Shown here in pieces: positions 1-64,000 of a stretch of 64,000 bases of DNA (the first letter of the stretch is position 1; every line of letters begins with the position of its first letter). This DNA is from Thermicanus aegyptius DSM 12793 (GTDB taxonomy: Bacteria; Bacillota; Bacilli; Thermicanales; Thermicanaceae), in contig NZ_KI783301.1 of the NCBI RefSeq assembly GCF_000510645.1, positions 750,086-814,085 on the forward strand, in the 5' to 3' direction. Made by a program: the position numbers and the translations under genes. A model generated the notes under the pieces. The model saw only the letters and a list, made by a program, of their open reading frames with translations, was not told the origin of the DNA and ran no database searches.

Positions 1-3000
1 TTACGGATCACGGGGGAGTGCAAAGCTTTCCTGAAGCCTTTGATGCGGCGCAGAAACACGGCGTGAAATTGATCTTCGGCATGGAAGCTTATATGGTGGA
101 TGACGGCGTTCCGATCGTTCACAGGCCCGCCCATCGCTCTCTTCAGGACGATACCTATGTGGTCTTTGACGTGGAAACGACCGGACTCTCGGCGGCCTAT
201 GATACGATTATCGAACTTTCCGCGGTGAAGATGCGGGAGGGAGAAGTGATCGACCGATTTGAGCGTTTTGCCAACCCCCATCGTCCTCTGTCGGCCAAAA
301 TTAAGGAATTGACCCATATCACGGATGAGATGTTGGTGGGGGCACCGGAGGTGGGAGAGGTGCTCCGGGAATTTCGGGATTTTATGGGAGATGCGGTCCT
401 CGTAGCCCATAACGCCCGCTTTGACATGGGTTTTATCTCGGTGGGTTTCCGTCGGGAAGGAATGGGGGAGATCGGGAATCCGGTTCTCGACACGTTGGAA
501 TTGGCCCGCAATCTCCTGAAAGATTTGAAAAACCATCGCCTTGACACCCTTTCCTCCTATTATGGAGTTACCCTCACCCAACACCACCGCGCCGTCTACG
601 ATGCGGAAGCGACAGGCCACCTTCTCTTTAAGATGCTCGACACCTTAAAAGAGAAAGGAGTCGAGTATCTGGATCAGGTGAACGGCTTACGTGCGGTGGA
701 AGATTTTAAACGGCAACGCCCCTTCCATGCCACCCTGCTGGTCAAAAATGAGGTGGGGCTAAAAAATCTTTATAAGCTCATCTCTCTCTCCTATCTGGAG
801 TATTTTCACCGAAATCCCCGAATTCCTAAGGGGGAATTGGAGCGCCATCGGGAAGGGCTGATCGTGGGCTCCGCCTGCGAAGAGGGAGAGATCTTTGAAA
901 TCGCCATGCAAAAGAGCGAAGAAGAGTTAAAGGAAGCCGTCCGTTTCTATGATTATATCGAAGTTCAGCCCCTCTCCCATTATAAATACCTGATTGAAGA
1001 GGAGCTCATTCGGGACGAGGAACATCTGAAGGAGATTCTGAGAAAGCTGATCCGGGTGGCGAAGGAGGAAGGAAAACCGGTGGTGGCCACGGGGAATGTG
1101 CATCACCTGGAGCCCCATGAACTCATCTATCGAAAAATCTTGATTAAAGCCCAGAACGGAATCAAGACGAAAGATCCCAAGCATCTGGTTCCCCAATATT
1201 TCCGCACCACGGAGGAGATGCTCGCCGAATTTTCATTCCTGGGAAAGGAATTGGCGGAGGAGATCGTGATCACATCTCCCCGTCGGCTGGCCGATGAGGT
1301 GGAAGAGATGAAGCCGTTTCCTGATGAACTCTTCACGCCCGTCATCGAAGGGGCGGAAGAAGAGATGGAGAGGATGAGCTTTGAAACGGCGCGTCAGATT
1401 TATGGGGATCCACTTCCGGAGATCGTGGAAAGCCGGTTGAAAAAGGAATTAAACAGCATAATTCATAATGGATTTGCGGTGATTTACCTCATCGCCCATA
1501 AATTGGTCACCAAATCCCTGGATGACGGGTATCTCGTGGGATCGCGGGGATCCGTCGGTTCCTCGTTGGTGGCCACCATGTCCCGCATCACCGAGGTAAA
1601 TCCCCTTCCTCCCCATTACGTTTGCCCAAATTGCAAGTTTAGTCAATTTATTACCGATGGTTCGGTAGGATCCGGTTTCGACCTCCCGGAAAAAGATTGC
1701 CCGAAGTGTGGGGCTCCTCTGAAACGGGACGGGCATGACATTCCCTTTGAGACCTTCATGGGATTTAAGGGGGATAAGGTACCTGATATCGACCTGAACT
1801 TTTCCGGGGATTACCAACCCCGTGCCCATAAATATACGGAGGAACTCTTTGGTAAAGAATATGTATATCGGGCAGGAACCATCTCCACCGTGGCGGAGAA
1901 AACGGCCTATGGTTTTGTGCGAAAATATCTGGAGGAAACAGGGATAAGTGTCCGCAAGGCGGAGATGGATCGCCTCGCATTAGGATGTACGGGAGTGAAG
2001 CGTACGACGGGGCAACACCCGGGTGGTCTTATGGTCATTCCCCAATATAAGGAGGTTTACGACTTTACCCCGATCCAACATCCTGCGGACGATGCCGACT
2101 CGGAGACGATCACCACCCATTTCGATTATCATGCGATCAGCGGAAGATTGCTAAAGCTGGACATCCTGGGCCACGATGATCCGACCGTTCTTCGCATGCT
2201 TCAGGATCTTTCGGGCATTGATCCGAAAGAGATCCCCCTCTCCGATCCGGCCGTGATGAAACTCTTTAGTGGGACGGAGAGCTTAGGGAAAAACCTGGAA
2301 CTGGAAGTCATCGGCTGTTATACGGGAACGCTGGGCATTCCCGAATTTGGAACCCGCTTTGTCCGGCAAATGCTGGAAGAAACCAAACCTTCCACCTTTG
2401 CCGAACTGGTGCAGATCTCCGGGCTCTCCCATGGAACCGACGTGTGGCTGAACAATGCCCAAGAGCTGATCCGCAACGGCATCGCAGAGCTTAAAGATGT
2501 GATCGGCTGCCGCGACGATATTATGACCTATTTGATTTATAAAGGTCTGGAGCCTTCCCGGGCTTTTAAGATTATGGAGGGCGTGCGGAAAGGGAAGGGA
2601 ATTACCCCCGAGGACCAGGAGTACATGCGCTCCTTTCAGGTTCCCGAATGGTACATCACCTCCTGTCTCAGAATTAAATACATGTTCCCGAAAGCCCACG
2701 CGGTTGCCTATGTGCTCATGGCCCTAAGGATCGCTTATTTCAAGGTCCATCATCCGATTCTATATTATGCCACCTATTTTTCGGTGAGAGCGAGCGATTT
2801 CGACCTTTCCATCGTCCAAAAAGGGGCGGACCACGTGAAGGAAAAAATCCGGGAGATTAACGAGAAAGGGCCCGACGCCCCCGCAAAAGAGAAAAACCTG
2901 CTTACCGTCCTGGAGGTGGCCTATGAGATGCTGAAAAGGGGCTTTCATTTCAAGAACATTGATCTCTACCGCTCGGATGCGACCCGCTTCCTCATCGAGG

Positions 3001-3215
3001 GCGACGGGCTGATTCCTCCCTTTTCCGCATTGCCCGGCGTGGGGGAAAGCGCAAGCCTCAACATCGTGAAGGCCAGGGAGGAGGGTCCCTTCCTCTCCAA
3101 GGAAGACCTGCAAAGCCGTGCCCGGCTTTCCAAGACGGTGATGGAGCTCCTTGAAGGGTATGGCTGCCTGGACGACCTTCCCGATTCCAATCAGTTAAGC
3201 CTCTTTAATTTTTAA
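1..3215 (+). CDS. polC: DNA polymerase III alpha subunit PolC (5' truncated by window edge)
   Basis: This is the replicative polymerase of low-GC Gram-positives, with a 3'-5' proofreading exonuclease inserted in the PHP region. The reading frame is open to the left edge (TDHGG before the first in-frame Met), so the OB domain and the first part of the PHP domain lie outside the window. The visible ~1070 residues compare with about 1430 in the family. The DEDDh exonuclease shows DVETTG near the start, then HNARFD and YDAEATG. A zinc-binding CPNC...CPKC pair follows, then the polymerase motif PDIDLNFSG around nt 1780-1805. The C-terminus ends LSLFNF. The gene is complete at its 3' end, with no frameshift seen. 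Confidence 0.97.
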
Positions 3216-3270
3216 TTTGTATGGATGAAGAAATCATCTTCATCATGAGTTCACCGTAGAATTTCACCCC

Positions 3271-3299
3271 TTGCGGAATCTGTAGGAATATGGTATAGT
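3271..3299 (+). promoter_or_regulatory. Predicted sigma-A promoter for rimP-nusA operon
   Basis: TTGCGG and TATAGT are separated by 17 nt, with a TGn extension directly before the -10. Transcription would begin near 3305, just ahead of a hairpin and about 90 nt before rimP. It is the only promoter-like sequence seen between polC and rimP. Confidence 0.6.
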
Positions 3300-3328
3300 T
3301 TACTATGGTTATACTATAGAGAGCGACG

Positions 3329-3358
3329 AAGAGTGGGCTTTCCCACTCTTCATTTTTT
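3329..3358 (+). terminator. Intrinsic terminator or leader attenuator upstream of rimP
   Basis: A 9-bp stem (AAGAGTGGG with CCCACTCTT) with a 4-nt loop is followed by CA and then six T. It can end polC transcription. Because a promoter lies just upstream, it would also sit inside the rimP-nusA leader. The interrupted U-tract is the kind of weak terminator that responds to NusA. Confidence 0.7.
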
Positions 3359-3393
3359 GGGCATACGTCTTAATTTGTGAGGAGGATGAATCT

Positions 3394-3849
3394 GTGTCGC
3401 GGAAGGTGGTTTCCATCACCGAACAATTGGTGCTTCCCATCCTTGAACAAATGGGTCTTGAGCTCGTCGAGGTTGAATTCGTGGAAGAGGGGAAAAACCG
3501 ATTCCTCCGTGTCTATATCGATAAAGAAGGAGGCGTCGATATCGAAGAGTGTGGAAAGGTAAGCGAATCTCTCAGCAAGAAATTGGATGAAGTGGATCCG
3601 ATCCCTTACGCTTACTTTTTGGAAGTTTCTTCTCCAGGGGCGGAACGGCCTTTAAAGACGGAGCGGGATTATGAACGGGCGATTGGTAAAGGGGTCCATA
3701 TCGAGACGCTGGAGCCTGTGGATGGGAAGAAGGTTTTGGAAGGAATCCTTCTTTCCACCGATCCCCTTACGGTTGAAGTGGAAGGAAAAGAGATTACATT
3801 TTCCAAGGAGAATGTAACGTTTGCGAGGCTGGCTATTCTCATTTCGTAG
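3394..3849 (+). CDS. rimP: Ribosome maturation factor RimP
   Basis: RimP is a 151-residue protein that assists late 30S subunit assembly in the cytoplasm. The N-terminal alpha/beta domain carries the family signature around [14 protein letters not shown], and an SH3-like C-terminal half follows. The length fits the family (about 150-156). The GTG start is preceded by GAGGAGG at a suitable distance. The gene opens the conserved rimP-nusA-ylxR-ylxQ-infB operon, so its expression is likely set by the promoter and hairpin in the leader. The next gene starts about 45 nt downstream. Confidence 0.95.
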
Positions 3850-3893
3850 GAGAAGGAACAGAATAGATTTTGAAAGGAGGAGATGATTCCAAA

Positions 3894-5039
3894 ATGCGTA
3901 TCGATTTTATGAGCGCATTGGCAGAGTTGGAAAAAGAGAAAGGGATCGGCAAAGAGGTTCTCATAGAAGCCATGAAGCAAGCTCTCATCGCCGCGTATAA
4001 GAAGAACTACAATTCTGCACAAAATGTTCAGGTGGAAGTGAATGAAGAGACGGGAGATGTTTCGGTATACGCAAGAAAAAAAGTGGTCGAAGAGGTGACG
4101 GATCCCCGCCTTGAGATCTCCCTGGAGACCGCCCGGGAGATCAATCCCCATTACCAGGTGGACGATACATTAGACATTGAAGTGACCCCTAGGGATTTTG
4201 GACGCATCGCAGCCCAGACGGCCAAACAAGTCGTGACTCAGCGAATCCGGGAAGCGGAACGGGGAATTATCTTTAAGGAGTACGTAGATCGGGAAGAGGA
4301 ACTTATCCTGGGTACCGTCCAGCGATTTGACGGGAAAAATATCTATGTGGAATTAGGTAAGACCGAAGGGATCCTCCCCTATTCCGAGATCCTGCCGGGG
4401 GAAGAGTTTCATCAGGGAGACCGGATTAAAGCCTTTATCGTCAGGGTGGAGAAAGGGCAAAAAGCGCCGCAAATTCTTCTATCCCGCACCAATCCCGGAT
4501 TTTTAAAACGCCTTTTTGAAAGGGAAGTTCCTGAAATCTATGAAGGGATTGTAGAAATAAAATCGATTGCCAGGGAAGCCGGAGATCGTTCGAAAGTGGC
4601 GGTCCATACGAAAGATGAGCATGTAGATCCGGTGGGTGCCTGCGTCGGTCCGAAAGGGTCCCGTGTACAGACGATCGTACAAGAATTAAAAGGAGAGAAG
4701 ATCGACATCGTCCGCTGGTCGGAAGACCCTGTGGTTTATGTGGCCAATGCCTTAAGCCCGGCGAAGGTCTTATCGGTGGAGGTTATGGAAGGAGAGAAGA
4801 AGACCCGGGTGATCGTGCCCGACCATCAGCTCTCCTTAGCCATTGGGAAGCGGGGTCAAAATGCCCGCCTTGCGGCCAAACTTACCGGATGGAAGGTAGA
4901 TATCAAGAGCGAAAGCCAAGCGGAAGAGGAAGGGATCTTACCACTGGCAGAACAGGATCAGGAGCCATATGATGAAGAGGATGAATACATTGAGGAGATT
5001 GAGGTTTCCTTCCACGACCGCCAAAGCAGGGAAGAATGA
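3894..5039 (+). CDS. nusA: Transcription termination/antitermination factor NusA
   Basis: NusA binds RNA polymerase and nascent RNA and modulates pausing and intrinsic termination. The protein has 381 residues. The N-terminal polymerase-binding domain begins MRIDFMSALAELEKEKG. The S1 domain includes LGTVQRFDGKNIYVELG. KH1 holds GACVGPKGSRV and KH2 holds LAIGKRGQNARLAAKL. The acidic C-terminal tail lacks the extra AR repeats of enterobacteria. The ATG is chosen because AAAGGAGGAGAT lies about 12 nt before it, whereas an upstream in-frame TTG falls inside that ribosome site. The second gene of the operon, it may autoregulate through the leader hairpin ahead of rimP. Confidence 0.96.
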   Translation: MRIDFMSALAELEKEKGIGKEVLIEAMKQALIAAYKKNYNSAQNVQVEVNEETGDVSVYARKKVVEEVTDPRLEISLETAREINPHYQVDDTLDIEVTPRDFGRIAAQTAKQVVTQRIREAERGIIFKEYVDREEELILGTVQRFDGKNIYVELGKTEGILPYSEILPGEEFHQGDRIKAFIVRVEKGQKAPQILLSRTNPGFLKRLFEREVPEIYEGIVEIKSIAREAGDRSKVAVHTKDEHVDPVGACVGPKGSRVQTIVQELKGEKIDIVRWSEDPVVYVANALSPAKVLSVEVMEGEKKTRVIVPDHQLSLAIGKRGQNARLAAKLTGWKVDIKSESQAEEEGILPLAEQDQEPYDEEDEYIEEIEVSFHDRQSREE

Positions 5040-5049
5040 GGTGTGAGAG

Positions 5050-5346
5050 ATGGCAGTCCGTAAGATCCCAATGCGAAAATGCATCGCCTGCGGAACGCAA
5101 AGGCCAAAGAGAGAACTCATTCGCTTTGTCCGTACCCCCGAACAGGAGATTTTCATCGATCCCAGGGGGAAAGTATCGGGGAGAGGGGCCTATCTCTGTG
5201 CGAATCAACAATGTTACGAAACCGCGATGAAGAAGAAACTTTTATCCCGCATGCTGGAGACCGAGATTTCACCGGAGACCGGGGAACGGCTTCAGGCGGA
5301 ATGGGGGAGAATTCTCTTTGAACGGGAAAGGGAAAAACGTCTTTAA
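5050..5346 (+). CDS. rnpM: RNase P modulator RnpM (YlxR, DUF448)
   Basis: This 98-residue protein is of the YlxR family, which in B. subtilis binds RNase P RNA and modulates RNase P activity. The hallmark residues are present: a CIACG turn near the N-terminus, RELIRFVR, and GRGAYLC. It lies 10 nt after nusA and overlaps ylxQ by 29 nt, the usual position. Start: ATG with GAGGTGTGAGAG upstream. Family assignment is firm; the functional statement is by family. Confidence 0.93.
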   Translation: MAVRKIPMRKCIACGTQRPKRELIRFVRTPEQEIFIDPRGKVSGRGAYLCANQQCYETAMKKKLLSRMLETEISPETGERLQAEWGRILFEREREKRL

Positions 5347-5647
5347 TCTATTGGGTTTGGCAATGAGAGCAGGACAAATCGTTTCCGGAGAGGAACCGGT
5401 TCTTGCCGCCATTCGTTCCAATCATGCTTTTCTTGTCATCCTCTCCACAGATGCATCGGAAAATACCCGGAAAAAGATTGTAGATAAATGCAAAAGTTAT
5501 AGGGTAGAGTTCGTTTTCTTTGGCAGCCGGGAGGAATTGGGCCAAGCCATCGGGAAAGGGGAGAGAGTAATCCTTGGCATTACGAATCAAGGATTCGCAG
5601 CCAAAATTGCAGAAGAGATACGGGCCATACGTAACGGAGGTGATTAG
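5318..5647 (+). CDS. ylxQ: L7Ae-family K-turn RNA-binding protein YlxQ
   Basis: YlxQ is a 109-residue L7Ae/L30e-fold protein, whose relatives bind kink-turn RNA and associate with ribosomal or RNase P-type RNAs. The sequence shows LLGLAMRAGQIVSGE and VILSTDASENTRKKI, typical of the family. The TTG start lies inside the end of rnpM and has GGGGGAG about 9 nt upstream, so translation is probably coupled. Its stop codon is followed at once by infB, whose ribosome site GGAGGTGAT lies inside the ylxQ 3' end. Confidence 0.9.
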   Translation: MNGKGKNVFNLLGLAMRAGQIVSGEEPVLAAIRSNHAFLVILSTDASENTRKKIVDKCKSYRVEFVFFGSREELGQAIGKGERVILGITNQGFAAKIAEEIRAIRNGGD

Positions 5648-8560
5648 ATGGCCAAAGTTCGGGTGTATGAATATGCAAAAGAATTGAACATGTCAAGCAA
5701 AGAGATTATCAATATCCTCTCACGGCTCAATATTCCGGTGAAAGGTCATATGAGTATTGTGGATGAGGATGCACAGATTAAGATTAATCAATTTTTCCAG
5801 GATATTAAAAGAAAGGCTAACGAGGAGAAAATGAGAAAAACTGCCGAAATGGAAAGGCTGCAAGAGAGCAAGGGAGAGCAACCTCTTCATCATAATACTC
5901 ATAAAGGACTGGAGGAGAAGAGGACGGAGAATAAGGATAGAAAAAAGGAATCTAGTCATAAAGAGATGCCCTCCACTCTAAGCCAGGAGCAGAAAGAGGG
6001 AAACAGCGGGGAGCGAAGAGGGGACATGCGAGCGGGCAGTTCCCATGAAGCTCATTCAAAGAGCGATCGCCATGAAGCCTCCCAGGGTGAACGACGGGAT
6101 GGAAATGGGCGCTCATCCCATGGGGAAGGAAACCGTTCCTACCGGGAAGGAGGGGATCGTTCGCCACGGGGTGAAGGAAATCGTTCCTACCGGGAAGGGG
6201 GAGATCGTTCGCCAAGGGGTGATACGAACCGCTCCTACCGGGAAGGGGGAGATCGTCCGCCACGGGGTGAAGGGAACCGCTCCTACCGGGAAGGAGGGGA
6301 TCGTTCGCCACGGGGTGAAGGGAACCGCTCCTACCGGGAAGGGGGAGATCGTCCGCCACGGGGTGAAGGGAACCGCTCCTACCGGGAAGGAGGGGATCGT
6401 CCGTCACGGGGTGAAGGGAACCGCTCCTACCGGGAAGGAGGGGATCGTCCGCCACGGGGCGAAGGGAATCGTTCCTACCGGGAAGGAGGCCGTCCTCCCC
6501 GTAACGACAAGGATACCGTTGAAGCGAAGGAACGGCGGTCCGGAGGTAAGGGAGGAGAACGCCGGGACCGTCTCACCGTGCCGCCATCTCCTCAGGTAGA
6601 AGAAAAAACGGAACAACCCCGTCGCCGCGTTCAGAAGAAAAAGGATTTTGAACCCTCAGAGGAAGCCAAGAGGACACTAAAGAAGAGCAGCAAGATAAAA
6701 GTAATCGCTCCTCCCCTTGATTTTGAAGATGAACGAGGTGAAGTGGTTCGAGGCAAAAAGCGGAATAAAAACAAGAAGAATAAAGACATCATCTTTGGTG
6801 AGGATAAAGAGACGCCGACGAAGATCGTGATTGGGGAGACCATCAACGTTGGAGAATTTGCCAAGATGATGGGGAAAGAACCGGGAGAAGTGATTAAGAA
6901 GCTCCTTCTCCTCGGAGTGATGGCGACCATAAACCAGGAGATTGAATTTGATGTGGCCAGCCTTGTAGCTGGGGACTATGGCATTGAAGTGGAGAAAAAA
7001 GTGATCATCAATGAGGATGAGTTTGAAACCATCGAAGAGCATGATGATCCGGAGAACCTCGTTGAACGCCCCCCGGTTGTTACGATAATGGGGCATGTTG
7101 ACCATGGGAAAACCACCTTGCTCGACTCGATCCGGCATACCCGGGTAACGGCAACCGAAGCAGGGGGAATCACCCAACACATTGGAGCTTATCAGGTAGA
7201 AATCAATGGGAAATGGATCACCTTCCTTGACACGCCGGGCCATGAAGCGTTTACAGCCATGCGGGCCAGGGGGGCAAAGGTGACCGACATTACCATCCTT
7301 GTGGTGGCCGCCGATGACGGAGTCATGCCCCAGACCATTGAGGCGATTAACCACGCGAAAGCCGCCAACGTCCCCATCATCGTAGCCGTCAATAAGGTAG
7401 ATAAGCCCAATGCCAATCCGGATCGGGTGAAACAGGAGCTTTCCGAATATGGGTTGGTTCCGGAAGAATGGGGAGGAGATACGATCTTCGTCCACGTTTC
7501 CGCCTTGAAAGGGGAGGGAATTCATGAACTCCTCGAAATGATTCTCCTCGTAGCCGAAGTTCAAGAATTAAAAGCGAATCCTAATAAACGGGCAAGGGGA
7601 ACCGTGATCGAGGCGGAGTTGGATAAGGGGAAAGGTCCTGTTGCTACCGTCCTCGTTCAGTCGGGAACGCTCCGCGTCGGAGACTCTGTGGTGGTTGGCA
7701 CCGCCTACGGACGGATTCGCTCGATGACGAATGACCTCGGTCGCAGGCTAAAAGAGGCTCCACCCTCAACCCCTGTAGCCATCACCGGGTTGGACAGTGT
7801 TCCCGAGGCAGGAGATCAGTTCATGGTCTTTGAAGATGACGGCAAAGCGAAAACCATTGCCTCCCACCGGGCCATGAAGAAAAGGGAGATTGAACTGAAG
7901 AAGAATCAGGTAAGTTTGGATGATCTGTTCAGCCAGATCAAAGAGGGAGAGATTAAAGATCTCAACCTCATCATCAAGGCAGACGTGCAAGGTTCTGTGG
8001 AAGCCTTGAAGAGCTCCATCGAAAAAATTCATGTGGATGGGGTTCGCGTCCGCATCATTCACACCGGTGTAGGGGCGATTAATGAATCGGACGTTACCCT
8101 TGCCTCTGCCTCTAATGCCGTCATCATCGGCTTTAATGTCCGCCCAGTGGCCAATGCAAAAGCGATGGCGGAACAGGAAAAGGTGGAGATTCGTCTCCAC
8201 TGCATCATCTACAAGGTGATTGAGGAGATTGAAAACGCCTTGAAAGGAATGCTCGAGCCTGTCTATGAGGAAAAGGTGATCGGGCAGGTTGAAGTTCGGC
8301 AAATTTTCAAAGTCTCCAAGGTAGGAACCATCGCAGGGTGCTATGTGATGGAAGGAAAGATTACCCGGGATTCAGGTGTGCGGGTGATCCGGGACGGAAT
8401 CGTCATTTACGAAGGGAAACTGGATTCCCTGAAGCGCTTTAAGGATGATGCCCGTGAAGTATCCCAGGGGTATGAATGTGGGTTAACCATCAAGAATTAT
8501 AACGATATTAAGGAAGGCGATGTTTTAGAAGCCTTCGTCATGGAGACGGTAAAACAATAA
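5648..8560 (+). CDS. infB: Translation initiation factor IF-2 with expanded repetitive linker
   Basis: IF-2 is the GTPase that delivers initiator tRNA to the 30S subunit. The protein has 970 residues, against about 720-780 in most Bacillales. The N-terminal IF2N helix domain ([21 protein letters not shown]) is followed by a charged low-complexity linker with eight copies of a 16-residue repeat rich in Arg, Gly, Glu and Ser. A second IF2N domain, the G domain ([25 protein letters not shown]) and the beta-barrel/C-terminal tRNA-binding domains follow. Nothing in the catalytic part looks abnormal; the extra length is in the linker. The start has a near-perfect ribosome site. Confidence 0.97.
6122..6490 (+). 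repeat. Tandem 48-bp repeat inside infB (7 full copies plus a partial)
   Basis: The unit encodes [16 protein letters not shown], with D/T and S/P variants. Copies begin at 6122 and every 48 nt up to 6458. The last copy is cut after 33 nt. Because 48 is divisible by three, other frames also stay open across the array. Confidence 0.95.
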
Positions 8561-8593
8561 AACCGGCTGACCCGTTTTTTGGGGGGTGTTGAG

Positions 8594-8956
8594 ATGTCAA
8601 AGGTTCGAACCAATCGGATCGCGGAGCAAATTAAAAAAGAGCTGGGCTTTCTCTTTCAAAGGGAGTTGAAAGATCCTCGCATCGGTTTTGTCACCGTCAT
8701 GGGTGTAGAAGTAAGCAGCGATCTTTCCCAAGCGAAGATCTTTGTTAGCGTCATGGGGAGCGAGGAAGAGAAAAAAGAAACATTAAAAACCTTGGAGAAG
8801 GCGCAGGGCTTCCTCCGTTCTGAAATCGGGAAGCGTATTGAACTGCGGCACGTTCCGGAACTCATCTTCAAATTGGATACTTCCATTGATTATGGGGATC
8901 GTATCGAACGGATCCTTTCCGGGTTAAAAGAGGAGAAGAGTCATGAGAAATCATGA
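8594..8956 (+). CDS. rbfA: 30S ribosome-binding factor RbfA
   Basis: RbfA is a single KH-domain protein needed for 16S rRNA 5' end maturation and cold adaptation. This one has 120 residues. The sequence MSKVRTNRIAEQIKKEL, then ELKDPRIGFVTV and a C-terminal FKLDTSIDYGDRIE, is diagnostic. The ATG is preferred over an upstream in-frame start because GGGGGGTG lies directly before it. Its 3' end overlaps nrnA by 14 nt. Confidence 0.95.
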   Translation: MSKVRTNRIAEQIKKELGFLFQRELKDPRIGFVTVMGVEVSSDLSQAKIFVSVMGSEEEKKETLKTLEKAQGFLRSEIGKRIELRHVPELIFKLDTSIDYGDRIERILSGLKEEKSHEKS

Positions 8957-9926
8957 GAAGAATCTCGAGATCCTAAATTGGCTGAAAGAGGGGGATGAAT
9001 TCCTCCTCGTTTCCCACATACAGCCCGACGGGGATGCGACGGGCTCCTTGATCGCGATGGGGGAGATCCTGACGAGCTTAAAGAAAAAAGCCGTTTTGGC
9101 AAACGATGGGGTTACCCCTGCCCGTTTTTCCTTCTTGGACGGATTTATTCAAATCCAAAACGTAAGCCAAGCTCCCCTGACGAAAAAATACCGTCGCCTG
9201 ATCACCGTCGATTGCGCAGATTGGGGTCGGATTGGGAAGGTGGAGGAAGCGGTTGATTCAAATACCGAGATTTTAAACATCGATCATCACCCTACCAACG
9301 ATCATTTTGGGCATTATCATCTGATTCGCCCGGAAGCAAGTTCCACCTGTGAGGTGATCTTTGATTGGCTGCGGGATGTGGAACTCCCCCTCACTCCGCC
9401 TCTCGCTGAGGCATTATACACAGGGTATTTAACGGATACGGGAGGGTTCCGCTATTCCAACACAAACGCCAAGGTCCTTCTAGATGCCTCGGTCCTCGTT
9501 CAGGCCGGTGCCAATCCCCATAAGATAGCGGAGAACGCCTTAGAAACCACCACCTATGCGCATCTTAACCTATTAAGCCGCGTTCTTTCTACGTTGGAGA
9601 TTCGTTTCGGCGGAAAGGTGGCCTTTCTTACCGTTCCCTTATCCCTCCTTCAGGAAACTTCGGCCAATAAGGAAGATACCGAAGGGCTGGTCAACTATGG
9701 ACGAAATATCGAAGGGGTAGAGGTGGCCGTTTTGCTCCGGGAATCGCAGGAGGGAGTCAAGGTAAGTTTTCGCTCTAAAGCAGAGGTAGATGTAAGCGAC
9801 ATTGCCAAGAAGATGGGAGGCGGTGGACATGTTCGCGCCTCGGGTGCCCTTCTAAAGAGGAGTTTGCAGGAGGCTCGCCGCGATGTGGAGAGCATCTTGG
9901 CCCCTTTATTTGAGGGGGAGAATTAA
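8943..9926 (+). CDS. nrnA: Bifunctional oligoribonuclease/PAP phosphatase NrnA (DHH family)
   Basis: NrnA degrades nanoRNAs and dephosphorylates pAp. The 327-residue protein carries SHIQPDGDATGS near the N-terminus, the metal-binding NIDHHPTND motif that names the family, and a DHHA1 domain ending GGGGHVRASGA. AGGAG lies about 10 nt before the ATG within the end of rbfA. It overlaps truB by one base (TAATG), so rbfA-nrnA-truB-ribF form one translationally coupled block. Confidence 0.94.
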   Translation: MRNHEKNLEILNWLKEGDEFLLVSHIQPDGDATGSLIAMGEILTSLKKKAVLANDGVTPARFSFLDGFIQIQNVSQAPLTKKYRRLITVDCADWGRIGKVEEAVDSNTEILNIDHHPTNDHFGHYHLIRPEASSTCEVIFDWLRDVELPLTPPLAEALYTGYLTDTGGFRYSNTNAKVLLDASVLVQAGANPHKIAENALETTTYAHLNLLSRVLSTLEIRFGGKVAFLTVPLSLLQETSANKEDTEGLVNYGRNIEGVEVAVLLRESQEGVKVSFRSKAEVDVSDIAKKMGGGGHVRASGALLKRSLQEARRDVESILAPLFEGEN

Positions 9927-10867
9927 TGCGTGACGGAATCTTGGTTGTGGCGAAGCCACGGGGACTCACCTCCCATGACGTGATCCAAAAGGTGAGGAGG
10001 TTCCTCGGGATAAAACGGATAGGTCACGCGGGAACCCTGGATCCGGAAGCAACGGGCGTATTGCCGTTATGCATCGGACGTGCAACGAAAATCGTTGAAT
10101 ATATTCAGGACCGGCCTAAAACTTACGTGGCGGAATGGACCGGAGGCGTCGCGACCGATACGGAGGATCAGTCGGGAAACGTGGTAGAAAGGATCAACGG
10201 GCTGCACCTAACCTGGGAAGAAGTAACCTCGGCTTTTACCTCTTTCATCGGTCCGTACGCGCAGACCCCTCCCATGTATTCTGCGGTTAAGGTGAAAGGG
10301 AAGCGCCTCTATGAGCTGGCCCGCCAAGGGAAAGAGGTGGAACGTACCCCACGGCTTGTGACCATCTATGACCTTATGATCTTGGACGGGAATCTGGAGC
10401 AGGACCCGCCGAGAGTACGCTTTCAGGTTCGCTGTTCAAAAGGGACCTATATCCGGACCCTTTGTGTAGACATCGGCAAAAAGTTAGGAATTCCCGCCCA
10501 TATGTCCGATCTGATCCGCGTAGAGAGCGGTGGATATCATCTTGAGGAGGCTCACTCCTTAGAGGAGATCGAAGAGGCAGCCGCCTCCGGGAAGGTGGAG
10601 GAGCTGATTTCTCCCCTTGAGGAGGCCCTTTCCTTTCTCCCCTCCCTCACCCTGAGTAAAAAATGGGCTGACAAAGTAATCCACGGAGCGGCCCTTCCCA
10701 GGGGTTTTTCCCATATGCCTTGGCAAACCGGGGAGAAAATCCGCCTAGTTTCCGACGAAGGAAGGCTGATGGCCGTCTACCAGGTGGTGAATGGTGAAGA
10801 AATTTGGGCAAAACCGGAGAAAATCCTTTTTACAGAGGATCCTGTTGATAGAGGATATGCAAGATGA
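9926..10867 (+). CDS. truB: tRNA pseudouridine-55 synthase TruB
   Basis: TruB isomerises U55 in the T-loop of tRNAs. The 313-residue protein has the catalytic motif GHAGTLDPEATG with the nucleophilic Asp at about residue 39, then CSKGTYIRTL and a short C-terminal domain. The start overlaps the nrnA stop by one base. GAGGGGGAG is the ribosome site. The stop overlaps ribF by 4 nt (ATGA). Confidence 0.96.
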   Translation: MRDGILVVAKPRGLTSHDVIQKVRRFLGIKRIGHAGTLDPEATGVLPLCIGRATKIVEYIQDRPKTYVAEWTGGVATDTEDQSGNVVERINGLHLTWEEVTSAFTSFIGPYAQTPPMYSAVKVKGKRLYELARQGKEVERTPRLVTIYDLMILDGNLEQDPPRVRFQVRCSKGTYIRTLCVDIGKKLGIPAHMSDLIRVESGGYHLEEAHSLEEIEEAAASGKVEELISPLEEALSFLPSLTLSKKWADKVIHGAALPRGFSHMPWQTGEKIRLVSDEGRLMAVYQVVNGEEIWAKPEKILFTEDPVDRGYAR

Positions 10868-11793
10868 AATCGATAAAAATCATACCGATCCAAACAGCAC
10901 CTTATGAAGGGGAACGAGGGGAGCTTTCCCTCGCCATCGGAAATTTTGACGGGGTTCATCGAGGCCACCAGGCTGTGATTCGGGAAGCGGTCCGCTTTGC
11001 CCGGCAAGAGGGAATCTCGTCGGGAGTGGTCACTTTCCATCCCCATCCAAGAACCATTGTATTGGGAGAAGAAGCTCCCGTTCTTACCCCGCTGCCCGAC
11101 AAAATCGAGTTGATCGAAGAGTTGGGGGTAGATCGTCTTTATCTCATCCATTTTAACAAAGAGTTTTCCACCCTTTCCCCCTCATCATTTATACAAAACA
11201 TCCTTCTCCCTCTAGGAGTCCGCCATATTGCGGTGGGATTTGATTTTCGCTTTGGCCATAAAGGAGAGGGAACGGCGAACTTTTTACGCGACGCCGGGAA
11301 AGATCGGTTTTCCGTCTCCATCGTAGCCCCGGTCCTTGATGGAGAGGAGAAAATCAGCAGCTCCTTGATTCGCTCCCTCATTCTGGAGGGAAAGGTGGAA
11401 GAGGTGATCCCTTATCTCAACCATCCCCACTCCATCCGGGGAGAGGTGGTCCACGGGGAAAAGAGGGGAAGGCTCCTAGGTTTTCCTACCGCCAACCTTC
11501 ATTGCCGAGAGCAATACCTTCTTCCCGCCTCCGGCGTATATGGAGTAAAGGTTAAGCACGGGGAGAGGTTTTATTCCGGTGTGATGAACATCGGGGTGAA
11601 ACCCACTTTTCAGGGAGAGGCGAAAACGACGGCAGAGGTTCATCTTTTGGATATGGAAGGGAATCTTTATGGAGAAGAATTAAAGGTATTTTTCCTCTTC
11701 CGAATCCGCGAAGAGCGAAGATTTCCTTCCCTTGAGGCCTTAAAAGATCAGATTGCTTCGGATATCCAATTTGCAAGGGAACGGCTCCTGTGA
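10864..11793 (+). CDS. ribF: Bifunctional riboflavin kinase/FAD synthetase RibF
   Basis: RibF makes FMN and then FAD from riboflavin. The 309-residue protein has the N-terminal nucleotidyltransferase signature IGNFDGVHRGHQ and the ISSSLIR segment. The C-terminal riboflavin kinase domain holds GRLLGFPTANL and GVKPTF. Both halves are complete. It is the last gene of the rbfA-nrnA-truB-ribF block, and a promoter for rpsO overlaps its 3' end. Confidence 0.95.
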   Translation: MKSIKIIPIQTAPYEGERGELSLAIGNFDGVHRGHQAVIREAVRFARQEGISSGVVTFHPHPRTIVLGEEAPVLTPLPDKIELIEELGVDRLYLIHFNKEFSTLSPSSFIQNILLPLGVRHIAVGFDFRFGHKGEGTANFLRDAGKDRFSVSIVAPVLDGEEKISSSLIRSLILEGKVEEVIPYLNHPHSIRGEVVHGEKRGRLLGFPTANLHCREQYLLPASGVYGVKVKHGERFYSGVMNIGVKPTFQGEAKTTAEVHLLDMEGNLYGEELKVFFLFRIREERRFPSLEALKDQIASDIQFARERLL

Positions 11794-11799
11794 TATACT
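11771..11799 (+). promoter_or_regulatory. Predicted sigma-A promoter for rpsO
   Basis: TTGCAA and TATACT are 17 nt apart, with a TGn extension of the -10. The -35 lies in the last codons of ribF. Transcription from about 11806 would give a leader of roughly 85 nt. Confidence 0.7.
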
Positions 11800-11819
11800 T
11801 TATCTGTTTTTAAAAGAAA

Positions 11820-11864
11820 CCATGGCTCGGATGTTCGATTCACCCCCGACAAACTGGGCTATGG
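11820..11864 (+). promoter_or_regulatory. Structured rpsO leader, candidate S15 autoregulatory element
   Basis: CCATGGCTC (11820-11828) can pair over 9 bp with GGGCTATGG (11856-11864). The stem includes a G-U pair beside G-C pairs, the kind of feature S15 recognises in rRNA. It lies between the predicted promoter and the rpsO ribosome site. Repression by S15 is known in several bacteria with differing leader shapes; function here is inferred. Confidence 0.45.
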
Positions 11865-11890
11865 GGATGAAAATAAGGAGGTGACGAAGG

Positions 11891-12160
11891 ATGGCACTCA
11901 CTCCAGAGAGAAAGCAAGAGATTATCCAAGAATTTAAGATTCACGAGGGGGATACGGGATCTCCGGAGGTTCAGATTGCGATCCTGACGGAGAAGATCAA
12001 TTACTTGAATGAGCATCTTCGCGTTCATACGAAAGATCATCATTCCCGTCGCGGTCTTCTGAAGATGGTTGGACATCGCAGAAACTTGTTGAATTACCTG
12101 AGAAAATCTGATATTACCAGATATCGGAATCTTATTGAGAAATTGGGATTACGCAGATAA
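11891..12160 (+). CDS. rpsO: 30S ribosomal protein S15
   Basis: S15 binds the 16S rRNA central domain early in assembly. The protein has 89 residues, the standard length. It shows [19 protein letters not shown] and [31 protein letters not shown] is a strong ribosome site. The gene has its own promoter and terminator and is followed by pnp, the order seen across Bacillales. Confidence 0.98.
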
Positions 12161-12187
12161 AAAACGGGGAGTTTTCCCCGTTTTTTT
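12161..12187 (+). terminator. rpsO intrinsic terminator
   Basis: A 10-bp stem (AAAACGGGGA with TCCCCGTTTT) with a GTTT loop runs into a tract of seven T. It starts directly after the rpsO stop. Confidence 0.9.
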
Positions 12188-12282
12188 GATCCCTTCTCTC
12201 TTTAGGAGACTCCTAAGAAGGAAATAATAGGCTTATGGCGAATTTCTATGATGAAAGATGAAAGGAGGATTAAACCCTTAAT

Positions 12283-14409
12283 ATGGATCAAGAGGTTCAC
12301 ACGCTGGAACTTGATATTGCAGGAAAGAAAATGACATTAGAGACCGGCAAAGTGGCCAAACAGGCTAGCGGTGCCGTTCTGGTTCGTTTCGGGGACACGG
12401 TCGTCCTCTCTACCGTTACGGTCTCTAAAGAACCCAAGGAGCTTGATTTCTTTCCCTTGACGGTAAACTATGAAGAGCGTCTTTACGCGGTCGGGAAAAT
12501 ACCGGGTGGATTTATTAAGAGGGAAGGACGTCCCAGTGAAAAAGCGATTCTGGCCAGCAGGTTGATCGATCGTCCGATTCGCCCCCTCTTCCCGGAAGGG
12601 TTTCGCAATGAGGTACAAATTGTAAACCTCGTTCTCTCGGTGGATCAAGATTATTCCTCAGAAATTGCAGCCATGGTCGGAACTTCTTGCGCCCTTTCCA
12701 TTTCTGAGATCCCCTTTAACGGCCCCATCGGAGGGGTGATCGTGGGACGGGTAGCGGGGAAATATGTGATCAATCCAACCGTGGAAGAGGCGGAAAAAAG
12801 CGACTTGCATCTCGTGGTGGCAGGTACGAAGGATGCCGTCAATATGGTGGAGGCAGGGGCAAAATTCCTCACGGAAGAAGAGATGTTGCAAGGGATTATT
12901 GCCGGCCATACGGAGATTAAGAAAATCTGTGAAGAAATCGAGAAATTCGCCGCGCGAGTGGGCAAGCCGAAAATGGAAGTGACCCTCTACCAGGTGAATG
13001 AAGAGATTGACCACGCCGTACGTGACTTTGCCCGGGAAAAACTGATTCAGGCCATTCAGACGCCGGATAAGCAAGCACGTCAGGAGGCCATTGATGCCGT
13101 CAATGAAGAGACGCTGAATTACTTCTCCACGCTCTACACGGAAGAGGAGGAGATCCGTCAAGTCTCCGAAATTCTCCATAATATCTTGAAAGAGGAAGTG
13201 CGTCGTTTAATTACCCATGAAAAGATTCGTCCGGATGGAAGGGCGCTGACGGAAATCAGGCCGATTACCACGGAGGTAGGACTTCTTCCCCGCACCCATG
13301 GCTCGGGGCTGTTTACCAGAGGTCAGACGCAAGCCTTATCCGTCTGTACCTTAGGGGCACTCGGCGATGTGCAGATCTTGGATGGCCTCGATCTGGAGGA
13401 AGAGAAGCGTTTCATGCACCATTACAACTTCCCGCCGTTCAGCGTAGGGGAGGCGCGTCCCTTGCGGGCGCCGGGCCGGCGAGAAATTGGCCATGGAGCC
13501 TTGGGAGAACGGGCTCTTGAGCCGATCATCCCCAGCGAGGAGGAATTCCCCTACACGATCCGCCTCGTCTCGGAAGTTTTAGAGTCGAACGGATCCACTT
13601 CCCAGGCCAGCATCTGTGCCAGTACCATGGCGCTCATGGATGCAGGCGTTCCCATTAAGGCCCCTGTAGCTGGGGTGGCGATGGGATTAATCAAAGATGG
13701 AGATCATTATTCCATCCTTACCGACATTCAGGGGATGGAAGACCATCTGGGGGATATGGATTTTAAGGTGGCCGGCACGGATTTTGGAATTACCGCCCTG
13801 CAGATGGACATAAAGATCGAAGGGATTACCTATGAGATCATTGACCAGGCTCTAAAACAAGCGAAAGAAGGGCGTCTCTTCATCCTGAATAAGATGCGGG
13901 AGACCATCGCCGAACCGCGGAAGAACCTCTCTCCCTATGCCCCGAAGATCATCACCTTACGCATCGACCCGGATAAAATCCGAGAAGTGATTGGCCCTGG
14001 CGGGCGCATGATTAACAAAATTATTGATGAAACCGGTGTGAAGATTGATATTGAACAAGACGGTCGGGTTTACATCGCCTCCCCTAACATGGAACAGAAC
14101 ATGAAGGCCAAGAAGATTATTGAGGACCTGGTGCGGGAAGTGGTTGTGGGTGAAACCTACTTAGGGACCGTGAAGCGGATCGAGAAATTTGGCGCTTTTG
14201 TAGAAGTGATCCCTGGAAAAGAGGGCTTGGTCCACATCTCACAATTGGCTCCAAACCGGGTCAATAAGGTGGAAGATGTCGTGAAGGTGGGCGATACCGT
14301 TTTAGTGAAAGTGATTGAAATTGATGATCAAGGAAGGGTAAATCTCTCCCGGAAAGCGGTTCTGCAGGCGGAGACGGGAGATGATAAAGGAAAAAGAATC
14401 TCAAGTTAA
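12283..14409 (+). CDS. pnp: Polyribonucleotide nucleotidyltransferase (PNPase)
   Basis: PNPase is a phosphorolytic 3'-5' exoribonuclease of the mRNA degradation machinery. The 708-residue protein carries two RNase PH domains ([27 protein letters not shown] and [16 protein letters not shown]), a KH domain with [12 protein letters not shown], and an S1 domain ([30 protein letters not shown] has its core here). AAAGGAGG precedes the ATG at about 13 nt, slightly long. No clear -35 was seen upstream, but a TATGAT hexamer lies at 12247-12252. Confidence 0.97.
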
Positions 14410-14413
14410 GGCG

Positions 14414-14446
14414 AAAACCCCAATCAAAATTGGGGGTTTTTTCTTT
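14414..14446 (+). terminator. pnp intrinsic terminator
   Basis: CCCCAAT pairs with ATTGGGG around a CAAA loop, flanked by AAAA and a T-rich tract. Confidence 0.9.
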
Positions 14447-14537
14447 TTATCTAACATAACTTTTCTCCCTTCCACATAGGCTCTCCATAGAAGGAGAGAC
14501 GTGCCGGCGCCTTCTCCTTGCGGCGGAAGGAGGAGAA

Positions 14538-15497
14538 ATGATGAAAAGGAGAACCTTGGGATTTATCCTTGTTCTCGTATTCGTCGTAGGCATTTTCCAA
14601 TGGGAACCTGTGGGAAAATATTTGGAGGTTTTTGGGAATCCCACATCGGCTCCAGAAGAAGATCCCTTTTACCAAAAAATCGTACAAGAGGCAAAAGGAA
14701 AAGAAGAGGCCCCCATCGAACCTTGGATCGACCCCGTCTGGAAGCTGACGCCGGGGTACAATGGGATACGGGTAAATCTGGATGAAACCTATCGGGTCTC
14801 CCGGAATAAGGGGGGCAAGGTTCAGTGGGTGACGGAAGAGATCAAGCCGAGGAAAACCCTTTGGGATTTCCCCCCTACCCCGATCTATCGGGGGAATCCC
14901 AGAAAAAAGATGGTTGCCTTCATGATCAATGTGGCATGGGGGAATGAATATATCGAACCCATTTTATCTACGTTGAGGGAAAAACAGGTAAAAGCCACTT
15001 TTTTCTTCGACGGATCTTGGTTGAAGAAGAATCCCGAATTGGCTCGCACCATCCTCGCAGATGGGCATGAGGTCGGAAACCATGCCTATACCCATCCTCA
15101 AATGTCGCGGCTGAGCAGAGAGAGGATCATAGAGGAGATTTCCGGGACCAATAAGGAGATTGAACAAGTTTTAGGAATAACGTCGAAGTATTTTGCCCCT
15201 CCTTCCGGTGATTATGATTCCCGGGTGGTGTCGGAGGCATGGAAGCAAAAGATGTTGACGGTACTGTGGACATTGGATACGGTAGATTGGCGGAAACCTT
15301 CGACGGAGGAAATGGTGACTAGGATCGTAAGAAAAGCTTCTCCAGGAAATCTCATTCTGATGCATCCCACGAAGCCAACGGCAGAAGGATTGAAGGAAAT
15401 GATTGAAGGAATTGAGGCGAAGGGAATTCGTATCGGGACGGTAAGTCAACTTCTCTCTTCCAGCCGTTTCCCCCTTGAGAACCCGGATAATTTTTGA
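14538..15497 (+). CDS. ylxY: YlxY-type polysaccharide deacetylase-family protein
   Basis: This 319-residue protein has an N-terminal hydrophobic segment (residues ~5-22, signal anchor or signal peptide) and a NodB-type fold. The metal-binding HAYTH motif and the FAPPSGDYD segment are visible. The usual first NodB motif (T/S-F-D-D-G), which carries the catalytic Asp, is replaced by FMINVAWGNE. The YlxY family, encoded next to pnp and mlpA in spore formers, shows the same departure, so conventional deacetylase activity is doubtful. AAGGAGG precedes the first of two tandem ATG codons. Confidence 0.88.
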   Translation: MMKRRTLGFILVLVFVVGIFQWEPVGKYLEVFGNPTSAPEEDPFYQKIVQEAKGKEEAPIEPWIDPVWKLTPGYNGIRVNLDETYRVSRNKGGKVQWVTEEIKPRKTLWDFPPTPIYRGNPRKKMVAFMINVAWGNEYIEPILSTLREKQVKATFFFDGSWLKKNPELARTILADGHEVGNHAYTHPQMSRLSRERIIEEISGTNKEIEQVLGITSKYFAPPSGDYDSRVVSEAWKQKMLTVLWTLDTVDWRKPSTEEMVTRIVRKASPGNLILMHPTKPTAEGLKEMIEGIEAKGIRIGTVSQLLSSSRFPLENPDNF

Positions 15498-15532
15498 TAT
15501 ATTTGAAGGGTTATAGATAAGGAGGGATGAAA

Positions 15533-16783
15533 TTGGTAGAAAGAATCCGGTTAGCAAACGGCGTACGAATCCTTTTAGAACAGATCCCTTCGGTCCGCTC
15601 CGTCGCGGTAGGTTATTGGGTGAAAGCCGGGTCCCTCTATGAGGAGAAGGAGAACAACGGCATTTCTCATTTTATTGAGCATATGCTTTTTAAGGGAACG
15701 AAGAATCGTACGGCGAGGGAGATTGCCCAAGCCTTTGATCGATTGGGAGGTCAGGTGAATGCCTTTACCTCCAAGGAATATACCTGCTATTATGCGAAGG
15801 TTCTGGATACCCATTTGGATCAAGCGATGGAAATTCTCACAGATATGTATCATCATTCCCTTTTTGACCACGGGGAGATGGAGAAGGAGAAAAAAGTGAT
15901 CCTGGAAGAGATCAGCATGGTGGAGGATACCCCTGATGATCTCATCCATGATCTGATCGCCCAAGCCACCTTTGGGGATCATCCCATTGGGCTTAACATC
16001 CTGGGCCAGGTGCATACACTGGAATCCTTCACCCGGAAGGAAATCGATGCATATATGGAGGAGCGATACCGCCCGGAGAACCTTGTCATCTCCATCGCCG
16101 GACACTTCGATCGGACGGTGGTGGATAAATGGATCCAAGCATTTTCCGGGTTAAACAGGATGGAGGGGATAAAAAGAGAGATCCCTCTCCCCCGGTATAC
16201 GGAAGGGGAGATCAAGCGATTCAAGCCTGAGTTGGAGCAAGCCCACCTTACCCTATCCCTCCCCGGGCTTCCTTTTGGACATCCGGACATTTATTCCTTG
16301 ATTCTCCTCAACACGGTCTTGGGCGGTTCGATGAGCTCACGGCTGTTCCAACAGATTCGTGAGGAGAAGGGTTTGGCCTACAATGTTTATTCTTACCATT
16401 CCTCATACCAAGAGACGGGCTTTATGGTGATTTATGCGGGAACCCGCCCCGACCAATTGGGAGAAGTGGAGAAGATTATTCAGGATACCTTAGAAAACCT
16501 CATGGTGAAGGGTGTGACGCATGAGGAATTGGAGGGAACAAAAGAGCAGTTAAAAGGAAATCTTATGCTTAGCTTAGAAAGCACCAATAGCCGCATGAGC
16601 CGGAATGGGAAGAATGAACTTCTTTTGGAACGACATCCTACGTTAGATGAGCTGATCGCAACCATCGATGCGGTGACGGAAGAGCGTCTTCTCCGCCTTG
16701 CCCGGGAACTCTTTCAAAAGCCTTTAGCCAAAGTGGTGATCCTCCCCGGTTCTTCGAAAGAGACGGTGGAAGAGATCGAGTAG
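15533..16783 (+). CDS. mlpA: M16-family zinc metallopeptidase MlpA
   Basis: This soluble processing-type peptidase has 416 residues. The inverted zinc motif HFIEH and the downstream glutamate (EEISMVEDTPDD region) are present in the N-terminal half, and the C-terminal half carries the GGSMSSRLFQQIREEKGLAY region of M16 enzymes. The start chosen is TTG, because GGAGGG ends 6 nt before it. The ATG two codons upstream abuts the ribosome site with no spacing. It sits between ylxY and dut, as in B. subtilis. Confidence 0.9.
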   Translation: MVERIRLANGVRILLEQIPSVRSVAVGYWVKAGSLYEEKENNGISHFIEHMLFKGTKNRTAREIAQAFDRLGGQVNAFTSKEYTCYYAKVLDTHLDQAMEILTDMYHHSLFDHGEMEKEKKVILEEISMVEDTPDDLIHDLIAQATFGDHPIGLNILGQVHTLESFTRKEIDAYMEERYRPENLVISIAGHFDRTVVDKWIQAFSGLNRMEGIKREIPLPRYTEGEIKRFKPELEQAHLTLSLPGLPFGHPDIYSLILLNTVLGGSMSSRLFQQIREEKGLAYNVYSYHSSYQETGFMVIYAGTRPDQLGEVEKIIQDTLENLMVKGVTHEELEGTKEQLKGNLMLSLESTNSRMSRNGKNELLLERHPTLDELIATIDAVTEERLLRLARELFQKPLAKVVILPGSSKETVEEIE

Positions 16784-16884
16784 ATCATTCCCGTTCGGAT
16801 TGTTGAATTGAGGATTGGTTGGAAACATGCCAAGGGTTTTGGAATGAAGAATTTAAAGGATATTCGTTGTGGGGGAGAGAGAAG

Positions 16885-17361
16885 ATGAGTGTAGAGAAGA
16901 TGGGAAAACTTCAGGTTCGGGTAAAGAGGGTAAACGATAAAGTGGGACGCACGATCCCGACGCCATTTTACGCGACTCCTGGTTCCGCAGGTTTAGACCT
17001 GGCGGCTTGTCTGGATGAGCCGGTGATCTTAGAACCGGGGAGAAGGGCAAAGATTCCCACGGGAATTGCCATCCAAATCCCCCATCCGGGGATTGTTGGG
17101 CTTCTCTTCCCGAGAAGCGGAAATGCCTTAAAGCACGGAATCTCCCTGACCAATGCCGTAGGGGTGATCGATAGCGACTATACCGGGGAGATCCAGGTGA
17201 TTCTACAGAATTTGGACCCCACCGATCCCTTTATCATTCGCCCTGGAGATCGAATCGCCCAGCTTATTTTCCTCCCGATTATGCAGGCGGAGCTTCTCTT
17301 TACCGATCGCCTGGAGGAGACGGAGCGGCAGAGTGGAGGATTTGGCTCGACGGGAAGATAG
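16885..17361 (+). CDS. dut: dUTP diphosphatase
   Basis: Dut hydrolyses dUTP to dUMP, keeping uracil out of DNA and feeding dTMP synthesis. The 158-residue protein contains all five trimeric dUTPase motifs: GSAGLDLAA, PRSGNALKHG, GVIDSDYTGEI, GDRIAQLIF and the C-terminal RQSGGFGSTG. The chosen ATG follows GGGGGAGAG. A longer in-frame version from 16819 adds 22 residues not found in the family. Confidence 0.95.
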   Translation: MSVEKMGKLQVRVKRVNDKVGRTIPTPFYATPGSAGLDLAACLDEPVILEPGRRAKIPTGIAIQIPHPGIVGLLFPRSGNALKHGISLTNAVGVIDSDYTGEIQVILQNLDPTDPFIIRPGDRIAQLIFLPIMQAELLFTDRLEETERQSGGFGSTGR

Positions 17362-17374
17362 TCTCCGATCATTA

Positions 17375-17402
17375 GACCCGCATTCGGGTCTTTTTTCTTT
17401 TT
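17375..17402 (+). terminator. dut intrinsic terminator
   Basis: GACCCG pairs with CGGGTC across a CATT loop, followed by six T and more pyrimidines. Confidence 0.88.
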
Positions 17403-17434
17403 ATCCGGCATAAGGAGAAAATGAGGTGATCGGG

Positions 17435-17683
17435 ATGAGATTCAGCCAATTTGGAGGAAAAGAGATTATTGATGTGAACAGTGGAGAACGGTTAGGCGTA
17501 ATCAATCAATCGGATCTAATCATCGACCCGCTCACAGGGCGGATTGAATCGATTCTTCTTCCGGTCGGTCGATTTTGGGGTAAACCAAAGGAAGAGTTGA
17601 ATATCCCATGGTCATCTGTCCGGAAAATCGGATCCGAGATGGTGATTGTTCAGTTAAAGGAACGGGAAGTTTCCCGAGAGTAA
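17435..17683 (+). CDS. ymxH: YlmC/YmxH family PRC-barrel sporulation protein
   Basis: This 82-residue protein has a PRC-barrel-like fold, recognised by GKEIIDVNSGERLGVI and SDLIIDPLTGRIESILLP. Members are found only in spore-forming Bacillota and this gene neighbours dpaA as usual. Its molecular role is not established. The ATG is used because GAGGTGAT lies 8 nt before it; the in-frame GTG upstream is part of that site. Confidence 0.85.
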   Translation: MRFSQFGGKEIIDVNSGERLGVINQSDLIIDPLTGRIESILLPVGRFWGKPKEELNIPWSSVRKIGSEMVIVQLKEREVSRE

Positions 17684-17795
17684 GATCTTCCATGCACCAT
17701 TTTTGGGCTCGAGAATAGGATGAAGTGCTACAACGATTTGATAGGCAAACAAGAGCAAAGTAGTCTTCATCTGTTCGTGAAAGGAGCCTTTTTTG

Positions 17796-18692
17796 ATGCT
17801 TACCGGGATGCAGATTGCTTTTATTGGTGGGGATGCCCGACAACTTGAAATCATCCGTAAATGTGTGGAACTGGATGCCATGGTAGATCTCATCGGTTAC
17901 GAAAATCTGGGGACCCCGATCCCAGGGACGATGAGGGAGGAGCTTTTGCCGGAGATGTTGGCTAAGTATGAAGCGGTCATCCTCCCTGTAAGCGGGGTGT
18001 CCAATCAAGGGGAGGTGGAGAGTCTCTTCGCCTTGAAACCTCTTGAACTCCGGGAGGAACATTTTTCCCGGATGAAAAAAGCCCGGATTTTCTCAGGAAT
18101 TACGACCCCCTATTTAACCGCCATGTGCGGGCAATATCAAATTCCCCTCACTCTTCTCATGGAAAGGGATGATGTGGCGATCTATAATTCCATCCCGACG
18201 GTGGAGGGGGCTCTGATGATCGCCATCCAAAACACCGATTTTACCATTCATCATTCCCATGTGATCGTTTTAGGCTTTGGACGGGTGGGATTCTCGCTGG
18301 CACGCGCACTCCATTCCCTGGGTGCCCATGTGAAAGTAGGTGTGCGTAAATCGGGGGATATGGCGAGAATTTTTGAGATGGGCATGATTCCTTTTTCCAT
18401 TTATGAACTGAAAGATCAGGTCTCCAATATCGACATTCTTTTTAATACCATTCCCCACATCGTCGTTACGCCTGAAGTGATTACCCGCCTTAAACCGACC
18501 GCCCTCATCATAGACCTGGCATCCAAACCGGGAGGCGTTGACTTTCGCTTTGCAGAAAAAAGAGGAATCAAGGCAATTCTAGCTCTTGGCTTGCCTGGTA
18601 TCGTTGCTCCCAAGACGGCAGGCAAAATCCTTGCCAATACCGTCACCCGCCTGCTGTTGGAGAGTAAAGGAGATCAGGAGGGAGTCGAATGA
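17796..18692 (+). CDS. dpaA: Dipicolinate synthase subunit A
   Basis: DpaA, with DpaB, makes dipicolinic acid in the mother cell for the spore core, from a lysine-pathway intermediate supplied by DapA. The 298-residue protein opens with LTGMQIAFIGGDARQLE, a family hallmark, and has a Rossmann NAD(P)-binding motif VLGFGRVGFSLA in the second half. AAGGAG lies about 9 nt before the ATG. It overlaps dpaB by 4 nt. A weak sigma-K-like pair (ACC near 17696 and AATAGGATG near 17714) was seen upstream but is not convincing alone. Confidence 0.95.
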   Translation: MLTGMQIAFIGGDARQLEIIRKCVELDAMVDLIGYENLGTPIPGTMREELLPEMLAKYEAVILPVSGVSNQGEVESLFALKPLELREEHFSRMKKARIFSGITTPYLTAMCGQYQIPLTLLMERDDVAIYNSIPTVEGALMIAIQNTDFTIHHSHVIVLGFGRVGFSLARALHSLGAHVKVGVRKSGDMARIFEMGMIPFSIYELKDQVSNIDILFNTIPHIVVTPEVITRLKPTALIIDLASKPGGVDFRFAEKRGIKAILALGLPGIVAPKTAGKILANTVTRLLLESKGDQEGVE

Positions 18693-19282
18693 AACTGGAG
18701 GGAAAGACCATCGGCTTTGGCCTTACGGGATCCCACTGTACCTATGATGAAGTTCTCCCTGAAATGGAGAAACTGGTCCGGGAAGGGGTCCGGGTGATTC
18801 CCGTGGTTACCTATACCGTGGCCAACACCGATACCCGTTTTGGAACCTCTGAGGATTGGTTGAATCAGATTCGAGCGATTACCGGAGAGGAGATCCTCAC
18901 CACCATTCCGGAAGCTGAGCCCTTTGGCCCTGGAAAGACCTTGGATTTGATGCTGATTGCTCCATGTACCGGAAACTCCATCAGTAAATTGGCCCATGCG
19001 ATGACCGATAATGCGGTTCTAATGGCGGCGAAAGCCACCATGCGGAACCAACGTCCTGTGGTGGTCGCGATCTCTACCAATGATGGATTGGGGCTAAACG
19101 CGGCCAACATTGCCAAATTGATCTCTTCCAAATTGATCTACTTTGTCCCCTTTGGGCAGGATGCCCCGACGACGAAACCCCAATCTTTGGTGGCGAAAAT
19201 GGATCTCATTAAAGAAACCTGTGAAACCGCGTTGGAGGGGAAACAAATTCAGCCGGTTCTTATTGAACGATGGAAGAGATAG
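18689..19282 (+). CDS. dpaB: Dipicolinate synthase subunit B
   Basis: DpaB is a flavoprotein-like (UbiX/PpcD fold) partner of DpaA. The 197-residue protein has IGFGLTGSHCTYDE near the N-terminus and LMLIAPCTGNSISKLA, both typical of the family. The start overlaps the dpaA stop (ATGA), so the pair is co-translated. A separate vegetative-type promoter for asd lies in its 3' end. Confidence 0.95.
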   Translation: MKLEGKTIGFGLTGSHCTYDEVLPEMEKLVREGVRVIPVVTYTVANTDTRFGTSEDWLNQIRAITGEEILTTIPEAEPFGPGKTLDLMLIAPCTGNSISKLAHAMTDNAVLMAAKATMRNQRPVVVAISTNDGLGLNAANIAKLISSKLIYFVPFGQDAPTTKPQSLVAKMDLIKETCETALEGKQIQPVLIERWKR

Positions 19283-19291
19283 CGGTACAAT
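19263..19291 (+). promoter_or_regulatory. Predicted sigma-A promoter for asd-dapG-dapA
   Basis: TTGAAC and TACAAT are separated by 17 nt. The -35 lies in the last codons of dpaB. This would let the lysine/cell-wall genes be expressed in growth independently of the sporulation genes upstream. Confidence 0.65.
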
Positions 19292-19333
19292 AGAGGGCAA
19301 GCGGAAACCATTTTTTTGAGAGAGAGGGTCCCT

Positions 19334-20365
19334 ATGACGAAGAAATATCGCGTGGCTGTCGTGGGTGCAACGGGAGCGGTGGGCAGGGAGATGGTTCATC
19401 AATTGGAGGAGCGGAATTTCCCCGTGGGTGATCTTCTTCTCCTTGCTTCCAGCCGTTCTGCAGGTACCACTCTGGAGTTTCATGGAGAATCGGTCCTAGT
19501 GAAGGAGGCTACTCCCGATCAATTTGAAGGGGTAGAGATTGCTCTTTTCAGTGCCGGGGGAAAAGTAAGTAAAATGCTCGCTCCCGAGGCTGTAAAGCGG
19601 GGAGCCGTCGTCATCGATAACTCAAATGCATTTCGCATGGAGGAAGAGGTCCCCCTCGTCGTTCCGGAAGTGAATGAGGGAGAGATCTTTAAACATAAAG
19701 GGATTATTGCCAATCCCAATTGCTCCACGATTCAGATGGTGGTCGCCTTAAAGCCCTTGCGGGATCGTCTTGGGCTTAAACGGGTGATCGTTTCCACCTA
19801 TCAAGCCGTTTCCGGTGCGGGTGCGAAGGCCGTCGCAGAACTTATGGAGGAGTCAAAGGCCATCCTGGCAGGAACCCCTGTGGAAGCGAAGATCCTCCCG
19901 GTCGCTTCTCTCCCGGTGAAGCATCAAATTGCGTTTAATGCCATTCCCCAGATCGACGTTTTTCAAGAGAACGGGTTTACATTGGAAGAGATGAAGATGG
20001 TGAGGGAAACGAAGAAAATTTTTGGGGATCCTTCCATCCAAGTGGCGGCGACCTGTGTACGCATTCCCGTACGCACAGGCCATTCCGAATCGGTCTATGT
20101 GGAGACCAAAGAACCGATTCCGGATCTCGCCGTCGTGAGAAAGTGGCTCACAGAGGCCCCTGGAGTTGTCGTGGTTGATCAACCGGAGGAGCAACGCTAT
20201 CCTATGGCTACCGATGCGGAAGGGAAAAGGGAGGTTTTTGTCGGCAGAATTCGCAAGGACCTTAACAATGATAACGGTCTTCACTTGTGGATCGTTTCCG
20301 ACAATCTCCTGAAGGGTGCGGCATGGAATGCGGTCCAGATTGCCGAACGTTTGATCGCTCGTTAA
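19334..20365 (+). CDS. asd: Aspartate-semialdehyde dehydrogenase
   Basis: Asd reduces aspartyl phosphate to aspartate semialdehyde, the branch point to lysine, diaminopimelate, dipicolinate, threonine and methionine. The 343-residue protein has the NADP-binding GATGAVGREM, the catalytic Cys in NPNCSTIQ and the catalytic His region RTGHSESV. The ATG follows GAGAGAGGG; an in-frame TTG six codons upstream lies within that purine stretch. Confidence 0.96.
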   Translation: MTKKYRVAVVGATGAVGREMVHQLEERNFPVGDLLLLASSRSAGTTLEFHGESVLVKEATPDQFEGVEIALFSAGGKVSKMLAPEAVKRGAVVIDNSNAFRMEEEVPLVVPEVNEGEIFKHKGIIANPNCSTIQMVVALKPLRDRLGLKRVIVSTYQAVSGAGAKAVAELMEESKAILAGTPVEAKILPVASLPVKHQIAFNAIPQIDVFQENGFTLEEMKMVRETKKIFGDPSIQVAATCVRIPVRTGHSESVYVETKEPIPDLAVVRKWLTEAPGVVVVDQPEEQRYPMATDAEGKREVFVGRIRKDLNNDNGLHLWIVSDNLLKGAAWNAVQIAERLIAR

Positions 20366-20488
20366 GAAGCATTTCTCCAAAAGAGAGGGAAAGGTTTCTC
20401 TTTCAGGGAAAATGGACGTTAAAAATCCGTGGCAAACAGGTCCATCCAACCATAGGGGAAAACGGATGGAAAGAACGGAGAGAAGAAG

Positions 20489-21700
20489 ATGGGGATTTTA
20501 GTCCAAAAATTTGGGGGAACCTCCCTTACAGATCACGAACGGAGGGAGCGGGCTTTATTCCATATCCGAAAAGGGAAAGAGAAAGGGTATGATTTGGTTG
20601 TCGTCGTCTCCGCCATGGGTAGAAAGGGTGATCCGTATGCCACGGATACCCTGCTTTCCCTCTTGGAAGACGGGGAGATCCCACCCAGGGAAAAAGATCT
20701 TCTCATGTCGACGGGAGAGGTGATCTCGGCCGCGGTTATGTCGGGAGCTCTTTGGAAAGAAGGGCTTCCGAACACGATCCTGTTGGGAGGACAGGCAGGC
20801 ATCCTGACCAATGACCGATTTGGCAATGCCCTCATCACCGATCTTCGCCCTGAAAGGGTGCGAAAAGAATTGGAAGAAGGGAAGATCGTCATCGTCCCCG
20901 GTTTCCAGGGGATGACCTTGGATGGTGAAATCACAACCCTCGGAAGAGGGGGAAGCGATACGACGGCGACCGCCATTGGGGTCGCCCTCGGCGCGGAATA
21001 TGTAGACATCTTTACCGATGTGGAAGGAATCATGACCGCCGATCCCAGAATTGTTCGTGAAGCCCGCCCCATCGATGTGATGACCTATACGGAGGTTGCC
21101 AATTTAGCGCATCTGGGCGCCAAGGTGATTCATCCCCGGGCGGTGGAGATTGCCATGCAAAAGAATATCCCGATTCGGGTCCGCTCTACCTTTGGCGAAG
21201 GAGAAGGGACGTTGATTACCAGCCTAACCGAGGTGAACCGTTCCCTGGCCGAGGTGAAAGACCGGATCGTAACCGGAGTAACCCAAGTTCCCCACATTAC
21301 CCAGGTAAAGGTGAGGGCCGAGCGTGGTGAGTTTGACCTTCAGCTCAGGGTGTTTAAGGCAATGGCGGAACATGGCATCAGTGTAGATTTCATCAATGTA
21401 AGTCCGAGCGGAGTCGTCTACACCGTCTATGAACATGAAGGAGAGAGAACGAGAAAGATCCTTGCTGAGATGGGTTATGAACCGGAGCTGCTGCCCGGGT
21501 GCGCCAAGGTTTCTGTGGTAGGTGCAGGGATAGCCGGGACCCCGGGAGTGATGGCGAAAATCGTAGAAGCTTTGGTGGAAGAGGAGATTCGCATCCTTCA
21601 ATCGGCCGACTCTCATACCACCATTTGGGTCCTGGTGAAGTTAGAGGATATGAACCGAGCCGTGCGTGCCATTCACAGAAAGTTTCACCTTAATGAATGA
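20489..21700 (+). CDS. dapG: Aspartate kinase (DapG type)
   Basis: DapG phosphorylates aspartate in the first step of the pathway completed by the neighbouring asd and dapA. The 403-residue protein carries KFGGTSL, the GRGGSDTTA nucleotide/substrate loop, the TDVEGIMTADPR segment, and two C-terminal ACT domains that bind feedback inhibitors. The length equals that of the diaminopimelate-sensitive B. subtilis isozyme found at the same locus. Confidence 0.94.
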   Translation: MGILVQKFGGTSLTDHERRERALFHIRKGKEKGYDLVVVVSAMGRKGDPYATDTLLSLLEDGEIPPREKDLLMSTGEVISAAVMSGALWKEGLPNTILLGGQAGILTNDRFGNALITDLRPERVRKELEEGKIVIVPGFQGMTLDGEITTLGRGGSDTTATAIGVALGAEYVDIFTDVEGIMTADPRIVREARPIDVMTYTEVANLAHLGAKVIHPRAVEIAMQKNIPIRVRSTFGEGEGTLITSLTEVNRSLAEVKDRIVTGVTQVPHITQVKVRAERGEFDLQLRVFKAMAEHGISVDFINVSPSGVVYTVYEHEGERTRKILAEMGYEPELLPGCAKVSVVGAGIAGTPGVMAKIVEALVEEEIRILQSADSHTTIWVLVKLEDMNRAVRAIHRKFHLNE

Positions 21701-21761
21701 GGGGCTAAGCCGGGGCCCCCGAATGTATCAGAGGGGATCCCAAAAATAGGAGGAAAATGCG

Positions 21762-22628
21762 ATGGATTTTGGAAGATTGTTAACCGCAATGGTTACACCT
21801 TTCGATGAAGAGCTGGAAATTAACTGGCCGCAGGTCGACCGGTTGGTGGATCACCTCATCGCCACCGGAACCGAAGCGATCGTCGTCGCCGGGACGACCG
21901 GAGAATCTCCTACCTTGACGAAAGAGGAGAAATTGGAACTTTATCGCCGGGTGAAGGAGAGGGCGCATGGGAAAGCCCTGACGATTGCCGGAACCGGGGG
22001 GAACAATACGAAGGAGTCGATTGCTTTAACCAAGAAGGCGGAAGAGATCGGTGTAGACGGGGTGATGCTGGTCGTTCCCTATTACAATAAGCCCTCTCAG
22101 GAAGGGCTTTACCGGCATTTTAAAGCGATTGCAGAAGAAACCTCCCTGCCGATCATGCTCTACAACATTCCAGGCCGGTCCGGAATCAACATGAATGCGG
22201 ATACGGTGCTTCGCTTAAGCTTGCTGCCCAACATCCGGGCGGTAAAGGAAGCGAGTGGGAATTTATCCCAGGTGGCCAAGATCATCGAGGGGACACCGGA
22301 AGATTTTTTGCTTTACAGCGGTGATGATTCCATGCTCCTTCCCATTCTCTCCATCGGCGGACATGGGGTTGTCAGTGTGGCCAGTCATGTGATCGGCAAC
22401 GAGATTCGACGTATGATCAATGCCTTTTTTGCCGGGGATGTGCAGGAAGCGGCCCGCCTTCACAGAAAGAATTTAAAGATCTTCGAGGGTCTCTTTTTTA
22501 CATCGAGTCCTGCACCGGTTAAGGCGGCACTGGAATTGAAAGGGTTTCACGTCGGAGGATTGCGCCTTCCCTTGGTCTCTTTGAGTGAAGAGGAAAGGGA
22601 AAGGGTAAAAGGATTTTTACAGGATTAA
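21762..22628 (+). CDS. dapA: 4-hydroxy-tetrahydrodipicolinate synthase
   Basis: DapA condenses pyruvate with aspartate semialdehyde. Its product feeds lysine, peptidoglycan diaminopimelate and, during sporulation, DpaAB. The 288-residue TIM-barrel protein shows GTTGESPTL, VVPYYNKPSQEG, YNIPGRSGINM and the Schiff-base lysine in AVKEASGN. AGGAGG precedes the ATG. It closes the asd-dapG-dapA unit and is followed by a terminator. Confidence 0.97.
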   Translation: MDFGRLLTAMVTPFDEELEINWPQVDRLVDHLIATGTEAIVVAGTTGESPTLTKEEKLELYRRVKERAHGKALTIAGTGGNNTKESIALTKKAEEIGVDGVMLVVPYYNKPSQEGLYRHFKAIAEETSLPIMLYNIPGRSGINMNADTVLRLSLLPNIRAVKEASGNLSQVAKIIEGTPEDFLLYSGDDSMLLPILSIGGHGVVSVASHVIGNEIRRMINAFFAGDVQEAARLHRKNLKIFEGLFFTSSPAPVKAALELKGFHVGGLRLPLVSLSEEERERVKGFLQD

Positions 22629-22652
22629 ACGACAGAACGAGAAAACGAGTAG

Positions 22653-22688
22653 AGGGAATCTCTTAGGAAATGGGGATTCCCTTTTTTT
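22653..22688 (+). terminator. dapA intrinsic terminator
   Basis: AGGGAATC pairs with GATTCCCT, extended by two more pairs, and is followed by seven T. Confidence 0.88.
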
Positions 22689-22732
22689 AGCATAAGGAGT
22701 TTCTTGAAAAGGGAAAATAGGTTTATCTTACC

Positions 22733-22761
22733 TTGCCAAAAGGGAAAAGAAACTGTATAAT
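22733..22761 (+). promoter_or_regulatory. Predicted sigma-A promoter for the RNase J gene
   Basis: TTGCCA and a consensus TATAAT are 17 nt apart. The leader to the TTG start is about 70 nt. Confidence 0.75.
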
Positions 22762-22836
22762 TAGAGCAAGTGTGATTGGTGCGGCTTCCTTCTTATTGCA
22801 TGTCTGTGACAACTGCATAATTAGGAGGAATGTTAT

Positions 22837-24510
22837 TTGGCCAAAACGAACCAGAAATTGTCAATCTTGGCGATGGGCGGCTTAGGAGAGATTGGCAAGA
22901 ACATGTATGTCATCCGATACGGGGATGATATCGTGGTCATCGATTCTGGTCTCAAATTTCCTGAAGAAGAGATGCTCGGCGTCGATATCGTGATTCCAGA
23001 TATAGCTTACCTGGAAGAGAATCGAGACAAAATCCGAGGCATTCTTCTTACGCATGGTCATGAGGATCACATTGGCGGCTTACCTTATGTGCTGCGCTCC
23101 TTAAATGTCCCTGTCTACGGGACCCGTCTTACGTTAGGATTGGTTGAGGGGAAGCTGAAAGAAACAGGGATCCTTGGAGAAGCAAAGCTTCATGTCATTA
23201 CCAGCTCATCGGAAGTACAACTTGGGTCCATGAAAGCCACATTCTTCCGGACAAACCATAGTATTCCTGATTCGGTGGGGATCGCTTTGGAAACTCCGGA
23301 AGGGATCGTCGTTCACACCGGAGACTTTAAGTTTGACCAGACTCCGGTTCATGAACAACACGCTGAACTTCATAAGATGGCGGAATTGGGAGCCCGGGGT
23401 GTATTATGCCTTCTTTCAGACAGTACCAATGCAGAACGGCCCGGATTTACGGGATCGGAACGTAAAGTGGGAGAAAATCTGAAGGAAATTTTCCTTAATA
23501 CCAAGTCTCGCCTCATCATTTCTACCTTCGCCTCAAATATTCATCGAATTCAGCAGGTTTTTGAAGCCTCTGCATTGGTGGGCCGAAAGGTGACGGTGAT
23601 CGGACGGAGCATGGTAAACGTAGTAAATACTGCCAAGGAATTGGGGTATTTGCAGGTTCCTGAAGGGATGCTGGTGGATCCGGAGGAGATCAGCCAGCTG
23701 CCCGCCGAAAAAGTCGTGATCCTTTCCACAGGAAGCCAGGGAGAACCGATGTCCGCTTTAACCCGTATGGCGAGGAATACCCATCGGACGATCGATATTC
23801 TTCCGGGAGATACGGTGATTATTGCCGCCACACCGATCCCCGGAAATGAGAAATATGTCGCCCGCACCGTAGACCAGCTCTTCCGTCTGGGTGCGGACGT
23901 GATCTACGGCCCAGGTTCGGAGACGGGGGTTCACGTTTCAGGACATGGGAGTCAGGAAGAGTTGAAACTGATGTTAAACTTGATTCGCCCCAAATTCTTT
24001 ATCCCTGTCCATGGGGAGTATCGTATGCTGCGGAAGCACGCTTTGCTTGCCATGGAGGTAGGGGTGCCCAAAGAGAACATTTTTATCGTGGACAACGGGG
24101 ATGTGGTGGAATTTCAACATGGGAAAGCCCGCCTGGGGGGTAAGGTTCCGGCCGGTAATGTGTTGATCGATGGCCTTGGAGTAGGCGATGTGGGAAATAT
24201 CGTCCTGCGGGACCGAAAGCTGCTCTCCCAGGATGGGATTTTGGTTGTCGTCGTCACCCTAAGCAAACAAAAAGGCGTGATCCTCTCCGGCCCCGATATT
24301 ATCTCACGGGGATTCGTTTATGTCCGCGAATCCGAACCTCTTTTGGAAGAGGCGAATCGCATTGTTACCAATACGTTAAATAAGTGCATGCAGGAAAACG
24401 TCAACGAATGGACTTCGCTAAAGAATAACGTGAAGGAAGCGTTAGGCCGTTTTCTCTATGAACAGACTCGAAGAAGGCCGATGATCCTACCTATCATCAT
24501 GGAGGTATAA
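22837..24510 (+). CDS. rnjB: Ribonuclease J (rnjB locus)
   Basis: RNase J is a metallo-beta-lactamase/beta-CASP ribonuclease with 5'-3' exo- and endonuclease activity. The 557-residue protein has the full zinc motif HGHEDHIGG, HTGDFKFDQTP, SDSTNAERPG and the beta-CASP segment PVHGEYRML. The position after dapA is that of RNase J2 in B. subtilis, but J2 there has a degenerate HGHDEN-type motif, while this protein keeps all metal ligands. The TTG start has TTAGGAGGAA upstream. Confidence 0.92.
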   Translation: MAKTNQKLSILAMGGLGEIGKNMYVIRYGDDIVVIDSGLKFPEEEMLGVDIVIPDIAYLEENRDKIRGILLTHGHEDHIGGLPYVLRSLNVPVYGTRLTLGLVEGKLKETGILGEAKLHVITSSSEVQLGSMKATFFRTNHSIPDSVGIALETPEGIVVHTGDFKFDQTPVHEQHAELHKMAELGARGVLCLLSDSTNAERPGFTGSERKVGENLKEIFLNTKSRLIISTFASNIHRIQQVFEASALVGRKVTVIGRSMVNVVNTAKELGYLQVPEGMLVDPEEISQLPAEKVVILSTGSQGEPMSALTRMARNTHRTIDILPGDTVIIAATPIPGNEKYVARTVDQLFRLGADVIYGPGSETGVHVSGHGSQEELKLMLNLIRPKFFIPVHGEYRMLRKHALLAMEVGVPKENIFIVDNGDVVEFQHGKARLGGKVPAGNVLIDGLGVGDVGNIVLRDRKLLSQDGILVVVVTLSKQKGVILSGPDIISRGFVYVRESEPLLEEANRIVTNTLNKCMQENVNEWTSLKNNVKEALGRFLYEQTRRRPMILPIIMEV

Positions 24511-24549
24511 GGGGGAACATCCGGAAAAAAGAAACGCCCACACACGAAC

Positions 24550-24584
24550 GCCAAGTGCCCCGTAAAGGGGCATTTGGCTTTTTT
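24550..24584 (+). terminator. rnjB intrinsic terminator
   Basis: A 12-bp stem (GCCAAGTGCCCC with GGGGCATTTGGC, one G-U) is followed by six T. Confidence 0.93.
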
Positions 24585-24646
24585 ACGCATACTCCTCTTT
24601 TTTATTTCTCATACTAACCTTATGAGTTTAGAAGGAGGGAAAAAAG

Positions 24647-25426
24647 ATGGGAAATCATAGGGAAGAGGGACTCCGCCAAGAAGCCGTTCCTGCTCCCGGG
24701 GAGAATCCCCCTGAACCCGGCCACCCCCCCTTTACGAGGGAAAAGGATGGGACGATTGAGGCGATCCGCCATTTCGGGCAAACGGCTCTCCCCCAGCCGG
24801 AGATGAATATCTACTCCCTTTCCATCGTTGGACAGATTGAAGGGCACATCCAGCTGCCTCCCCAAAATAAAACGACGAAATACGAGCATCTGATCCCTCA
24901 GTTGGTTGCGGCGGAACAAAATCAGAGAATTGAAGGAATCTTGATCCTTCTCAACACGGTGGGAGGGGATGTGGAAGCGGGTCTTGCCATCGCCGAAATG
25001 ATTGCCTCTTTAAGCAAACCTACCGTTGCGGTGGTGATCGGCGGGGGACACAGCATCGGTGTTCCCATAGCCGTCGCTGCAGATTATTCTTTTATCGCAG
25101 AGACCGCCACCATGACCATCCACCCCATCCGACTGACCGGATTGGTGATAGGAGTCCCGCAAACCTTCGAATACCTGGATAAGATGCAGGAGCGGATCAT
25201 TCATTTTGTAACGAAGCATTCACGGATTAAGGAGGAGAAGTTTCGCGAAATGATGTTTAAAACAGGGGAGTTGACCCGGGATGTGGGGACCAATGTGGCC
25301 GGGCCCGATGCGGTTCGCATGGGGCTTATCGATGCCATCGGAGGGATTGGGGATGCGGTGCAGGAATTAAACCGCCGGATTCAAGAAAAAAGGAGAGAGA
25401 AGGAAGGAGAACGTGTGGTTCAATGA
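24647..25426 (+). CDS. tepA: ClpP-like protease TepA
   Basis: TepA is a ClpP/SppA-fold serine protease relative linked in B. subtilis to degradation of spore small acid-soluble proteins and to secretion. The 259-residue protein has [15 protein letters not shown], the nucleophile loop GGGHSIGVP and the His-containing [11 protein letters not shown]. The N-terminal ~45 residues are Pro/Glu-rich and variable. GAAGGAGGG precedes the ATG. It lies upstream of ylzJ and spoIIIE as in B. subtilis. Confidence 0.92.
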
Positions 25427-25463
25427 AACAGGAGAATAGTAAAGAAGAAAGGGGATGCGCGGG

Positions 25464-25712
25464 ATGAACCAAGGGTTGGGACTCCCCATCGTTTTTGACT
25501 CCCTCCTCCCTGCGGAGTATGTGTGGAAAGATTTTGACGCCATGTCCAATAAAGTATACCAGGAGATTCAGGAGGGAGAGAGAACCTTAATCATCGAGGA
25601 ATTTTCCCCCGGGGAGGCCCAGGTGGTCCGTCTCATCAGCCCCAGGGCGGAGGATTATCTCCTGCCGAACTTCACCCCCGGAACAAGGATTACGGCCCGC
25701 TATACCTTTTAG
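25464..25712 (+). CDS. ylzJ: YlzJ-like small protein
   Basis: This 82-residue protein of unknown function belongs to the YlzJ-like family, conserved between tepA and spoIIIE in spore formers. A family-like LPAEYVW segment lies near the N-terminus and the C-terminal half shows alternating hydrophobic residues. The second of two close ATG codons is chosen because AAAGGGG sits 8-9 nt before it; the first abuts the ribosome site. No membrane segment is visible. Confidence 0.75.
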   Translation: MNQGLGLPIVFDSLLPAEYVWKDFDAMSNKVYQEIQEGERTLIIEEFSPGEAQVVRLISPRAEDYLLPNFTPGTRITARYTF

Positions 25713-25727
25713 AGGATGAACCGCCTG

Positions 25728-25736
25728 TGATATAAT
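25728..25736 (+). promoter_or_regulatory. Extended -10 promoter element before spoIIIE
   Basis: TGATATAAT is a consensus extended -10. The -35 region is poor. A start near 25743 would leave almost no leader before the earliest spoIIIE start codons, favouring the TTG at 25758. Confidence 0.5.
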
Positions 25737-25745
25737 GGGGGACAG

Positions 25746-28040
25746 GTGGTGGTTCGATTGTCCCGAAAACGTAAAAAAAGAAAGTGGAGCATCGAGGCTC
25801 GTTATGAACTGTATGGACTTCTTCTCATCCTGCTAAGCATCTTGGCGGCGACCAAATGGGGAGCCGTCGGACGGGCCCTCCGTTATCTCCTTCGTTTTTT
25901 GGCGGGGAATTGGGAATTCTTATTACTCCCTTATCTGATCGGTGTGGGCTTTTTCGTCATGATCCGGAGAAAATGGCCTTCTTTTCGCTCCTGGAGAATG
26001 ATCGGTGGTCTTCTTATCTTTCTTTCCATCCTCATTTTTGCCCATCTTGATCTCTATCAAGGGTTAACCCAGTCAGGGAGCCTAGCTCCGAATATATGGA
26101 ACGATACATTGGATCGAATCTTGGCTGAGCAGGCGGGGCCCCAGAAAGCCATTGGCGGAGGCTTGACCGGTGCTTTCTTTTTTATGATCCTTTATTATCT
26201 CTTCGGTTACTATGGAGCTCTCCTTTTCACGTCTCTCCTCGCCCTTGCAGGGCTTATGTTCTTAACCGGCTTCACGTTGAAAAAGGGGGCGATCTGGATC
26301 AGAAGTTTGGCGACCCAGATCCAATCCCTCTTTGCCCAAGGATTTATACGGCTTGGGCACTTCCTAAAGGGAAAGTTGATCTTTTCCGCTCAAAAACGGG
26401 ATCAATCCTCCACGGAAGAAGGTTCTTCGTCCGAAAAACCGGTGATCGTCGATTTCGCCCAGCGAATCCATACGGAACGGGAAAAATTAGGGACGGAGGA
26501 TCGAATCCCTTCGGAAGAAGGGAAGATCATCCAAGGTTCCCTTCCTTTGTGGGAGGAAGAAAAGGAAGAGAGTAAACGGGAAAAAGAAGTGGAAGAGGAA
26601 ATGAGGGAGGGAGAAGAAGATCTCCAGGGAAGAGAATTCCATTCTTATGATCTTCCTCCCTATACCCTCCTGGATAAACCGAAACGACTCCCCAGTCGGG
26701 AATCTCGGGATATTGCCAACAATATCCAAAAATTGGAACAAACCTTAAAAAGTTTTGGGGTTCAGGCACGAATAACCAATGTGCATCGGGGACCGGCGGT
26801 AACCCGCTATGAATTGCAGCCGGATATCGGTGTAAAGGTGAGCCGTATCGTGAACCTGACCGATGATATTGCCCTGGCGTTGGCGGCAAAGGATATCCGC
26901 ATGGAAGCCCCGATTCCTGGGAAAGCGGCGATCGGGATCGAAGTGCCCAATGAACACGTCTCACTCGTTACCCTGCGGGAAGTTTTGGAATCGGCACCTT
27001 TCCATGAATCCTCTTCCCGCCTCACGATCGCCTTGGGAAGGGATATTTCTGGAGAGCCCATTGTGGGGGATTTGGCGAAAATGCCCCATCTCCTTGTGGC
27101 GGGGGCGACGGGAAGCGGGAAGAGCGTCTGCATCAATTCCATCATCTCCAGTATTTTATTTAAGGCCCGACCCGATGAAGTGAAATTTATCATGGTAGAC
27201 CCCAAAATGGTGGAGCTCTCCATCTACAACGGTGTTCCCCATCTATTAACACCGGTGGTAACCGATCCAAAGAAAGCCTCCTTCGCCCTTCGCAAAGTGG
27301 TGCAAGAGATGGAGAGACGGTATGAGCTTTTTGCCCATGCAGGTGCAAAGGATCTTGATCGATATAATCAGATGGGCGGACATCCCCCTTTGCCTTATAT
27401 TGTGGTGATTGTAGATGAATTGGCGGACCTGATGATGGTCTCCCCTGCCGATGTGGAAGACTCGATTACGCGTTTGGCCCAGAAAGCGAGAGCTGCGGGG
27501 ATTCACCTCATCCTGGCCACCCAACGTCCTTCCGTAGATGTGATCACCGGGGTGATTAAAGCAAACATTCCCTCCCGCATCGCCTTTGGGGTATCATCCC
27601 AGGTTGATTCCCGGACGATCCTGGACATGGCCGGGGCAGAAAAATTGTTGGGAAAGGGGGACATGCTCTATCTTCCTGTGGGATCCGCTAAAGTGACCCG
27701 AATTCAAGGGTGTTTTGTGAGCGACAGGGAGGTGGAAGCCTTGGTAGAGTTTATTAAAAAACAAGGAGAGCCCCACTATGCGGAAGAGCTTGTGACAGGA
27801 GAAGGGGAAGAGACGACGGAGCCTTCCATGGAAGATGATCTTTATGAGAAAGCCGTCCAATTGGTGATCGAAAGCCAGACGGCCTCCGTCTCTCTCTTAC
27901 AGCGGCGCTTTCGGGTGGGGTATGCACGGGCTGCCCGGCTCATTGATATGATGGAGGCCAATGGGATCGTCGGTCCCTATGAAGGGAGTAAACCGAGGGA
28001 GGTTTTGGTCAGCAAACGGGATGAAAGCCAAATTTCGTGA
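25746..28040 (+). CDS. spoIIIE: DNA translocase SpoIIIE/FtsK
   Basis: SpoIIIE is a membrane-anchored DNA pump that moves the chromosome through the division or sporulation septum. The 764-residue protein has four to five N-terminal membrane segments (about residues 20-175), a charged linker, the motor domain with Walker A GATGSGKS (near residue 454) and Walker [11 protein letters not shown], and a C-terminal winged-helix gamma domain. Start choice is uncertain: GTG codons at 25746 and 25749 or TTG at 25758. The TTG gives [10 protein letters not shown], close to known N-termini, and fits the promoter. Confidence 0.94.
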
Positions 28041-28170
28041 GAGATCTCATCCGCGCAACCGCATTCGACATGATCGCCAATTTTCGCTTTTCTCTTTGTC
28101 CAAAAAATGATAAGATACCATTGTTCACGAGATCTTACATAAACGACCTTAAAAATAGGGGGTAGAACCG

Positions 28171-29229
28171 ATGAAAAAATGGATTTCCGCCTTGGGAATT
28201 CTGGCGCTCGTTGCCACCCTCATTCTGGCAGCATGTGGAACTTCCGGAAACCAGGGGAATCAAGGGGCGTCGGATCAAGGGCAGCAGGGAGCAACCAACG
28301 ACCAAAAACCGGCCGAGCAGAAGAAAACCTTTAAAGTGGGGATGGTGACCGACGTCGGCGGTGTGAACGACAACTCTTTCAACCAGAGCGCATGGGAAGG
28401 TTTGCAGCAGTTCGCCAAGGATACCGGTGCCGAGGTGAAATACGCCCAGAGCACCAGCGATACCGATTATATCCCTAACTTGAACGATTTCGTGAAAAAC
28501 GGGTATGACCTGACCTGGGGAATCGGCTATCTTATGGCAGACCATGTGAAGCAGGTTGCGGAACAGAATCCGAATGCCAAATTGGCCATTATCGACGGAG
28601 TGGTGGAAGGCCCGCAGAATGTAGAGTCGGTCACCTTTTCCGAAAATGAAGGTTCCTTCTTGGTGGGGGTTGTTGCAGGACTGATGACCAAGACCAACAA
28701 GATCGGTTTTGTCGGCGGAATGGAAATCCCGGTCATCAAGAGATTTGAGGCAGGATTTAAGGCCGGGGTTGCCGCGGTGAACCCCAAGGCGGAAGTGATC
28801 ATTAACTACACGGGCGCTTTTGATAAGCCGGATGAAGGAAAGGCGGCGGCAGCTTCCATCTATGACGCAGGGGCGGACATTATCTTCCATGCTTCCGGGA
28901 AAACGGGCGATGGGGTCTTTGGAGAAGCAAACGATCGTTTGAAGAATGGAAAACAAGTTTGGGTGATCGGTGTAGACCGGGATCAGCGGGATCTTGGCCC
29001 GGATATTACCCTCACTTCCATGATGAAACGGGTGGATGTAGCGGTTCAGACGATTTCCAAGGCAACGATGGATGGGAATTTCAAAGGTGGAGTAACCACG
29101 CTGGGTTTGAAAGATAACGCGGTGGGACTCCCAGCAGATAATCCCCACGTTCCAAAGGAAGTTTTGGATAAAGTGGCTGAATATCAACAAAAGATTATAA
29201 AGGGCGAAATCACAGTCCCGCAAGAATAA
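28171..29229 (+). CDS. nupN: BMP-family nucleoside-binding lipoprotein
   Basis: This is the substrate-binding lipoprotein of a nucleoside ABC importer. The 352-residue protein has a lipobox ending LAAC with the lipidated Cys at residue 22, a Gln/Asn/Gly-rich tether, and the BMP signature KVGMVTDVGGVNDNSFNQSAW, whose core is readily recognised. The three following genes encode the ATPase and two permeases. AGGGGGT is the ribosome site. A hairpin after the gene probably raises its level over the transporter genes. Confidence 0.93.
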   Translation: MKKWISALGILALVATLILAACGTSGNQGNQGASDQGQQGATNDQKPAEQKKTFKVGMVTDVGGVNDNSFNQSAWEGLQQFAKDTGAEVKYAQSTSDTDYIPNLNDFVKNGYDLTWGIGYLMADHVKQVAEQNPNAKLAIIDGVVEGPQNVESVTFSENEGSFLVGVVAGLMTKTNKIGFVGGMEIPVIKRFEAGFKAGVAAVNPKAEVIINYTGAFDKPDEGKAAAASIYDAGADIIFHASGKTGDGVFGEANDRLKNGKQVWVIGVDRDQRDLGPDITLTSMMKRVDVAVQTISKATMDGNFKGGVTTLGLKDNAVGLPADNPHVPKEVLDKVAEYQQKIIKGEITVPQE

Positions 29230-29247
29230 AAGAGGCGGGCAAATCGG

Positions 29248-29285
29248 AGAAGGCTAGTCCCTGTTGAGAACTAGCCTTCTTTTCT
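29248..29285 (+). terminator. Intra-operon terminator after the binding-protein gene
   Basis: An 11-bp stem (AGAAGGCTAGT with ACTAGCCTTCT) is followed by a TTTCTCTC tract. Partial termination here would give more lipoprotein mRNA than transporter mRNA. Confidence 0.8.
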
Positions 29286-29311
29286 CTCATCTCACGGAAA
29301 AAGGTGATTGA

Positions 29312-30853
29312 ATGGATAGAAATAAACCTGCGGTTGAGATGGTAAATATTACAAAACGTTTTCCCGGAATCGTCGCCAATGATCATATCTCTTTCAAAGT
29401 AAATCAAGGGGAGATTCACGCCCTCCTCGGTGAAAATGGCGCCGGAAAATCGACCTTGATGAACATTCTCTTCGGACTATATCAACCGGACGAAGGAGAG
29501 ATTTACGTTCATGGGGAAAAAGTGGTGATTGACGGCCCAAACAAGGCCATCCGGTTAGGAATCGGGATGGTTCATCAACACTTTAAGCTGGTGGAAACGT
29601 TCACGGTGACGGAAAATATTATCCTGGGGCAGGAACCTACGAAAGGCCTCACGTTAGATTACAAGACGGCTAGAGCCAAGGTGGCCGAACTTTCCCGCCG
29701 ATATGGGCTTGATGTGGACCCGGATGCGAAAATCGGGGAGATCTCGGTGGGAATGCAGCAACGGGTGGAGATCTTAAAGATCCTGTACCGGGGGGCGGAG
29801 ATCCTCATTTTTGATGAACCCACCGCCGTCTTAACCCCGCAGGAGATTGATGAGCTGATGGCCATCATGAAAAACCTGGTTCAGGAAGGAAAGACCATAC
29901 TGCTCATCACCCACAAGTTGAGGGAGATTATGGCCATATCCGATGCCGTAACCATCATACGGCGGGGAAAAGTGATCGAGACGCTGAAAACCTCCGAGAC
30001 CAATCCGGATATGCTGGCGGAGATGATGGTGGGCCGCCATGTCACTTTCCAGGTGGAGAAAGGGCCGTCCAAACCCGGGGAGGTCATCCTTCGGGTGGAA
30101 GGGATTCGTGAAGAGAGCAAGGTGGGTAAGCCCCGTTTAAACGGCATCTCCTTCCAAGTGAGAGCAGGAGAAATTTACGGCATCGCCGGAGTGGATGGGA
30201 ACGGTCAGAGCCAGCTCATCGAAGTGATCACCGGCCTAAAAAAGGCAAGTCATGGAAAAGTTCTATTTAAAGGCCGAGAAATCACCAATCAACCCCCCCG
30301 AAAGATATCTGAACTGGGCATATCACACATTCCCGAAGACAGGCAAAGAAGAGGATTGATCCTCGATTTTACCTTAAGTGAGAATCTCGCGTTAAAAACC
30401 TATTTCCGGCCTGCTTTTCAGCGGAGAGGGTTTCTTCATTATGAGGCGATGAACCGGCAGGCGGAAAGGCTGGTAGAAGAGTTTGATGTGCGGACGCCGA
30501 GCATCCTGAATACCGCCCGGTCTTTATCCGGGGGGAATCAGCAGAAGGCGATTATTGCCCGGGAATATGACGCAGACCCCGATCTTATGATCGCGGCCCA
30601 GCCGACCCGTGGACTTGACGTAGGTGCGATCGAATACATTCATAAGCGTTTGGTTGAATTGAGAGATAAAGGGAAAGCCGTCCTCCTCATTTCATTCGAG
30701 TTGGATGAAATCCTTCAATTATCCGATCGGATCGGAGTTATTTTTAACGGCCAAATCGTAGGGGAGGTCCGACCGGAAGAGACCGATGAGCAGGAGTTGG
30801 GACTGATGATGGCCGGGAGCAAAGTAAAGGAGGTGAAGGAATCCCATGGATAA
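29312..30853 (+). CDS. nupO: Nucleoside ABC transporter ATP-binding protein
   Basis: This tandem ATPase of 513 residues energises the importer. The first nucleotide-binding domain has Walker A GENGAGKST and a divergent signature ISVGMQQR. The second has GVDGNGQSQ in place of a canonical P-loop and a good signature LSGGNQQK, followed by AAQPTRGLDVGA. The degenerate second P-loop is usual in this BMP/ribose-type family. The gene overlaps the next by 8 nt. Confidence 0.93.
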   Translation: MDRNKPAVEMVNITKRFPGIVANDHISFKVNQGEIHALLGENGAGKSTLMNILFGLYQPDEGEIYVHGEKVVIDGPNKAIRLGIGMVHQHFKLVETFTVTENIILGQEPTKGLTLDYKTARAKVAELSRRYGLDVDPDAKIGEISVGMQQRVEILKILYRGAEILIFDEPTAVLTPQEIDELMAIMKNLVQEGKTILLITHKLREIMAISDAVTIIRRGKVIETLKTSETNPDMLAEMMVGRHVTFQVEKGPSKPGEVILRVEGIREESKVGKPRLNGISFQVRAGEIYGIAGVDGNGQSQLIEVITGLKKASHGKVLFKGREITNQPPRKISELGISHIPEDRQRRGLILDFTLSENLALKTYFRPAFQRRGFLHYEAMNRQAERLVEEFDVRTPSILNTARSLSGGNQQKAIIAREYDADPDLMIAAQPTRGLDVGAIEYIHKRLVELRDKGKAVLLISFELDEILQLSDRIGVIFNGQIVGEVRPEETDEQELGLMMAGSKVKEVKESHG

Positions 30854-31916
30854 AGTGCTGCGCATATTTTCGAAGGATTCCTTTTATATCCCCCTCATTG
30901 CCATCATCCTCGGCCTTTTATTAGGGGCTCTCATCATGCTGGCGGGAGGATATCAGCCGATGGTGGCATACACCTCCCTTTTTAACAAGGTTTTTGGGGA
31001 TCTTTATAATATAGGGGAAACGGTCCGGGAGGTAACCCCCCTGATTCTCACCGGATTATCGGTTGCCTTCGCTTTTCGCACAGGTCTCTTTAACATCGGC
31101 GCTTCCGGACAGATGATGATGGGTATGACCGGAGCCACCTTGATCGGCATTACGGTAAACCTTCCCTGGTTCCTCCATGTTCCTTTGGCCATCCTTGCAG
31201 GAGGTCTTTTAGGCGGGCTCTGGGGAGCGATCGCAGGCTATCTGAAGGCGAAGAGGGGCATCAATGAGGTAATCACCACCATCATGTTAAATTGGATCTC
31301 CCTCTATCTTTCCAACTACATCATCGCCAATTATCTCTTTGATCCCAAGAATAAACAGCGTTCTCTTTACATCCAGGATACCGCCTCCATCTCCATGCCC
31401 TGGCTCTCCAATCTCTTTAACCATGCCCGCATGAATTGGGGCATCATTCTCGCCTTGCTGGCGGCCATCCTGTTCTACATTCTCCTCTGGAAGACGAAGA
31501 TGGGCTATGAACTGAGGGCGGTGGGATTTAACCCTCATGCCTCGGAATATGCGGGGATTAACGTGAGCCGAAATGTGATGGCCTCCATGTTTATTGCCGG
31601 AATTTTCTCCGGCGTGGCGGGCGTGATTCAGATTTTGGGAGTTTACCATTATCAAACCGTTACCGCCGCCTTACCCAGCCAAGGCTTCGACGCCATCGCC
31701 GTCGCCCTTTTGGGCGGAAATACGCCGGTTGGGGTGATCCTAGCCGCATTCCTGTTCGGAGCATTAAACTACGGCTCTGCGGGAATGAAATTTGGGGCGG
31801 AGGTGCCTCCGGAAATTATCCGGGTCGTCATTGCTTCCATCATCTTCTTTATCGCCGCCCACGGTTTCATTCGCATCTTTCTTAAACCGTTCCGGAAGGG
31901 AGAGAAGGCCGGATGA
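30846..31916 (+). CDS. nupP: Nucleoside ABC transporter permease
   Basis: This 356-residue integral membrane protein of the BPD_transp_2 class has about eight to ten hydrophobic segments. The conserved GLFNIGASGQMMMG and LGGNTPVGVILAAFLFGAL regions are present. It is translated from an ATG inside the end of nupO and overlaps nupQ by 4 nt. It is the first of two dissimilar permeases forming the channel. Confidence 0.92.
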   Translation: MDKVLRIFSKDSFYIPLIAIILGLLLGALIMLAGGYQPMVAYTSLFNKVFGDLYNIGETVREVTPLILTGLSVAFAFRTGLFNIGASGQMMMGMTGATLIGITVNLPWFLHVPLAILAGGLLGGLWGAIAGYLKAKRGINEVITTIMLNWISLYLSNYIIANYLFDPKNKQRSLYIQDTASISMPWLSNLFNHARMNWGIILALLAAILFYILLWKTKMGYELRAVGFNPHASEYAGINVSRNVMASMFIAGIFSGVAGVIQILGVYHYQTVTAALPSQGFDAIAVALLGGNTPVGVILAAFLFGALNYGSAGMKFGAEVPPEIIRVVIASIIFFIAAHGFIRIFLKPFRKGEKAG

Positions 31917-32884
31917 TCTCTGCCATCTTGACAGATATCAGCCAATTGATCAATATCACCTTAGTCTTTTCCACTTCCCTCATTTTGACGGCCATGGGAG
32001 GAATTCATTCGGAAAGGTCGGGCGTCGTCAATATCGGTTTGGAAGGGTTGATGATGAGCGGCGCCTTTGCCGCCGCCGTGTCCGCCTATTTCCTGGAGCA
32101 GGCCGGATGGGGAATTTGGGGAGCCTGGATGGGGCTCGTTGCCGCGGCTCTCTTTGGTGCTTTTTTTGCCCTTCTTCATGCGGTGGCAAGCGTCACTTTT
32201 AAGGCAGATCAGGTCGTGAGCGGTGTTGTCATCAATCTTCTCGCGGCAGGCCTTACCGTCTATCTCGTTAAGGTTCTTTTTGAAGGGGCAGGGGAAACGA
32301 AAACCTTGCATGCGGCGGTCTTTTCCAAAGTCTCCATTCCCGTTCTTGCCGACATTCCTTATGTGGGTTATGCCTTCTTTCAGGCGTATCCAACCACCTA
32401 TCTGGCGATCCTTATTGTCCTATTCACCTATTTTCTTCTCTGGAAGACCCGCTTCGGACTACGACTTCGTTCGGTCGGGGAGAATCCCGGCGCCGCCGAT
32501 ACGTTGGGGATTCATGTGCAGGTGATCCGCTATATCGGTGTGATGATCAGCGGTGCCTATGCAGGGCTCGGAGGGGCCACCATCGCCCTTACGACGACGG
32601 CCAACTACTCCCACAACACCATATCGGGGCAAGGGTTTATCGCCATTGCCTCCATGATCTTCGGGAAATGGCATCCCTTCGGCGCATTGGGAGCCGCTCT
32701 TCTTTTCGGCATGGCCACAGGGCTTAAGAACTTCATCCAACTCTTCCCTTGGGCGAAGATGATTCCCACCGAATTTATCTTTATGATCCCCTATATCTTG
32801 ACGATCCTGGTGCTGGCCGGAGCGGTGGGAAAAGCCACTCCGCCGGCAGCCTTGGGCCAGCCCTATGATCCGGCCAAAAGATAA
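31913..32884 (+). CDS. nupQ: Nucleoside ABC transporter permease
   Basis: This second permease subunit has 323 residues and multiple membrane spans. The HSERSGVVNIGLEGLMMSGAF segment and the GLGGATIAL and GQGFIAIASMIFGKWHPFGA motifs mark the family. It starts inside the nupP stop codon. The gene ends the importer operon and is followed by a terminator. Confidence 0.92.
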   Translation: MISAILTDISQLINITLVFSTSLILTAMGGIHSERSGVVNIGLEGLMMSGAFAAAVSAYFLEQAGWGIWGAWMGLVAAALFGAFFALLHAVASVTFKADQVVSGVVINLLAAGLTVYLVKVLFEGAGETKTLHAAVFSKVSIPVLADIPYVGYAFFQAYPTTYLAILIVLFTYFLLWKTRFGLRLRSVGENPGAADTLGIHVQVIRYIGVMISGAYAGLGGATIALTTTANYSHNTISGQGFIAIASMIFGKWHPFGALGAALLFGMATGLKNFIQLFPWAKMIPTEFIFMIPYILTILVLAGAVGKATPPAALGQPYDPAKR

Positions 32885-32955
32885 GAGGATGGGATAAAAT
32901 CTCATTGCTCAATGTTCATCACAAGATAAAGCATTACGATCTTTTTTCAACGGGT

Positions 32956-32993
32956 AAGGAATCGCTCCTCATGTAAGGGCGATTCCTTTTTTT
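32956..32993 (+). terminator. nup operon terminator
   Basis: AAGGAATCGC pairs with GCGATTCCTT around a 13-nt loop and is followed by seven T. Confidence 0.88.
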
Positions 32994-33098
32994 GGTTCCG
33001 TTTGATTAGGTATTTTTTCCATCCACCTTTTTATCGTCTATAAATGTCCGGGTAAACCATACTAAGGTTATCTTCGCCTTAGGAAGGGGGGTTATCCC

Positions 33099-33260
33099 AT
33101 GGATTGGAGTTGTCCTTATTGCGGCTACCAACACGGTTTTTATTTCGAGGATGATCAATTGTCGGGCATGGTCTGCCTGCGTCCGGAATGCGGTCGTTTT
33201 GACCCCTTCGACGAGAAGGAAGGGGAGAAGCGGGAGAAGCTTTATGACTCCGACCTGTAA
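33099..33260 (+). CDS. Small zinc-ribbon protein, 53 residues
   Basis: A short reading frame starts at an ATG preceded by AGGAAGGGGGG. The protein begins MDWSCPYCGY and has a second pair in VCLRPECGRF, giving Cys at residues 5, 8, 26 and 31, spaced as a zinc ribbon (CxxC...CxxxxC). The C-terminal half is highly charged. It lies in a gap after the nup terminator and 75 nt before ymfI, on the same strand. I do not recognise a named family. The good ribosome site and the paired cysteines support it as real. Confidence 0.65.
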   Translation: MDWSCPYCGYQHGFYFEDDQLSGMVCLRPECGRFDPFDEKEGEKREKLYDSDL

Positions 33261-33335
33261 TGAAGATGCCCTTCCCCTTGTAGAGCCGTCCCAAATCGGC
33301 TACTCTTACATTGTAGAAGGAAAGGGGAATGGGAA

Positions 33336-34055
33336 TTGAAAACGATTTTGATAACAGGCGCTTCCGGTGGCATCGGGAGCAGGATCGCCTGCGAAGTGGC
33401 GAATGAGGAGACCTTCCTCGTCCTGCAAGGCAGGAATCGGGAGACCCTTGAAGCGGTGAAAAAGAAAGTATTGGCAAAGGGAGCGGCAGCCGAACTCTGG
33501 GTTTCCGATTTTCGCCGTCTCCATACGGAGGAGGTTGCGAAAGAGACGTCTCTTCAGAATGTGGACATCTACATTCACTGCAGCGGGAATTCCCTTTATA
33601 AGCTCATTACAGATACCTCGGAGGAGGAGTGGGATGCCCTCTTCGCCGTACATATTAAAAGCGCCTTTCTCATCAGCCGGCGGTTGATTCCCTATATGAT
33701 TCGCCGGAGGTGGGGTAGGATTCTCTTGATCTCTTCCATCTGGGGGGAAGCGGGAGCCGCCATGGAGGTGGCCTACTCGGCGGCAAAAGGGGCCGTCGGC
33801 CTCTACACCAAAGCCTTGGCGAAGGAGTTGGCCCCCTCCGGCATTACGGTCAATGCCATCGCTCCGGGGGCGATCGATACCCCCATGATGCGGGAGGATT
33901 TTGCAGAAGAGGAAATCAAGGAGATCGCCGGGCGAATTCCTGCGGGGAGGTTGGGAACACCGGAAGAGGTGGCTCATCTCGCCCGTTTCCTGATTCGCGA
34001 AGAGAGCGCCTACATCACCGGACAAATCCTTCATGTGAACGGGGGCTGGTTATAG
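33336..34055 (+). CDS. ymfI: Short-chain dehydrogenase/reductase YmfI
   Basis: This 239-residue NAD(P)-dependent oxidoreductase of the SDR family has the cofactor loop GASGGIGS, the catalytic Ser in ISSIWG and the YSAAK motif, with a C-terminal ITGQILHVNGGW typical of FabG-like members. The substrate is unknown. Start is TTG with AAGGGGAATGGGA upstream. In B. subtilis ymfI follows two M16 peptidase genes (ymfF, ymfH); these are absent here and the nup operon lies upstream instead. Confidence 0.9.
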   Translation: MKTILITGASGGIGSRIACEVANEETFLVLQGRNRETLEAVKKKVLAKGAAAELWVSDFRRLHTEEVAKETSLQNVDIYIHCSGNSLYKLITDTSEEEWDALFAVHIKSAFLISRRLIPYMIRRRWGRILLISSIWGEAGAAMEVAYSAAKGAVGLYTKALAKELAPSGITVNAIAPGAIDTPMMREDFAEEEIKEIAGRIPAGRLGTPEEVAHLARFLIREESAYITGQILHVNGGWL

Positions 34056-34208
34056 GCTTATCGGAATCCTTCCGAAAGGAACCTGCAAAGGTTTGAAAAA
34101 CCAAAAATCATAAGGCGACACAAAGGTGCCACAGAGGAGATGAATAATTCCCCGGTCAACCGATCATATTATGGATGTAACTTGATGATGAAGAAAGGGG
34201 TATAGGAA

Positions 34209-34451
34209 ATGTCCGTACTCGATAACTTTGATCAATGGAAATCTTTTTTGCATGATCGGATTGAACAGGCGAAAGCCGCGGGCATGAGTCAAGATACCAT
34301 AGCCAATCTGGCAAGTCATATCGGCGATTACCTGTCCAAGGCGGTCGATCCGAAAAACCGGGAAGAGCGGCTCCTCTCCGAAATGTGGAAGGTAGCCGAT
34401 GAGGAAGAGCAAAAGGCGTTGGCCAATGTGATGGTGAAAATGGTCCAGTAG
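34209..34451 (+). CDS. ymfJ: DUF3243 family protein YmfJ
   Basis: This 80-residue, probably all-helical soluble protein belongs to DUF3243, found next to ymfI and ymfK in Bacillales. The function is unknown. The sequence MSVLDNFDQWKSFLHDRI and GDYLSKAVDPKNREERLL is characteristic. GAAAGGGG precedes the ATG. It is followed by a long hairpin. Confidence 0.85.
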   Translation: MSVLDNFDQWKSFLHDRIEQAKAAGMSQDTIANLASHIGDYLSKAVDPKNREERLLSEMWKVADEEEQKALANVMVKMVQ

Positions 34452-34474
34452 TACCGATCAGATGAATAGGTAAC

Positions 34475-34509
34475 GCAAAACCCTTCTTGTTTATCAAGAA
34501 GGGTTTTGC
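34475..34509 (+). terminator. ymfJ terminator (15-bp perfect inverted repeat)
   Basis: GCAAAACCCTTCTTG and its exact complement flank a 5-nt loop. The stem core is followed by TTTT on one side and preceded by AAAA on the other, so it could act in both directions. Confidence 0.85.
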
Positions 34510-34533
34510 ATTATCCTTTTTACCAAAATGTTT

Positions 34534-34563
34534 TTGCAGAAAAAAAGTAAAATGGTGTAGAAT
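34534..34563 (+). promoter_or_regulatory. Predicted promoter for ymfK
   Basis: TTGCAG and TAGAAT are 18 nt apart, 34 nt before the ymfK ATG and just after the ymfJ terminator. Confidence 0.5.
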
Positions 34564-34596
34564 GAAAGTATCCGAAACGGGAACGAGGAGAAGTGA

Positions 34597-35379
34597 ATGG
34601 ATGAAGGAAAAGAAGTAAAAGAATGGTATTTTGAGTATGAAATCCACAGGAATCGCCCCGGCCTTTTAGGGGATATCGCCTCCCTTTTCGGGATGTTAAA
34701 TATTAATATAGAGGCCATCAATGGGGTGGAAAATGAACGGAGGGGACTCCTTCTTCAGTGCGATGATGAAAAAAAGATGAGCTTTATTGAATCCCTCCTC
34801 AAGCAAATCCCCAACATTACGGTAACCGCTTTTCGCCCCCTCTCCATGCTGGATCGGCTGGTGATTCGCCATGGGCGGTACATAAGCCGCGATGTTACCG
34901 ATCGGAAGACGTTTCGCTTCACCCGGGAAGAATTAGGTCTTCTGGTGGATTTTCTTGGAGAAATTTGTAAAAGGGAGGGAAACCAGCTGATTGGAGTGCG
35001 GGGAATGCCAAGGGTTGGGAAGACGGAGTCTACCATCGCCGCCAGCGTCCATGCCAATAAACGCTGGATCGTCATTTCCTCCACCCTCTTGAAACAGACG
35101 ATGGCGACCACTCTAGCGGAGGACGAATACTCCCCCCATCATATCTATTTAATTGACAGCATGGTTACCTGGTTACGGGGAAGCGAACGTCATCAAAGTT
35201 TAGTCCGGGAAATTCTCCAAATGCCTGCCACCAAGATCATCGAGCATCCAGACATCTTCGTCCATGAGACAGAGTACCGTTGGGAAGATTTTGATGCGAT
35301 CATCGAGATTCGCAACCATGAAGGCGAAGAGATTAAGTATAACCTTTTGGAGTTAAAAAGGAATACGACCGATTTCTGA
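34597..35379 (+). CDS. ymfK: DUF3388 protein YmfK (ACT-like domain plus P-loop-like segment)
   Basis: The function is unknown. The 260-residue protein begins with an ACT-like regulatory fold (YEIHRNRPGLLGDIASLFG, then INIEAINGVEN), and at about residues 133-145 has RGMPRVGKTES, which resembles a Walker A loop. The rest is the DUF3388 region. The family is conserved upstream of rodZ in Bacillales. GAACGAGGAGAAG is the ribosome site. A convincing Walker B was not seen, so nucleotide binding is only a possibility. Confidence 0.82.
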   Translation: MDEGKEVKEWYFEYEIHRNRPGLLGDIASLFGMLNINIEAINGVENERRGLLLQCDDEKKMSFIESLLKQIPNITVTAFRPLSMLDRLVIRHGRYISRDVTDRKTFRFTREELGLLVDFLGEICKREGNQLIGVRGMPRVGKTESTIAASVHANKRWIVISSTLLKQTMATTLAEDEYSPHHIYLIDSMVTWLRGSERHQSLVREILQMPATKIIEHPDIFVHETEYRWEDFDAIIEIRNHEGEEIKYNLLELKRNTTDF

Positions 35380-35401
35380 ATGCGAACGAAAGGGTGAAAA
35401 T

Positions 35402-36280
35402 ATGGGAGAGCTGGGGCTTGTTTTAAAAAAGAGGCGGGAAGAGAAACATTTAACGTTGGACGATTTGCAAGAAATCACCAAAATCCAGAAACGGTACATT
35501 GATGCCATTGAAAAGGGAAATTACCACCTGCTTCCGGGCCCTTTTTATACCCGGGCGTTTATTCGGAACTTGGCAGAGACGCTCTCGCTCAATCCGGATC
35601 AACTTTTGGAACAATATGAAAGTGAATTGCCTTCAGTTGAACCGGAACCCCTAGAAACCATTCCACGCAGACGGAGAAGCCTGAACCGACCTTCGATTTT
35701 CGGACCGTGGATCACCAAAGTTCTTCTCTTTCTCTTCGTTTTGATCATCCTCTTCATCATCTACATGTTTATTGTGCGACAGTTCCCGGCCGCTCCACCC
35801 CAGGAAGCGGAGAAGAATCCCCCTCAAGTTCAAGAAAATTTTCCAAAAACCTCCTCTCCCACATCGAATCAGACAGGAACCAATGGTGGAGGAGCCGCGT
35901 CAGTTAATGAAGGAGGCACTTCTCCAGCGCCTTCCCCGGCGAAGGAACCGATCCTTACATTTGTGAAGGAGGAAGGGAAGACCAGCTATTATCAGATCAG
36001 CAATGTGGACTATATTTCCCTGCAGGTCTCAACGCCCCGGGGTCCTTGCTGGATGGAAGTAAGAAAAGGGAAAAAAGGGAAAGTAATTTATTCGGCCACT
36101 CTCCCGGAAAAACAGGAGATGAAATGGGAATTTACCGATTCAAACAATGCATATATTCGTTTGGGCGCCACGCAAAACGTCGATGTGACGGTCAATGGGA
36201 AACCGGTCTCGCTGGCCGGGAAAAAAGATGTATACCGCTTGGATATCACCTTAGTGGGAACCACATCTGCAACTCCTTAG
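35402..36280 (+). CDS. rodZ: RodZ-family helix-turn-helix membrane protein
   Basis: RodZ links MreB to the elongasome for rod shape. The 292-residue protein has a cytoplasmic HTH_25 domain (residues ~1-70, LGLVLKKRREEKHLTLDDLQ with core visible), one membrane span (~103-125), a Pro/Ser/Thr/Asn-rich external linker, and a C-terminal beta-rich DUF4115 domain. The position between ymfK and pgsA corresponds to B. subtilis ymfM. AGGGTGAAAAT precedes the ATG. Confidence 0.88.
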   Translation: MGELGLVLKKRREEKHLTLDDLQEITKIQKRYIDAIEKGNYHLLPGPFYTRAFIRNLAETLSLNPDQLLEQYESELPSVEPEPLETIPRRRRSLNRPSIFGPWITKVLLFLFVLIILFIIYMFIVRQFPAAPPQEAEKNPPQVQENFPKTSSPTSNQTGTNGGGAASVNEGGTSPAPSPAKEPILTFVKEEGKTSYYQISNVDYISLQVSTPRGPCWMEVRKGKKGKVIYSATLPEKQEMKWEFTDSNNAYIRLGATQNVDVTVNGKPVSLAGKKDVYRLDITLVGTTSATP

Positions 36281-36398
36281 GGGACTTATCCCATGGGAAC
36301 CTCTTAAAGGCATACCCCATCTCCTTTTTGCCTGATCTCTTTTTCCTCTTCTCTTGGTGTTCGTTTTCTTCCCAGATGCTCCGGATGATTCTATGACT

Positions 36399-36427
36399 TT
36401 GACACCCATGGGGGAAAAAGGTATACT
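36399..36427 (+). promoter_or_regulatory. Predicted strong sigma-A promoter for rimO
   Basis: A perfect TTGACA and TATACT are spaced 17 nt apart. Transcription would start near 36434. This rules out the far-upstream in-frame start codons for rimO. Confidence 0.8.
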
Positions 36428-36455
36428 GGATGGAGGAAGAAGGATGGAGGTTGTT

Positions 36456-37799
36456 ATGCAACAGAAGCATGGAGAAGAGAAAGTAGCCATTGTCACCCTT
36501 GGGTGTGAAAAAAATAAAGTAGATTCGGAGATCATGTCCGATCTCATCGATCGGAAAGGGTACCAATTGGTGGATCGACCGGAAGAAGCGACGGTCGTTA
36601 TCGTGAACACCTGCGGATTTATCGATGCAGCTAAAGAAGAATCGATCGACACCATTCTGGAAGTTGCCCGGTTAAAGGGGCACGGCCAACTGAAATCGCT
36701 CATCGTGGCGGGATGCCTAACAGAACGGTATCAGGAAATTCTCCTGCAGGAAATGCCTGAGATTGATGGGCTGGTGGGGACGGGGAATATTGATAAAATC
36801 ACCGCCGTCATCGAGGAATCCCTGGCGGGGAGACATCCTGTTTATGTGGGAAATCCTGCCTTTTCATATGAAAATATTTCCCGAAAGCGCAGGGAAAAAC
36901 GTGCTTCTGCTTTCGTGAAGATCGCCGAAGGGTGCAATAACCAATGTACATTTTGTGCGATCCCCATCATGAGGGGAAAGCTTCGTTCCCGTACGATTGC
37001 GTCGGTCACCCGGGAAGTACGGCAACTGGTTGAGGAAGGGGTTAAAGAGGTCTCCCTGATCGCCCAGGATCTTTCCAATTATGGGGTGGACCTGACCGGA
37101 CGCTCCCTTTTGCCGGACCTTCTTCGGTCTTTGCAGGAGATTCCTCAGCTTTCTTGGATTCGTCTTCATTACCTTTATCCCGGTGCTTTCAGCGATGAAC
37201 TCCTGGAAACGATGGCCACTTGCGATAAAGTGGTTCCTTATGCGGATATTCCCCTTCAACATAGCGAAGACTCCATTTTACGCCGAATGAGAAGGCCGGG
37301 TTATCAAACGGATATCCGGAATCTCCTACGACGGATTCGGGATAGAATCCCCGATGTGGCCATTCGCACATCCATCATTGTTGGTTTTCCCGGCGAGACG
37401 GAAGAGGATTTTGAAAACCTGCTTTCTTTCATTAAGGAAGTAAAGTTTGACCGTCTCGGAGTATTTACCTATTCCCAAGAAGAAGGAACCCCTGCGGCTC
37501 GTCTCAAGGAACAGGTAGCGGATGAGGTGAAGGAGGAACGGGCCGGTCGGTTGATGGAGATTCAACGACGCATCACTGCGGAGCGAAACAGCCGCTTTGT
37601 TGGGCGGATTCTTCCCGTATTGGTAGAGAAAAAGGATGAAAAAAACGGAGTTTACATCGGCAGAACCCCTTATGATGCGGTGGAGGTAGATGGAGAGGTA
37701 TATCTCACCGGTTACCGGGGAGATGTGGGGGAGATCATCCCCGTCCGCATCACCCATTCCTATGATTATGATTTAGCGGGGGTGGCCATAAATCGTTGA
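36456..37799 (+). CDS. rimO: Ribosomal protein S12 methylthiotransferase RimO
   Basis: RimO is a radical-SAM enzyme that methylthiolates an Asp of S12. The 447-residue protein has the N-terminal UPF0004 domain with cluster cysteines in TLGCEKN, NTCGF and AGCLTER, the radical-SAM motif GCNNQCTFC, and a C-terminal TRAM domain. The TLGCEKN form marks RimO rather than MiaB. ATG at 36456 is chosen because GGAGG ends 5 nt before it and the predicted transcript starts at about 36434; ATG at 36444 is the alternative. It overlaps pgsA by 4 nt. Confidence 0.93.
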   Translation: MQQKHGEEKVAIVTLGCEKNKVDSEIMSDLIDRKGYQLVDRPEEATVVIVNTCGFIDAAKEESIDTILEVARLKGHGQLKSLIVAGCLTERYQEILLQEMPEIDGLVGTGNIDKITAVIEESLAGRHPVYVGNPAFSYENISRKRREKRASAFVKIAEGCNNQCTFCAIPIMRGKLRSRTIASVTREVRQLVEEGVKEVSLIAQDLSNYGVDLTGRSLLPDLLRSLQEIPQLSWIRLHYLYPGAFSDELLETMATCDKVVPYADIPLQHSEDSILRRMRRPGYQTDIRNLLRRIRDRIPDVAIRTSIIVGFPGETEEDFENLLSFIKEVKFDRLGVFTYSQEEGTPAARLKEQVADEVKEERAGRLMEIQRRITAERNSRFVGRILPVLVEKKDEKNGVYIGRTPYDAVEVDGEVYLTGYRGDVGEIIPVRITHSYDYDLAGVAINR

Positions 37800-38380
37800 A
37801 TCTTCCTAATCGTCTTACCCTGGCACGCGTCCTCATCATCCCTTTTTTTATGGTGGCGATCTTAACCTATGAGAAATATCCATGGGGCTACTTCGTTTGG
37901 GGAGAGGAAACCCTTTCCTATAACGAGGCGGTCGCCCTTTTCCTCTTTCTGATTGCTGCTTTGACGGATCAATTGGATGGCTACTTGGCCCGGAAGATGG
38001 GACTTATCACCAATTTCGGCAAGTTGATGGATCCCCTCGCCGACAAGATGCTGGTAACGGCTGCCTTGGTCATGCTGGTTCAGCTTGGAAGGATACCGGC
38101 ATGGATGGTCATCCTCATCCTGAGCCGGGAGTTTGCCGTCTCCGGGTTACGGATGATTGCCGCTTCGGAAGGAATGGTGATGGCGGCAGGCCCCTGGGGA
38201 AAGTTGAAAACCGTCTTACAGATGATTGCCATCTCTTTGCTCATCGTGCATAATCTCCCCTTCTCATTTCTCCATTTGCCTTTAGATCAGATCATGTTAT
38301 GGGCGGCACTCATGGTTACCCTGATCTCCGGGTTTGATTATTTCTGGAAAAATCCCCACATTTGGAGAGGAGAGAGTTGA
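37796..38380 (+). CDS. pgsA: CDP-diacylglycerol-glycerol-3-phosphate 3-phosphatidyltransferase
   Basis: PgsA makes phosphatidylglycerol phosphate, the committed step to phosphatidylglycerol and cardiolipin. The 194-residue membrane protein holds the CDP-alcohol phosphotransferase motif DGYLAR...G...D...D (DQLDGYLARKMG, then FGKLMDPLADK) and about five membrane spans. The TTG start overlaps the rimO stop, with GGGGGTGG upstream. Its 3' end supplies the ribosome site of cinA. Confidence 0.94.
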   Translation: MNLPNRLTLARVLIIPFFMVAILTYEKYPWGYFVWGEETLSYNEAVALFLFLIAALTDQLDGYLARKMGLITNFGKLMDPLADKMLVTAALVMLVQLGRIPAWMVILILSREFAVSGLRMIAASEGMVMAAGPWGKLKTVLQMIAISLLIVHNLPFSFLHLPLDQIMLWAALMVTLISGFDYFWKNPHIWRGES

Positions 38381-38385
38381 GGAAC

Positions 38386-39627
38386 ATGAGAGCAGAGATC
38401 TTGGCGGTAGGAACCGAGCTGTTAATGGGGCAAATTGCAAATACCAACGCTCAATATCTCTCGGAGCGCTTGGCTGAACTGGGAATTAATGTTTATTATC
38501 ATGGGGTGGTGGGGGATAATTTAGACCGAATAGTCGCTTACCTGGAACAGGCGAAAAAGAGGTCGGATATCGTTCTGATTACCGGAGGACTTGGGCCCAC
38601 GGAAGATGATCTTACCAAAAATGCCTTGGCCCATTTCTTGAAGAAGAATCTGGTGGTCGATGAGGAGATCTTGAAAGCGATTGAAGAGTATTTTCACAGG
38701 CGCAAGCTCCGGATGACCCCGAATAACCGCCGCCAAGCCGAGATCTTGGAAGGGGCGGTAGTTTTCCCGAATAAAACGGGGCTGGCTGCAGGGATGGGCA
38801 TTATGGAAGGTGGCATCCATTACCTCCTGTTTCCGGGTCCTCCGTCGGAGATGATCCCGATGTTTAGGGATTATGGCATCCCTTATCTCCGTCGGATTCA
38901 TCCGGAGAGCAGCTCCCTCTACTCGAGGGTACTTCGTTTTTTCGGGATTGGGGAATCGGCATTGGTGACGGAATTAGGGGACTTGATCGGTGGGCAGACG
39001 GATCCTACGCTTGCCCCCTATGCGAAGGAAGCAGAAGTGACCCTTCGGCTTACCACCAGAGCCAAGTCCAGGGAAGAAGCCGACGGCCGGCTGGATCCGA
39101 TCCAACAGGAAATCTTAAAACGGGTCGGGTCGTACTATTATGGAGAAGGAGAAGATCACTCGATCGAAAAGGTTCTGTTCCAAGCCCTGTTAGATCGAGG
39201 GGCAACCCTGGCTACGGCGGAGAGCTGCACCGGAGGCAGAATTGGAGAGTTGATCACAACCCTCTCTGGGGCCTCAAAGGTTTATAAGGGAGGGGTGGTC
39301 GCCTATACCAATGAGGCGAAGGAAAACCTCCTAAACATCCCTACAGATCTCTTGCGAACCGAGGGTGCCGTCAGTGCCGCATGTGCCCTGGAGATGGCCG
39401 ATCAGGTAAGGCGGCGTCTCAAGGCAGATTACGGGCTTTCCGTAACCGGAGTGGCAGGTCCGGATGCCCAGGAAGAAAAACCGGTCGGCCTCGTCTATGT
39501 AGGTTTCTCGGGAGAGGACCGTCGCGAATCGATGGAATTTGTTTTTGCCGGATCGAGGGAAGGGATTCAGCTCAGGGCGGCAAAAACGGCTATGTTTCAA
39601 TTATGGAAGAGAATAAAAGAAAGGTGA
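38386..39627 (+). CDS. cinA: CinA-like competence/damage protein
   Basis: CinA combines an N-terminal MoCF-like pyrophosphatase domain (MRAEILAVGTELLMGQIANT region, GGLGPTEDD) with a C-terminal nicotinamide-nucleotide amidase-type domain (TAESCTGGRIGELIT). The length is 413 residues. Family members salvage pyridine nucleotides and, in competent Gram-positives, accompany RecA. The ATG is preferred over longer in-frame starts inside pgsA that would overlap its ribosome site (GGAGAGGAGAGAG). Here a helicase gene separates it from recA. Confidence 0.92.
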   Translation: MRAEILAVGTELLMGQIANTNAQYLSERLAELGINVYYHGVVGDNLDRIVAYLEQAKKRSDIVLITGGLGPTEDDLTKNALAHFLKKNLVVDEEILKAIEEYFHRRKLRMTPNNRRQAEILEGAVVFPNKTGLAAGMGIMEGGIHYLLFPGPPSEMIPMFRDYGIPYLRRIHPESSSLYSRVLRFFGIGESALVTELGDLIGGQTDPTLAPYAKEAEVTLRLTTRAKSREEADGRLDPIQQEILKRVGSYYYGEGEDHSIEKVLFQALLDRGATLATAESCTGGRIGELITTLSGASKVYKGGVVAYTNEAKENLLNIPTDLLRTEGAVSAACALEMADQVRRRLKADYGLSVTGVAGPDAQEEKPVGLVYVGFSGEDRRESMEFVFAGSREGIQLRAAKTAMFQLWKRIKER

Positions 39628-39635
39628 CCAATTCA

Positions 39636-41210
39636 ATGAGTTCGTTCCAAGAATTTAAGATTGACCAAGCGATCCTTAAAGCGATCCAGGAGATGGGGTT
39701 TGAAGAGCCGTCCCCCATCCAGTCTGCCTGCATACCAAAGATTTTGGAAGGCTTTGATGTCATAGGGCAGGCGCAAACCGGAACAGGAAAGACGGCAGCT
39801 TTTGGTATCCCGATCGTGGAGAAAGTGACCAGTAGTCCCGAGGTACAAGCTCTGGTTTTAACTCCTACCCGGGAGTTGGCCATTCAGATCTCCGGAGAAC
39901 TTCGAAAGATCTCCAAGTTTAAACGGATCAAGACGTTGCCCATCTATGGGGGGCAGTCGATCGGCCATCAAATCCGTGCCTTAAAGCAAGGCGTACAGGT
40001 GGTCATCGGCACGCCGGGAAGGATTATTGACCATTTGAACCGGAAAACCTTAAAGCTGGATCACGTCCGCATCGTGGTTTTGGATGAGGCCGATGAGATG
40101 CTGGATATGGGTTTCATCGACGATATCGAATCGATCCTCCGTTCGGTTCCTGCCGACCGGCAAACCCTCCTCTTCTCAGCCACCATGCCGGCTGAGATCC
40201 GTTCATTGGCCAACCGCTACATGAAGGATCCCCAAACCGTTCGTGTCAATCGGGAAGAGGTGGCGGCTCCTCTCATCGAACAGGTTTATTATAAAGTGCT
40301 GGAGAAGAATAAACTGGATAGCCTTTGCAGGGTGTTAGACAGCGAAGAGGTGGAGCTAGGCATCATCTTCTGCCGAACCAAAAAAGGGGTGGATGAACTG
40401 ACCGAATCCCTCCAGGCGAGGGGTTACCTCGCCGACGGCCTCCACGGAGATTTGAGCCAAGCCCAGCGGGATAAGGTGATGGGCGATTTTCGTACCAACC
40501 GTATCGAGCTTCTCATCGCCACCGATGTGGCTGCGCGGGGAATCGACGTGAGCAATGTATCCCATGTGATCAATTATGACATCCCCCAGGATCCTGAGTC
40601 CTATGTCCATCGCATCGGCCGGACGGGCCGGGCCGGAAAACGGGGAATTGCCATCACCTTGGTTACTCCCCGGGAAATGAAGCAGCTTAAAGCGATTGAA
40701 CACATGATCAAAACGGGGATCACCCCCCGCAGTCTTCCCACCATTGAAGAGACCAATGAAAGGAAAGTGGAACATTATAAACAAGAGATTATCGATGTGA
40801 TCTTGGACAAGTCGGCCCACCCCATGGTAAAAGAGATGGTCGATCAGTTGAAAGGGGAATACCCCTTGGAAGAGATCGCCTATGCCATCGCCCATCTCGC
40901 CATGAATGACCAATTCGTGGAAGAAGGAGAGGGATATGACTTCGGAGAGACGGGAGCCCAGCAAGGAATGGTCCGCTTCTTTATCAATGTGGGCAAGAAC
41001 ATCAATCTTTCCCCGAAGAGTTTGGCGGAGGAACTGGCCTCTCTCGCCGGCATCTCTCCTAAGAGCATCGGCAAGATCGACATTTTCGACCGATTTACCT
41101 TTGTAGAGGTACCGGAGGAATCGGCTCCTTATATCTATGAAGCCCTACGGCAGGGAAGGCTTAGGGGAACCCGGGTCAATGTGGAACCGGCGAAACCCCG
41201 GGGGAAGTAA
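39636..41210 (+). CDS. deaD: DEAD-box ATP-dependent RNA helicase with DbpA-type RNA-binding domain
   Basis: This 524-residue RNA helicase has the Q motif (MGFEEPSPIQ), motif I AQTGTGKT, II VLDEADEML, III SAT, and VI HRIGRTGRAG. The C-terminal ~80 residues (RFFINVGKNINLSPKSL, IGKIDIFDRFTFVEV) match the RRM-like domain of DbpA/YxiN/CsdA helicases that acts on rRNA or cold-structured RNA. The ATG at 39636 has AAAGGTGA 8 nt upstream, 8 nt after the cinA stop. A reading frame open back to 39381 is a shadow of cinA. Confidence 0.92.
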   Translation: MSSFQEFKIDQAILKAIQEMGFEEPSPIQSACIPKILEGFDVIGQAQTGTGKTAAFGIPIVEKVTSSPEVQALVLTPTRELAIQISGELRKISKFKRIKTLPIYGGQSIGHQIRALKQGVQVVIGTPGRIIDHLNRKTLKLDHVRIVVLDEADEMLDMGFIDDIESILRSVPADRQTLLFSATMPAEIRSLANRYMKDPQTVRVNREEVAAPLIEQVYYKVLEKNKLDSLCRVLDSEEVELGIIFCRTKKGVDELTESLQARGYLADGLHGDLSQAQRDKVMGDFRTNRIELLIATDVAARGIDVSNVSHVINYDIPQDPESYVHRIGRTGRAGKRGIAITLVTPREMKQLKAIEHMIKTGITPRSLPTIEETNERKVEHYKQEIIDVILDKSAHPMVKEMVDQLKGEYPLEEIAYAIAHLAMNDQFVEEGEGYDFGETGAQQGMVRFFINVGKNINLSPKSLAEELASLAGISPKSIGKIDIFDRFTFVEVPEESAPYIYEALRQGRLRGTRVNVEPAKPRGK

Positions 41211-41211
41211 A

Positions 41212-41225
41212 AGAATAAACGTTCG
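41212..41225 (+). promoter_or_regulatory. Imperfect SOS (LexA/DinR) box upstream of recA
   Basis: The sequence matches CGAAC-N4-GTTCG at 8 of 10 defined positions, with a perfect right half. It lies 9 nt before the recA -35, a suitable position for LexA repression. Confidence 0.5.
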
Positions 41226-41234
41226 TTTTTCCTC

Positions 41235-41262
41235 TTGCCATCTCATAAAAAAATGATATGAT
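41235..41262 (+). promoter_or_regulatory. Predicted recA promoter
   Basis: TTGCCA and TATGAT are separated by 16 nt, with a TGn extension of the -10. The start would be near 41269. Confidence 0.7.
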
Positions 41263-41284
41263 AAAGGGAGAAGAGGAATGACCG

Positions 41285-42364
41285 ATGCGGGATAAAGGGG
41301 AGATGAAGGTGTCCGATCGCAAAGCAGCGCTGGAAAAGGCGCTTAGCCAGATTGAAAAGCAATTTGGCAAGGGATCGATCATGCGTTTAGGGGAAGCCTC
41401 ACAGGCGAATCAAGTCTCTGTGGTGACGAGCGGGTCGATCGCCTTGGATGTAGCCCTGGGTGTGGGAGGGTATCCCCGGGGACGAATTATCGAGATTTAT
41501 GGACCGGAGTCGTCCGGGAAGACGACCGTAGCCCTTCATGCCATTGCCGAAGTGCAACGGATTGGAGGAACGGCTGCCTTCATCGATGCCGAACATGCTT
41601 TAGACCCGACGTACGCGGAAAAATTGGGAGTAAACATTGACGAACTTCTCATCTCCCAACCGGATACAGGGGAACAAGCATTGGAGATCTGCGAAGCCTT
41701 GGTTCGCAGCGGTGCCATCGATATTGTCGTTATTGATTCGGTAGCGGCCCTAGTGCCGAAGGCTGAGATTGATGGTGAGATGGGAGATTCCCATGTGGGG
41801 CTTCAAGCCCGCCTCATGTCCCAAGCCCTCAGGAAACTGTCTGGAGCGATTAACAAATCGAAAACGATTGCCATCTTCATTAACCAGCTTCGGGAGAAGG
41901 TTGGTGTGATGTTCGGGAATCCGGAAACGACCCCCGGAGGCAGAGCCCTTAAATTTTATGCCAGCATTCGTTTAGACGTCCGTAGAGCGGAATCGATTAA
42001 ACAAGGGAACGACATGGTGGGCAGCCGAACCAAAATTAAAGTGGTGAAGAATAAGGTAGCCCCTCCTTTTCGCTCGGCAGATGTGGACATCGTCTTTGGG
42101 GAAGGCATCTCCAAAGAGGGAAGCCTCATCGATATGGCCACCGACCTGGATATTATCGTGAAGAGTGGGGCCTGGTATTCCTTCCGGGAACAACGCTTAG
42201 GGCAAGGCCGGGAGAATGCGAAACAGTTCTTAAAGGAGAACCCGGCCGTGGCGGCCGAGATCGAGCAGTTAATTCGGGAGCATTACAGTCTAAACCCTGC
42301 CCCTGCTACCGGAGATGATTCTTCCTATAAGGAAGAGGGGGAGGAACTGGAACCGCAGTTTTAA
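41285..42364 (+). CDS. recA: Recombinase RecA
   Basis: RecA catalyses homologous strand exchange and triggers LexA self-cleavage. The protein has up to 359 residues with [15 protein letters not shown], Walker [10 protein letters not shown], Walker B-type [11 protein letters not shown] and the C-terminal acidic tail. Three starts are possible: ATG 41285 (GAAGAGGAA upstream), ATG 41303 and GTG 41309, the last giving [12 protein letters not shown], which resembles known N-termini and has AAGGGGAG at 8 nt. The first is given here as the longest. Confidence 0.96.
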
Positions 42365-42388
42365 GATGTAACCGTACATTTATTTGCG

Positions 42389-42416
42389 AGCTCCTGCCTT
42401 TGCAGGAGCTTTCTCT
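42389..42416 (+). terminator. Weak terminator between recA and recX
   Basis: AGCTCCTGC pairs with GCAGGAGCT around a CTTT loop, followed by TTCTCT. The poor U-tract suggests partial read-through into recX. Confidence 0.65.
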
Positions 42417-42431
42417 GTGAAAGGGGGAAGA

Positions 42432-43088
42432 ATGGTGGGGAGGGAAGAGGAACATTACAGGGTTGAGAAACTGACGGAGAAGGGGGAGGGGAGATGGAGA
42501 ATCCTCCTCTCCAACGGCGAAGAGATCGAAGTGGAAGAAGAGGTGGTGATCGATCACCGCCTTCTGCCCGGACAGGAGATCTCACCTTCCATACGGGAAG
42601 AGATGGGCCGCTTAAACCGCATCGCTTCCGGCTATGGGAAGGCGATCTCTTACCTTTCCTATCGCCCCCGTTCGACGGCGGAGGTGAAACGGTATCTGAT
42701 TGGGAAAGGGTATGAGCGGGAGGCGGCGGCGATCCTTAAACGCTTAGAGGAGAAGGGGTATCTGGATGATCGCACGTTTGCGGCCATGTGGGTGAGGGAA
42801 CGCCTCGCTCTAAAACCGAGGGGATCGCTTCTCTTACGCAAAGAATTGGTGGAAAAAGGAATTCGGGAAGAGTGGATCGAGGAAGCCCTTTCAGCCGTTA
42901 AACCGGAAATAGAGGAGGAAGAGGCGCTGCGCCTGGGGAGGAAAAAAATCACCGCCCTTCGGGGAAAGGAATGGGATGAAATAAAAGGAAGGCTCCTCAG
43001 ATATCTCTTTCAAAAAGGGTATTCCTACTCGGTCATCGAGAGCATCCTCCCCACCCTGAAAGAAGATTTCCGCCGAGAGGAAGAATGA
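42432..43088 (+). CDS. recX: RecA regulator RecX
   Basis: RecX modulates RecA filament growth. The 218-residue protein has the tandem three-helix repeats of the family: AISYLSYRPRSTAEVKRYL, then LDDRTFAAMWVRERL and RKELVEKGIREEWIEEAL, each recognisable by its core. The ATG follows AAAGGGGGA. An in-frame ATG 48 nt upstream lies within the recA terminator and is rejected. Placement next to recA differs from B. subtilis, where recX is elsewhere. Confidence 0.9.
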   Translation: MVGREEEHYRVEKLTEKGEGRWRILLSNGEEIEVEEEVVIDHRLLPGQEISPSIREEMGRLNRIASGYGKAISYLSYRPRSTAEVKRYLIGKGYEREAAAILKRLEEKGYLDDRTFAAMWVRERLALKPRGSLLLRKELVEKGIREEWIEEALSAVKPEIEEEEALRLGRKKITALRGKEWDEIKGRLLRYLFQKGYSYSVIESILPTLKEDFRREEE

Positions 43089-43142
43089 ATCGGCTCTCCC
43101 CCGTTGCGGGAAGTACGGAAAACGGGACATGGTTCCCTTGTC

Positions 43143-43171
43143 TTGACAAAGGTTTGCACCAAGCATACAAT
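43143..43171 (+). promoter_or_regulatory. Predicted sigma-A promoter for rny
   Basis: A perfect TTGACA and TACAAT are 17 nt apart. The transcript would carry a leader of about 135 nt before rny. Confidence 0.75.
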
Positions 43172-43301
43172 TTAATTTGTATATCCTTTATTTTATTGAA
43201 CACTGCATGCCTTTTTTTTGCTTTAAGGCTATTTTCTTTCCCGTTCGCGTGTTGAATAAAAGAAACGTAAGTGAAAAATTAGTGAAAAAACGGAGGTGAG
43301 G

Positions 43302-43352
43302 ATGATAGGAGTATGGGACAACAATTTATTTTATTTTTCTTCCTCTTCCTGA
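43302..43352 (+). CDS. Possible upstream overlapping mini-ORF at the rny start (16 codons)
   Basis: ATG 43302 is the first start codon after a consensus GGAGGTGA (43292-43299) and opens a 16-codon frame in a different phase that overlaps the first 13 codons of rny. Its spacing to the ribosome site is better than that of the rny ATG. Whether it is translated is unknown. Confidence 0.3.
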
Positions 43353-44860
43353 TTGCCCTGGGCCTGGGCATCTTGGTCGGGTATCTCTTGCGCCGTTCGA
43401 TCGCCGAAAAGTTGATCACGAGCGCGGAGGTAGAGGCAAGCGCCATCGTAGAGAAGGCCAAGAAGGAAGCGGAAGCCCTAAAGAAAGAGATGGTTTTGGA
43501 AGGAAAAGATGAGATTCACCAATTTCGCATAGAGACAGAAAAAGAATTAAAAGAACGTCGCAACGAGATCCAGCGCATGGAAAAGAGGATCCTGCAAAAA
43601 GAAGAACAACTGGATCGGAAATTGGAGCAGATTGAGAAGAAAGAGGAGAGCCTGAACCGGAAGGAGAAAGCGATCGACGAACAATATGATAAGGTTTCCC
43701 AATTGGTTCAGGCGCAGCAATCGGAACTGGAACGCATCTCCGGACTTACCACGGAGCAGGCGAAAGAAGTCATATTAAAGAGTGTGGAAGAAGAAGTACG
43801 GCATGATGCGGCCTTACTCATCAAGGAGATTGAGCAGCAGGCCAAGGATGAAGCCGATAAAAAGGCAAGGGAAATCATTGTTACTGCGATCCAACGATGT
43901 GCGGCCGACCTGGTGACGGAGACGACCGTCTCTGTCGTCAATCTCCCCAATGATGAGATGAAGGGGAGAATTATCGGCCGTGAGGGAAGGAATATCCGTA
44001 CGATAGAGACCCTAACGGGCATTGACCTGATTATCGACGATACGCCGGAGGCGGTCATCCTCTCCGGCTTTGATCCGGTACGGAGGGAGATTGCCAAAAC
44101 GGCTTTGGATAAGCTGGTAGCGGATGGGAGGATCCATCCTGCCCGCATCGAAGAGATGGTAGAAAAAGCCCGGCGAGAAGTGGACGAACGTATCCGGGAA
44201 TATGGAGAGCAAGCCACCTTTGAAACGGGGGTTTACGGATTGCATCCGGACCTCATTAAGATTTTGGGGCGCCTTCATTTTCGCACCAGTTACGGTCAAA
44301 ACGTGCTTGCCCATTCGAAAGAAGTCGCTTATCTCTGCGGCCTGATGGCTGCGGAATTGGGTGAAGATGTTGCATTAGCCCGCCGCGCGGGGCTTCTTCA
44401 CGACATCGGAAAAGCCATCGATCATGAAGTGGAAGGTTCCCACGTGGAGATCGGAGTGGAGCTGGCCAAAAAATACCGAGAACATCCGGTGGTGATAAAT
44501 GGCATTGCTTCTCATCATGGAGATGTGGAACCCACCTCCGTGATCGCCATGTTGGTGGGGGCGGCCGATGCCCTCTCCGCCGCTCGTCCCGGCGCTCGCC
44601 GAGAAACCCTGGAAGCCTATATGAAACGGCTGGAGAAATTGGAAGAGATCGCTCAATCCTTTGAGGGAGTTGAGAAATCCTACGCGATACAGGCCGGTCG
44701 TGAAGTTCGCATCATGGTAAAACCGGATCAGGTAGACGACCTGGAAGCCTATCGGTTGGCCCGGGAGATCACGAAGCGGATCGAAGGGGAATTGGACTAT
44801 CCGGGACATATCAAAGTGACCGTCATCCGGGAGACGAGGGCGGTAGAATATGCGAAATAA
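43313..44860 (+). CDS. rny: Ribonuclease Y
   Basis: RNase Y is the membrane-anchored endoribonuclease that starts mRNA decay in Bacillota. The 515-residue protein has one N-terminal membrane span (~residues 5-25), a long charged coiled coil (~30-200), a KH domain ([15 protein letters not shown]), and an HD domain with [10 protein letters not shown]. The N-terminus [13 protein letters not shown] fits the family and no other in-frame start codon exists before the upstream stop, yet only AGGAG with 1-nt spacing or GGAGG at 16 nt is available. Confidence 0.95.
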
Positions 44861-44884
44861 GCGGCATAAACAGCCGCTTTTTTT
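44859..44884 (+). terminator. rny intrinsic terminator
   Basis: AAGCGGC pairs with GCCGCTT around a 7-nt loop and runs into T7. It overlaps the last base pair of the rny stop codon. Confidence 0.85.
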
Positions 44885-44923
44885 GTATCATAGTATATGA
44901 AAGCAAAAGAAAGAAGGATAAGG

Positions 44924-45715
44924 ATGCGAATCTTATTTATAGGCGATGTGGTCGGAAGGCCGGGACGCCAGATGATGGATAAATGGTTGCCCCAATTAAA
45001 GCAAGAATATCGTCCCGATCTTACGGTGGTAAACGGGGAAAATTCCGCCCATGGCAAAGGGATGAGCCGAAGTGTAGCCCGCTTTTTCTTTGAATTGGGG
45101 ATCGATGTGATCACGATGGGAAATCACACATGGGATAATAAGGAAATCTTCGACCTGCTGGCTGATGAACCGCGGATCATTCGCCCAGCCAATTATCCGG
45201 AAGGGACACCCGGAAGAGGTTGGATCTGGGCGAAAGCGGGGGAATGGGAAGTGGGGGTGATCAACCTAATGGGAAGGACATTTCTTCCCCCCCTCGATTG
45301 CCCTTTCCGCAAGGCCGATGAATGGTTAGAAGAAGCAAAAGAACATACGCCGATCCTCCTCGTCGATTTTCACGCGGAAGCAACTGCCGAAAAAGTGGCG
45401 ATGGGCTGGTACCTTGACGGGCGAGTTTCCGCCGTCCTGGGGACGCATACCCATGTCCAAACGGCGGATGAACGCATCCTGCCTAAGGGGACCGCTTATC
45501 TCACCGATGTGGGAATGGTAGGACCTTCCGACGGAATCCTGGGAATGGCGAAGGAAGGAATCATCACCCGTTTTTTAACCCAGCTTCCTACCCGTTTTGA
45601 GGTGGAAGAAAGCCCGCGCAGAGAACTTGGGGCGGTTTTGGTCGAAATCTCCCCAAAAACGGGAGAAGCAACCGATATAAAGCGGATTCGGATCATCGAT
45701 GATGGGAAAAAATAA
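44924..45715 (+). CDS. ymdB: YmdB-type metallophosphoesterase
   Basis: YmdB has 2',3'-cyclic nucleotide phosphodiesterase activity in B. subtilis and affects biofilm and motility choice. The 263-residue protein has the metal-binding motifs GDVVGRPGR, NGENSAHGKG, MGNHTWDNKE, DFHAEATAEK and GTHTHVQTAD. The ATG giving MRILFIGD is chosen over a longer start 9 codons upstream on the basis of family N-termini and AGAAGGATAAGG. The rny-ymdB-spoVS order is conserved. Confidence 0.94.
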   Translation: MRILFIGDVVGRPGRQMMDKWLPQLKQEYRPDLTVVNGENSAHGKGMSRSVARFFFELGIDVITMGNHTWDNKEIFDLLADEPRIIRPANYPEGTPGRGWIWAKAGEWEVGVINLMGRTFLPPLDCPFRKADEWLEEAKEHTPILLVDFHAEATAEKVAMGWYLDGRVSAVLGTHTHVQTADERILPKGTAYLTDVGMVGPSDGILGMAKEGIITRFLTQLPTRFEVEESPRRELGAVLVEISPKTGEATDIKRIRIIDDGKK

Positions 45716-45741
45716 TGAATCACTTGAAAATATTTAGAATC

Positions 45742-45774
45742 TTCCTGCCCGAAAGGCAGGAATCTTTTTCTTTT
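45742..45774 (+). terminator. Terminator between ymdB and spoVS
   Basis: TTCCTGCC pairs with GGCAGGAA around CGAAA, followed by a pyrimidine-rich TCTTTTTCTTTT tract. Confidence 0.8.
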
Positions 45775-45783
45775 ACGGAGAAT
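45758..45783 (+). promoter_or_regulatory. Candidate sigma-H promoter for spoVS
   Basis: AGGAAT (45758-45763) and GAAT (45780-45783) resemble sigma-H elements with spacing about one base longer than in known examples. spoVS is a sigma-H gene in B. subtilis. The -35 overlaps the preceding terminator. Confidence 0.35.
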
Positions 45784-45828
45784 AAACATAGAGTGGATGG
45801 ATTTCATCGTTCAAGGAGGTTAACTCGA

Positions 45829-46089
45829 ATGGAAGTATTAAAGGTTTCAGCCAAATCGAATCCCAATTCTGTAGCAGGAGCTCTTGCAGGGGTCATCCGG
45901 GAAAGGGGGGCAGCCGAAATCCAGGCCATAGGTGCAGGTGCATTAAACCAGGCGGTTAAGGCAGTAGCCATTGCACGAGGATTTGTGGCTCCGAGCGGAT
46001 TAGACTTAATTTGTATACCTGCTTTTACCGATATTCAGATCGATGGGGAAGAACGCACCGCCATTAAGTTGATTGTTGAACCGAGATAA
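45829..46089 (+). CDS. spoVS: Stage V sporulation protein S
   Basis: SpoVS is an 86-residue Alba-like protein required for late sporulation and spore coat assembly. The sequence MEVLKVSAKSNPNSVAGALAGV and GAGALNQAVKAVAIARGF is nearly the family consensus and the length is exact. CAAGGAGGT precedes the ATG. An in-frame reading frame reaches back to 45715, but the added residues cross the ymdB terminator. Confidence 0.97.
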   Translation: MEVLKVSAKSNPNSVAGALAGVIRERGAAEIQAIGAGALNQAVKAVAIARGFVAPSGLDLICIPAFTDIQIDGEERTAIKLIVEPR

Positions 46090-46094
46090 TGATC

Positions 46095-46133
46095 AAAAAG
46101 AACCAGTTCCTGCGTATGGGCTGGTTCTTTTTT
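46095..46133 (+). terminator. spoVS terminator
   Basis: AAAAAGAACCAG pairs with CTGGTTCTTTTT around a 14-nt loop, followed by further T. Confidence 0.85.
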
Positions 46134-46280
46134 GAGTTTTGGGCAAAAATTTTTCGCCAGGTCATCTTCCTTCATCTTGTGGTCATAGGTGATGGATGGA
46201 ATGGGATATGTTACAATAAAAAAGCGTCGGTCGTTTAACATGTTTTGCTATGATTTTTTAAGATAGGAGAGAGGATTTTC

Positions 46281-47270
46281 ATGCGCATCATCGATGGACA
46301 TTGCGATCTCTTATGGAGGTTATGGACAAAGAAGTATGTGGAAAAAGGAACTTTGGATCGCCCATTTTATAAAAATGCCGACTGGCTCATGGTGACAAAG
46401 GAGAAACTGAAGGAAGGCGGAGTAGGTCTGCAGGCTTGTGCCATCTATATCTCCGAAGAGGTGGCTCGCACCAGAGCTTTTTTGACCGCATTAGAAATGG
46501 TAGACCTTTTTTACACCGAGGTTGTTTCCGATGAAGTGATGGTGATTCGAGGAAGGAAGGATTTAGAAGAATGGGAGAAGAGCAACCGGCTGGGCCTGAT
46601 CCTTACCATGGAGGGTGTAGAGGGTACGGAGGGTGACTTTTTGAAACTTCACACCCTTTACCATTTGGGCGTGCGCTGGGTAGGATTAACCCATAATCCC
46701 GCCAATCTGGTTGCCGATGGAGTAGGGGAAGCGAGGGGAGCGGGGCTTAGTCAATTGGGAAGGGAGTTTGTCCAGGAATTGAATCGTTTACAGGTTGCCA
46801 TTGATGTCTCTCACCTCTCGGAACGAGGCTTTTGGGATGTCCTAGAGATTTCATCGCAACCTGTTTTTGCTTCCCATTCCAACGCGAAGAGCATCCTGCC
46901 TCATCGCCGCAACCTCTCCGATGTACAGATTAGCGCCCTGGTCTCTGCAGGAGGATTAATCGGCCTTACCTATGCTCCCCATTTTACCGCGGCCACGGAG
47001 AAAGTAACGATCGATGATCTCCTTCGCCATGTTGAGCACTACTGTTCTTTAGGCGCCGAAAAACATATTGGCCTAGGTTCAGATTTTGACGGCATCTCGA
47101 AAACGATTGAAGGATTGGAACATAGCGGCAAGACCGCTGCTTTGGTGGAAAAATTGTTACGGCATTATGACGAAAAGCTGGTAGAGGGATTTCTCTATCG
47201 AAATTACCTGGAATATTTGAAAAAAATATGGATCGACGATCATCGATATTTCCGCTGTGAGAAATCGTGA
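46281..47270 (+). CDS. M19 membrane-dipeptidase family metallopeptidase
   Basis: This 329-residue renal-dipeptidase-like hydrolase has zinc ligands in DGHCDLL, the bridging Glu in TMEGVEG, His in DVSHLSERGFWD and ASHSNAKS, and Asp in GLGSDFDG. Family members cleave dipeptides, including those with D-amino acids. No signal peptide is seen, so it is probably cytoplasmic. AGGAGAGAGGA precedes the ATG. An extended -10 (TGTTACAAT, 46209-46217) lies upstream. Its substrate is unknown. Confidence 0.9.
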   Translation: MRIIDGHCDLLWRLWTKKYVEKGTLDRPFYKNADWLMVTKEKLKEGGVGLQACAIYISEEVARTRAFLTALEMVDLFYTEVVSDEVMVIRGRKDLEEWEKSNRLGLILTMEGVEGTEGDFLKLHTLYHLGVRWVGLTHNPANLVADGVGEARGAGLSQLGREFVQELNRLQVAIDVSHLSERGFWDVLEISSQPVFASHSNAKSILPHRRNLSDVQISALVSAGGLIGLTYAPHFTAATEKVTIDDLLRHVEHYCSLGAEKHIGLGSDFDGISKTIEGLEHSGKTAALVEKLLRHYDEKLVEGFLYRNYLEYLKKIWIDDHRYFRCEKS

Positions 47271-47278
47271 TTCATTAG

Positions 47279-47307
47279 TTGAAATTCTTGTAGAAAAGGC
47301 ATACAAT
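47279..47307 (+). promoter_or_regulatory. Predicted promoter for korAB
   Basis: TTGAAA and TACAAT are 17 nt apart, beginning 9 nt after the dipeptidase stop. The leader to korA would be about 115 nt. Confidence 0.6.
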
Positions 47308-47428
47308 AAAGACGAAGAGATTTGGTCATTTATCCATTTATGATCACCGTTTTTACTTTACCCATGTGATTTATGGTACTTAGTTACATGGGGAAAAGTA
47401 AGTCATTCTTAAAGGAGTGGGGATTACT

Positions 47429-49168
47429 ATGATCAATCAACTTTCTTGGAAAGTTGGTGGGCAGCAAGGGGAAGGGATTGAAAAGCCGGGGGATCTTTTT
47501 GCGACGGCCATGAATCGGCTGGGGTATTATCTCTACGGTTATCGCCATTTTTCTTCCAGAATTAAAGGGGGTCACACGAACAACAAAATTCGCGTGAGTA
47601 CCAGGCCGCTTAGGTCGATTTCCGACGATTTGGATATTCTCGTCGCCTTTGACCAGGAGACCATTGATATAAACGCGAAGGAATTACGTGCCGGAGGAAT
47701 TATCATTGCAGACGCGAAGTTCAATCCGAAAGTGCCTGAGGGGATTGATGCGCGTCTGTTTTCTGTGCCGTTTACCGCGATTTCCGAGGAGCTGGGAAGC
47801 ACGCTGATGAAAAACATGGTAGCGGTTGGGAGTTCCATCGCCATCTTGGATCTTCCCATTGAGCCTTTCCAGGAAGTGGTCACTGAGCTATGGGGGCGGA
47901 AAGGGCAGAAAGTGGTTGAGAAGAACATGGAAGCCATTTCCCGCGGAGCGGAATTTGTGATGAAGGAAGCAGGAGGCCCTCTTCCGGAATTTAAGTTGGA
48001 GCCGGCCGATGGGAAGAAGAGGATGTTCATGATCGGTAATGAAGCCCTCGCATTAGGGGCGATCGCCGCCGGATGCCGCTTCATGTCTGCTTACCCCATC
48101 ACTCCTGCTTCGGAGATTATGGAATATTTGATTAAAGTTTTACCTAAGTTTGGAGGAACCGTGATCCAGACGGAAGATGAGATTGCGGCCATTACGATGG
48201 CGATCGGAGCTAATTATGGTGGCGCGAGAGCCTTTACGGCTTCCGCAGGACCGGGTCTCTCCCTCATGACGGAAGCGATCGGCCTCGCCGGAATGACGGA
48301 AACTCCCGTCGTCATTGTGGATACCCAACGGGGAGGGCCTTCAACGGGTTTGCCGACGAAGCAGGAGCAGAGCGACCTGAACGCCGCCATCTATAGCACC
48401 CACGGAGAGATTCCCAAGGTGGTTATCGCTCCATCCACGGTGGAGGAATGCTTTTATGACATGGCGGAAGCTTTTAACATCGCAGAGGAATATCAGGTAC
48501 CTGTCATTGTTCTGACTGACCTTTCCCTCTCCCTGGGCAAACAGACCGTGGAACCTCTCGATTACAGCAAGGTGGAGATCCGTCGAGGGAAATTAATGGC
48601 GGGACAGGAATTGCCCCCCTTGGAAAAGGAAACCCTCTTTAAACGCTATGAATTGACCGAGGACGGCATCTCTCCCCGTACCATTCCCGGACAGAAATAT
48701 GGCATTCACCATGTGACCGGGGTAGAGCATGGCGAGACGGGACGCCCCAGTGAAGTGGCAGGAAATCGGAAGAAAATGATGGAGAAGCGATTGAAAAAAT
48801 TAGCCTCCTTCCGCCTAAAGACTCCGATTCATGCCCATCTTGCATATGATGAACCTGATGTTCTGATCATCGGAATGAATTCAACGGAGGGCCCCATCAC
48901 GGAGGCCATGGAACGCCTGGCGAAGGATGGAATTAAGGCGAATCACATTCAAATACGCCAGATTCTTCCCTTCCTTGCCGATGAAGTAAGACCCCATTTG
49001 GAGAAGGCAAAGAAGGTGGCCGTGGTGGAAAACAACGCCACAGGGCAATTAGCCAACCTGATCAAACTTCATGTAGGCTTTGCGGAAAAGATCGAAAGTG
49101 TCCTGAAGTATGACGGAAATCCATTCCTGCCGTCGGAAATATATGCGCAAGTGAAGGAGCTGATCTAG
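47429..49168 (+). CDS. korA: 2-oxoacid:ferredoxin oxidoreductase, fused gamma-alpha subunit
   Basis: KorA works with KorB to decarboxylate a 2-oxoacid oxidatively and reduce ferredoxin. The 579-residue protein has an N-terminal gamma-type domain (GGQQGEGI, SSRIKGGHTN) fused to the alpha domain (MSAYPITPASEIMEYL, GPGLSLMTEAIGLAGMTETPVV region). Such fusions are common in Bacillota. The ATG is chosen because an in-frame GTG four codons upstream lies inside the ribosome site AAAGGAG. The substrate, 2-oxoglutarate or another, cannot be told from sequence. Confidence 0.92.
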   Translation: MINQLSWKVGGQQGEGIEKPGDLFATAMNRLGYYLYGYRHFSSRIKGGHTNNKIRVSTRPLRSISDDLDILVAFDQETIDINAKELRAGGIIIADAKFNPKVPEGIDARLFSVPFTAISEELGSTLMKNMVAVGSSIAILDLPIEPFQEVVTELWGRKGQKVVEKNMEAISRGAEFVMKEAGGPLPEFKLEPADGKKRMFMIGNEALALGAIAAGCRFMSAYPITPASEIMEYLIKVLPKFGGTVIQTEDEIAAITMAIGANYGGARAFTASAGPGLSLMTEAIGLAGMTETPVVIVDTQRGGPSTGLPTKQEQSDLNAAIYSTHGEIPKVVIAPSTVEECFYDMAEAFNIAEEYQVPVIVLTDLSLSLGKQTVEPLDYSKVEIRRGKLMAGQELPPLEKETLFKRYELTEDGISPRTIPGQKYGIHHVTGVEHGETGRPSEVAGNRKKMMEKRLKKLASFRLKTPIHAHLAYDEPDVLIIGMNSTEGPITEAMERLAKDGIKANHIQIRQILPFLADEVRPHLEKAKKVAVVENNATGQLANLIKLHVGFAEKIESVLKYDGNPFLPSEIYAQVKELI

Positions 49169-50035
49169 ATGGCCACCTTTAAAGATTTCCGCAATAACGT
49201 AATTCCCAACTGGTGTCCAGGGTGTGGAGACTTCTCTGTACTGGCCGCTATGCAACGGGCATTGGCCAATTTGGGATTAGAACCGGAGAATGTGGCCGTG
49301 GTTTCCGGAATCGGATGTTCGGGCCGGATTTCCGGATATATTAATACCTATGGATTCCATGGGGTTCATGGAAGAGCCTTGCCGATCGCCCAAGGTTTAA
49401 AGATGGCGAATCGGAATCTCACCGTGATCGCCGCGGGAGGAGACGGAGATGGTTTTGCCATCGGGCTTAACCATACGATTCATTCCATCCGTCGCAACAT
49501 GGATATTACCTACATCGTTATGGACAACCAGATCTACGGTTTGACCAAAGGGCAAACCTCTCCCCGCAGCCCGATAGGTTTTCAGACCAAGAGCACGCCG
49601 AAAGGTTCCATCGAATCTCCCCTTGCTCCTCTGGAAATGGCGCTTGCCGCCGGCGCTACTTTTGTAGCGCAGGGATTTTCCGGCGACTTAAAAGGATTGA
49701 CCCATATCATTGAGGAAGGAATTAAGCATAAAGGATTCTCCTTGATCAATGTGTTCAGTCCTTGTGTCACATTTAACAAGGTGAATACCTATGATTGGTT
49801 TAAGGAGAACATCGTCTCTCTTGAGAATGTGGAGCACTATGACCCGTCCGACCGGAAGATGGCCATGCAGAAGTTGATGGAAACCCATGGAATGCTGACC
49901 GGGATTATCTATCAGGATAAAGAGAGCAAATCTTACCAGGATCAGGTGATCGGTTTCCGGGAAGAACCTTTGGTAGAACAAGATCTCCGTTTAAGCAAGG
50001 AAGAATTTGAAGAGTTGCTGAAGGAGTTTGCTTAA
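49169..50035 (+). CDS. korB: 2-oxoacid:ferredoxin oxidoreductase beta subunit
   Basis: The beta subunit binds thiamine diphosphate. In this 288-residue protein a Cys pair lies in NWCPGCGDFSVL (residues 16 and 19) and the ThDP/Mg motif is GGDGDGFAIG...MDNQIYGLTKGQ. No additional ferredoxin domain is present, so the cluster ligands are the few cysteines within the beta subunit. It starts directly after the korA stop. No ferredoxin gene was found nearby. Confidence 0.93.
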   Translation: MATFKDFRNNVIPNWCPGCGDFSVLAAMQRALANLGLEPENVAVVSGIGCSGRISGYINTYGFHGVHGRALPIAQGLKMANRNLTVIAAGGDGDGFAIGLNHTIHSIRRNMDITYIVMDNQIYGLTKGQTSPRSPIGFQTKSTPKGSIESPLAPLEMALAAGATFVAQGFSGDLKGLTHIIEEGIKHKGFSLINVFSPCVTFNKVNTYDWFKENIVSLENVEHYDPSDRKMAMQKLMETHGMLTGIIYQDKESKSYQDQVIGFREEPLVEQDLRLSKEEFEELLKEFA

Positions 50036-50054
50036 GAGAATCTCCATCAGGGAT

Positions 50055-50087
50055 AAAGAGGAGGCTAAAGAGCCTCCTCTATTTTAT
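50055..50087 (+). terminator. korAB terminator
   Basis: AGAGGAGGCT pairs exactly with AGCCTCCTCT around an AAAG loop, followed by ATTTTAT. Confidence 0.85.
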
Positions 50088-50128
50088 CACACATGGACCT
50101 CCCCTTCTCCGGTTTCCTCCATCCCCGG

Positions 50129-50156
50129 TGATAACCCTATGGGAAATGCATAAAAT
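50129..50156 (+). promoter_or_regulatory. Candidate sigma-E-like promoter
   Basis: A -10-like CATAAAAT is preceded at 13 nt by TGATAAC. The -10 differs from the sigma-E consensus at one position; the -35 is weaker. It lies 24 nt before a small coiled-coil gene. Confidence 0.35.
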
Positions 50157-50179
50157 ATGGGTATAGGAGGGTGAACGGG

Positions 50180-50422
50180 GTGGACAACTTAAAAAACTTC
50201 GGAAAGGCGGTTCCAACGCGAGAAGAGCTGGAGTTAAGAATAAGAGACTTGGAGGAGAAACTTCTGGCCCAAAGGGTGGGCAAGAGGGTGCTCCTTCAGC
50301 TTCTCGAGATGAATCGCAGGGAACAAGGGGAAATGCTCATGAAATTAGAAAGGGAAAATCGCCGTCTGCGCGAACGAGTCCGGGCACTGAACGGCATCTT
50401 AAGGGAACTGAAGAGGGAGTAG
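50180..50422 (+). CDS. Small predicted coiled-coil protein, 80 residues
   Basis: I do not recognise a named family. The 80-residue protein is almost entirely charged helix: heptad-like patterns run through ELELRIRDLEEKLL, then KRVLLQLLEM, and RENRRLRERVRALNGIL. GTG 50180 is chosen as start because AGGAGG lies 9 nt upstream, while GTG 50171 abuts that site. No signal peptide or membrane span. It stands alone between terminator and promoter, with a sigma-E-like sequence upstream, so a mother-cell sporulation role is possible but unproven. Confidence 0.7.
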   Translation: MDNLKNFGKAVPTREELELRIRDLEEKLLAQRVGKRVLLQLLEMNRREQGEMLMKLERENRRLRERVRALNGILRELKRE

Positions 50423-50458
50423 GGGAGTCCGCAAGGGAAAATGACCCGCCGTTTACGG

Positions 50459-50486
50459 TTGACATTCCAAAGAGATGAGATATAAA
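50459..50486 (+). promoter_or_regulatory. Predicted promoter for mnmM
   Basis: A perfect TTGACA and TATAAA are 16 nt apart, 35 nt before the gene. Confidence 0.7.
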
Positions 50487-50521
50487 TGAATTTAGTAGAT
50501 TTTTAAGAAGGAGATTTTTTT

Positions 50522-51094
50522 ATGCCTTTTCCCAAGATCACTGAGATGGGACATGCCCTGCTCCCATTCTTTATTTCTCAGGGAGATACCGTAGTCGATG
50601 CCACGTGTGGCAATGGAAAAGATACCCTCTACCTTGCCCGTTTAGCCGGACCGAAGGGGAAGGTTTATGCCTTCGATATCCAGGAAACGGCTTTACGAAA
50701 GACAAGAGAAAGGTTGGAAAAGGAGAGGGATCCGATCGCCTCCGTTCACTACATTTTGGATGATCATCGGAATATAGACGCCCATGTGAAGGAGACGCCC
50801 GCCGCCATCCTTTTTAATCTTGGGTATCTTCCAGGTGGAGACCATCGAATCACCACCCAAACTTCCTCCACCCTGATCGCCGTGGAGAAGAGCCTAACTC
50901 TCCTTAAACAGGGAGGACTTCTGCTCATCACTTCATATCCGGGTCATGAAGAAGGGAAAAAGGAAGCGGCGGCGCTGGCCCGTTATTTTTCATCGCTTTC
51001 TCGGGACAATTTTCGTATTTTGAAAATCGGTTTTCTTGAGAACCACGAAAACTCCCAAGCCCCCTATATTCTAGCCGTTGAAAAACGGTCTTGA
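50522..51094 (+). CDS. mnmM: SAM-dependent tRNA methyltransferase MnmM (YtqB family)
   Basis: This 190-residue class I methyltransferase belongs to the former rRNA_methylase family whose B. subtilis member YtqB (MnmM) methylates nm5s2U at tRNA position 34. The SAM-binding motif is VDATCGNGKDTLYLA, then VYAFDIQETAL, AAILFNLGYLPGGDH and SYPGHEEGKKE, all hallmark segments. AAGGAGA precedes the ATG. The function is by family. Confidence 0.88.
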   Translation: MPFPKITEMGHALLPFFISQGDTVVDATCGNGKDTLYLARLAGPKGKVYAFDIQETALRKTRERLEKERDPIASVHYILDDHRNIDAHVKETPAAILFNLGYLPGGDHRITTQTSSTLIAVEKSLTLLKQGGLLLITSYPGHEEGKKEAAALARYFSSLSRDNFRILKIGFLENHENSQAPYILAVEKRS

Positions 51095-51139
51095 CATATA
51101 ACAGTTCATGTAAGATTCAAAAAATAAAACAGACTACTA

Positions 51140-51168
51140 TTGTAATCTTTTCCTTTTGGTACTATACT
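51140..51168 (+). promoter_or_regulatory. Predicted promoter for pckA leader
   Basis: TTGTAA and TATACT are 17 nt apart. A second possible extended -10 (TGTTACAAT) lies at 51211-51219, without a good -35. Confidence 0.6.
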
Positions 51169-51209
51169 AAAAATAACGATACGGAAGTGTGAAGAGGCAA
51201 GGAGGTTTT

Positions 51210-51245
51210 ATGTTACAATGTGAAAAAAATCACAAACTGTCTTAA
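51210..51245 (+). CDS. Possible 11-codon leader peptide upstream of pckA
   Basis: ATG is preceded by AAGGAGG with 4-nt spacing and encodes MLQCEKNHKLS before a stop. It could be a leader peptide or chance. No codon run or terminator fold that would indicate classic attenuation was seen. Confidence 0.25.
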   Translation: MLQCEKNHKLS

Positions 51246-51262
51246 ATGAGAGATAGGAGTGG

Positions 51263-51427
51263 ATGACGCTGAAGGGAAAACGAGGGGGCGAGGGAGAAAG
51301 GCGACAGGAGCTAAACCGATTGTTGATGGGATACATTTCCAGACATCCGGCATTCATTCAAAAGGGAATGCTTGGGAAAGTCGGATGGAGAGTCCGTCCG
51401 GTGTTTGATCGAGGTTTTACCATGTGA
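51263..51427 (+). CDS. Possible small basic protein upstream of pckA, 54 residues
   Basis: This frame begins MTLKGKRGGEGERRQEL and ends DRGFTM. It is rich in Arg, Lys and Gly, with no cysteine and no membrane span. TAGGAG lies 3 nt before the ATG, which is short. It ends 41 nt before pckA. I recognise no family; it could be a real small protein or an open frame in the leader. Confidence 0.35.
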   Translation: MTLKGKRGGEGERRQELNRLLMGYISRHPAFIQKGMLGKVGWRVRPVFDRGFTM

Positions 51428-51468
51428 ACACGTGAAAAGACCAAACGAGCGAAATGAGGGTGAAGAGG

Positions 51469-53049
51469 ATGAGTCAGGTGATTCGCACTTCTTTGGAAGA
51501 AATCTTGGGAGGGGAGAAGGTGCACGTTCAGCTCTCCGTCCCCGAATTGGTGGAGCAAGCGATTAAAAACGGCGAGGGAAAACTTACGTCAACGGGAGCT
51601 TTTTCCGTATATACGGGGAAGTTTACGGGCCGTTCTCCCAAAGATAAGTATATCGTCGATGAGCCGTCCGTTCATGAACAGATTTCTTGGGGAGAAATAA
51701 ACCAACCCCTTTCGGTAGATAAGTTTAAAAAGCTCTATCAAGATGTGATCGATCATCTAAAAGGAAAGGAACTCTACGTTTTTGACGGTTTCGCGGGGGC
51801 TGATCCGGACTACCGGCTGCCGATCCGTGTGGTGAGTGAGCTTGCCTGGCATAATCTCTTTGGCCATCAACTCTTTATCCGGCCGACTGAAGATAAGAGG
51901 AAGACCCATGTGCCGGAATGGCATGTGATATATGCTTCGGGATTTAATGCCCGGCCTGCCGTGCATGGGACCCGATCGGAGACCTTCATCGTAGTAAGTT
52001 TTGAGGAAAAAGTAATCCTCATCGGTGGAACCCAATACGCCGGAGAGATGAAAAAATCGGTCTTTAGCGTCATGAATGCCCTTCTCCCCCAAAAAGGGAT
52101 TCTCTCCATGCACTGTTCCGCCAATGTGGGGAAGGAAGGGGATGTCGCCCTTTTCTTCGGACTATCCGGCACGGGAAAGACCACTCTCTCCGCAGATCCC
52201 AACCGAGCCCTCATTGGAGATGATGAGCATGGTTGGTCCGACACCGGCGTTTTTAATATCGAAGGGGGTTGCTACGCCAAGTGCATTCGCCTCTCCCCGG
52301 AGAAGGAACCGCAGATTTATCAGAGCATCCGTTTCGGAGCCGTCTTGGAGAACGTGACGATCAATCCGGAAACGCGGATTCCCGATTTTGACGATGATCG
52401 CATCACCGAAAATACCCGGGCTGCATACCCGATCGATCACATTCCCGGGGCGGTCATCCCGGGGGTTTATGCTAGCCATCCCCGCACCATTCTCTTCTTG
52501 ACCGCAGATGCCTTCGGGGTTCTTCCTCCGATTTCTAAGCTTACTCCGGAGCAGGCCATGTACCATTACCTTTCCGGCTATACCAGCAAACTGGCCGGGA
52601 CGGAACGAGGAGTAACCGAACCGGAAGCGACCTTTTCCTCCTGCTTCGGAGCGCCTTTCCTCCCCCTTTATGTGAGCACCTATGCCAAGATGTTAGGGGA
52701 GAAAATCCGGAAACATCACACCCGGGTTTATTTGGTGAATACAGGATGGAGCGGAGGCCCTTATGGGGTGGGGAAACGAATTAACCTGGCTTACACCCGG
52801 GCGATGGTCACCGCCGCCCTAAACGGAGAACTGGAAAAGGCCGCCTTTACCCCTCATCCCATCTTCGGACTTCTCGTCCCCGATCATTGCCCGGGAGTTC
52901 CTTCGGAAATCCTTGATCCGGCCAGAACATGGGCAGATAAAGGGGCTTACGAGGCGAAGGCAAAGGAATTATCCAAACGCTTTGACGAAAACTTCGCCCG
53001 CCTGCAAAAAGCGGACCCCTTTATCGCCGGTCTTTCGAAGAATTGGTAA
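51469..53049 (+). CDS. pckA: Phosphoenolpyruvate carboxykinase (ATP)
   Basis: PckA converts oxaloacetate to phosphoenolpyruvate in gluconeogenesis. The 526-residue protein shows [19 protein letters not shown] (core), MHCSANVG, the kinase-1a loop [11 protein letters not shown], the metal-binding GDDEHGWSD, and [11 protein letters not shown]. The family is the ATP-dependent bacterial/plant type. The ATG with GAGGGTGAAGAGG upstream is chosen over one five codons earlier. The long leader suggests extra regulation. Confidence 0.96.
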
Positions 53050-53071
53050 GAAAAACGGATAGAAGTGTAAG

Positions 53072-53113
53072 AAAACGCCATCCGCCCAAAATGGGTTGGG
53101 ATGGCGTTTTTCT
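53072..53113 (+). terminator. Bidirectional terminator between pckA and the convergent membrane-protein gene
   Basis: AAAACGCCATCC pairs with GGATGGCGTTTT, with a small inner CCC/GGG pairing. A-rich and T-rich flanks allow it to serve both converging transcripts. Confidence 0.85.
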
Positions 53114-53152
53114 CCTGCCGAGAGGGGAAAATCCGAGATGGTCTGCTCTTCA

Positions 53153-53473
53153 TCACTCGATAAGGAGGTAAAACAGGTACATCACCAAGAAACCGGGTAA
53201 AGCGTATAGAGCCAAGATCAGGTAAGAATAGAGCAGATGGGTCACGAGGGGAAAAAGATCTACCTGGATCAAAGCCTTCCAATAATCAAAAGAGCCGAAG
53301 GCATCCGGTTTCATGAAGAGAAGGGAGATGAGAACCGTAACCTCAAGAAACAAGAGATCAAAGCGGATTCGTCGGAGACTGATCCATTCGGGTTTCAGCA
53401 TCATTTTTGGGAGAAAGAGGTGAACATAGATCATGAAGGCTACAATCATGCTGAGAAAGAGGATCCAATCCAT
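53153..53473 (-). CDS. Small integral membrane protein of unknown function
   Basis: This is the only minus-strand gene in the window. The 106-residue protein has about three strong hydrophobic segments: MDWILFLSMIVAFMIYVHLF at the N-terminus, LLFLEVTVLISLLF, and a C-terminal stretch ending PGFLVMYLFYLLIE. The start is set by GGAG 8 nt before the ATG; a longer frame to 53539 adds 22 non-family-like residues. I recognise no family. The hydrophobic pattern on this strand, against a purely polar translation on the other, supports it. Confidence 0.65.
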   Translation of the reverse strand: MDWILFLSMIVAFMIYVHLFLPKMMLKPEWISLRRIRFDLLFLEVTVLISLLFMKPDAFGSFDYWKALIQVDLFPLVTHLLYSYLILALYALPGFLVMYLFYLLIE

Positions 53474-53537
53474 ATTGCTCACTCCAAACGTGCAAAAATG
53501 AAGGAGATGGACACGAGGCCCAATCACAGTATGTTCC

Positions 53538-53565
53538 ATGATAGTTTAACCTATAAGTATGTGAA
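53538..53565 (-). promoter_or_regulatory. Possible promoter for the minus-strand membrane protein
   Basis: On the minus strand, TTCACA and TATCAT are 16 nt apart, giving a leader of about 60 nt. Confidence 0.35.
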
Positions 53566-53735
53566 AAAGATGAAGGGTATGTGCTAAAAAGGGAAAAAGA
53601 GATGAAAAATTTTAAAAACATATATTCTTTTTTCAAAGGTATATCGGGGGGATGGAGCGAATGGTCTACGATGTATGGTATGATGAGAGAGAAGTTTCCG
53701 GCAAGAATGATCCATGAGAAAGGGGAAGGGAAGGC

Positions 53736-54629
53736 TTGAACACCGAAAGCTACCGTCTTTTTTGTCTCGCCTATGAGGAAGGAAGCTTTTCCCAAGCGGC
53801 CCGACTGATGTATCTCTCCCAGCCGTCGGTCACCCGGCATATCCGCCTATTGGAAGAGGAATACGGCACGTTGTTGTTTGAACGGAGCGGTGGAAAACTA
53901 AAAGCGACGGAAGCCGGAAGGAGGCTTTATCCTTATGCGAAGGGGATCGTAGATCATTATGACCGTTCGTTAGAGGAAATAAAGGGCTTTGTGAAAAATA
54001 AGGAATTACACATCGCTTTGGGAGCCACCTTCACCATCGGAGAATATTGGCTCCCTCCGTTGTTGGGGGAATATCGAAAACGACATCCTGAGGTGAACCT
54101 TCGTTTGGAGATCGGGAATACCCCGTTGGTGCTGGAGAAGTTGCGAAATTTTACGATCGATATGGCCCTGATCGAAGGGAAAGTGGAGGAGGATCCCCTT
54201 TATCGCTTGGAGAAATTTGCGGAAGATGAATTAATCCTCGTCTGTTCCGCCCATCATCCTTGGGCAGATCTTGGGAAAATATCGATCTCCGATCTTTCTC
54301 GGGAACGGTTCATCTTCCGGGAACCTTCCTCCGGAACCCGTATGATCGTTGAAGACGCCCTCTCGAAGGCAGGGGTTTTGGGATACCTGGATCGAGGCAT
54401 GGAATTGGGAAGCACCCAAGCGATCAAGGGGGCGGTTGAAGCTAATCTGGGGGTAAGCATTTTACCCCGCATGGCGGTGAAAAGGGAACTTGTTTCAGGG
54501 ACTTTAAAGGAGGTGATCCTCCAAGGGATGGCCATCACGAGAGATCTCTGGTTGGTCCAGATGAAACACCGTTTCCGCTCCGAAGCGTCGGATCACTTTT
54601 TCCAGTTCATTCGGGAACGGAAGGTTTGA
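53736..54629 (+). CDS. LysR-family transcriptional regulator (CysL-like)
   Basis: This 297-residue regulator has an N-terminal winged HTH (AYEEGSFSQAARLMYLSQPSVTRHIRLLEEE region) and a periplasmic-binding-protein-like effector domain starting GATFTIGEYWLPPLL, a segment also seen in CysL/YwfK-type activators. The TTG start has AGGGGAAGGGAAGG upstream. An extended -10 (TGGTATGAT, 53676-53684) lies before it. The downstream TSUP exporter gene may be its target, which would fit sulfur control, but this is inference. Confidence 0.88.
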   Translation: MNTESYRLFCLAYEEGSFSQAARLMYLSQPSVTRHIRLLEEEYGTLLFERSGGKLKATEAGRRLYPYAKGIVDHYDRSLEEIKGFVKNKELHIALGATFTIGEYWLPPLLGEYRKRHPEVNLRLEIGNTPLVLEKLRNFTIDMALIEGKVEEDPLYRLEKFAEDELILVCSAHHPWADLGKISISDLSRERFIFREPSSGTRMIVEDALSKAGVLGYLDRGMELGSTQAIKGAVEANLGVSILPRMAVKRELVSGTLKEVILQGMAITRDLWLVQMKHRFRSEASDHFFQFIRERKV

Positions 54630-54776
54630 CTGAACAGATTTTCGATCAACGAGAATCTCTATGAAGAGATGTTATCGTAGGAGGGATGGCGCTATACATC
54701 AATTGATGCCCGATGAATCAAAGGGAGGTGGCCGCCTCCCCATACGCTTTCTCTATATCCCATCCGGGAATTATAG

Positions 54777-54805
54777 TTCCTACTTCTCTTTATCCGTGGT
54801 ATGCT
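54777..54805 (+). promoter_or_regulatory. Possible promoter for the TSUP gene
   Basis: TTCCTA and TATGCT are 17 nt apart with a TGn extension of the -10, about 60 nt before the gene and just after a GGGAGG/CCTCCC hairpin (54723-54740). Confidence 0.4.
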
Positions 54806-54866
54806 AGAGAGGAAGAAGATAGGATAGAATCAGAGAGATCAGAGATGATCGAAACGGGGATGCAGG

Positions 54867-55796
54867 ATGGAAGCGGGAACGATTTCTTTACTACTCGTCA
54901 TTGGTTTGATTGCAGGAACTTATGGAACGATTGTGGGGGCAGGAGGTGGATTTATTTTTGTCCCCGCCTTATTGCTTCTATTCCATTATGATCCGCCTGT
55001 GGCGGCGGGAACAGGCCTTGTCGTCGTCCTCATCAATGCCCTCTCGGGAATGATCGGATACATTCGTCAGAAACGGGTCGATTACCGATTTGGGGTGATT
55101 CTTTCCCTGGCCGCCATTCCAGGAACCTTTCTCGGGGTTTGGTTATCCCGCGCTGTGACAGGCCATGCCTTTTTTCTCACCTTCGCCATCATGCTGATCG
55201 GCTTGGGCATTTTCCTGCTGGTGAAAAAAGAACCGAAGAGCAAAGGGGAACAGGTAACGGAGGGAAGTTTCGGGGAAGAGGCGTTCCCGTCCGGTTTGAG
55301 GGAGGAAGTGGCTGCGACCCGTTCGGAGGGTACACGGACTTACGATTCTGCCGATGCGGGAGAAGGGGAGATTCCAGCCGACCTTTTCCTTCAGAATCGA
55401 GAAAAGCTGCCTTCGGGAACGTCTTGGTGGAAAGGTTCCTTTCGCCGAACGGAGTGGGGGCTTTTGGGAACCGGTTTCATTTTAGGAATCATTTCCAGCT
55501 TTTTCGGGATCGGAGGGGGCTGGCTCATGGTTCCCATCCTCATCTATCTCTTCCGCCTTTCTCCCCACGTGGCGACGGCAACCTCCGTCTTCTCCCTGTC
55601 GATCTATTCATTGGTCGGTGTCTTAACCCATGGTGTAGAGGGCAACATCGATTGGATGACCGTCCTTTGGGGGGGGATCGGCGTGATTGGAGGTTCCCAG
55701 TTTGGGGTTTATCTCTCCCGCAAACTTTCCGGGCGCCTCATCATACAGATGTTGGCGTTACTTCTCGTGTTCATCGGGGCCACCATGATCCGATGA
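54867..55796 (+). CDS. TSUP-family sulfite/sulfonate exporter-like membrane protein
   Basis: This 309-residue TauE/SafE (TSUP) permease has two homologous halves, each opening with a glycine-rich re-entrant motif: GTIVGAGGGFIFVPALLLL and SSFFGIGGGWLMVPILIYL. A hydrophilic linker of about 70 residues, rich in Glu and Ser, joins them and is longer than usual. About eight membrane spans are visible. It lies downstream of the CysL-like regulator. The substrate is unknown; sulfite, sulfate or organosulfonates are typical. Confidence 0.85.
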   Translation: MEAGTISLLLVIGLIAGTYGTIVGAGGGFIFVPALLLLFHYDPPVAAGTGLVVVLINALSGMIGYIRQKRVDYRFGVILSLAAIPGTFLGVWLSRAVTGHAFFLTFAIMLIGLGIFLLVKKEPKSKGEQVTEGSFGEEAFPSGLREEVAATRSEGTRTYDSADAGEGEIPADLFLQNREKLPSGTSWWKGSFRRTEWGLLGTGFILGIISSFFGIGGGWLMVPILIYLFRLSPHVATATSVFSLSIYSLVGVLTHGVEGNIDWMTVLWGGIGVIGGSQFGVYLSRKLSGRLIIQMLALLLVFIGATMIR

Positions 55797-55837
55797 TGGG
55801 ATGGAAACCCTTGAAAAAAATTTCTACTTTCAATGAT

Positions 55838-55871
55838 CCAACTAGGATTAGAAAATGAACACAATAGTTGG
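55838..55871 (+). repeat. Inverted repeat upstream of xylA
   Basis: CCAACTA and TAGTTGG are separated by 20 nt, about 50 nt before the operator-like sequence. It could be a regulator site or the remnant of a terminator for the upstream gene. Confidence 0.4.
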
Positions 55872-55917
55872 AATAATTTAGTGCAATGGCAGCTTGCATT
55901 CGTTTTGATGGCGCAAC

Positions 55918-55942
55918 TTAGTATATCCAGTAGACTAACTAA
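55918..55942 (+). promoter_or_regulatory. XylR-like operator overlapping the xylA -35
   Basis: TTAGT and ACTAA are separated by 15 nt, the exact architecture of the Bacillus XylR box. About 15 of the 23 defined positions match the known operator, with the outer arms perfect. It overlaps the -35 hexamer, which would give repression in the absence of xylose. Confidence 0.5.
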
Positions 55943-55959
55943 CATAAATGTGGTATACT
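55931..55959 (+). promoter_or_regulatory. Predicted xylA promoter
   Basis: TAGACT and TATACT are 17 nt apart, with a TGn extension of the -10. The transcript would start near 55966. Confidence 0.65.
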
Positions 55960-56004
55960 TCGATTGTGGTTCATAAATTCCATTTTTCTATAGGGGGCTT
56001 AAAC

Positions 56005-57327
56005 ATGGCATACTTCGAAAACGTTTCCAAGATCCAGTATGAAGGTCCAACGTCCAAAAATCCCTTGGCATTCAAATTTTACAATTCCGAAGAAAAGATC
56101 GGCGACCGTACAATGGAAGAATGGTTGCGTTTCAGCGTGGCTTACTGGCACACTTTCACTTTCGAAGGGACTGATCCGTTCGGTCATGGGAATATGATCC
56201 GCCCCTGGAGCCATCTAAAGGGGATGGATTTGGCAAAGGCACGGGTGGAAGCGGCCTTCGAATTTTTCGAAAAACTGGGCATTCCATTCTTCTGTTTCCA
56301 TGATGTAGATATTGCGCCGGAAGGAAGCACGCTCCGGGAAACGTATAAAAACTTGGATGAAATCGTCGATATGATTGAAGAATATATGAAAACAAGCAAA
56401 ACAAGGCTTCTTTGGAACACGGCCAATCTGTTCTCTCATCCGCGTTTTGTACATGGAGCGGCAACATCTTGCAACGCTGAGGTATTCGCTTACTCTGCGG
56501 CCAAAGTGAAAAAGGGCTTGGAAATCGCTAAAAGATTAGGTGCCCAAAACTATGTGTTCTGGGGCGGTCGTGAAGGATATGAATCATTGCTGAACACAGA
56601 TATGGAATTGGAACAGGATAATCTCGCACGGTTCTTCCGTATGGCGGTTGATTACGCGAAAGAAATCGGTTTCGAAGGCCAATTTTTAATCGAACCGAAG
56701 CCGAAAGAACCAACAAAGCACCAATATGATTTTGATGTTGCAACCGGTATCGCCTTCTTGAAAAAATATGGTTTGGATCGTTACTTCAAATTTAATATCG
56801 AAGCAAACCATGCGACATTGGCCGGACATACATTTGAACATGAATTGCGGGTTGCCCGCATTCATCGAATGCTTGGTTCCGTCGATGCAAACCAGGGGGA
56901 TCCGTTGCTTGGCTGGGATACGGACGAATTCCCGACCGATCTTTACTCTACAACGTTCGCCATGTATGAAATTATCAAAAATGGCGGTTTAGGTAAAGGC
57001 GGTCTAAACTTCGATGCAAAGGTAAGACGAGGATCCTTTGAGCCGGAGGATCTATTCCGTGCACATATTTCCGGAATGGATAGCTTTGCGGTCGGTCTAA
57101 AGGTGGCATACAAATTGATTGAAGACCGTGTTTTGGATGATTTTGTAGCGAGCCGTTACAGAAGCTATACCGAGGGGATCGGCAAGGAGATCGTGGAAGG
57201 AAAAGCCAATTTCAAAACATTGGAAGCGCATGTCCTTGATCTTAACGAGATCAAAAATGAATCCGGCCGCGTAGAAGAATTAAGGGCATTGATCAATCAA
57301 TATCTATTGACGGCTTTTGTAAATTAA
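56005..57327 (+). CDS. xylA: Xylose isomerase
   Basis: XylA converts D-xylose to D-xylulose. The 440-residue class II enzyme has the active-site FHDVD with His about residue 99 and Asp about 102, the metal-binding [17 protein letters not shown] region and [16 protein letters not shown]. The ATG giving [14 protein letters not shown] is used; a longer frame from 55948 overlaps the promoter. GGGGGC is the ribosome site. First gene of the xylose cluster. Confidence 0.97.
56015..56030 (+). promoter_or_regulatory. cre-like site within the start of xylA
   Basis: A 16-nt sequence centred on AAAACGTTT matches the catabolite-responsive element consensus with two mismatches. In Bacillus xyl operons the CcpA site also lies in the xylA coding start. 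Confidence 0.45.
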
Positions 57328-57349
57328 TAAAGGCTTCTTATGTGCCATC

Positions 57350-57389
57350 AATCAATAGCTGGACTCTGGCCGGGTCCAACTATTTTTCT
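57350..57389 (+). terminator. xylA-xylB intergenic hairpin
   Basis: AATAGCTGGAC pairs with GTCCAACTATT with one mismatch, followed by TTTTCT. It may partially terminate between xylA and xylB. Confidence 0.65.
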
Positions 57390-57429
57390 AATAGGAATAC
57401 GTGATGAAGAGTTAAAAGGAAGATGAGAG

Positions 57430-58929
57430 ATGAAATATGTGATCGGGGTAGACTTGGGTACAAGTTCCGTCAAAGTGTTGTTGATCGATCAAAAGGGTTC
57501 GGTGATCCGGGAAGTATCAAAATCATATCCTTTGATCCAAGAAAAATCGGGGTATAGTGAGCAAGATCCGGAAGAATGGGTTGAAAAGACGACGGAAGCA
57601 TTAGCGGAGCTCGCATCAAACTTTCAAGGAGACATCTCAGATATCGAAGGGATTAGTTTCTCAGGCCAAATGCATGGGCTTGTCATTTTGGACCAAGAGA
57701 GACAATTGCTTAGGAATGCGATTCTATGGAATGATACCCGCACGACGGAACAATGTCGACAAATTGATGAGATCGTGGGGAAAGAGAAACTGTTGGAGAT
57801 CACAAAAAATGCCGCGTTGGAAGGATTTACATTGCCCAAGATCCTCTGGGTGAAACAATACGAACCGGATATTTTCAATAAAATTCACGTATTCATGTTG
57901 CCGAAAGATTATTTACGTTTCCGGATGACCGGCCAAATCCATATGGATTATTCGGACGCAGCGGGTACTTTGTTATTGGATATCGCAAAAAAGGAATGGA
58001 GCAAGGATATTTGTGAATGGCTGGGGATCGATCCGTCCATATGCCCGCCACTTGTGGAGTCAAGTGATTTTGTAGGGACGATCACAAAAGAATTTGCCGA
58101 AAAGACGGGATTAAGCGAGAAGACTAAAGTATTTGCCGGCGGAGCGGATAATGCATGCGGGGCGATCGGCGCCGGCATTTTGTCCCCCGGTAAAACCCTT
58201 TGCAGTATCGGGACCTCCGGTGTCGTTTTATCCTATGAAGAAACAAAAGATCGAGATTTCAAAGGGAAAGTCCATTATTTCAACCACGGCAAAGAGAACG
58301 CCTATTATACAATGGGCGTTACTTTGGCCGCGGGTTACAGTCTAAGTTGGTTCAAAGAAATAGTTGCGGATGATGAAAGCTTCAACGATTTTCTTTCCGG
58401 AATCGAAGAGGTCCCGGCCGGTTCCAACGGCCTGCTCTTCACCCCCTATATCGTTGGGGAACGGACACCCTATCCGGATGCAAACATCAGGGGCAGTTTC
58501 ATCGGCATCGATTCCAAACATACAAGAGCCCATTTTGTAAGGGCTGTCATCGAAGGGATTACTTTCTCTCTAAATGAATCGATGGAAATCTTCCGGGAGG
58601 CAGGGAAGGAAATCAATATGATCGTATCGATTGGGGGTGGTGCCAAGAATGAGACTTGGTTGCAGATTCAGGCCGATATCTTCAACGCCAAAATTGTAAA
58701 ACTATCCAGCGAACAAGGTCCGGGTATGGGAGCAGCCATGCTTGCGGCATATGGATGCGGCTGGTTTGACAGTCTCGATGCATGCGCGGAAGAATTTCTA
58801 GATGTGGTCAAAGTATATGAACCGATTCCTGAAAATGTAGCTGTATATCGTGAATTATTTGCGATTTATCGGGAGGTTTATAAAAACACGAAGAGATTAA
58901 GTGAAAAATTGGGACCCTTTAGAGCCTAG
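57430..58929 (+). CDS. xylB: Xylulokinase
   Basis: XylB phosphorylates D-xylulose to xylulose 5-phosphate, which enters the pentose phosphate pathway. The 499-residue FGGY kinase shows IGVDLGTSSVKVLL at the N-terminus, the substrate loop SGQMHGLV, the catalytic Asp in GGADNACGAIGAG, and the C-terminal ATP-binding SIGGGAKNETWLQIQADIF (core). It follows xylA by about 100 nt. Confidence 0.95.
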   Translation: MKYVIGVDLGTSSVKVLLIDQKGSVIREVSKSYPLIQEKSGYSEQDPEEWVEKTTEALAELASNFQGDISDIEGISFSGQMHGLVILDQERQLLRNAILWNDTRTTEQCRQIDEIVGKEKLLEITKNAALEGFTLPKILWVKQYEPDIFNKIHVFMLPKDYLRFRMTGQIHMDYSDAAGTLLLDIAKKEWSKDICEWLGIDPSICPPLVESSDFVGTITKEFAEKTGLSEKTKVFAGGADNACGAIGAGILSPGKTLCSIGTSGVVLSYEETKDRDFKGKVHYFNHGKENAYYTMGVTLAAGYSLSWFKEIVADDESFNDFLSGIEEVPAGSNGLLFTPYIVGERTPYPDANIRGSFIGIDSKHTRAHFVRAVIEGITFSLNESMEIFREAGKEINMIVSIGGGAKNETWLQIQADIFNAKIVKLSSEQGPGMGAAMLAAYGCGWFDSLDACAEEFLDVVKVYEPIPENVAVYRELFAIYREVYKNTKRLSEKLGPFRA

Positions 58930-58971
58930 TGATCTAGTGAATCAATTTTATAAAAGATCGAGGTGTTTTCC

Positions 58972-60582
58972 ATGGTAAAGATTAAAAATCCGATATTGGC
59001 CGGATTTAACCCGGACCCTTCCATTTGCCGGGCAGGGGAAGATTATTACATCGCCGTCTCAACATTCGAGTGGTTTCCTGGTGTTGGGATCTATCATTCA
59101 AAGGATTTAAAAAATTGGCGTTTGGTCAGCAGGCCTCTCAATCGTTTGAGCCAATTGAATATGCTTGGAAATCCTGATTCAGGCGGTATTTGGGCTCCCG
59201 ATCTGTCATATCATGACGGGAAATTTTGGCTGATCTATACCGACATCAAAGTGACGGAAGGTCAATGGAAAGATGGGCATAATTATTTAGTCACTTGTGA
59301 CACGATGGACGGTGAATGGTCCGACCCGATCTACCTGAACAGCAGCGGATTTGATCCGTCCCTTTTCCATGATGAGGACGGAAGGAAATATCTTGTCAAT
59401 ATGGTTTGGGATCACCGTGTGGGTCATCATCATTTTTATGGCATTGTCTTGCAGGAGTATAGTGTGGAAGAGAAAAAACTTGTCGGACCCCAGAAAATCA
59501 TTTTCAAAGGCACAGATGTAAAACTGACGGAAGGTCCGCATATCTACAAAATCAATGGCTATTATTATTTATTAACCGCCGAGGGAGGGACAAGGTACGA
59601 ACATCAGGCTACGTTAGCCCGTTCGAAGGATATATGGGGTCCTTATGAGGTGCATCCGGATAATCCGCTCATCACTTCATACCCATATCCAAGAAATCCT
59701 TTACAAAAGGCAGGACATGCATCCATCGTTCATACCCATACCGATGAATGGTTTTTGGCCCACTTGACCGGCAGGCCATTGCCGAAGGAAGGTCAACCGT
59801 TATTAGATCCTCGCGGCTTCTGCCCATTGGGGAGAGAGACCGCGATTCAAAGGCTGGAATGGAGGGATGGTTGGCCCTATGTGGTTGGAGGGAATCAACC
59901 TTCTCTAGAAGTTGAGGGTCCTCATGTAGAAGAGGTTACGTGGGAAAGGGATTACCCTGAGAAAGATGATTTTGATTCCGAGAAATTAAATCTGCATTTC
60001 CAAACACTCCGCATTCCTCTGGATAACGGCATCATGTCGTTGACGGATCATCCGGGCCATCTAAGGTTATATGGAAGAGAGTCATTAACATCAAAATTTA
60101 CCCAAGCTTTTGTAGCGAGACGTTGGCAACATTTCAATTTCACCGCCGAAACAAAAATGGCTTTCCGGCCCGATACCTTTCAGCAATCAGCCGGTCTGGT
60201 AAACTATTATAATACGCAGAACTGGACAACCCTGCAGATGACTTGGAATGAAGAAAAGGGAAGAATTTTAGAATTGATGGCTTGTGATCACTTTACCATT
60301 GATCAACCATTAAAAGGCAAGGAAATCGTGATTCCTGACGATGTAGAATATGTTTATCTGAGGGTGGAGGTAAAAACAAATACCTATCAGTATTCGTACT
60401 CCTTTGACGGGCAGGACTGGATGGAAATCCCGGTCACTTTCTACTCTTATAAATTATCGGATGATTATATCCGGGGCGGAGGATTCTTTACCGGTGCTTT
60501 TGTCGGCATGCACTGCCAAGATACATCGGGCCAAAGAAAGTATGCTGATTTTGACTACTTTATTTATCGGGCAAATGAGTAA
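58972..60582 (+). CDS. xynB: Intracellular GH43 beta-xylosidase
   Basis: This enzyme releases xylose from short xylo-oligosaccharides. The 536-residue protein has a five-bladed GH43 catalytic domain with Asp15 (NPDPS), Asp128 (GFDPSLF) and Glu187 (LTEGPH), which are the residue numbers known for the Geobacillus XynB3 enzyme. That supports the ATG chosen (GAGGTG upstream). The C-terminal beta-sandwich of about 200 residues is of the GH43_C2 type. No signal peptide, so it acts in the cytoplasm on imported oligosaccharides. Confidence 0.95.
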
Positions 60583-60628
60583 CGACCGCTTCCTTGATGA
60601 AAATGGCATTCATATCGATTGGATAGTC

Positions 60629-60652
60629 GCTGAAGGGAAGAATCCCTTCAGC
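60629..60652 (+). terminator. Hairpin after the beta-xylosidase gene
   Basis: GCTGAAGGGA and its exact complement flank AGAA. The T-rich run comes only about 10 nt later, so termination may be inefficient. Confidence 0.55.
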
Positions 60653-60821
60653 CGACGATCCGTTTTCTTATCTAGAGCATACTCATAGTTCCGGTATTTT
60701 ATAGAGTGAGATCGAGTATTTATCCGTTTTTCTTATGACCATTTCAATTCTCTGGTTACCGTTTGCCCAATTTTTTTGAATGGACGATTAAAAAAAGTAG
60801 ATTTACAGGAAGGTAGCATTC

Positions 60822-62558
60822 ATGGTAGAAAGGCTAAAAAAATGGTATACCTTGCGGAATCAAATCCTGGTTGTTTTTTTAGCTGTCATGATCATTGTTT
60901 TAGCGATGGTCAGTTTTATTACATTAAAACAGGTCTCATCGCTTGTAAAAAAGAATGCGGAAAATCAAATTGAACAGACGGCCGTTGAAGCTGGGGGAAG
61001 AATTGATTCCCTATTTAAGCAATTGAATACGGCAACAAAAATTATTCTTACAAATCAGAGCATTCAGTCTGTCCTTGAGAAGAAATATGTCGGAGAAGGA
61101 ATTGCCTTTTCGGAATTACAGAGAATAACAAATCTCATGAATACTATGCTTGCCAATTCCGAAGGCATTTATTCAATAGATTTATACGCAAGTAATTTGG
61201 ATCGGCTGGTACCATTTGATGATACAAAATTGTTTGACCACATTGATAGGAAATGGATCGAACAGGCCGATGAGGCAGGGGGAAAATTGGTATGGATAGG
61301 GGAAGATCCGCAAAATCCCAATTATTTTTTGCTCATCAGGAGGGTAAATCTCATGGAACGGAGATTTGCCAATGGTGGGTACCTATTGATTCGTATCAAT
61401 AGTCGTTATTTACAGGTCGCAGATCAAAATATGCAAGAACAATATTCGATCTTGCTCGATAAGGAATTGAATCCTATTTTTACGAATTACCCGGGGGAAA
61501 TAACCCCCGATTCGTTAAAAAACCAATCAACGATCATGATCCATCAAAAAGAATATATCGTAACCAAACAGATGTCGGACGAGACGGGCTTTACCGTTTT
61601 AATCTTGACTCCGGTACGTGTTCTTACCGAGAGGCTGAGCAGCATACGAATAGGCATTATCATTTCGGGGATTATGGGCATTATCATCTACTTGATTAGC
61701 TCATGGTTCCTTTCAACGAGCATTACAAAACCGATCGTTCAATTAACAAATACAATGAGACTTGCTAATGAAGGATTAATGGCACTCAATCCGCAGGTGA
61801 TCACAGTCAACGAAATCAACGAATTAAACAGTACGTATAATCAGCTCGTAAAGGAAACCAACCACTTGATTAAGATGGTCTATCAAAAAGAAATTATTCG
61901 TAGCCACAGTGAATTAAAAGCGTTGCAGGCGCAAATCAATCCCCATTTTCTTTATAACACATTAGATTCTCTGCGCTGGTCTTTGGAAGAGAAGGGAGAA
62001 GAGGAACTGGCAGATATCGTAGTGTCTATGTCCAACTTATTTCGCTATACCATTAGTAAGAATGCGAAGGATGACTGGGCAACGGTGAAAGAAGAATTTG
62101 ATCATATTCAAAATTATTTAGAAATCATCAGATTTAGATTTGGCGACAGAATCAAATGGAAATTGATGTTGCCTCCAACATTAGAGTCTGCCAAAATACC
62201 GAAGCTTTTAATTCAACCGCTCGTTGAAAACGCAGTCATCCACGGCTCCGGGAATCAATTAAAACCTTGCACCATTATAGTCTCCGTTGAATCCGATTCA
62301 TCGAACGAGAACATGAGGATAACCGTTGAAGATGATGGGGCGGGGATGGACGAGGAGAAGCTAAACTCAATTAAAAATCTCTTGGAGACGGGAGGGTTAT
62401 CCACAGTAAACGGAAAAGGCATAGCGCTTTATACGATCAAAAAACGCCTTCAATATTACTACAAAGAGGAATCCGAAAAATTCTTTTCGATCTCCAGTCA
62501 AGTAAATCAAGGAACAAAGATCACGATTGAAGTGCCAATCAATGGAGGGGATCTCTAA
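60822..62558 (+). CDS. YesM-type sensor histidine kinase
   Basis: This 578-residue membrane sensor has two membrane spans (~14-36 and ~282-302) flanking an extracellular dCache-like domain, then a HAMP segment, the His_kinase (PF06580) motif QAQINPHFLYNTLDSLRW with the phospho-acceptor His, and a HATPase with NAVIHG and DDGAGMDEE. Kinases of this class control sugar ABC importers and glycan enzymes. AGGAAGG precedes the ATG. It is followed immediately by its response regulator. Confidence 0.93.
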   Translation: MVERLKKWYTLRNQILVVFLAVMIIVLAMVSFITLKQVSSLVKKNAENQIEQTAVEAGGRIDSLFKQLNTATKIILTNQSIQSVLEKKYVGEGIAFSELQRITNLMNTMLANSEGIYSIDLYASNLDRLVPFDDTKLFDHIDRKWIEQADEAGGKLVWIGEDPQNPNYFLLIRRVNLMERRFANGGYLLIRINSRYLQVADQNMQEQYSILLDKELNPIFTNYPGEITPDSLKNQSTIMIHQKEYIVTKQMSDETGFTVLILTPVRVLTERLSSIRIGIIISGIMGIIIYLISSWFLSTSITKPIVQLTNTMRLANEGLMALNPQVITVNEINELNSTYNQLVKETNHLIKMVYQKEIIRSHSELKALQAQINPHFLYNTLDSLRWSLEEKGEEELADIVVSMSNLFRYTISKNAKDDWATVKEEFDHIQNYLEIIRFRFGDRIKWKLMLPPTLESAKIPKLLIQPLVENAVIHGSGNQLKPCTIIVSVESDSSNENMRITVEDDGAGMDEEKLNSIKNLLETGGLSTVNGKGIALYTIKKRLQYYYKEESEKFFSISSQVNQGTKITIEVPINGGDL

Positions 62559-63332
62559 ATGTATGATAAAACCATACTGATTGTTGACGATGAACCGAGA
62601 GCAAGGGAAGGCATCAAAAGAATGTTGGAAAAATGGGCGGAAGGAAAGCATTATATCTTAACCGCCTCCAATGGCATAGAGGCCCTAGAAATCATAGAAA
62701 AACAAAAGGTTCATATTCTATTAACCGATATTCGTATGCCGGAAATTTCGGGATTGCAGATCATGGAAAAAATGAAAGAAAAGGGACAAACACCGGTCGT
62801 CATCGTCATTTCGGCTTACCCTGAATTTGAATATGCACAAAAGGCCATCGGGTTTGGAGTAATCCATTATCTGCTTAAACCAATCGGTAAAAGTCAACTG
62901 ATTGAAGCCATTGAAGAGGGAATCCGACTTGCAGAGAAGAAGGAGAGGGCGGGCGTTATTGAGAAGATTGTCGACGATAAACTGGTCCATGCCTTCGATA
63001 AAAACAGCGGTGCCCGCGAACCGATTCGCGAAGCGATTCAGTTTATCGATCAGCATTTAAAAGAAGAAATCTCTTTAAAGGATGTAGCGGAATATGTTCA
63101 CTTAAATCCCAGCTATTTTAGCGTTCTGTTCAAAGAGCAAGTCCATCTCACATTTAGCGAGTACATCACCAGAAGAAGAATGCAGAGGGCCAAGGAATTG
63201 TTGATCACCACAAATCTACCTATCTCGGAAGTGGCTGAGGAGGCCGGCTATAAAACCACCAAATATTTTATTAAACTGTTTAAAGAAATCGAGGGTATAA
63301 CGCCGAGTGTTTACCGAAGAAACCAACAATAA
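62559..63332 (+). CDS. YesN-type AraC-family response regulator
   Basis: This 257-residue partner of the upstream kinase has a receiver domain with the acidic pocket VDDE, the phospho-acceptor Asp57 (LLTDIRMPE) and the conserved Lys (LLKP), joined to a C-terminal double-HTH AraC domain ending [11 protein letters not shown]. The start is directly after the kinase stop. The likely target is the adjacent solute-binding-protein gene and perhaps the xyl genes. Confidence 0.94.
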
Positions 63333-63387
63333 AGGGCTTTCAAATATCTAAAAATACTGGTATTTTCCCTAAACGTTGTTACCTTTC

Positions 63388-63417
63388 TTGAGAAATATTG
63401 CAATGCTACACTATAAA
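63388..63417 (+). promoter_or_regulatory. Possible promoter for the solute-binding-protein gene
   Basis: TTGAGA and TATAAA are 18 nt apart, about 40 nt before the gene. Regulation by the YesN-type factor is likely, so a weak core promoter would be expected. Confidence 0.45.
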
Positions 63418-63456
63418 TGTCTTTGGGATATTAAAAAAAGTAAGGGAGGTCGTAAA

Positions 63457-64000
63457 ATGTTTAGAAAGAAAGCGTTATCATTATTGGTCATGTTGGTGCT
63501 TTTGGCCGGTTTGGTCTTGTCGGGTTGCTCTTCCTCTAATGATTCCAGTAGTGGAAGTGCTTCCAATAGTGGAAACGTTTCCTCGGGAAATGAGCAAATT
63601 CGTCTCAAGTTCATGCATGATTGGCCACAAGGAAGCTCGACGGCTTATTACAATCTTGTGAATGAGATCATTAAGGACTATCAAAACGAGCATCCGAATG
63701 TTGTCATCGACTTGGAAGTGTTGAATCCCGACCAATACAGAGATAAATTGAAAGTCCTAGCCGCATCGAATGAATTGCCGGATGTAGGATTGACCTGGTC
63801 GAACGGGTTTGCAGAACCGTATGCGACAGGCGGGCAATTTGAACCGTTAGATGATATCATTCAAAAAGAGTTTAAAGACCAGTTTGTCCCCGGCACCGTA
63901 GAGTCCTATTTCTTTGACGGAAAGTCCTATGCGCTGCCGATGGAAATGAACATTACCTATATTTTCTACAATAAGGAGATGTTCCAGAAATATAATCTTG
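63457..64000 (+). CDS. Extracellular solute-binding lipoprotein, sugar ABC importer (3' truncated by window edge)
   Basis: The frame starts with MFRKKALSLLVML and has a lipobox LSGC with the lipidated Cys at residue 24, a Ser/Asn/Gly tether, then a family 1 solute-binding-protein fold (FMHDWPQGSSTAYYN, DQYRDKLKVLAASNELPDVG region). 181 residues are visible and the frame is open at the edge. GGGAGG precedes the ATG. With the neighbouring kinase/regulator and beta-xylosidase, the ligand is probably a xylo-oligosaccharide. The permease genes are expected downstream. Confidence 0.9.
   Translation, partial: MFRKKALSLLVMLVLLAGLVLSGCSSSNDSSSGSASNSGNVSSGNEQIRLKFMHDWPQGSSTAYYNLVNEIIKDYQNEHPNVVIDLEVLNPDQYRDKLKVLAASNELPDVGLTWSNGFAEPYATGGQFEPLDDIIQKEFKDQFVPGTVESYFFDGKSYALPMEMNITYIFYNKEMFQKYNL

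Follow-up and report, generated by a model that had tools for sequence, protein, structure and literature searches.

Rex operators described in S. aureus and Streptomyces follow the pattern TTGTGAA-N4-TTCACAA. According to the passages of PMC2883068 drawn on here, confirmed Rex sites of S. aureus quite often deviate at positions 1 and 7, where changes reduce Rex binding and mostly result in sites of lower affinity, positions 4 and 5 being the most critical ones. The same passages name adhE as a Rex target in S. aureus, describe the hem repeat, similar to TGTGA-N6-TCACA, as not being bound by Rex at all, and report that ArcR binds a motif resembling Rex sites, the loss of ArcR causing no significant change in transcription of the tested genes (PMC2883068). 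For Streptomyces, the excerpts used of PMC5355995 place Rex binding downstream of transcription starts, i.e. from +108 to +135 at wblE and from -3 to +25 at cydA1. The word pckA did not come up in a search of two S. aureus Rex papers (PMC2883068 and PMC8593685), and among titles and passages of the Rex and pckA literature we found no statement on Rex control of pckA, which is no proof of such control being unpublished.

Here, we analysed the region ahead of pckA, encoding an ATP-dependent PEP carboxykinase, within a DNA stretch of 64 kb, referred to as the window (Table 1). The gene upstream on the same strand (50522-51094) is a putative rRNA-methylase-family gene, separated from pckA by a gap of 374 nt. 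Just upstream of this methylase gene, an 83-codon frame rich in charged residues is located at window positions 50171-50422. Between 50400 and 53400 the scan listed P1 as the only promoter-like site on the plus strand, and it listed no terminator-like site in the leader. The predicted -10 of P1, TATACT, lies about 300 nt ahead of pckA and is also part of the CcpN/-10 element of relatives, TGTGTTATACT; its degenerate counterpart GGTACTATACT is 296 nt away from codon 1 of the longer pckA frame and 311 nt from ATG 51469. From the inferred P1 start to ATG 51469 the leader comprises about 294 nt. In 47 of 64 regions of relatives the CcpN/-10 element lies 64-147 nt ahead of the first matched pckA residue, from which these distances were counted and which is up to about 33 nt away from the start codon; 17 of the 64 regions have no plus-strand CcpN/-10 element with a matrix score of at least 12 within 500 nt. 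L003 and L053 are one contig, and the matrix was trained on sites from 54 of these same 64 regions, so that training and comparison set overlap. The original prediction of an unusually long leader of about 290 nt stands on condition that P1 really is the promoter. An additional promoter, P2, may be formed by the extended -10 TGTTACAAT (TG-N-TACAAT) and a poor -35; with P2 in use, the leader would shorten to about 240 nt and no longer include the ATG of the 11-codon frame.

Table 1. Features of the pckA leader and their positions in the window (P1 and P2, predicted promoters).
Feature	Position	Strand	Basis or remark
Predicted promoter P1, TTGTAA-17-TATACT	51140-51168	+	promoter scan; inferred start close to 51175
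GGTACTATACT, degenerate form of the CcpN operator that covers the -10 in relatives	51158-51168	+	9/11
AAGGAGG ahead of the 11-codon frame, Shine-Dalgarno-like	51200-51206	+	sequence
TATGTTACAAT, CcpN-like half-site	51209-51219	+	9/11 compared to the consensus; also reads as extended -10 of P2
11-codon frame, MLQCEKNHKLS and stop	51210-51245	+	translation
ATGTGAAAAAAATCACAA, candidate Rex-type (or Crp/Fnr-type) operator, 18-mer	51218-51235	unstranded	pattern search
54-codon frame	51263-51427	+	without convincing relatives
pckA, ATP-dependent PEP carboxykinase	51454-53049	+	PF01293, E 3.1e-228
Likelier pckA start, ATG	51469		Shine-Dalgarno-like GAGGGTGAAGAGG ahead of it

Inside the 11-codon frame we identified a dyad which is not part of the earlier description of the leader and which overlaps the CcpN-like half-site, the latter sharing two bases with the Rex-type 18-mer. 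Its core, TGTGA-N6-TCACA (TGTGAAAAAAATCACA, 51219-51234), has two perfect arms, and the 18-mer ATGTGAAAAAAATCACAA differs from TTGTGAAW4TTCACAA by two mismatches at positions 1 and 7, a spacer consisting of A only and intact positions 4 and 5 bringing it in line with the Rex-operator consensus, in which few mismatches and these two positions count. It covers +44 to +61 relative to the inferred P1 start and lies over the -10/+1 of the possible P2. The window contains no other TGTGA-N6-TCACA with up to one mismatch and no other Rex-type 18-mer with up to two, and shuffling of 51095-51468 produced the exact dyad in 5 of 20,000 and a Rex-type site in 13 of 3000 sequences.

The genome encodes Rex (PF06971, 80 bits; NCBIfam, 289 bits at a cut-off of 126). 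Across the genome, the exact dyad occurs 12 times compared to 0 for the reversed pattern, the dyad with at most one mismatch 82 times compared to 28, and the Rex pattern with at most two mismatches 37 times compared to 12. With equal base frequencies, 3.66 Mb should by our own arithmetic contain about 3.5 copies of a 10-base dyad, and part of the 12 exact ones may therefore be due to chance. Nine of the 12 precede genes, as judged from the neighbouring reading frames: exact dyads stand before pckA itself, before the iron-sulfur repair gene ric and the gene for a hydrogenase small subunit (both reaching their family cut-offs), three times before adhE (best family match over a 480-residue part; 781 bits, cut-off 951), and before DoxX-like, S9 peptidase-like and YheC/D-like genes, which were named by eye. 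Two further exact dyads are found at a cell-wall-hydrolase-like gene and one apparently within a nuo gene. Sites similar to the one at pckA are present at redox genes of the same genome, i.e. at adhE (three), the hydrogenase small subunit gene and an etfB-like gene (named by eye). Several examined members of the 37 Rex-pattern sites fall inside genes, and none of the 37 is near rex itself. As separate observations, the three Rex-type dyads of adhE are each one mismatch off the consensus and lie within 260 nt upstream of the gene (L185:3235-3488; C1:3145234-3145487), and the S9-peptidase-like gene is an unexpected target with three upstream dyads showing 2, 2 and 3 mismatches to the Rex pattern (L184:1517-1777).

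The pckA leader probably holds a Rex-type site overlapping a worn-down CcpN site. Our analysis suggests a model, to which we assign a probability of roughly one half, according to which Rex represses pckA until NADH rises, CcpN control is weakened and the small reading frames are by-products of the leader. Transcription of pckA would begin upstream of the operator or at it; with NAD+ dominating, Rex would occupy the operator and block RNA polymerase. For transcription from P1 it would form a roadblock at +44 to +61, and at P2 it would cover the -10/+1 itself. As NADH increases, at little oxygen or during fermentation, Rex would leave and pckA would be switched on, as would adhE and the hydrogenase, where sites of this kind are present too. 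The usual CcpN control of pckA would be reduced to the imperfect sites GGTACTATACT and TATGTTACAAT, the second of which overlaps the Rex-type operator, and both small frames would be by-products of a long leader. These are known kinds of control in a new case and no new mechanism.

The main rival, which we consider rather unlikely, reads the dyad as the site of a Crp/Fnr-family regulator that represses or activates pckA. Two ArcR/Crp-like regulators of this family are encoded above cut-off (L043 and L044), and the one at L043 contains SRETMSR, resembling a CRP-family helix and presumably occupying the position of the DNA-reading helix. The perfect TGTGA-N6-TCACA suits such a regulator, the right arm ATCACA of the 18-mer fits Crp/Fnr proteins too, and a TGTGAT-type dyad is carried by ric, a typical target of Crp/Fnr-family regulators. 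The set of sites at adhE and the A-only spacer fit Rex, and it is because of the adhE, DoxX-like and hydrogenase sites that we infer Rex as the binder and prefer it over the initial Fnr/Crp reading of the dyad. In S. aureus, the similarity of the ArcR motif to Rex sites speaks for this rival, and the lack of a significant effect of ArcR loss on the tested genes speaks against it (PMC2883068). Class II activation of a downstream promoter by Fnr/Crp was rejected, being unlikely because P1 is upstream of the box, and neither inspection by eye nor the promoter scan showed a plus-strand -10 about 32 nt beyond the dyad centre. The positions of the other sites with respect to predicted promoters are mixed, several lying upstream of their best predicted promoters (etfB-like gene -59, DoxX-like gene -58, ric -34), and do not decide between Rex and Crp/Fnr.

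At the pckA genes of relatives the Rex-type site is not conserved. We scanned 110 pckA upstream regions, among them that of the window (53,885 bases in total; L003 and L053 belong to one contig), using reversed and scrambled patterns as controls, and found a Rex-type site with at most two mismatches in two regions, the window and genome G038, both controls yielding 0; 108 of the 110 regions are without a site at this threshold. At up to three mismatches the Rex pattern gave 9 matches, the controls giving 2 and 4. No pckA match was found in 5 further genomes of the same order. G038 is a distant genome that encodes Rex, and the site before its pckA, CTGTGAAACCTTTCACAA (position 1361 of the reversed locus L006), shares one base with an opposite-strand CcpN match of 11/11, TGTGACATACT, and precedes the CcpN/-10 element of G038 by about 70 nt. 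Elsewhere in G038, TGTGAT-type dyads are found near hybrid-cluster-protein-like and globin-like genes (L152, L154 and L156; assigned from the reading frames only), which suggests an Fnr-type regulon distinct from the Rex-type pckA site.

The two overlaps allow for a further reading, for which we see a small chance, namely that CcpN half-site and Rex dyad form a composite operator in which shared bases make the binding of the two repressors exclusive, resulting in an integration of sugar and NADH signals. As the same Rex/CcpN pairing precedes pckA in the distant G038, such a module would have arisen or been kept twice. Within the genome under study, 17 of the 37 Rex-like sites were checked, and two of these have a CcpN matrix score of at least 5 within 30 nt, the pckA site (6.9) and a site at L172 (15.5). 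In the latter the dyad itself contains the CcpN-like match, and the site falls in an open frame.

The sequence TATGTTACAAT had been proposed to resemble in part the operator of CcpN. Compared to TRTGHYATAYW, which we take to be the CcpN consensus, a 9/11 match is indeed present, but by consensus alone it is at chance level, matches of at least 9/11 numbering 208 on both strands of the 64 kb. Judged by the matrix, TATGTTACAAT ranks 14th of 127,980 window positions, yet it scores 6.9, and GGTACTATACT 5.3, while the sites of the relatives used for training have a median of 18.5; with 9/11 as the best match and scores far under those of the relatives, no proper CcpN operator is apparent at pckA. 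When the region was shuffled 3000 times, 435 of the sequences contained a CcpN-like site as good as TATGTTACAAT, and 7 a group of weak CcpN-like sites as good as the three at pckA, the latter test being post hoc.

An ordinary CcpN-controlled pckA promoter, with glucose repression mediated by the two imperfect sites and the dyad being incidental, is in our view improbable. This explanation draws on CcpN being encoded (330 bits at a cut-off of 260) beside PDRP1-type and PPDK genes, on 47 of 64 relatives having a strong CcpN/-10 element, on the three grouped weak sites and on a gapB-like gene bearing AATGTTATACT over its -10 (matrix score 14.1) and the opposed TATTACATACT 33 nt further on (7.4). 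It has to contend with pckA sites of 5.3 and 6.9 as compared to 14.1 for the best gapB-like site and the median of 18.5, with a spacing of 51 nt at pckA instead of the 33 nt at gapB, and with the frequency at which shuffles contain a site equal to the better pckA one. The second GAPDH gene was taken as gapB since the other one adjoins pgk; its pair of CcpN-like sites is located at L143:968-1011 of the genome under study. The genes for CcpN, the PDRP1-type regulator and the PPDK-like protein are arranged in a row (L052:811-3768). The notion of a special control region at pckA with CcpN nearby is partly supported by the encoded repressor, by one good and one weaker site at the gapB-like gene and by the cluster of three weak sites at pckA. 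CcpN control of pckA may act here in a weakened form.

Two small reading frames had been reported for the leader, and both are present, the 11-codon frame with a strong ribosome site ahead of it and the 54-codon frame. The 18-mer operator takes up 18 of the 36 bases of the 11-codon frame, stop codon included, and the core dyad 16, a warning that small frames in leaders, even when preceded by a good ribosome site, may partly reflect a DNA operator. This frame, which is too short for a homology test, stops 223 nt short of ATG 51469. GGAGG-N3-9-ATG occurs 32 times on the plus and 7 times on the minus strand of the window (39 in total), and 18 and 7 of these sites, respectively (25 in total), open frames of less than 60 codons, so that short frames with a good ribosome site are not rare in the window. 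By our own arithmetic fewer than 0.1 such frames with a Shine-Dalgarno sequence are expected per 294 nt, and the 11-codon frame may thus be translated. A search for the 54-codon frame in 397 other genomes of the class gave matches in 6 of them at E values of 0.014-0.095, none of which is convincing, so that conservation of the frame is not supported, and it matched no Pfam family. A frame as long turns up in 184 of 2000 shuffles, and its codon score is ambiguous as to coding, being higher than in 87% of the 149 spurious frames compared and in 13% of the 54-codon pieces of real genes. It is probably not a gene, and both small frames are probably incidental; a leader peptide or small protein as the likeliest reading was rejected on the relatives, Pfam and shuffle results of the 54-codon frame.

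Regarding RNA structure, the leader fold reached a z of -2.8 over 326 nt, where one shuffle in 100 did equally well, and of -2.2 over 294 nt. Of 120 stretches drawn at random from the window, 10 attained this latter value, 30 shuffles being used for each of them compared to 100 for the leader. Rfam gave no match at gathering score in the window, the best sub-threshold match (SpF61, E 0.28) being taken as chance, and a riboswitch or other known RNA in the leader was rejected as no Rfam family fits. Control by a leader peptide or by RNA structure, in which pckA expression is tuned by translating either small frame or by the folded leader, had been put forward in the original prediction and now appears very improbable: the good Shine-Dalgarno sequence, unexpected within 294 nt, the fold and the existence of regulatory small upstream frames such as rbfL of S. 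aureus (described in the excerpts used of PMC13009471) are outweighed by the lack of convincing relatives of the 54-codon frame, the shuffles yielding equal length, equally folding random stretches, the missing Rfam family and terminator-like site, and the absence of any single-amino-acid run from both frames.

PEP carboxykinase is a meeting point of glycolysis, gluconeogenesis and succinate-forming fermentation. If true, a redox operator at pckA would place this enzyme under the control of NADH and would show that CcpN control can be weakened or joined to another signal.

As compared to known systems, the leader shares with rbfL-type regulatory upstream frames a short frame with a strong Shine-Dalgarno sequence and differs from them in the large distance of the 11-codon frame to ATG 51469, no special codons being seen. 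Like the CcpN operators of Bacillales gapB and pckA, the locus has half-sites near -10 elements, TATGTTACAAT and GGTACTATACT, but each of these shows two mismatches, one overlaps another operator and their spacing differs from that at the gapB-like gene. The exact core dyad is as in ArcR/Crp/Fnr-type sites (TGTGA-N6-TCACA), whereas its position with respect to the predicted promoter is unsuited to activation. Different from known Rex operators, the site is predicted from sequence and its target is pckA; it agrees with the operators of S. aureus and Streptomyces in the dyad, in the A/T spacer, in having its mismatches where confirmed sites deviate, in the presence of such sites at adhE and in a predicted position past a start, as known from wblE and cydA1.
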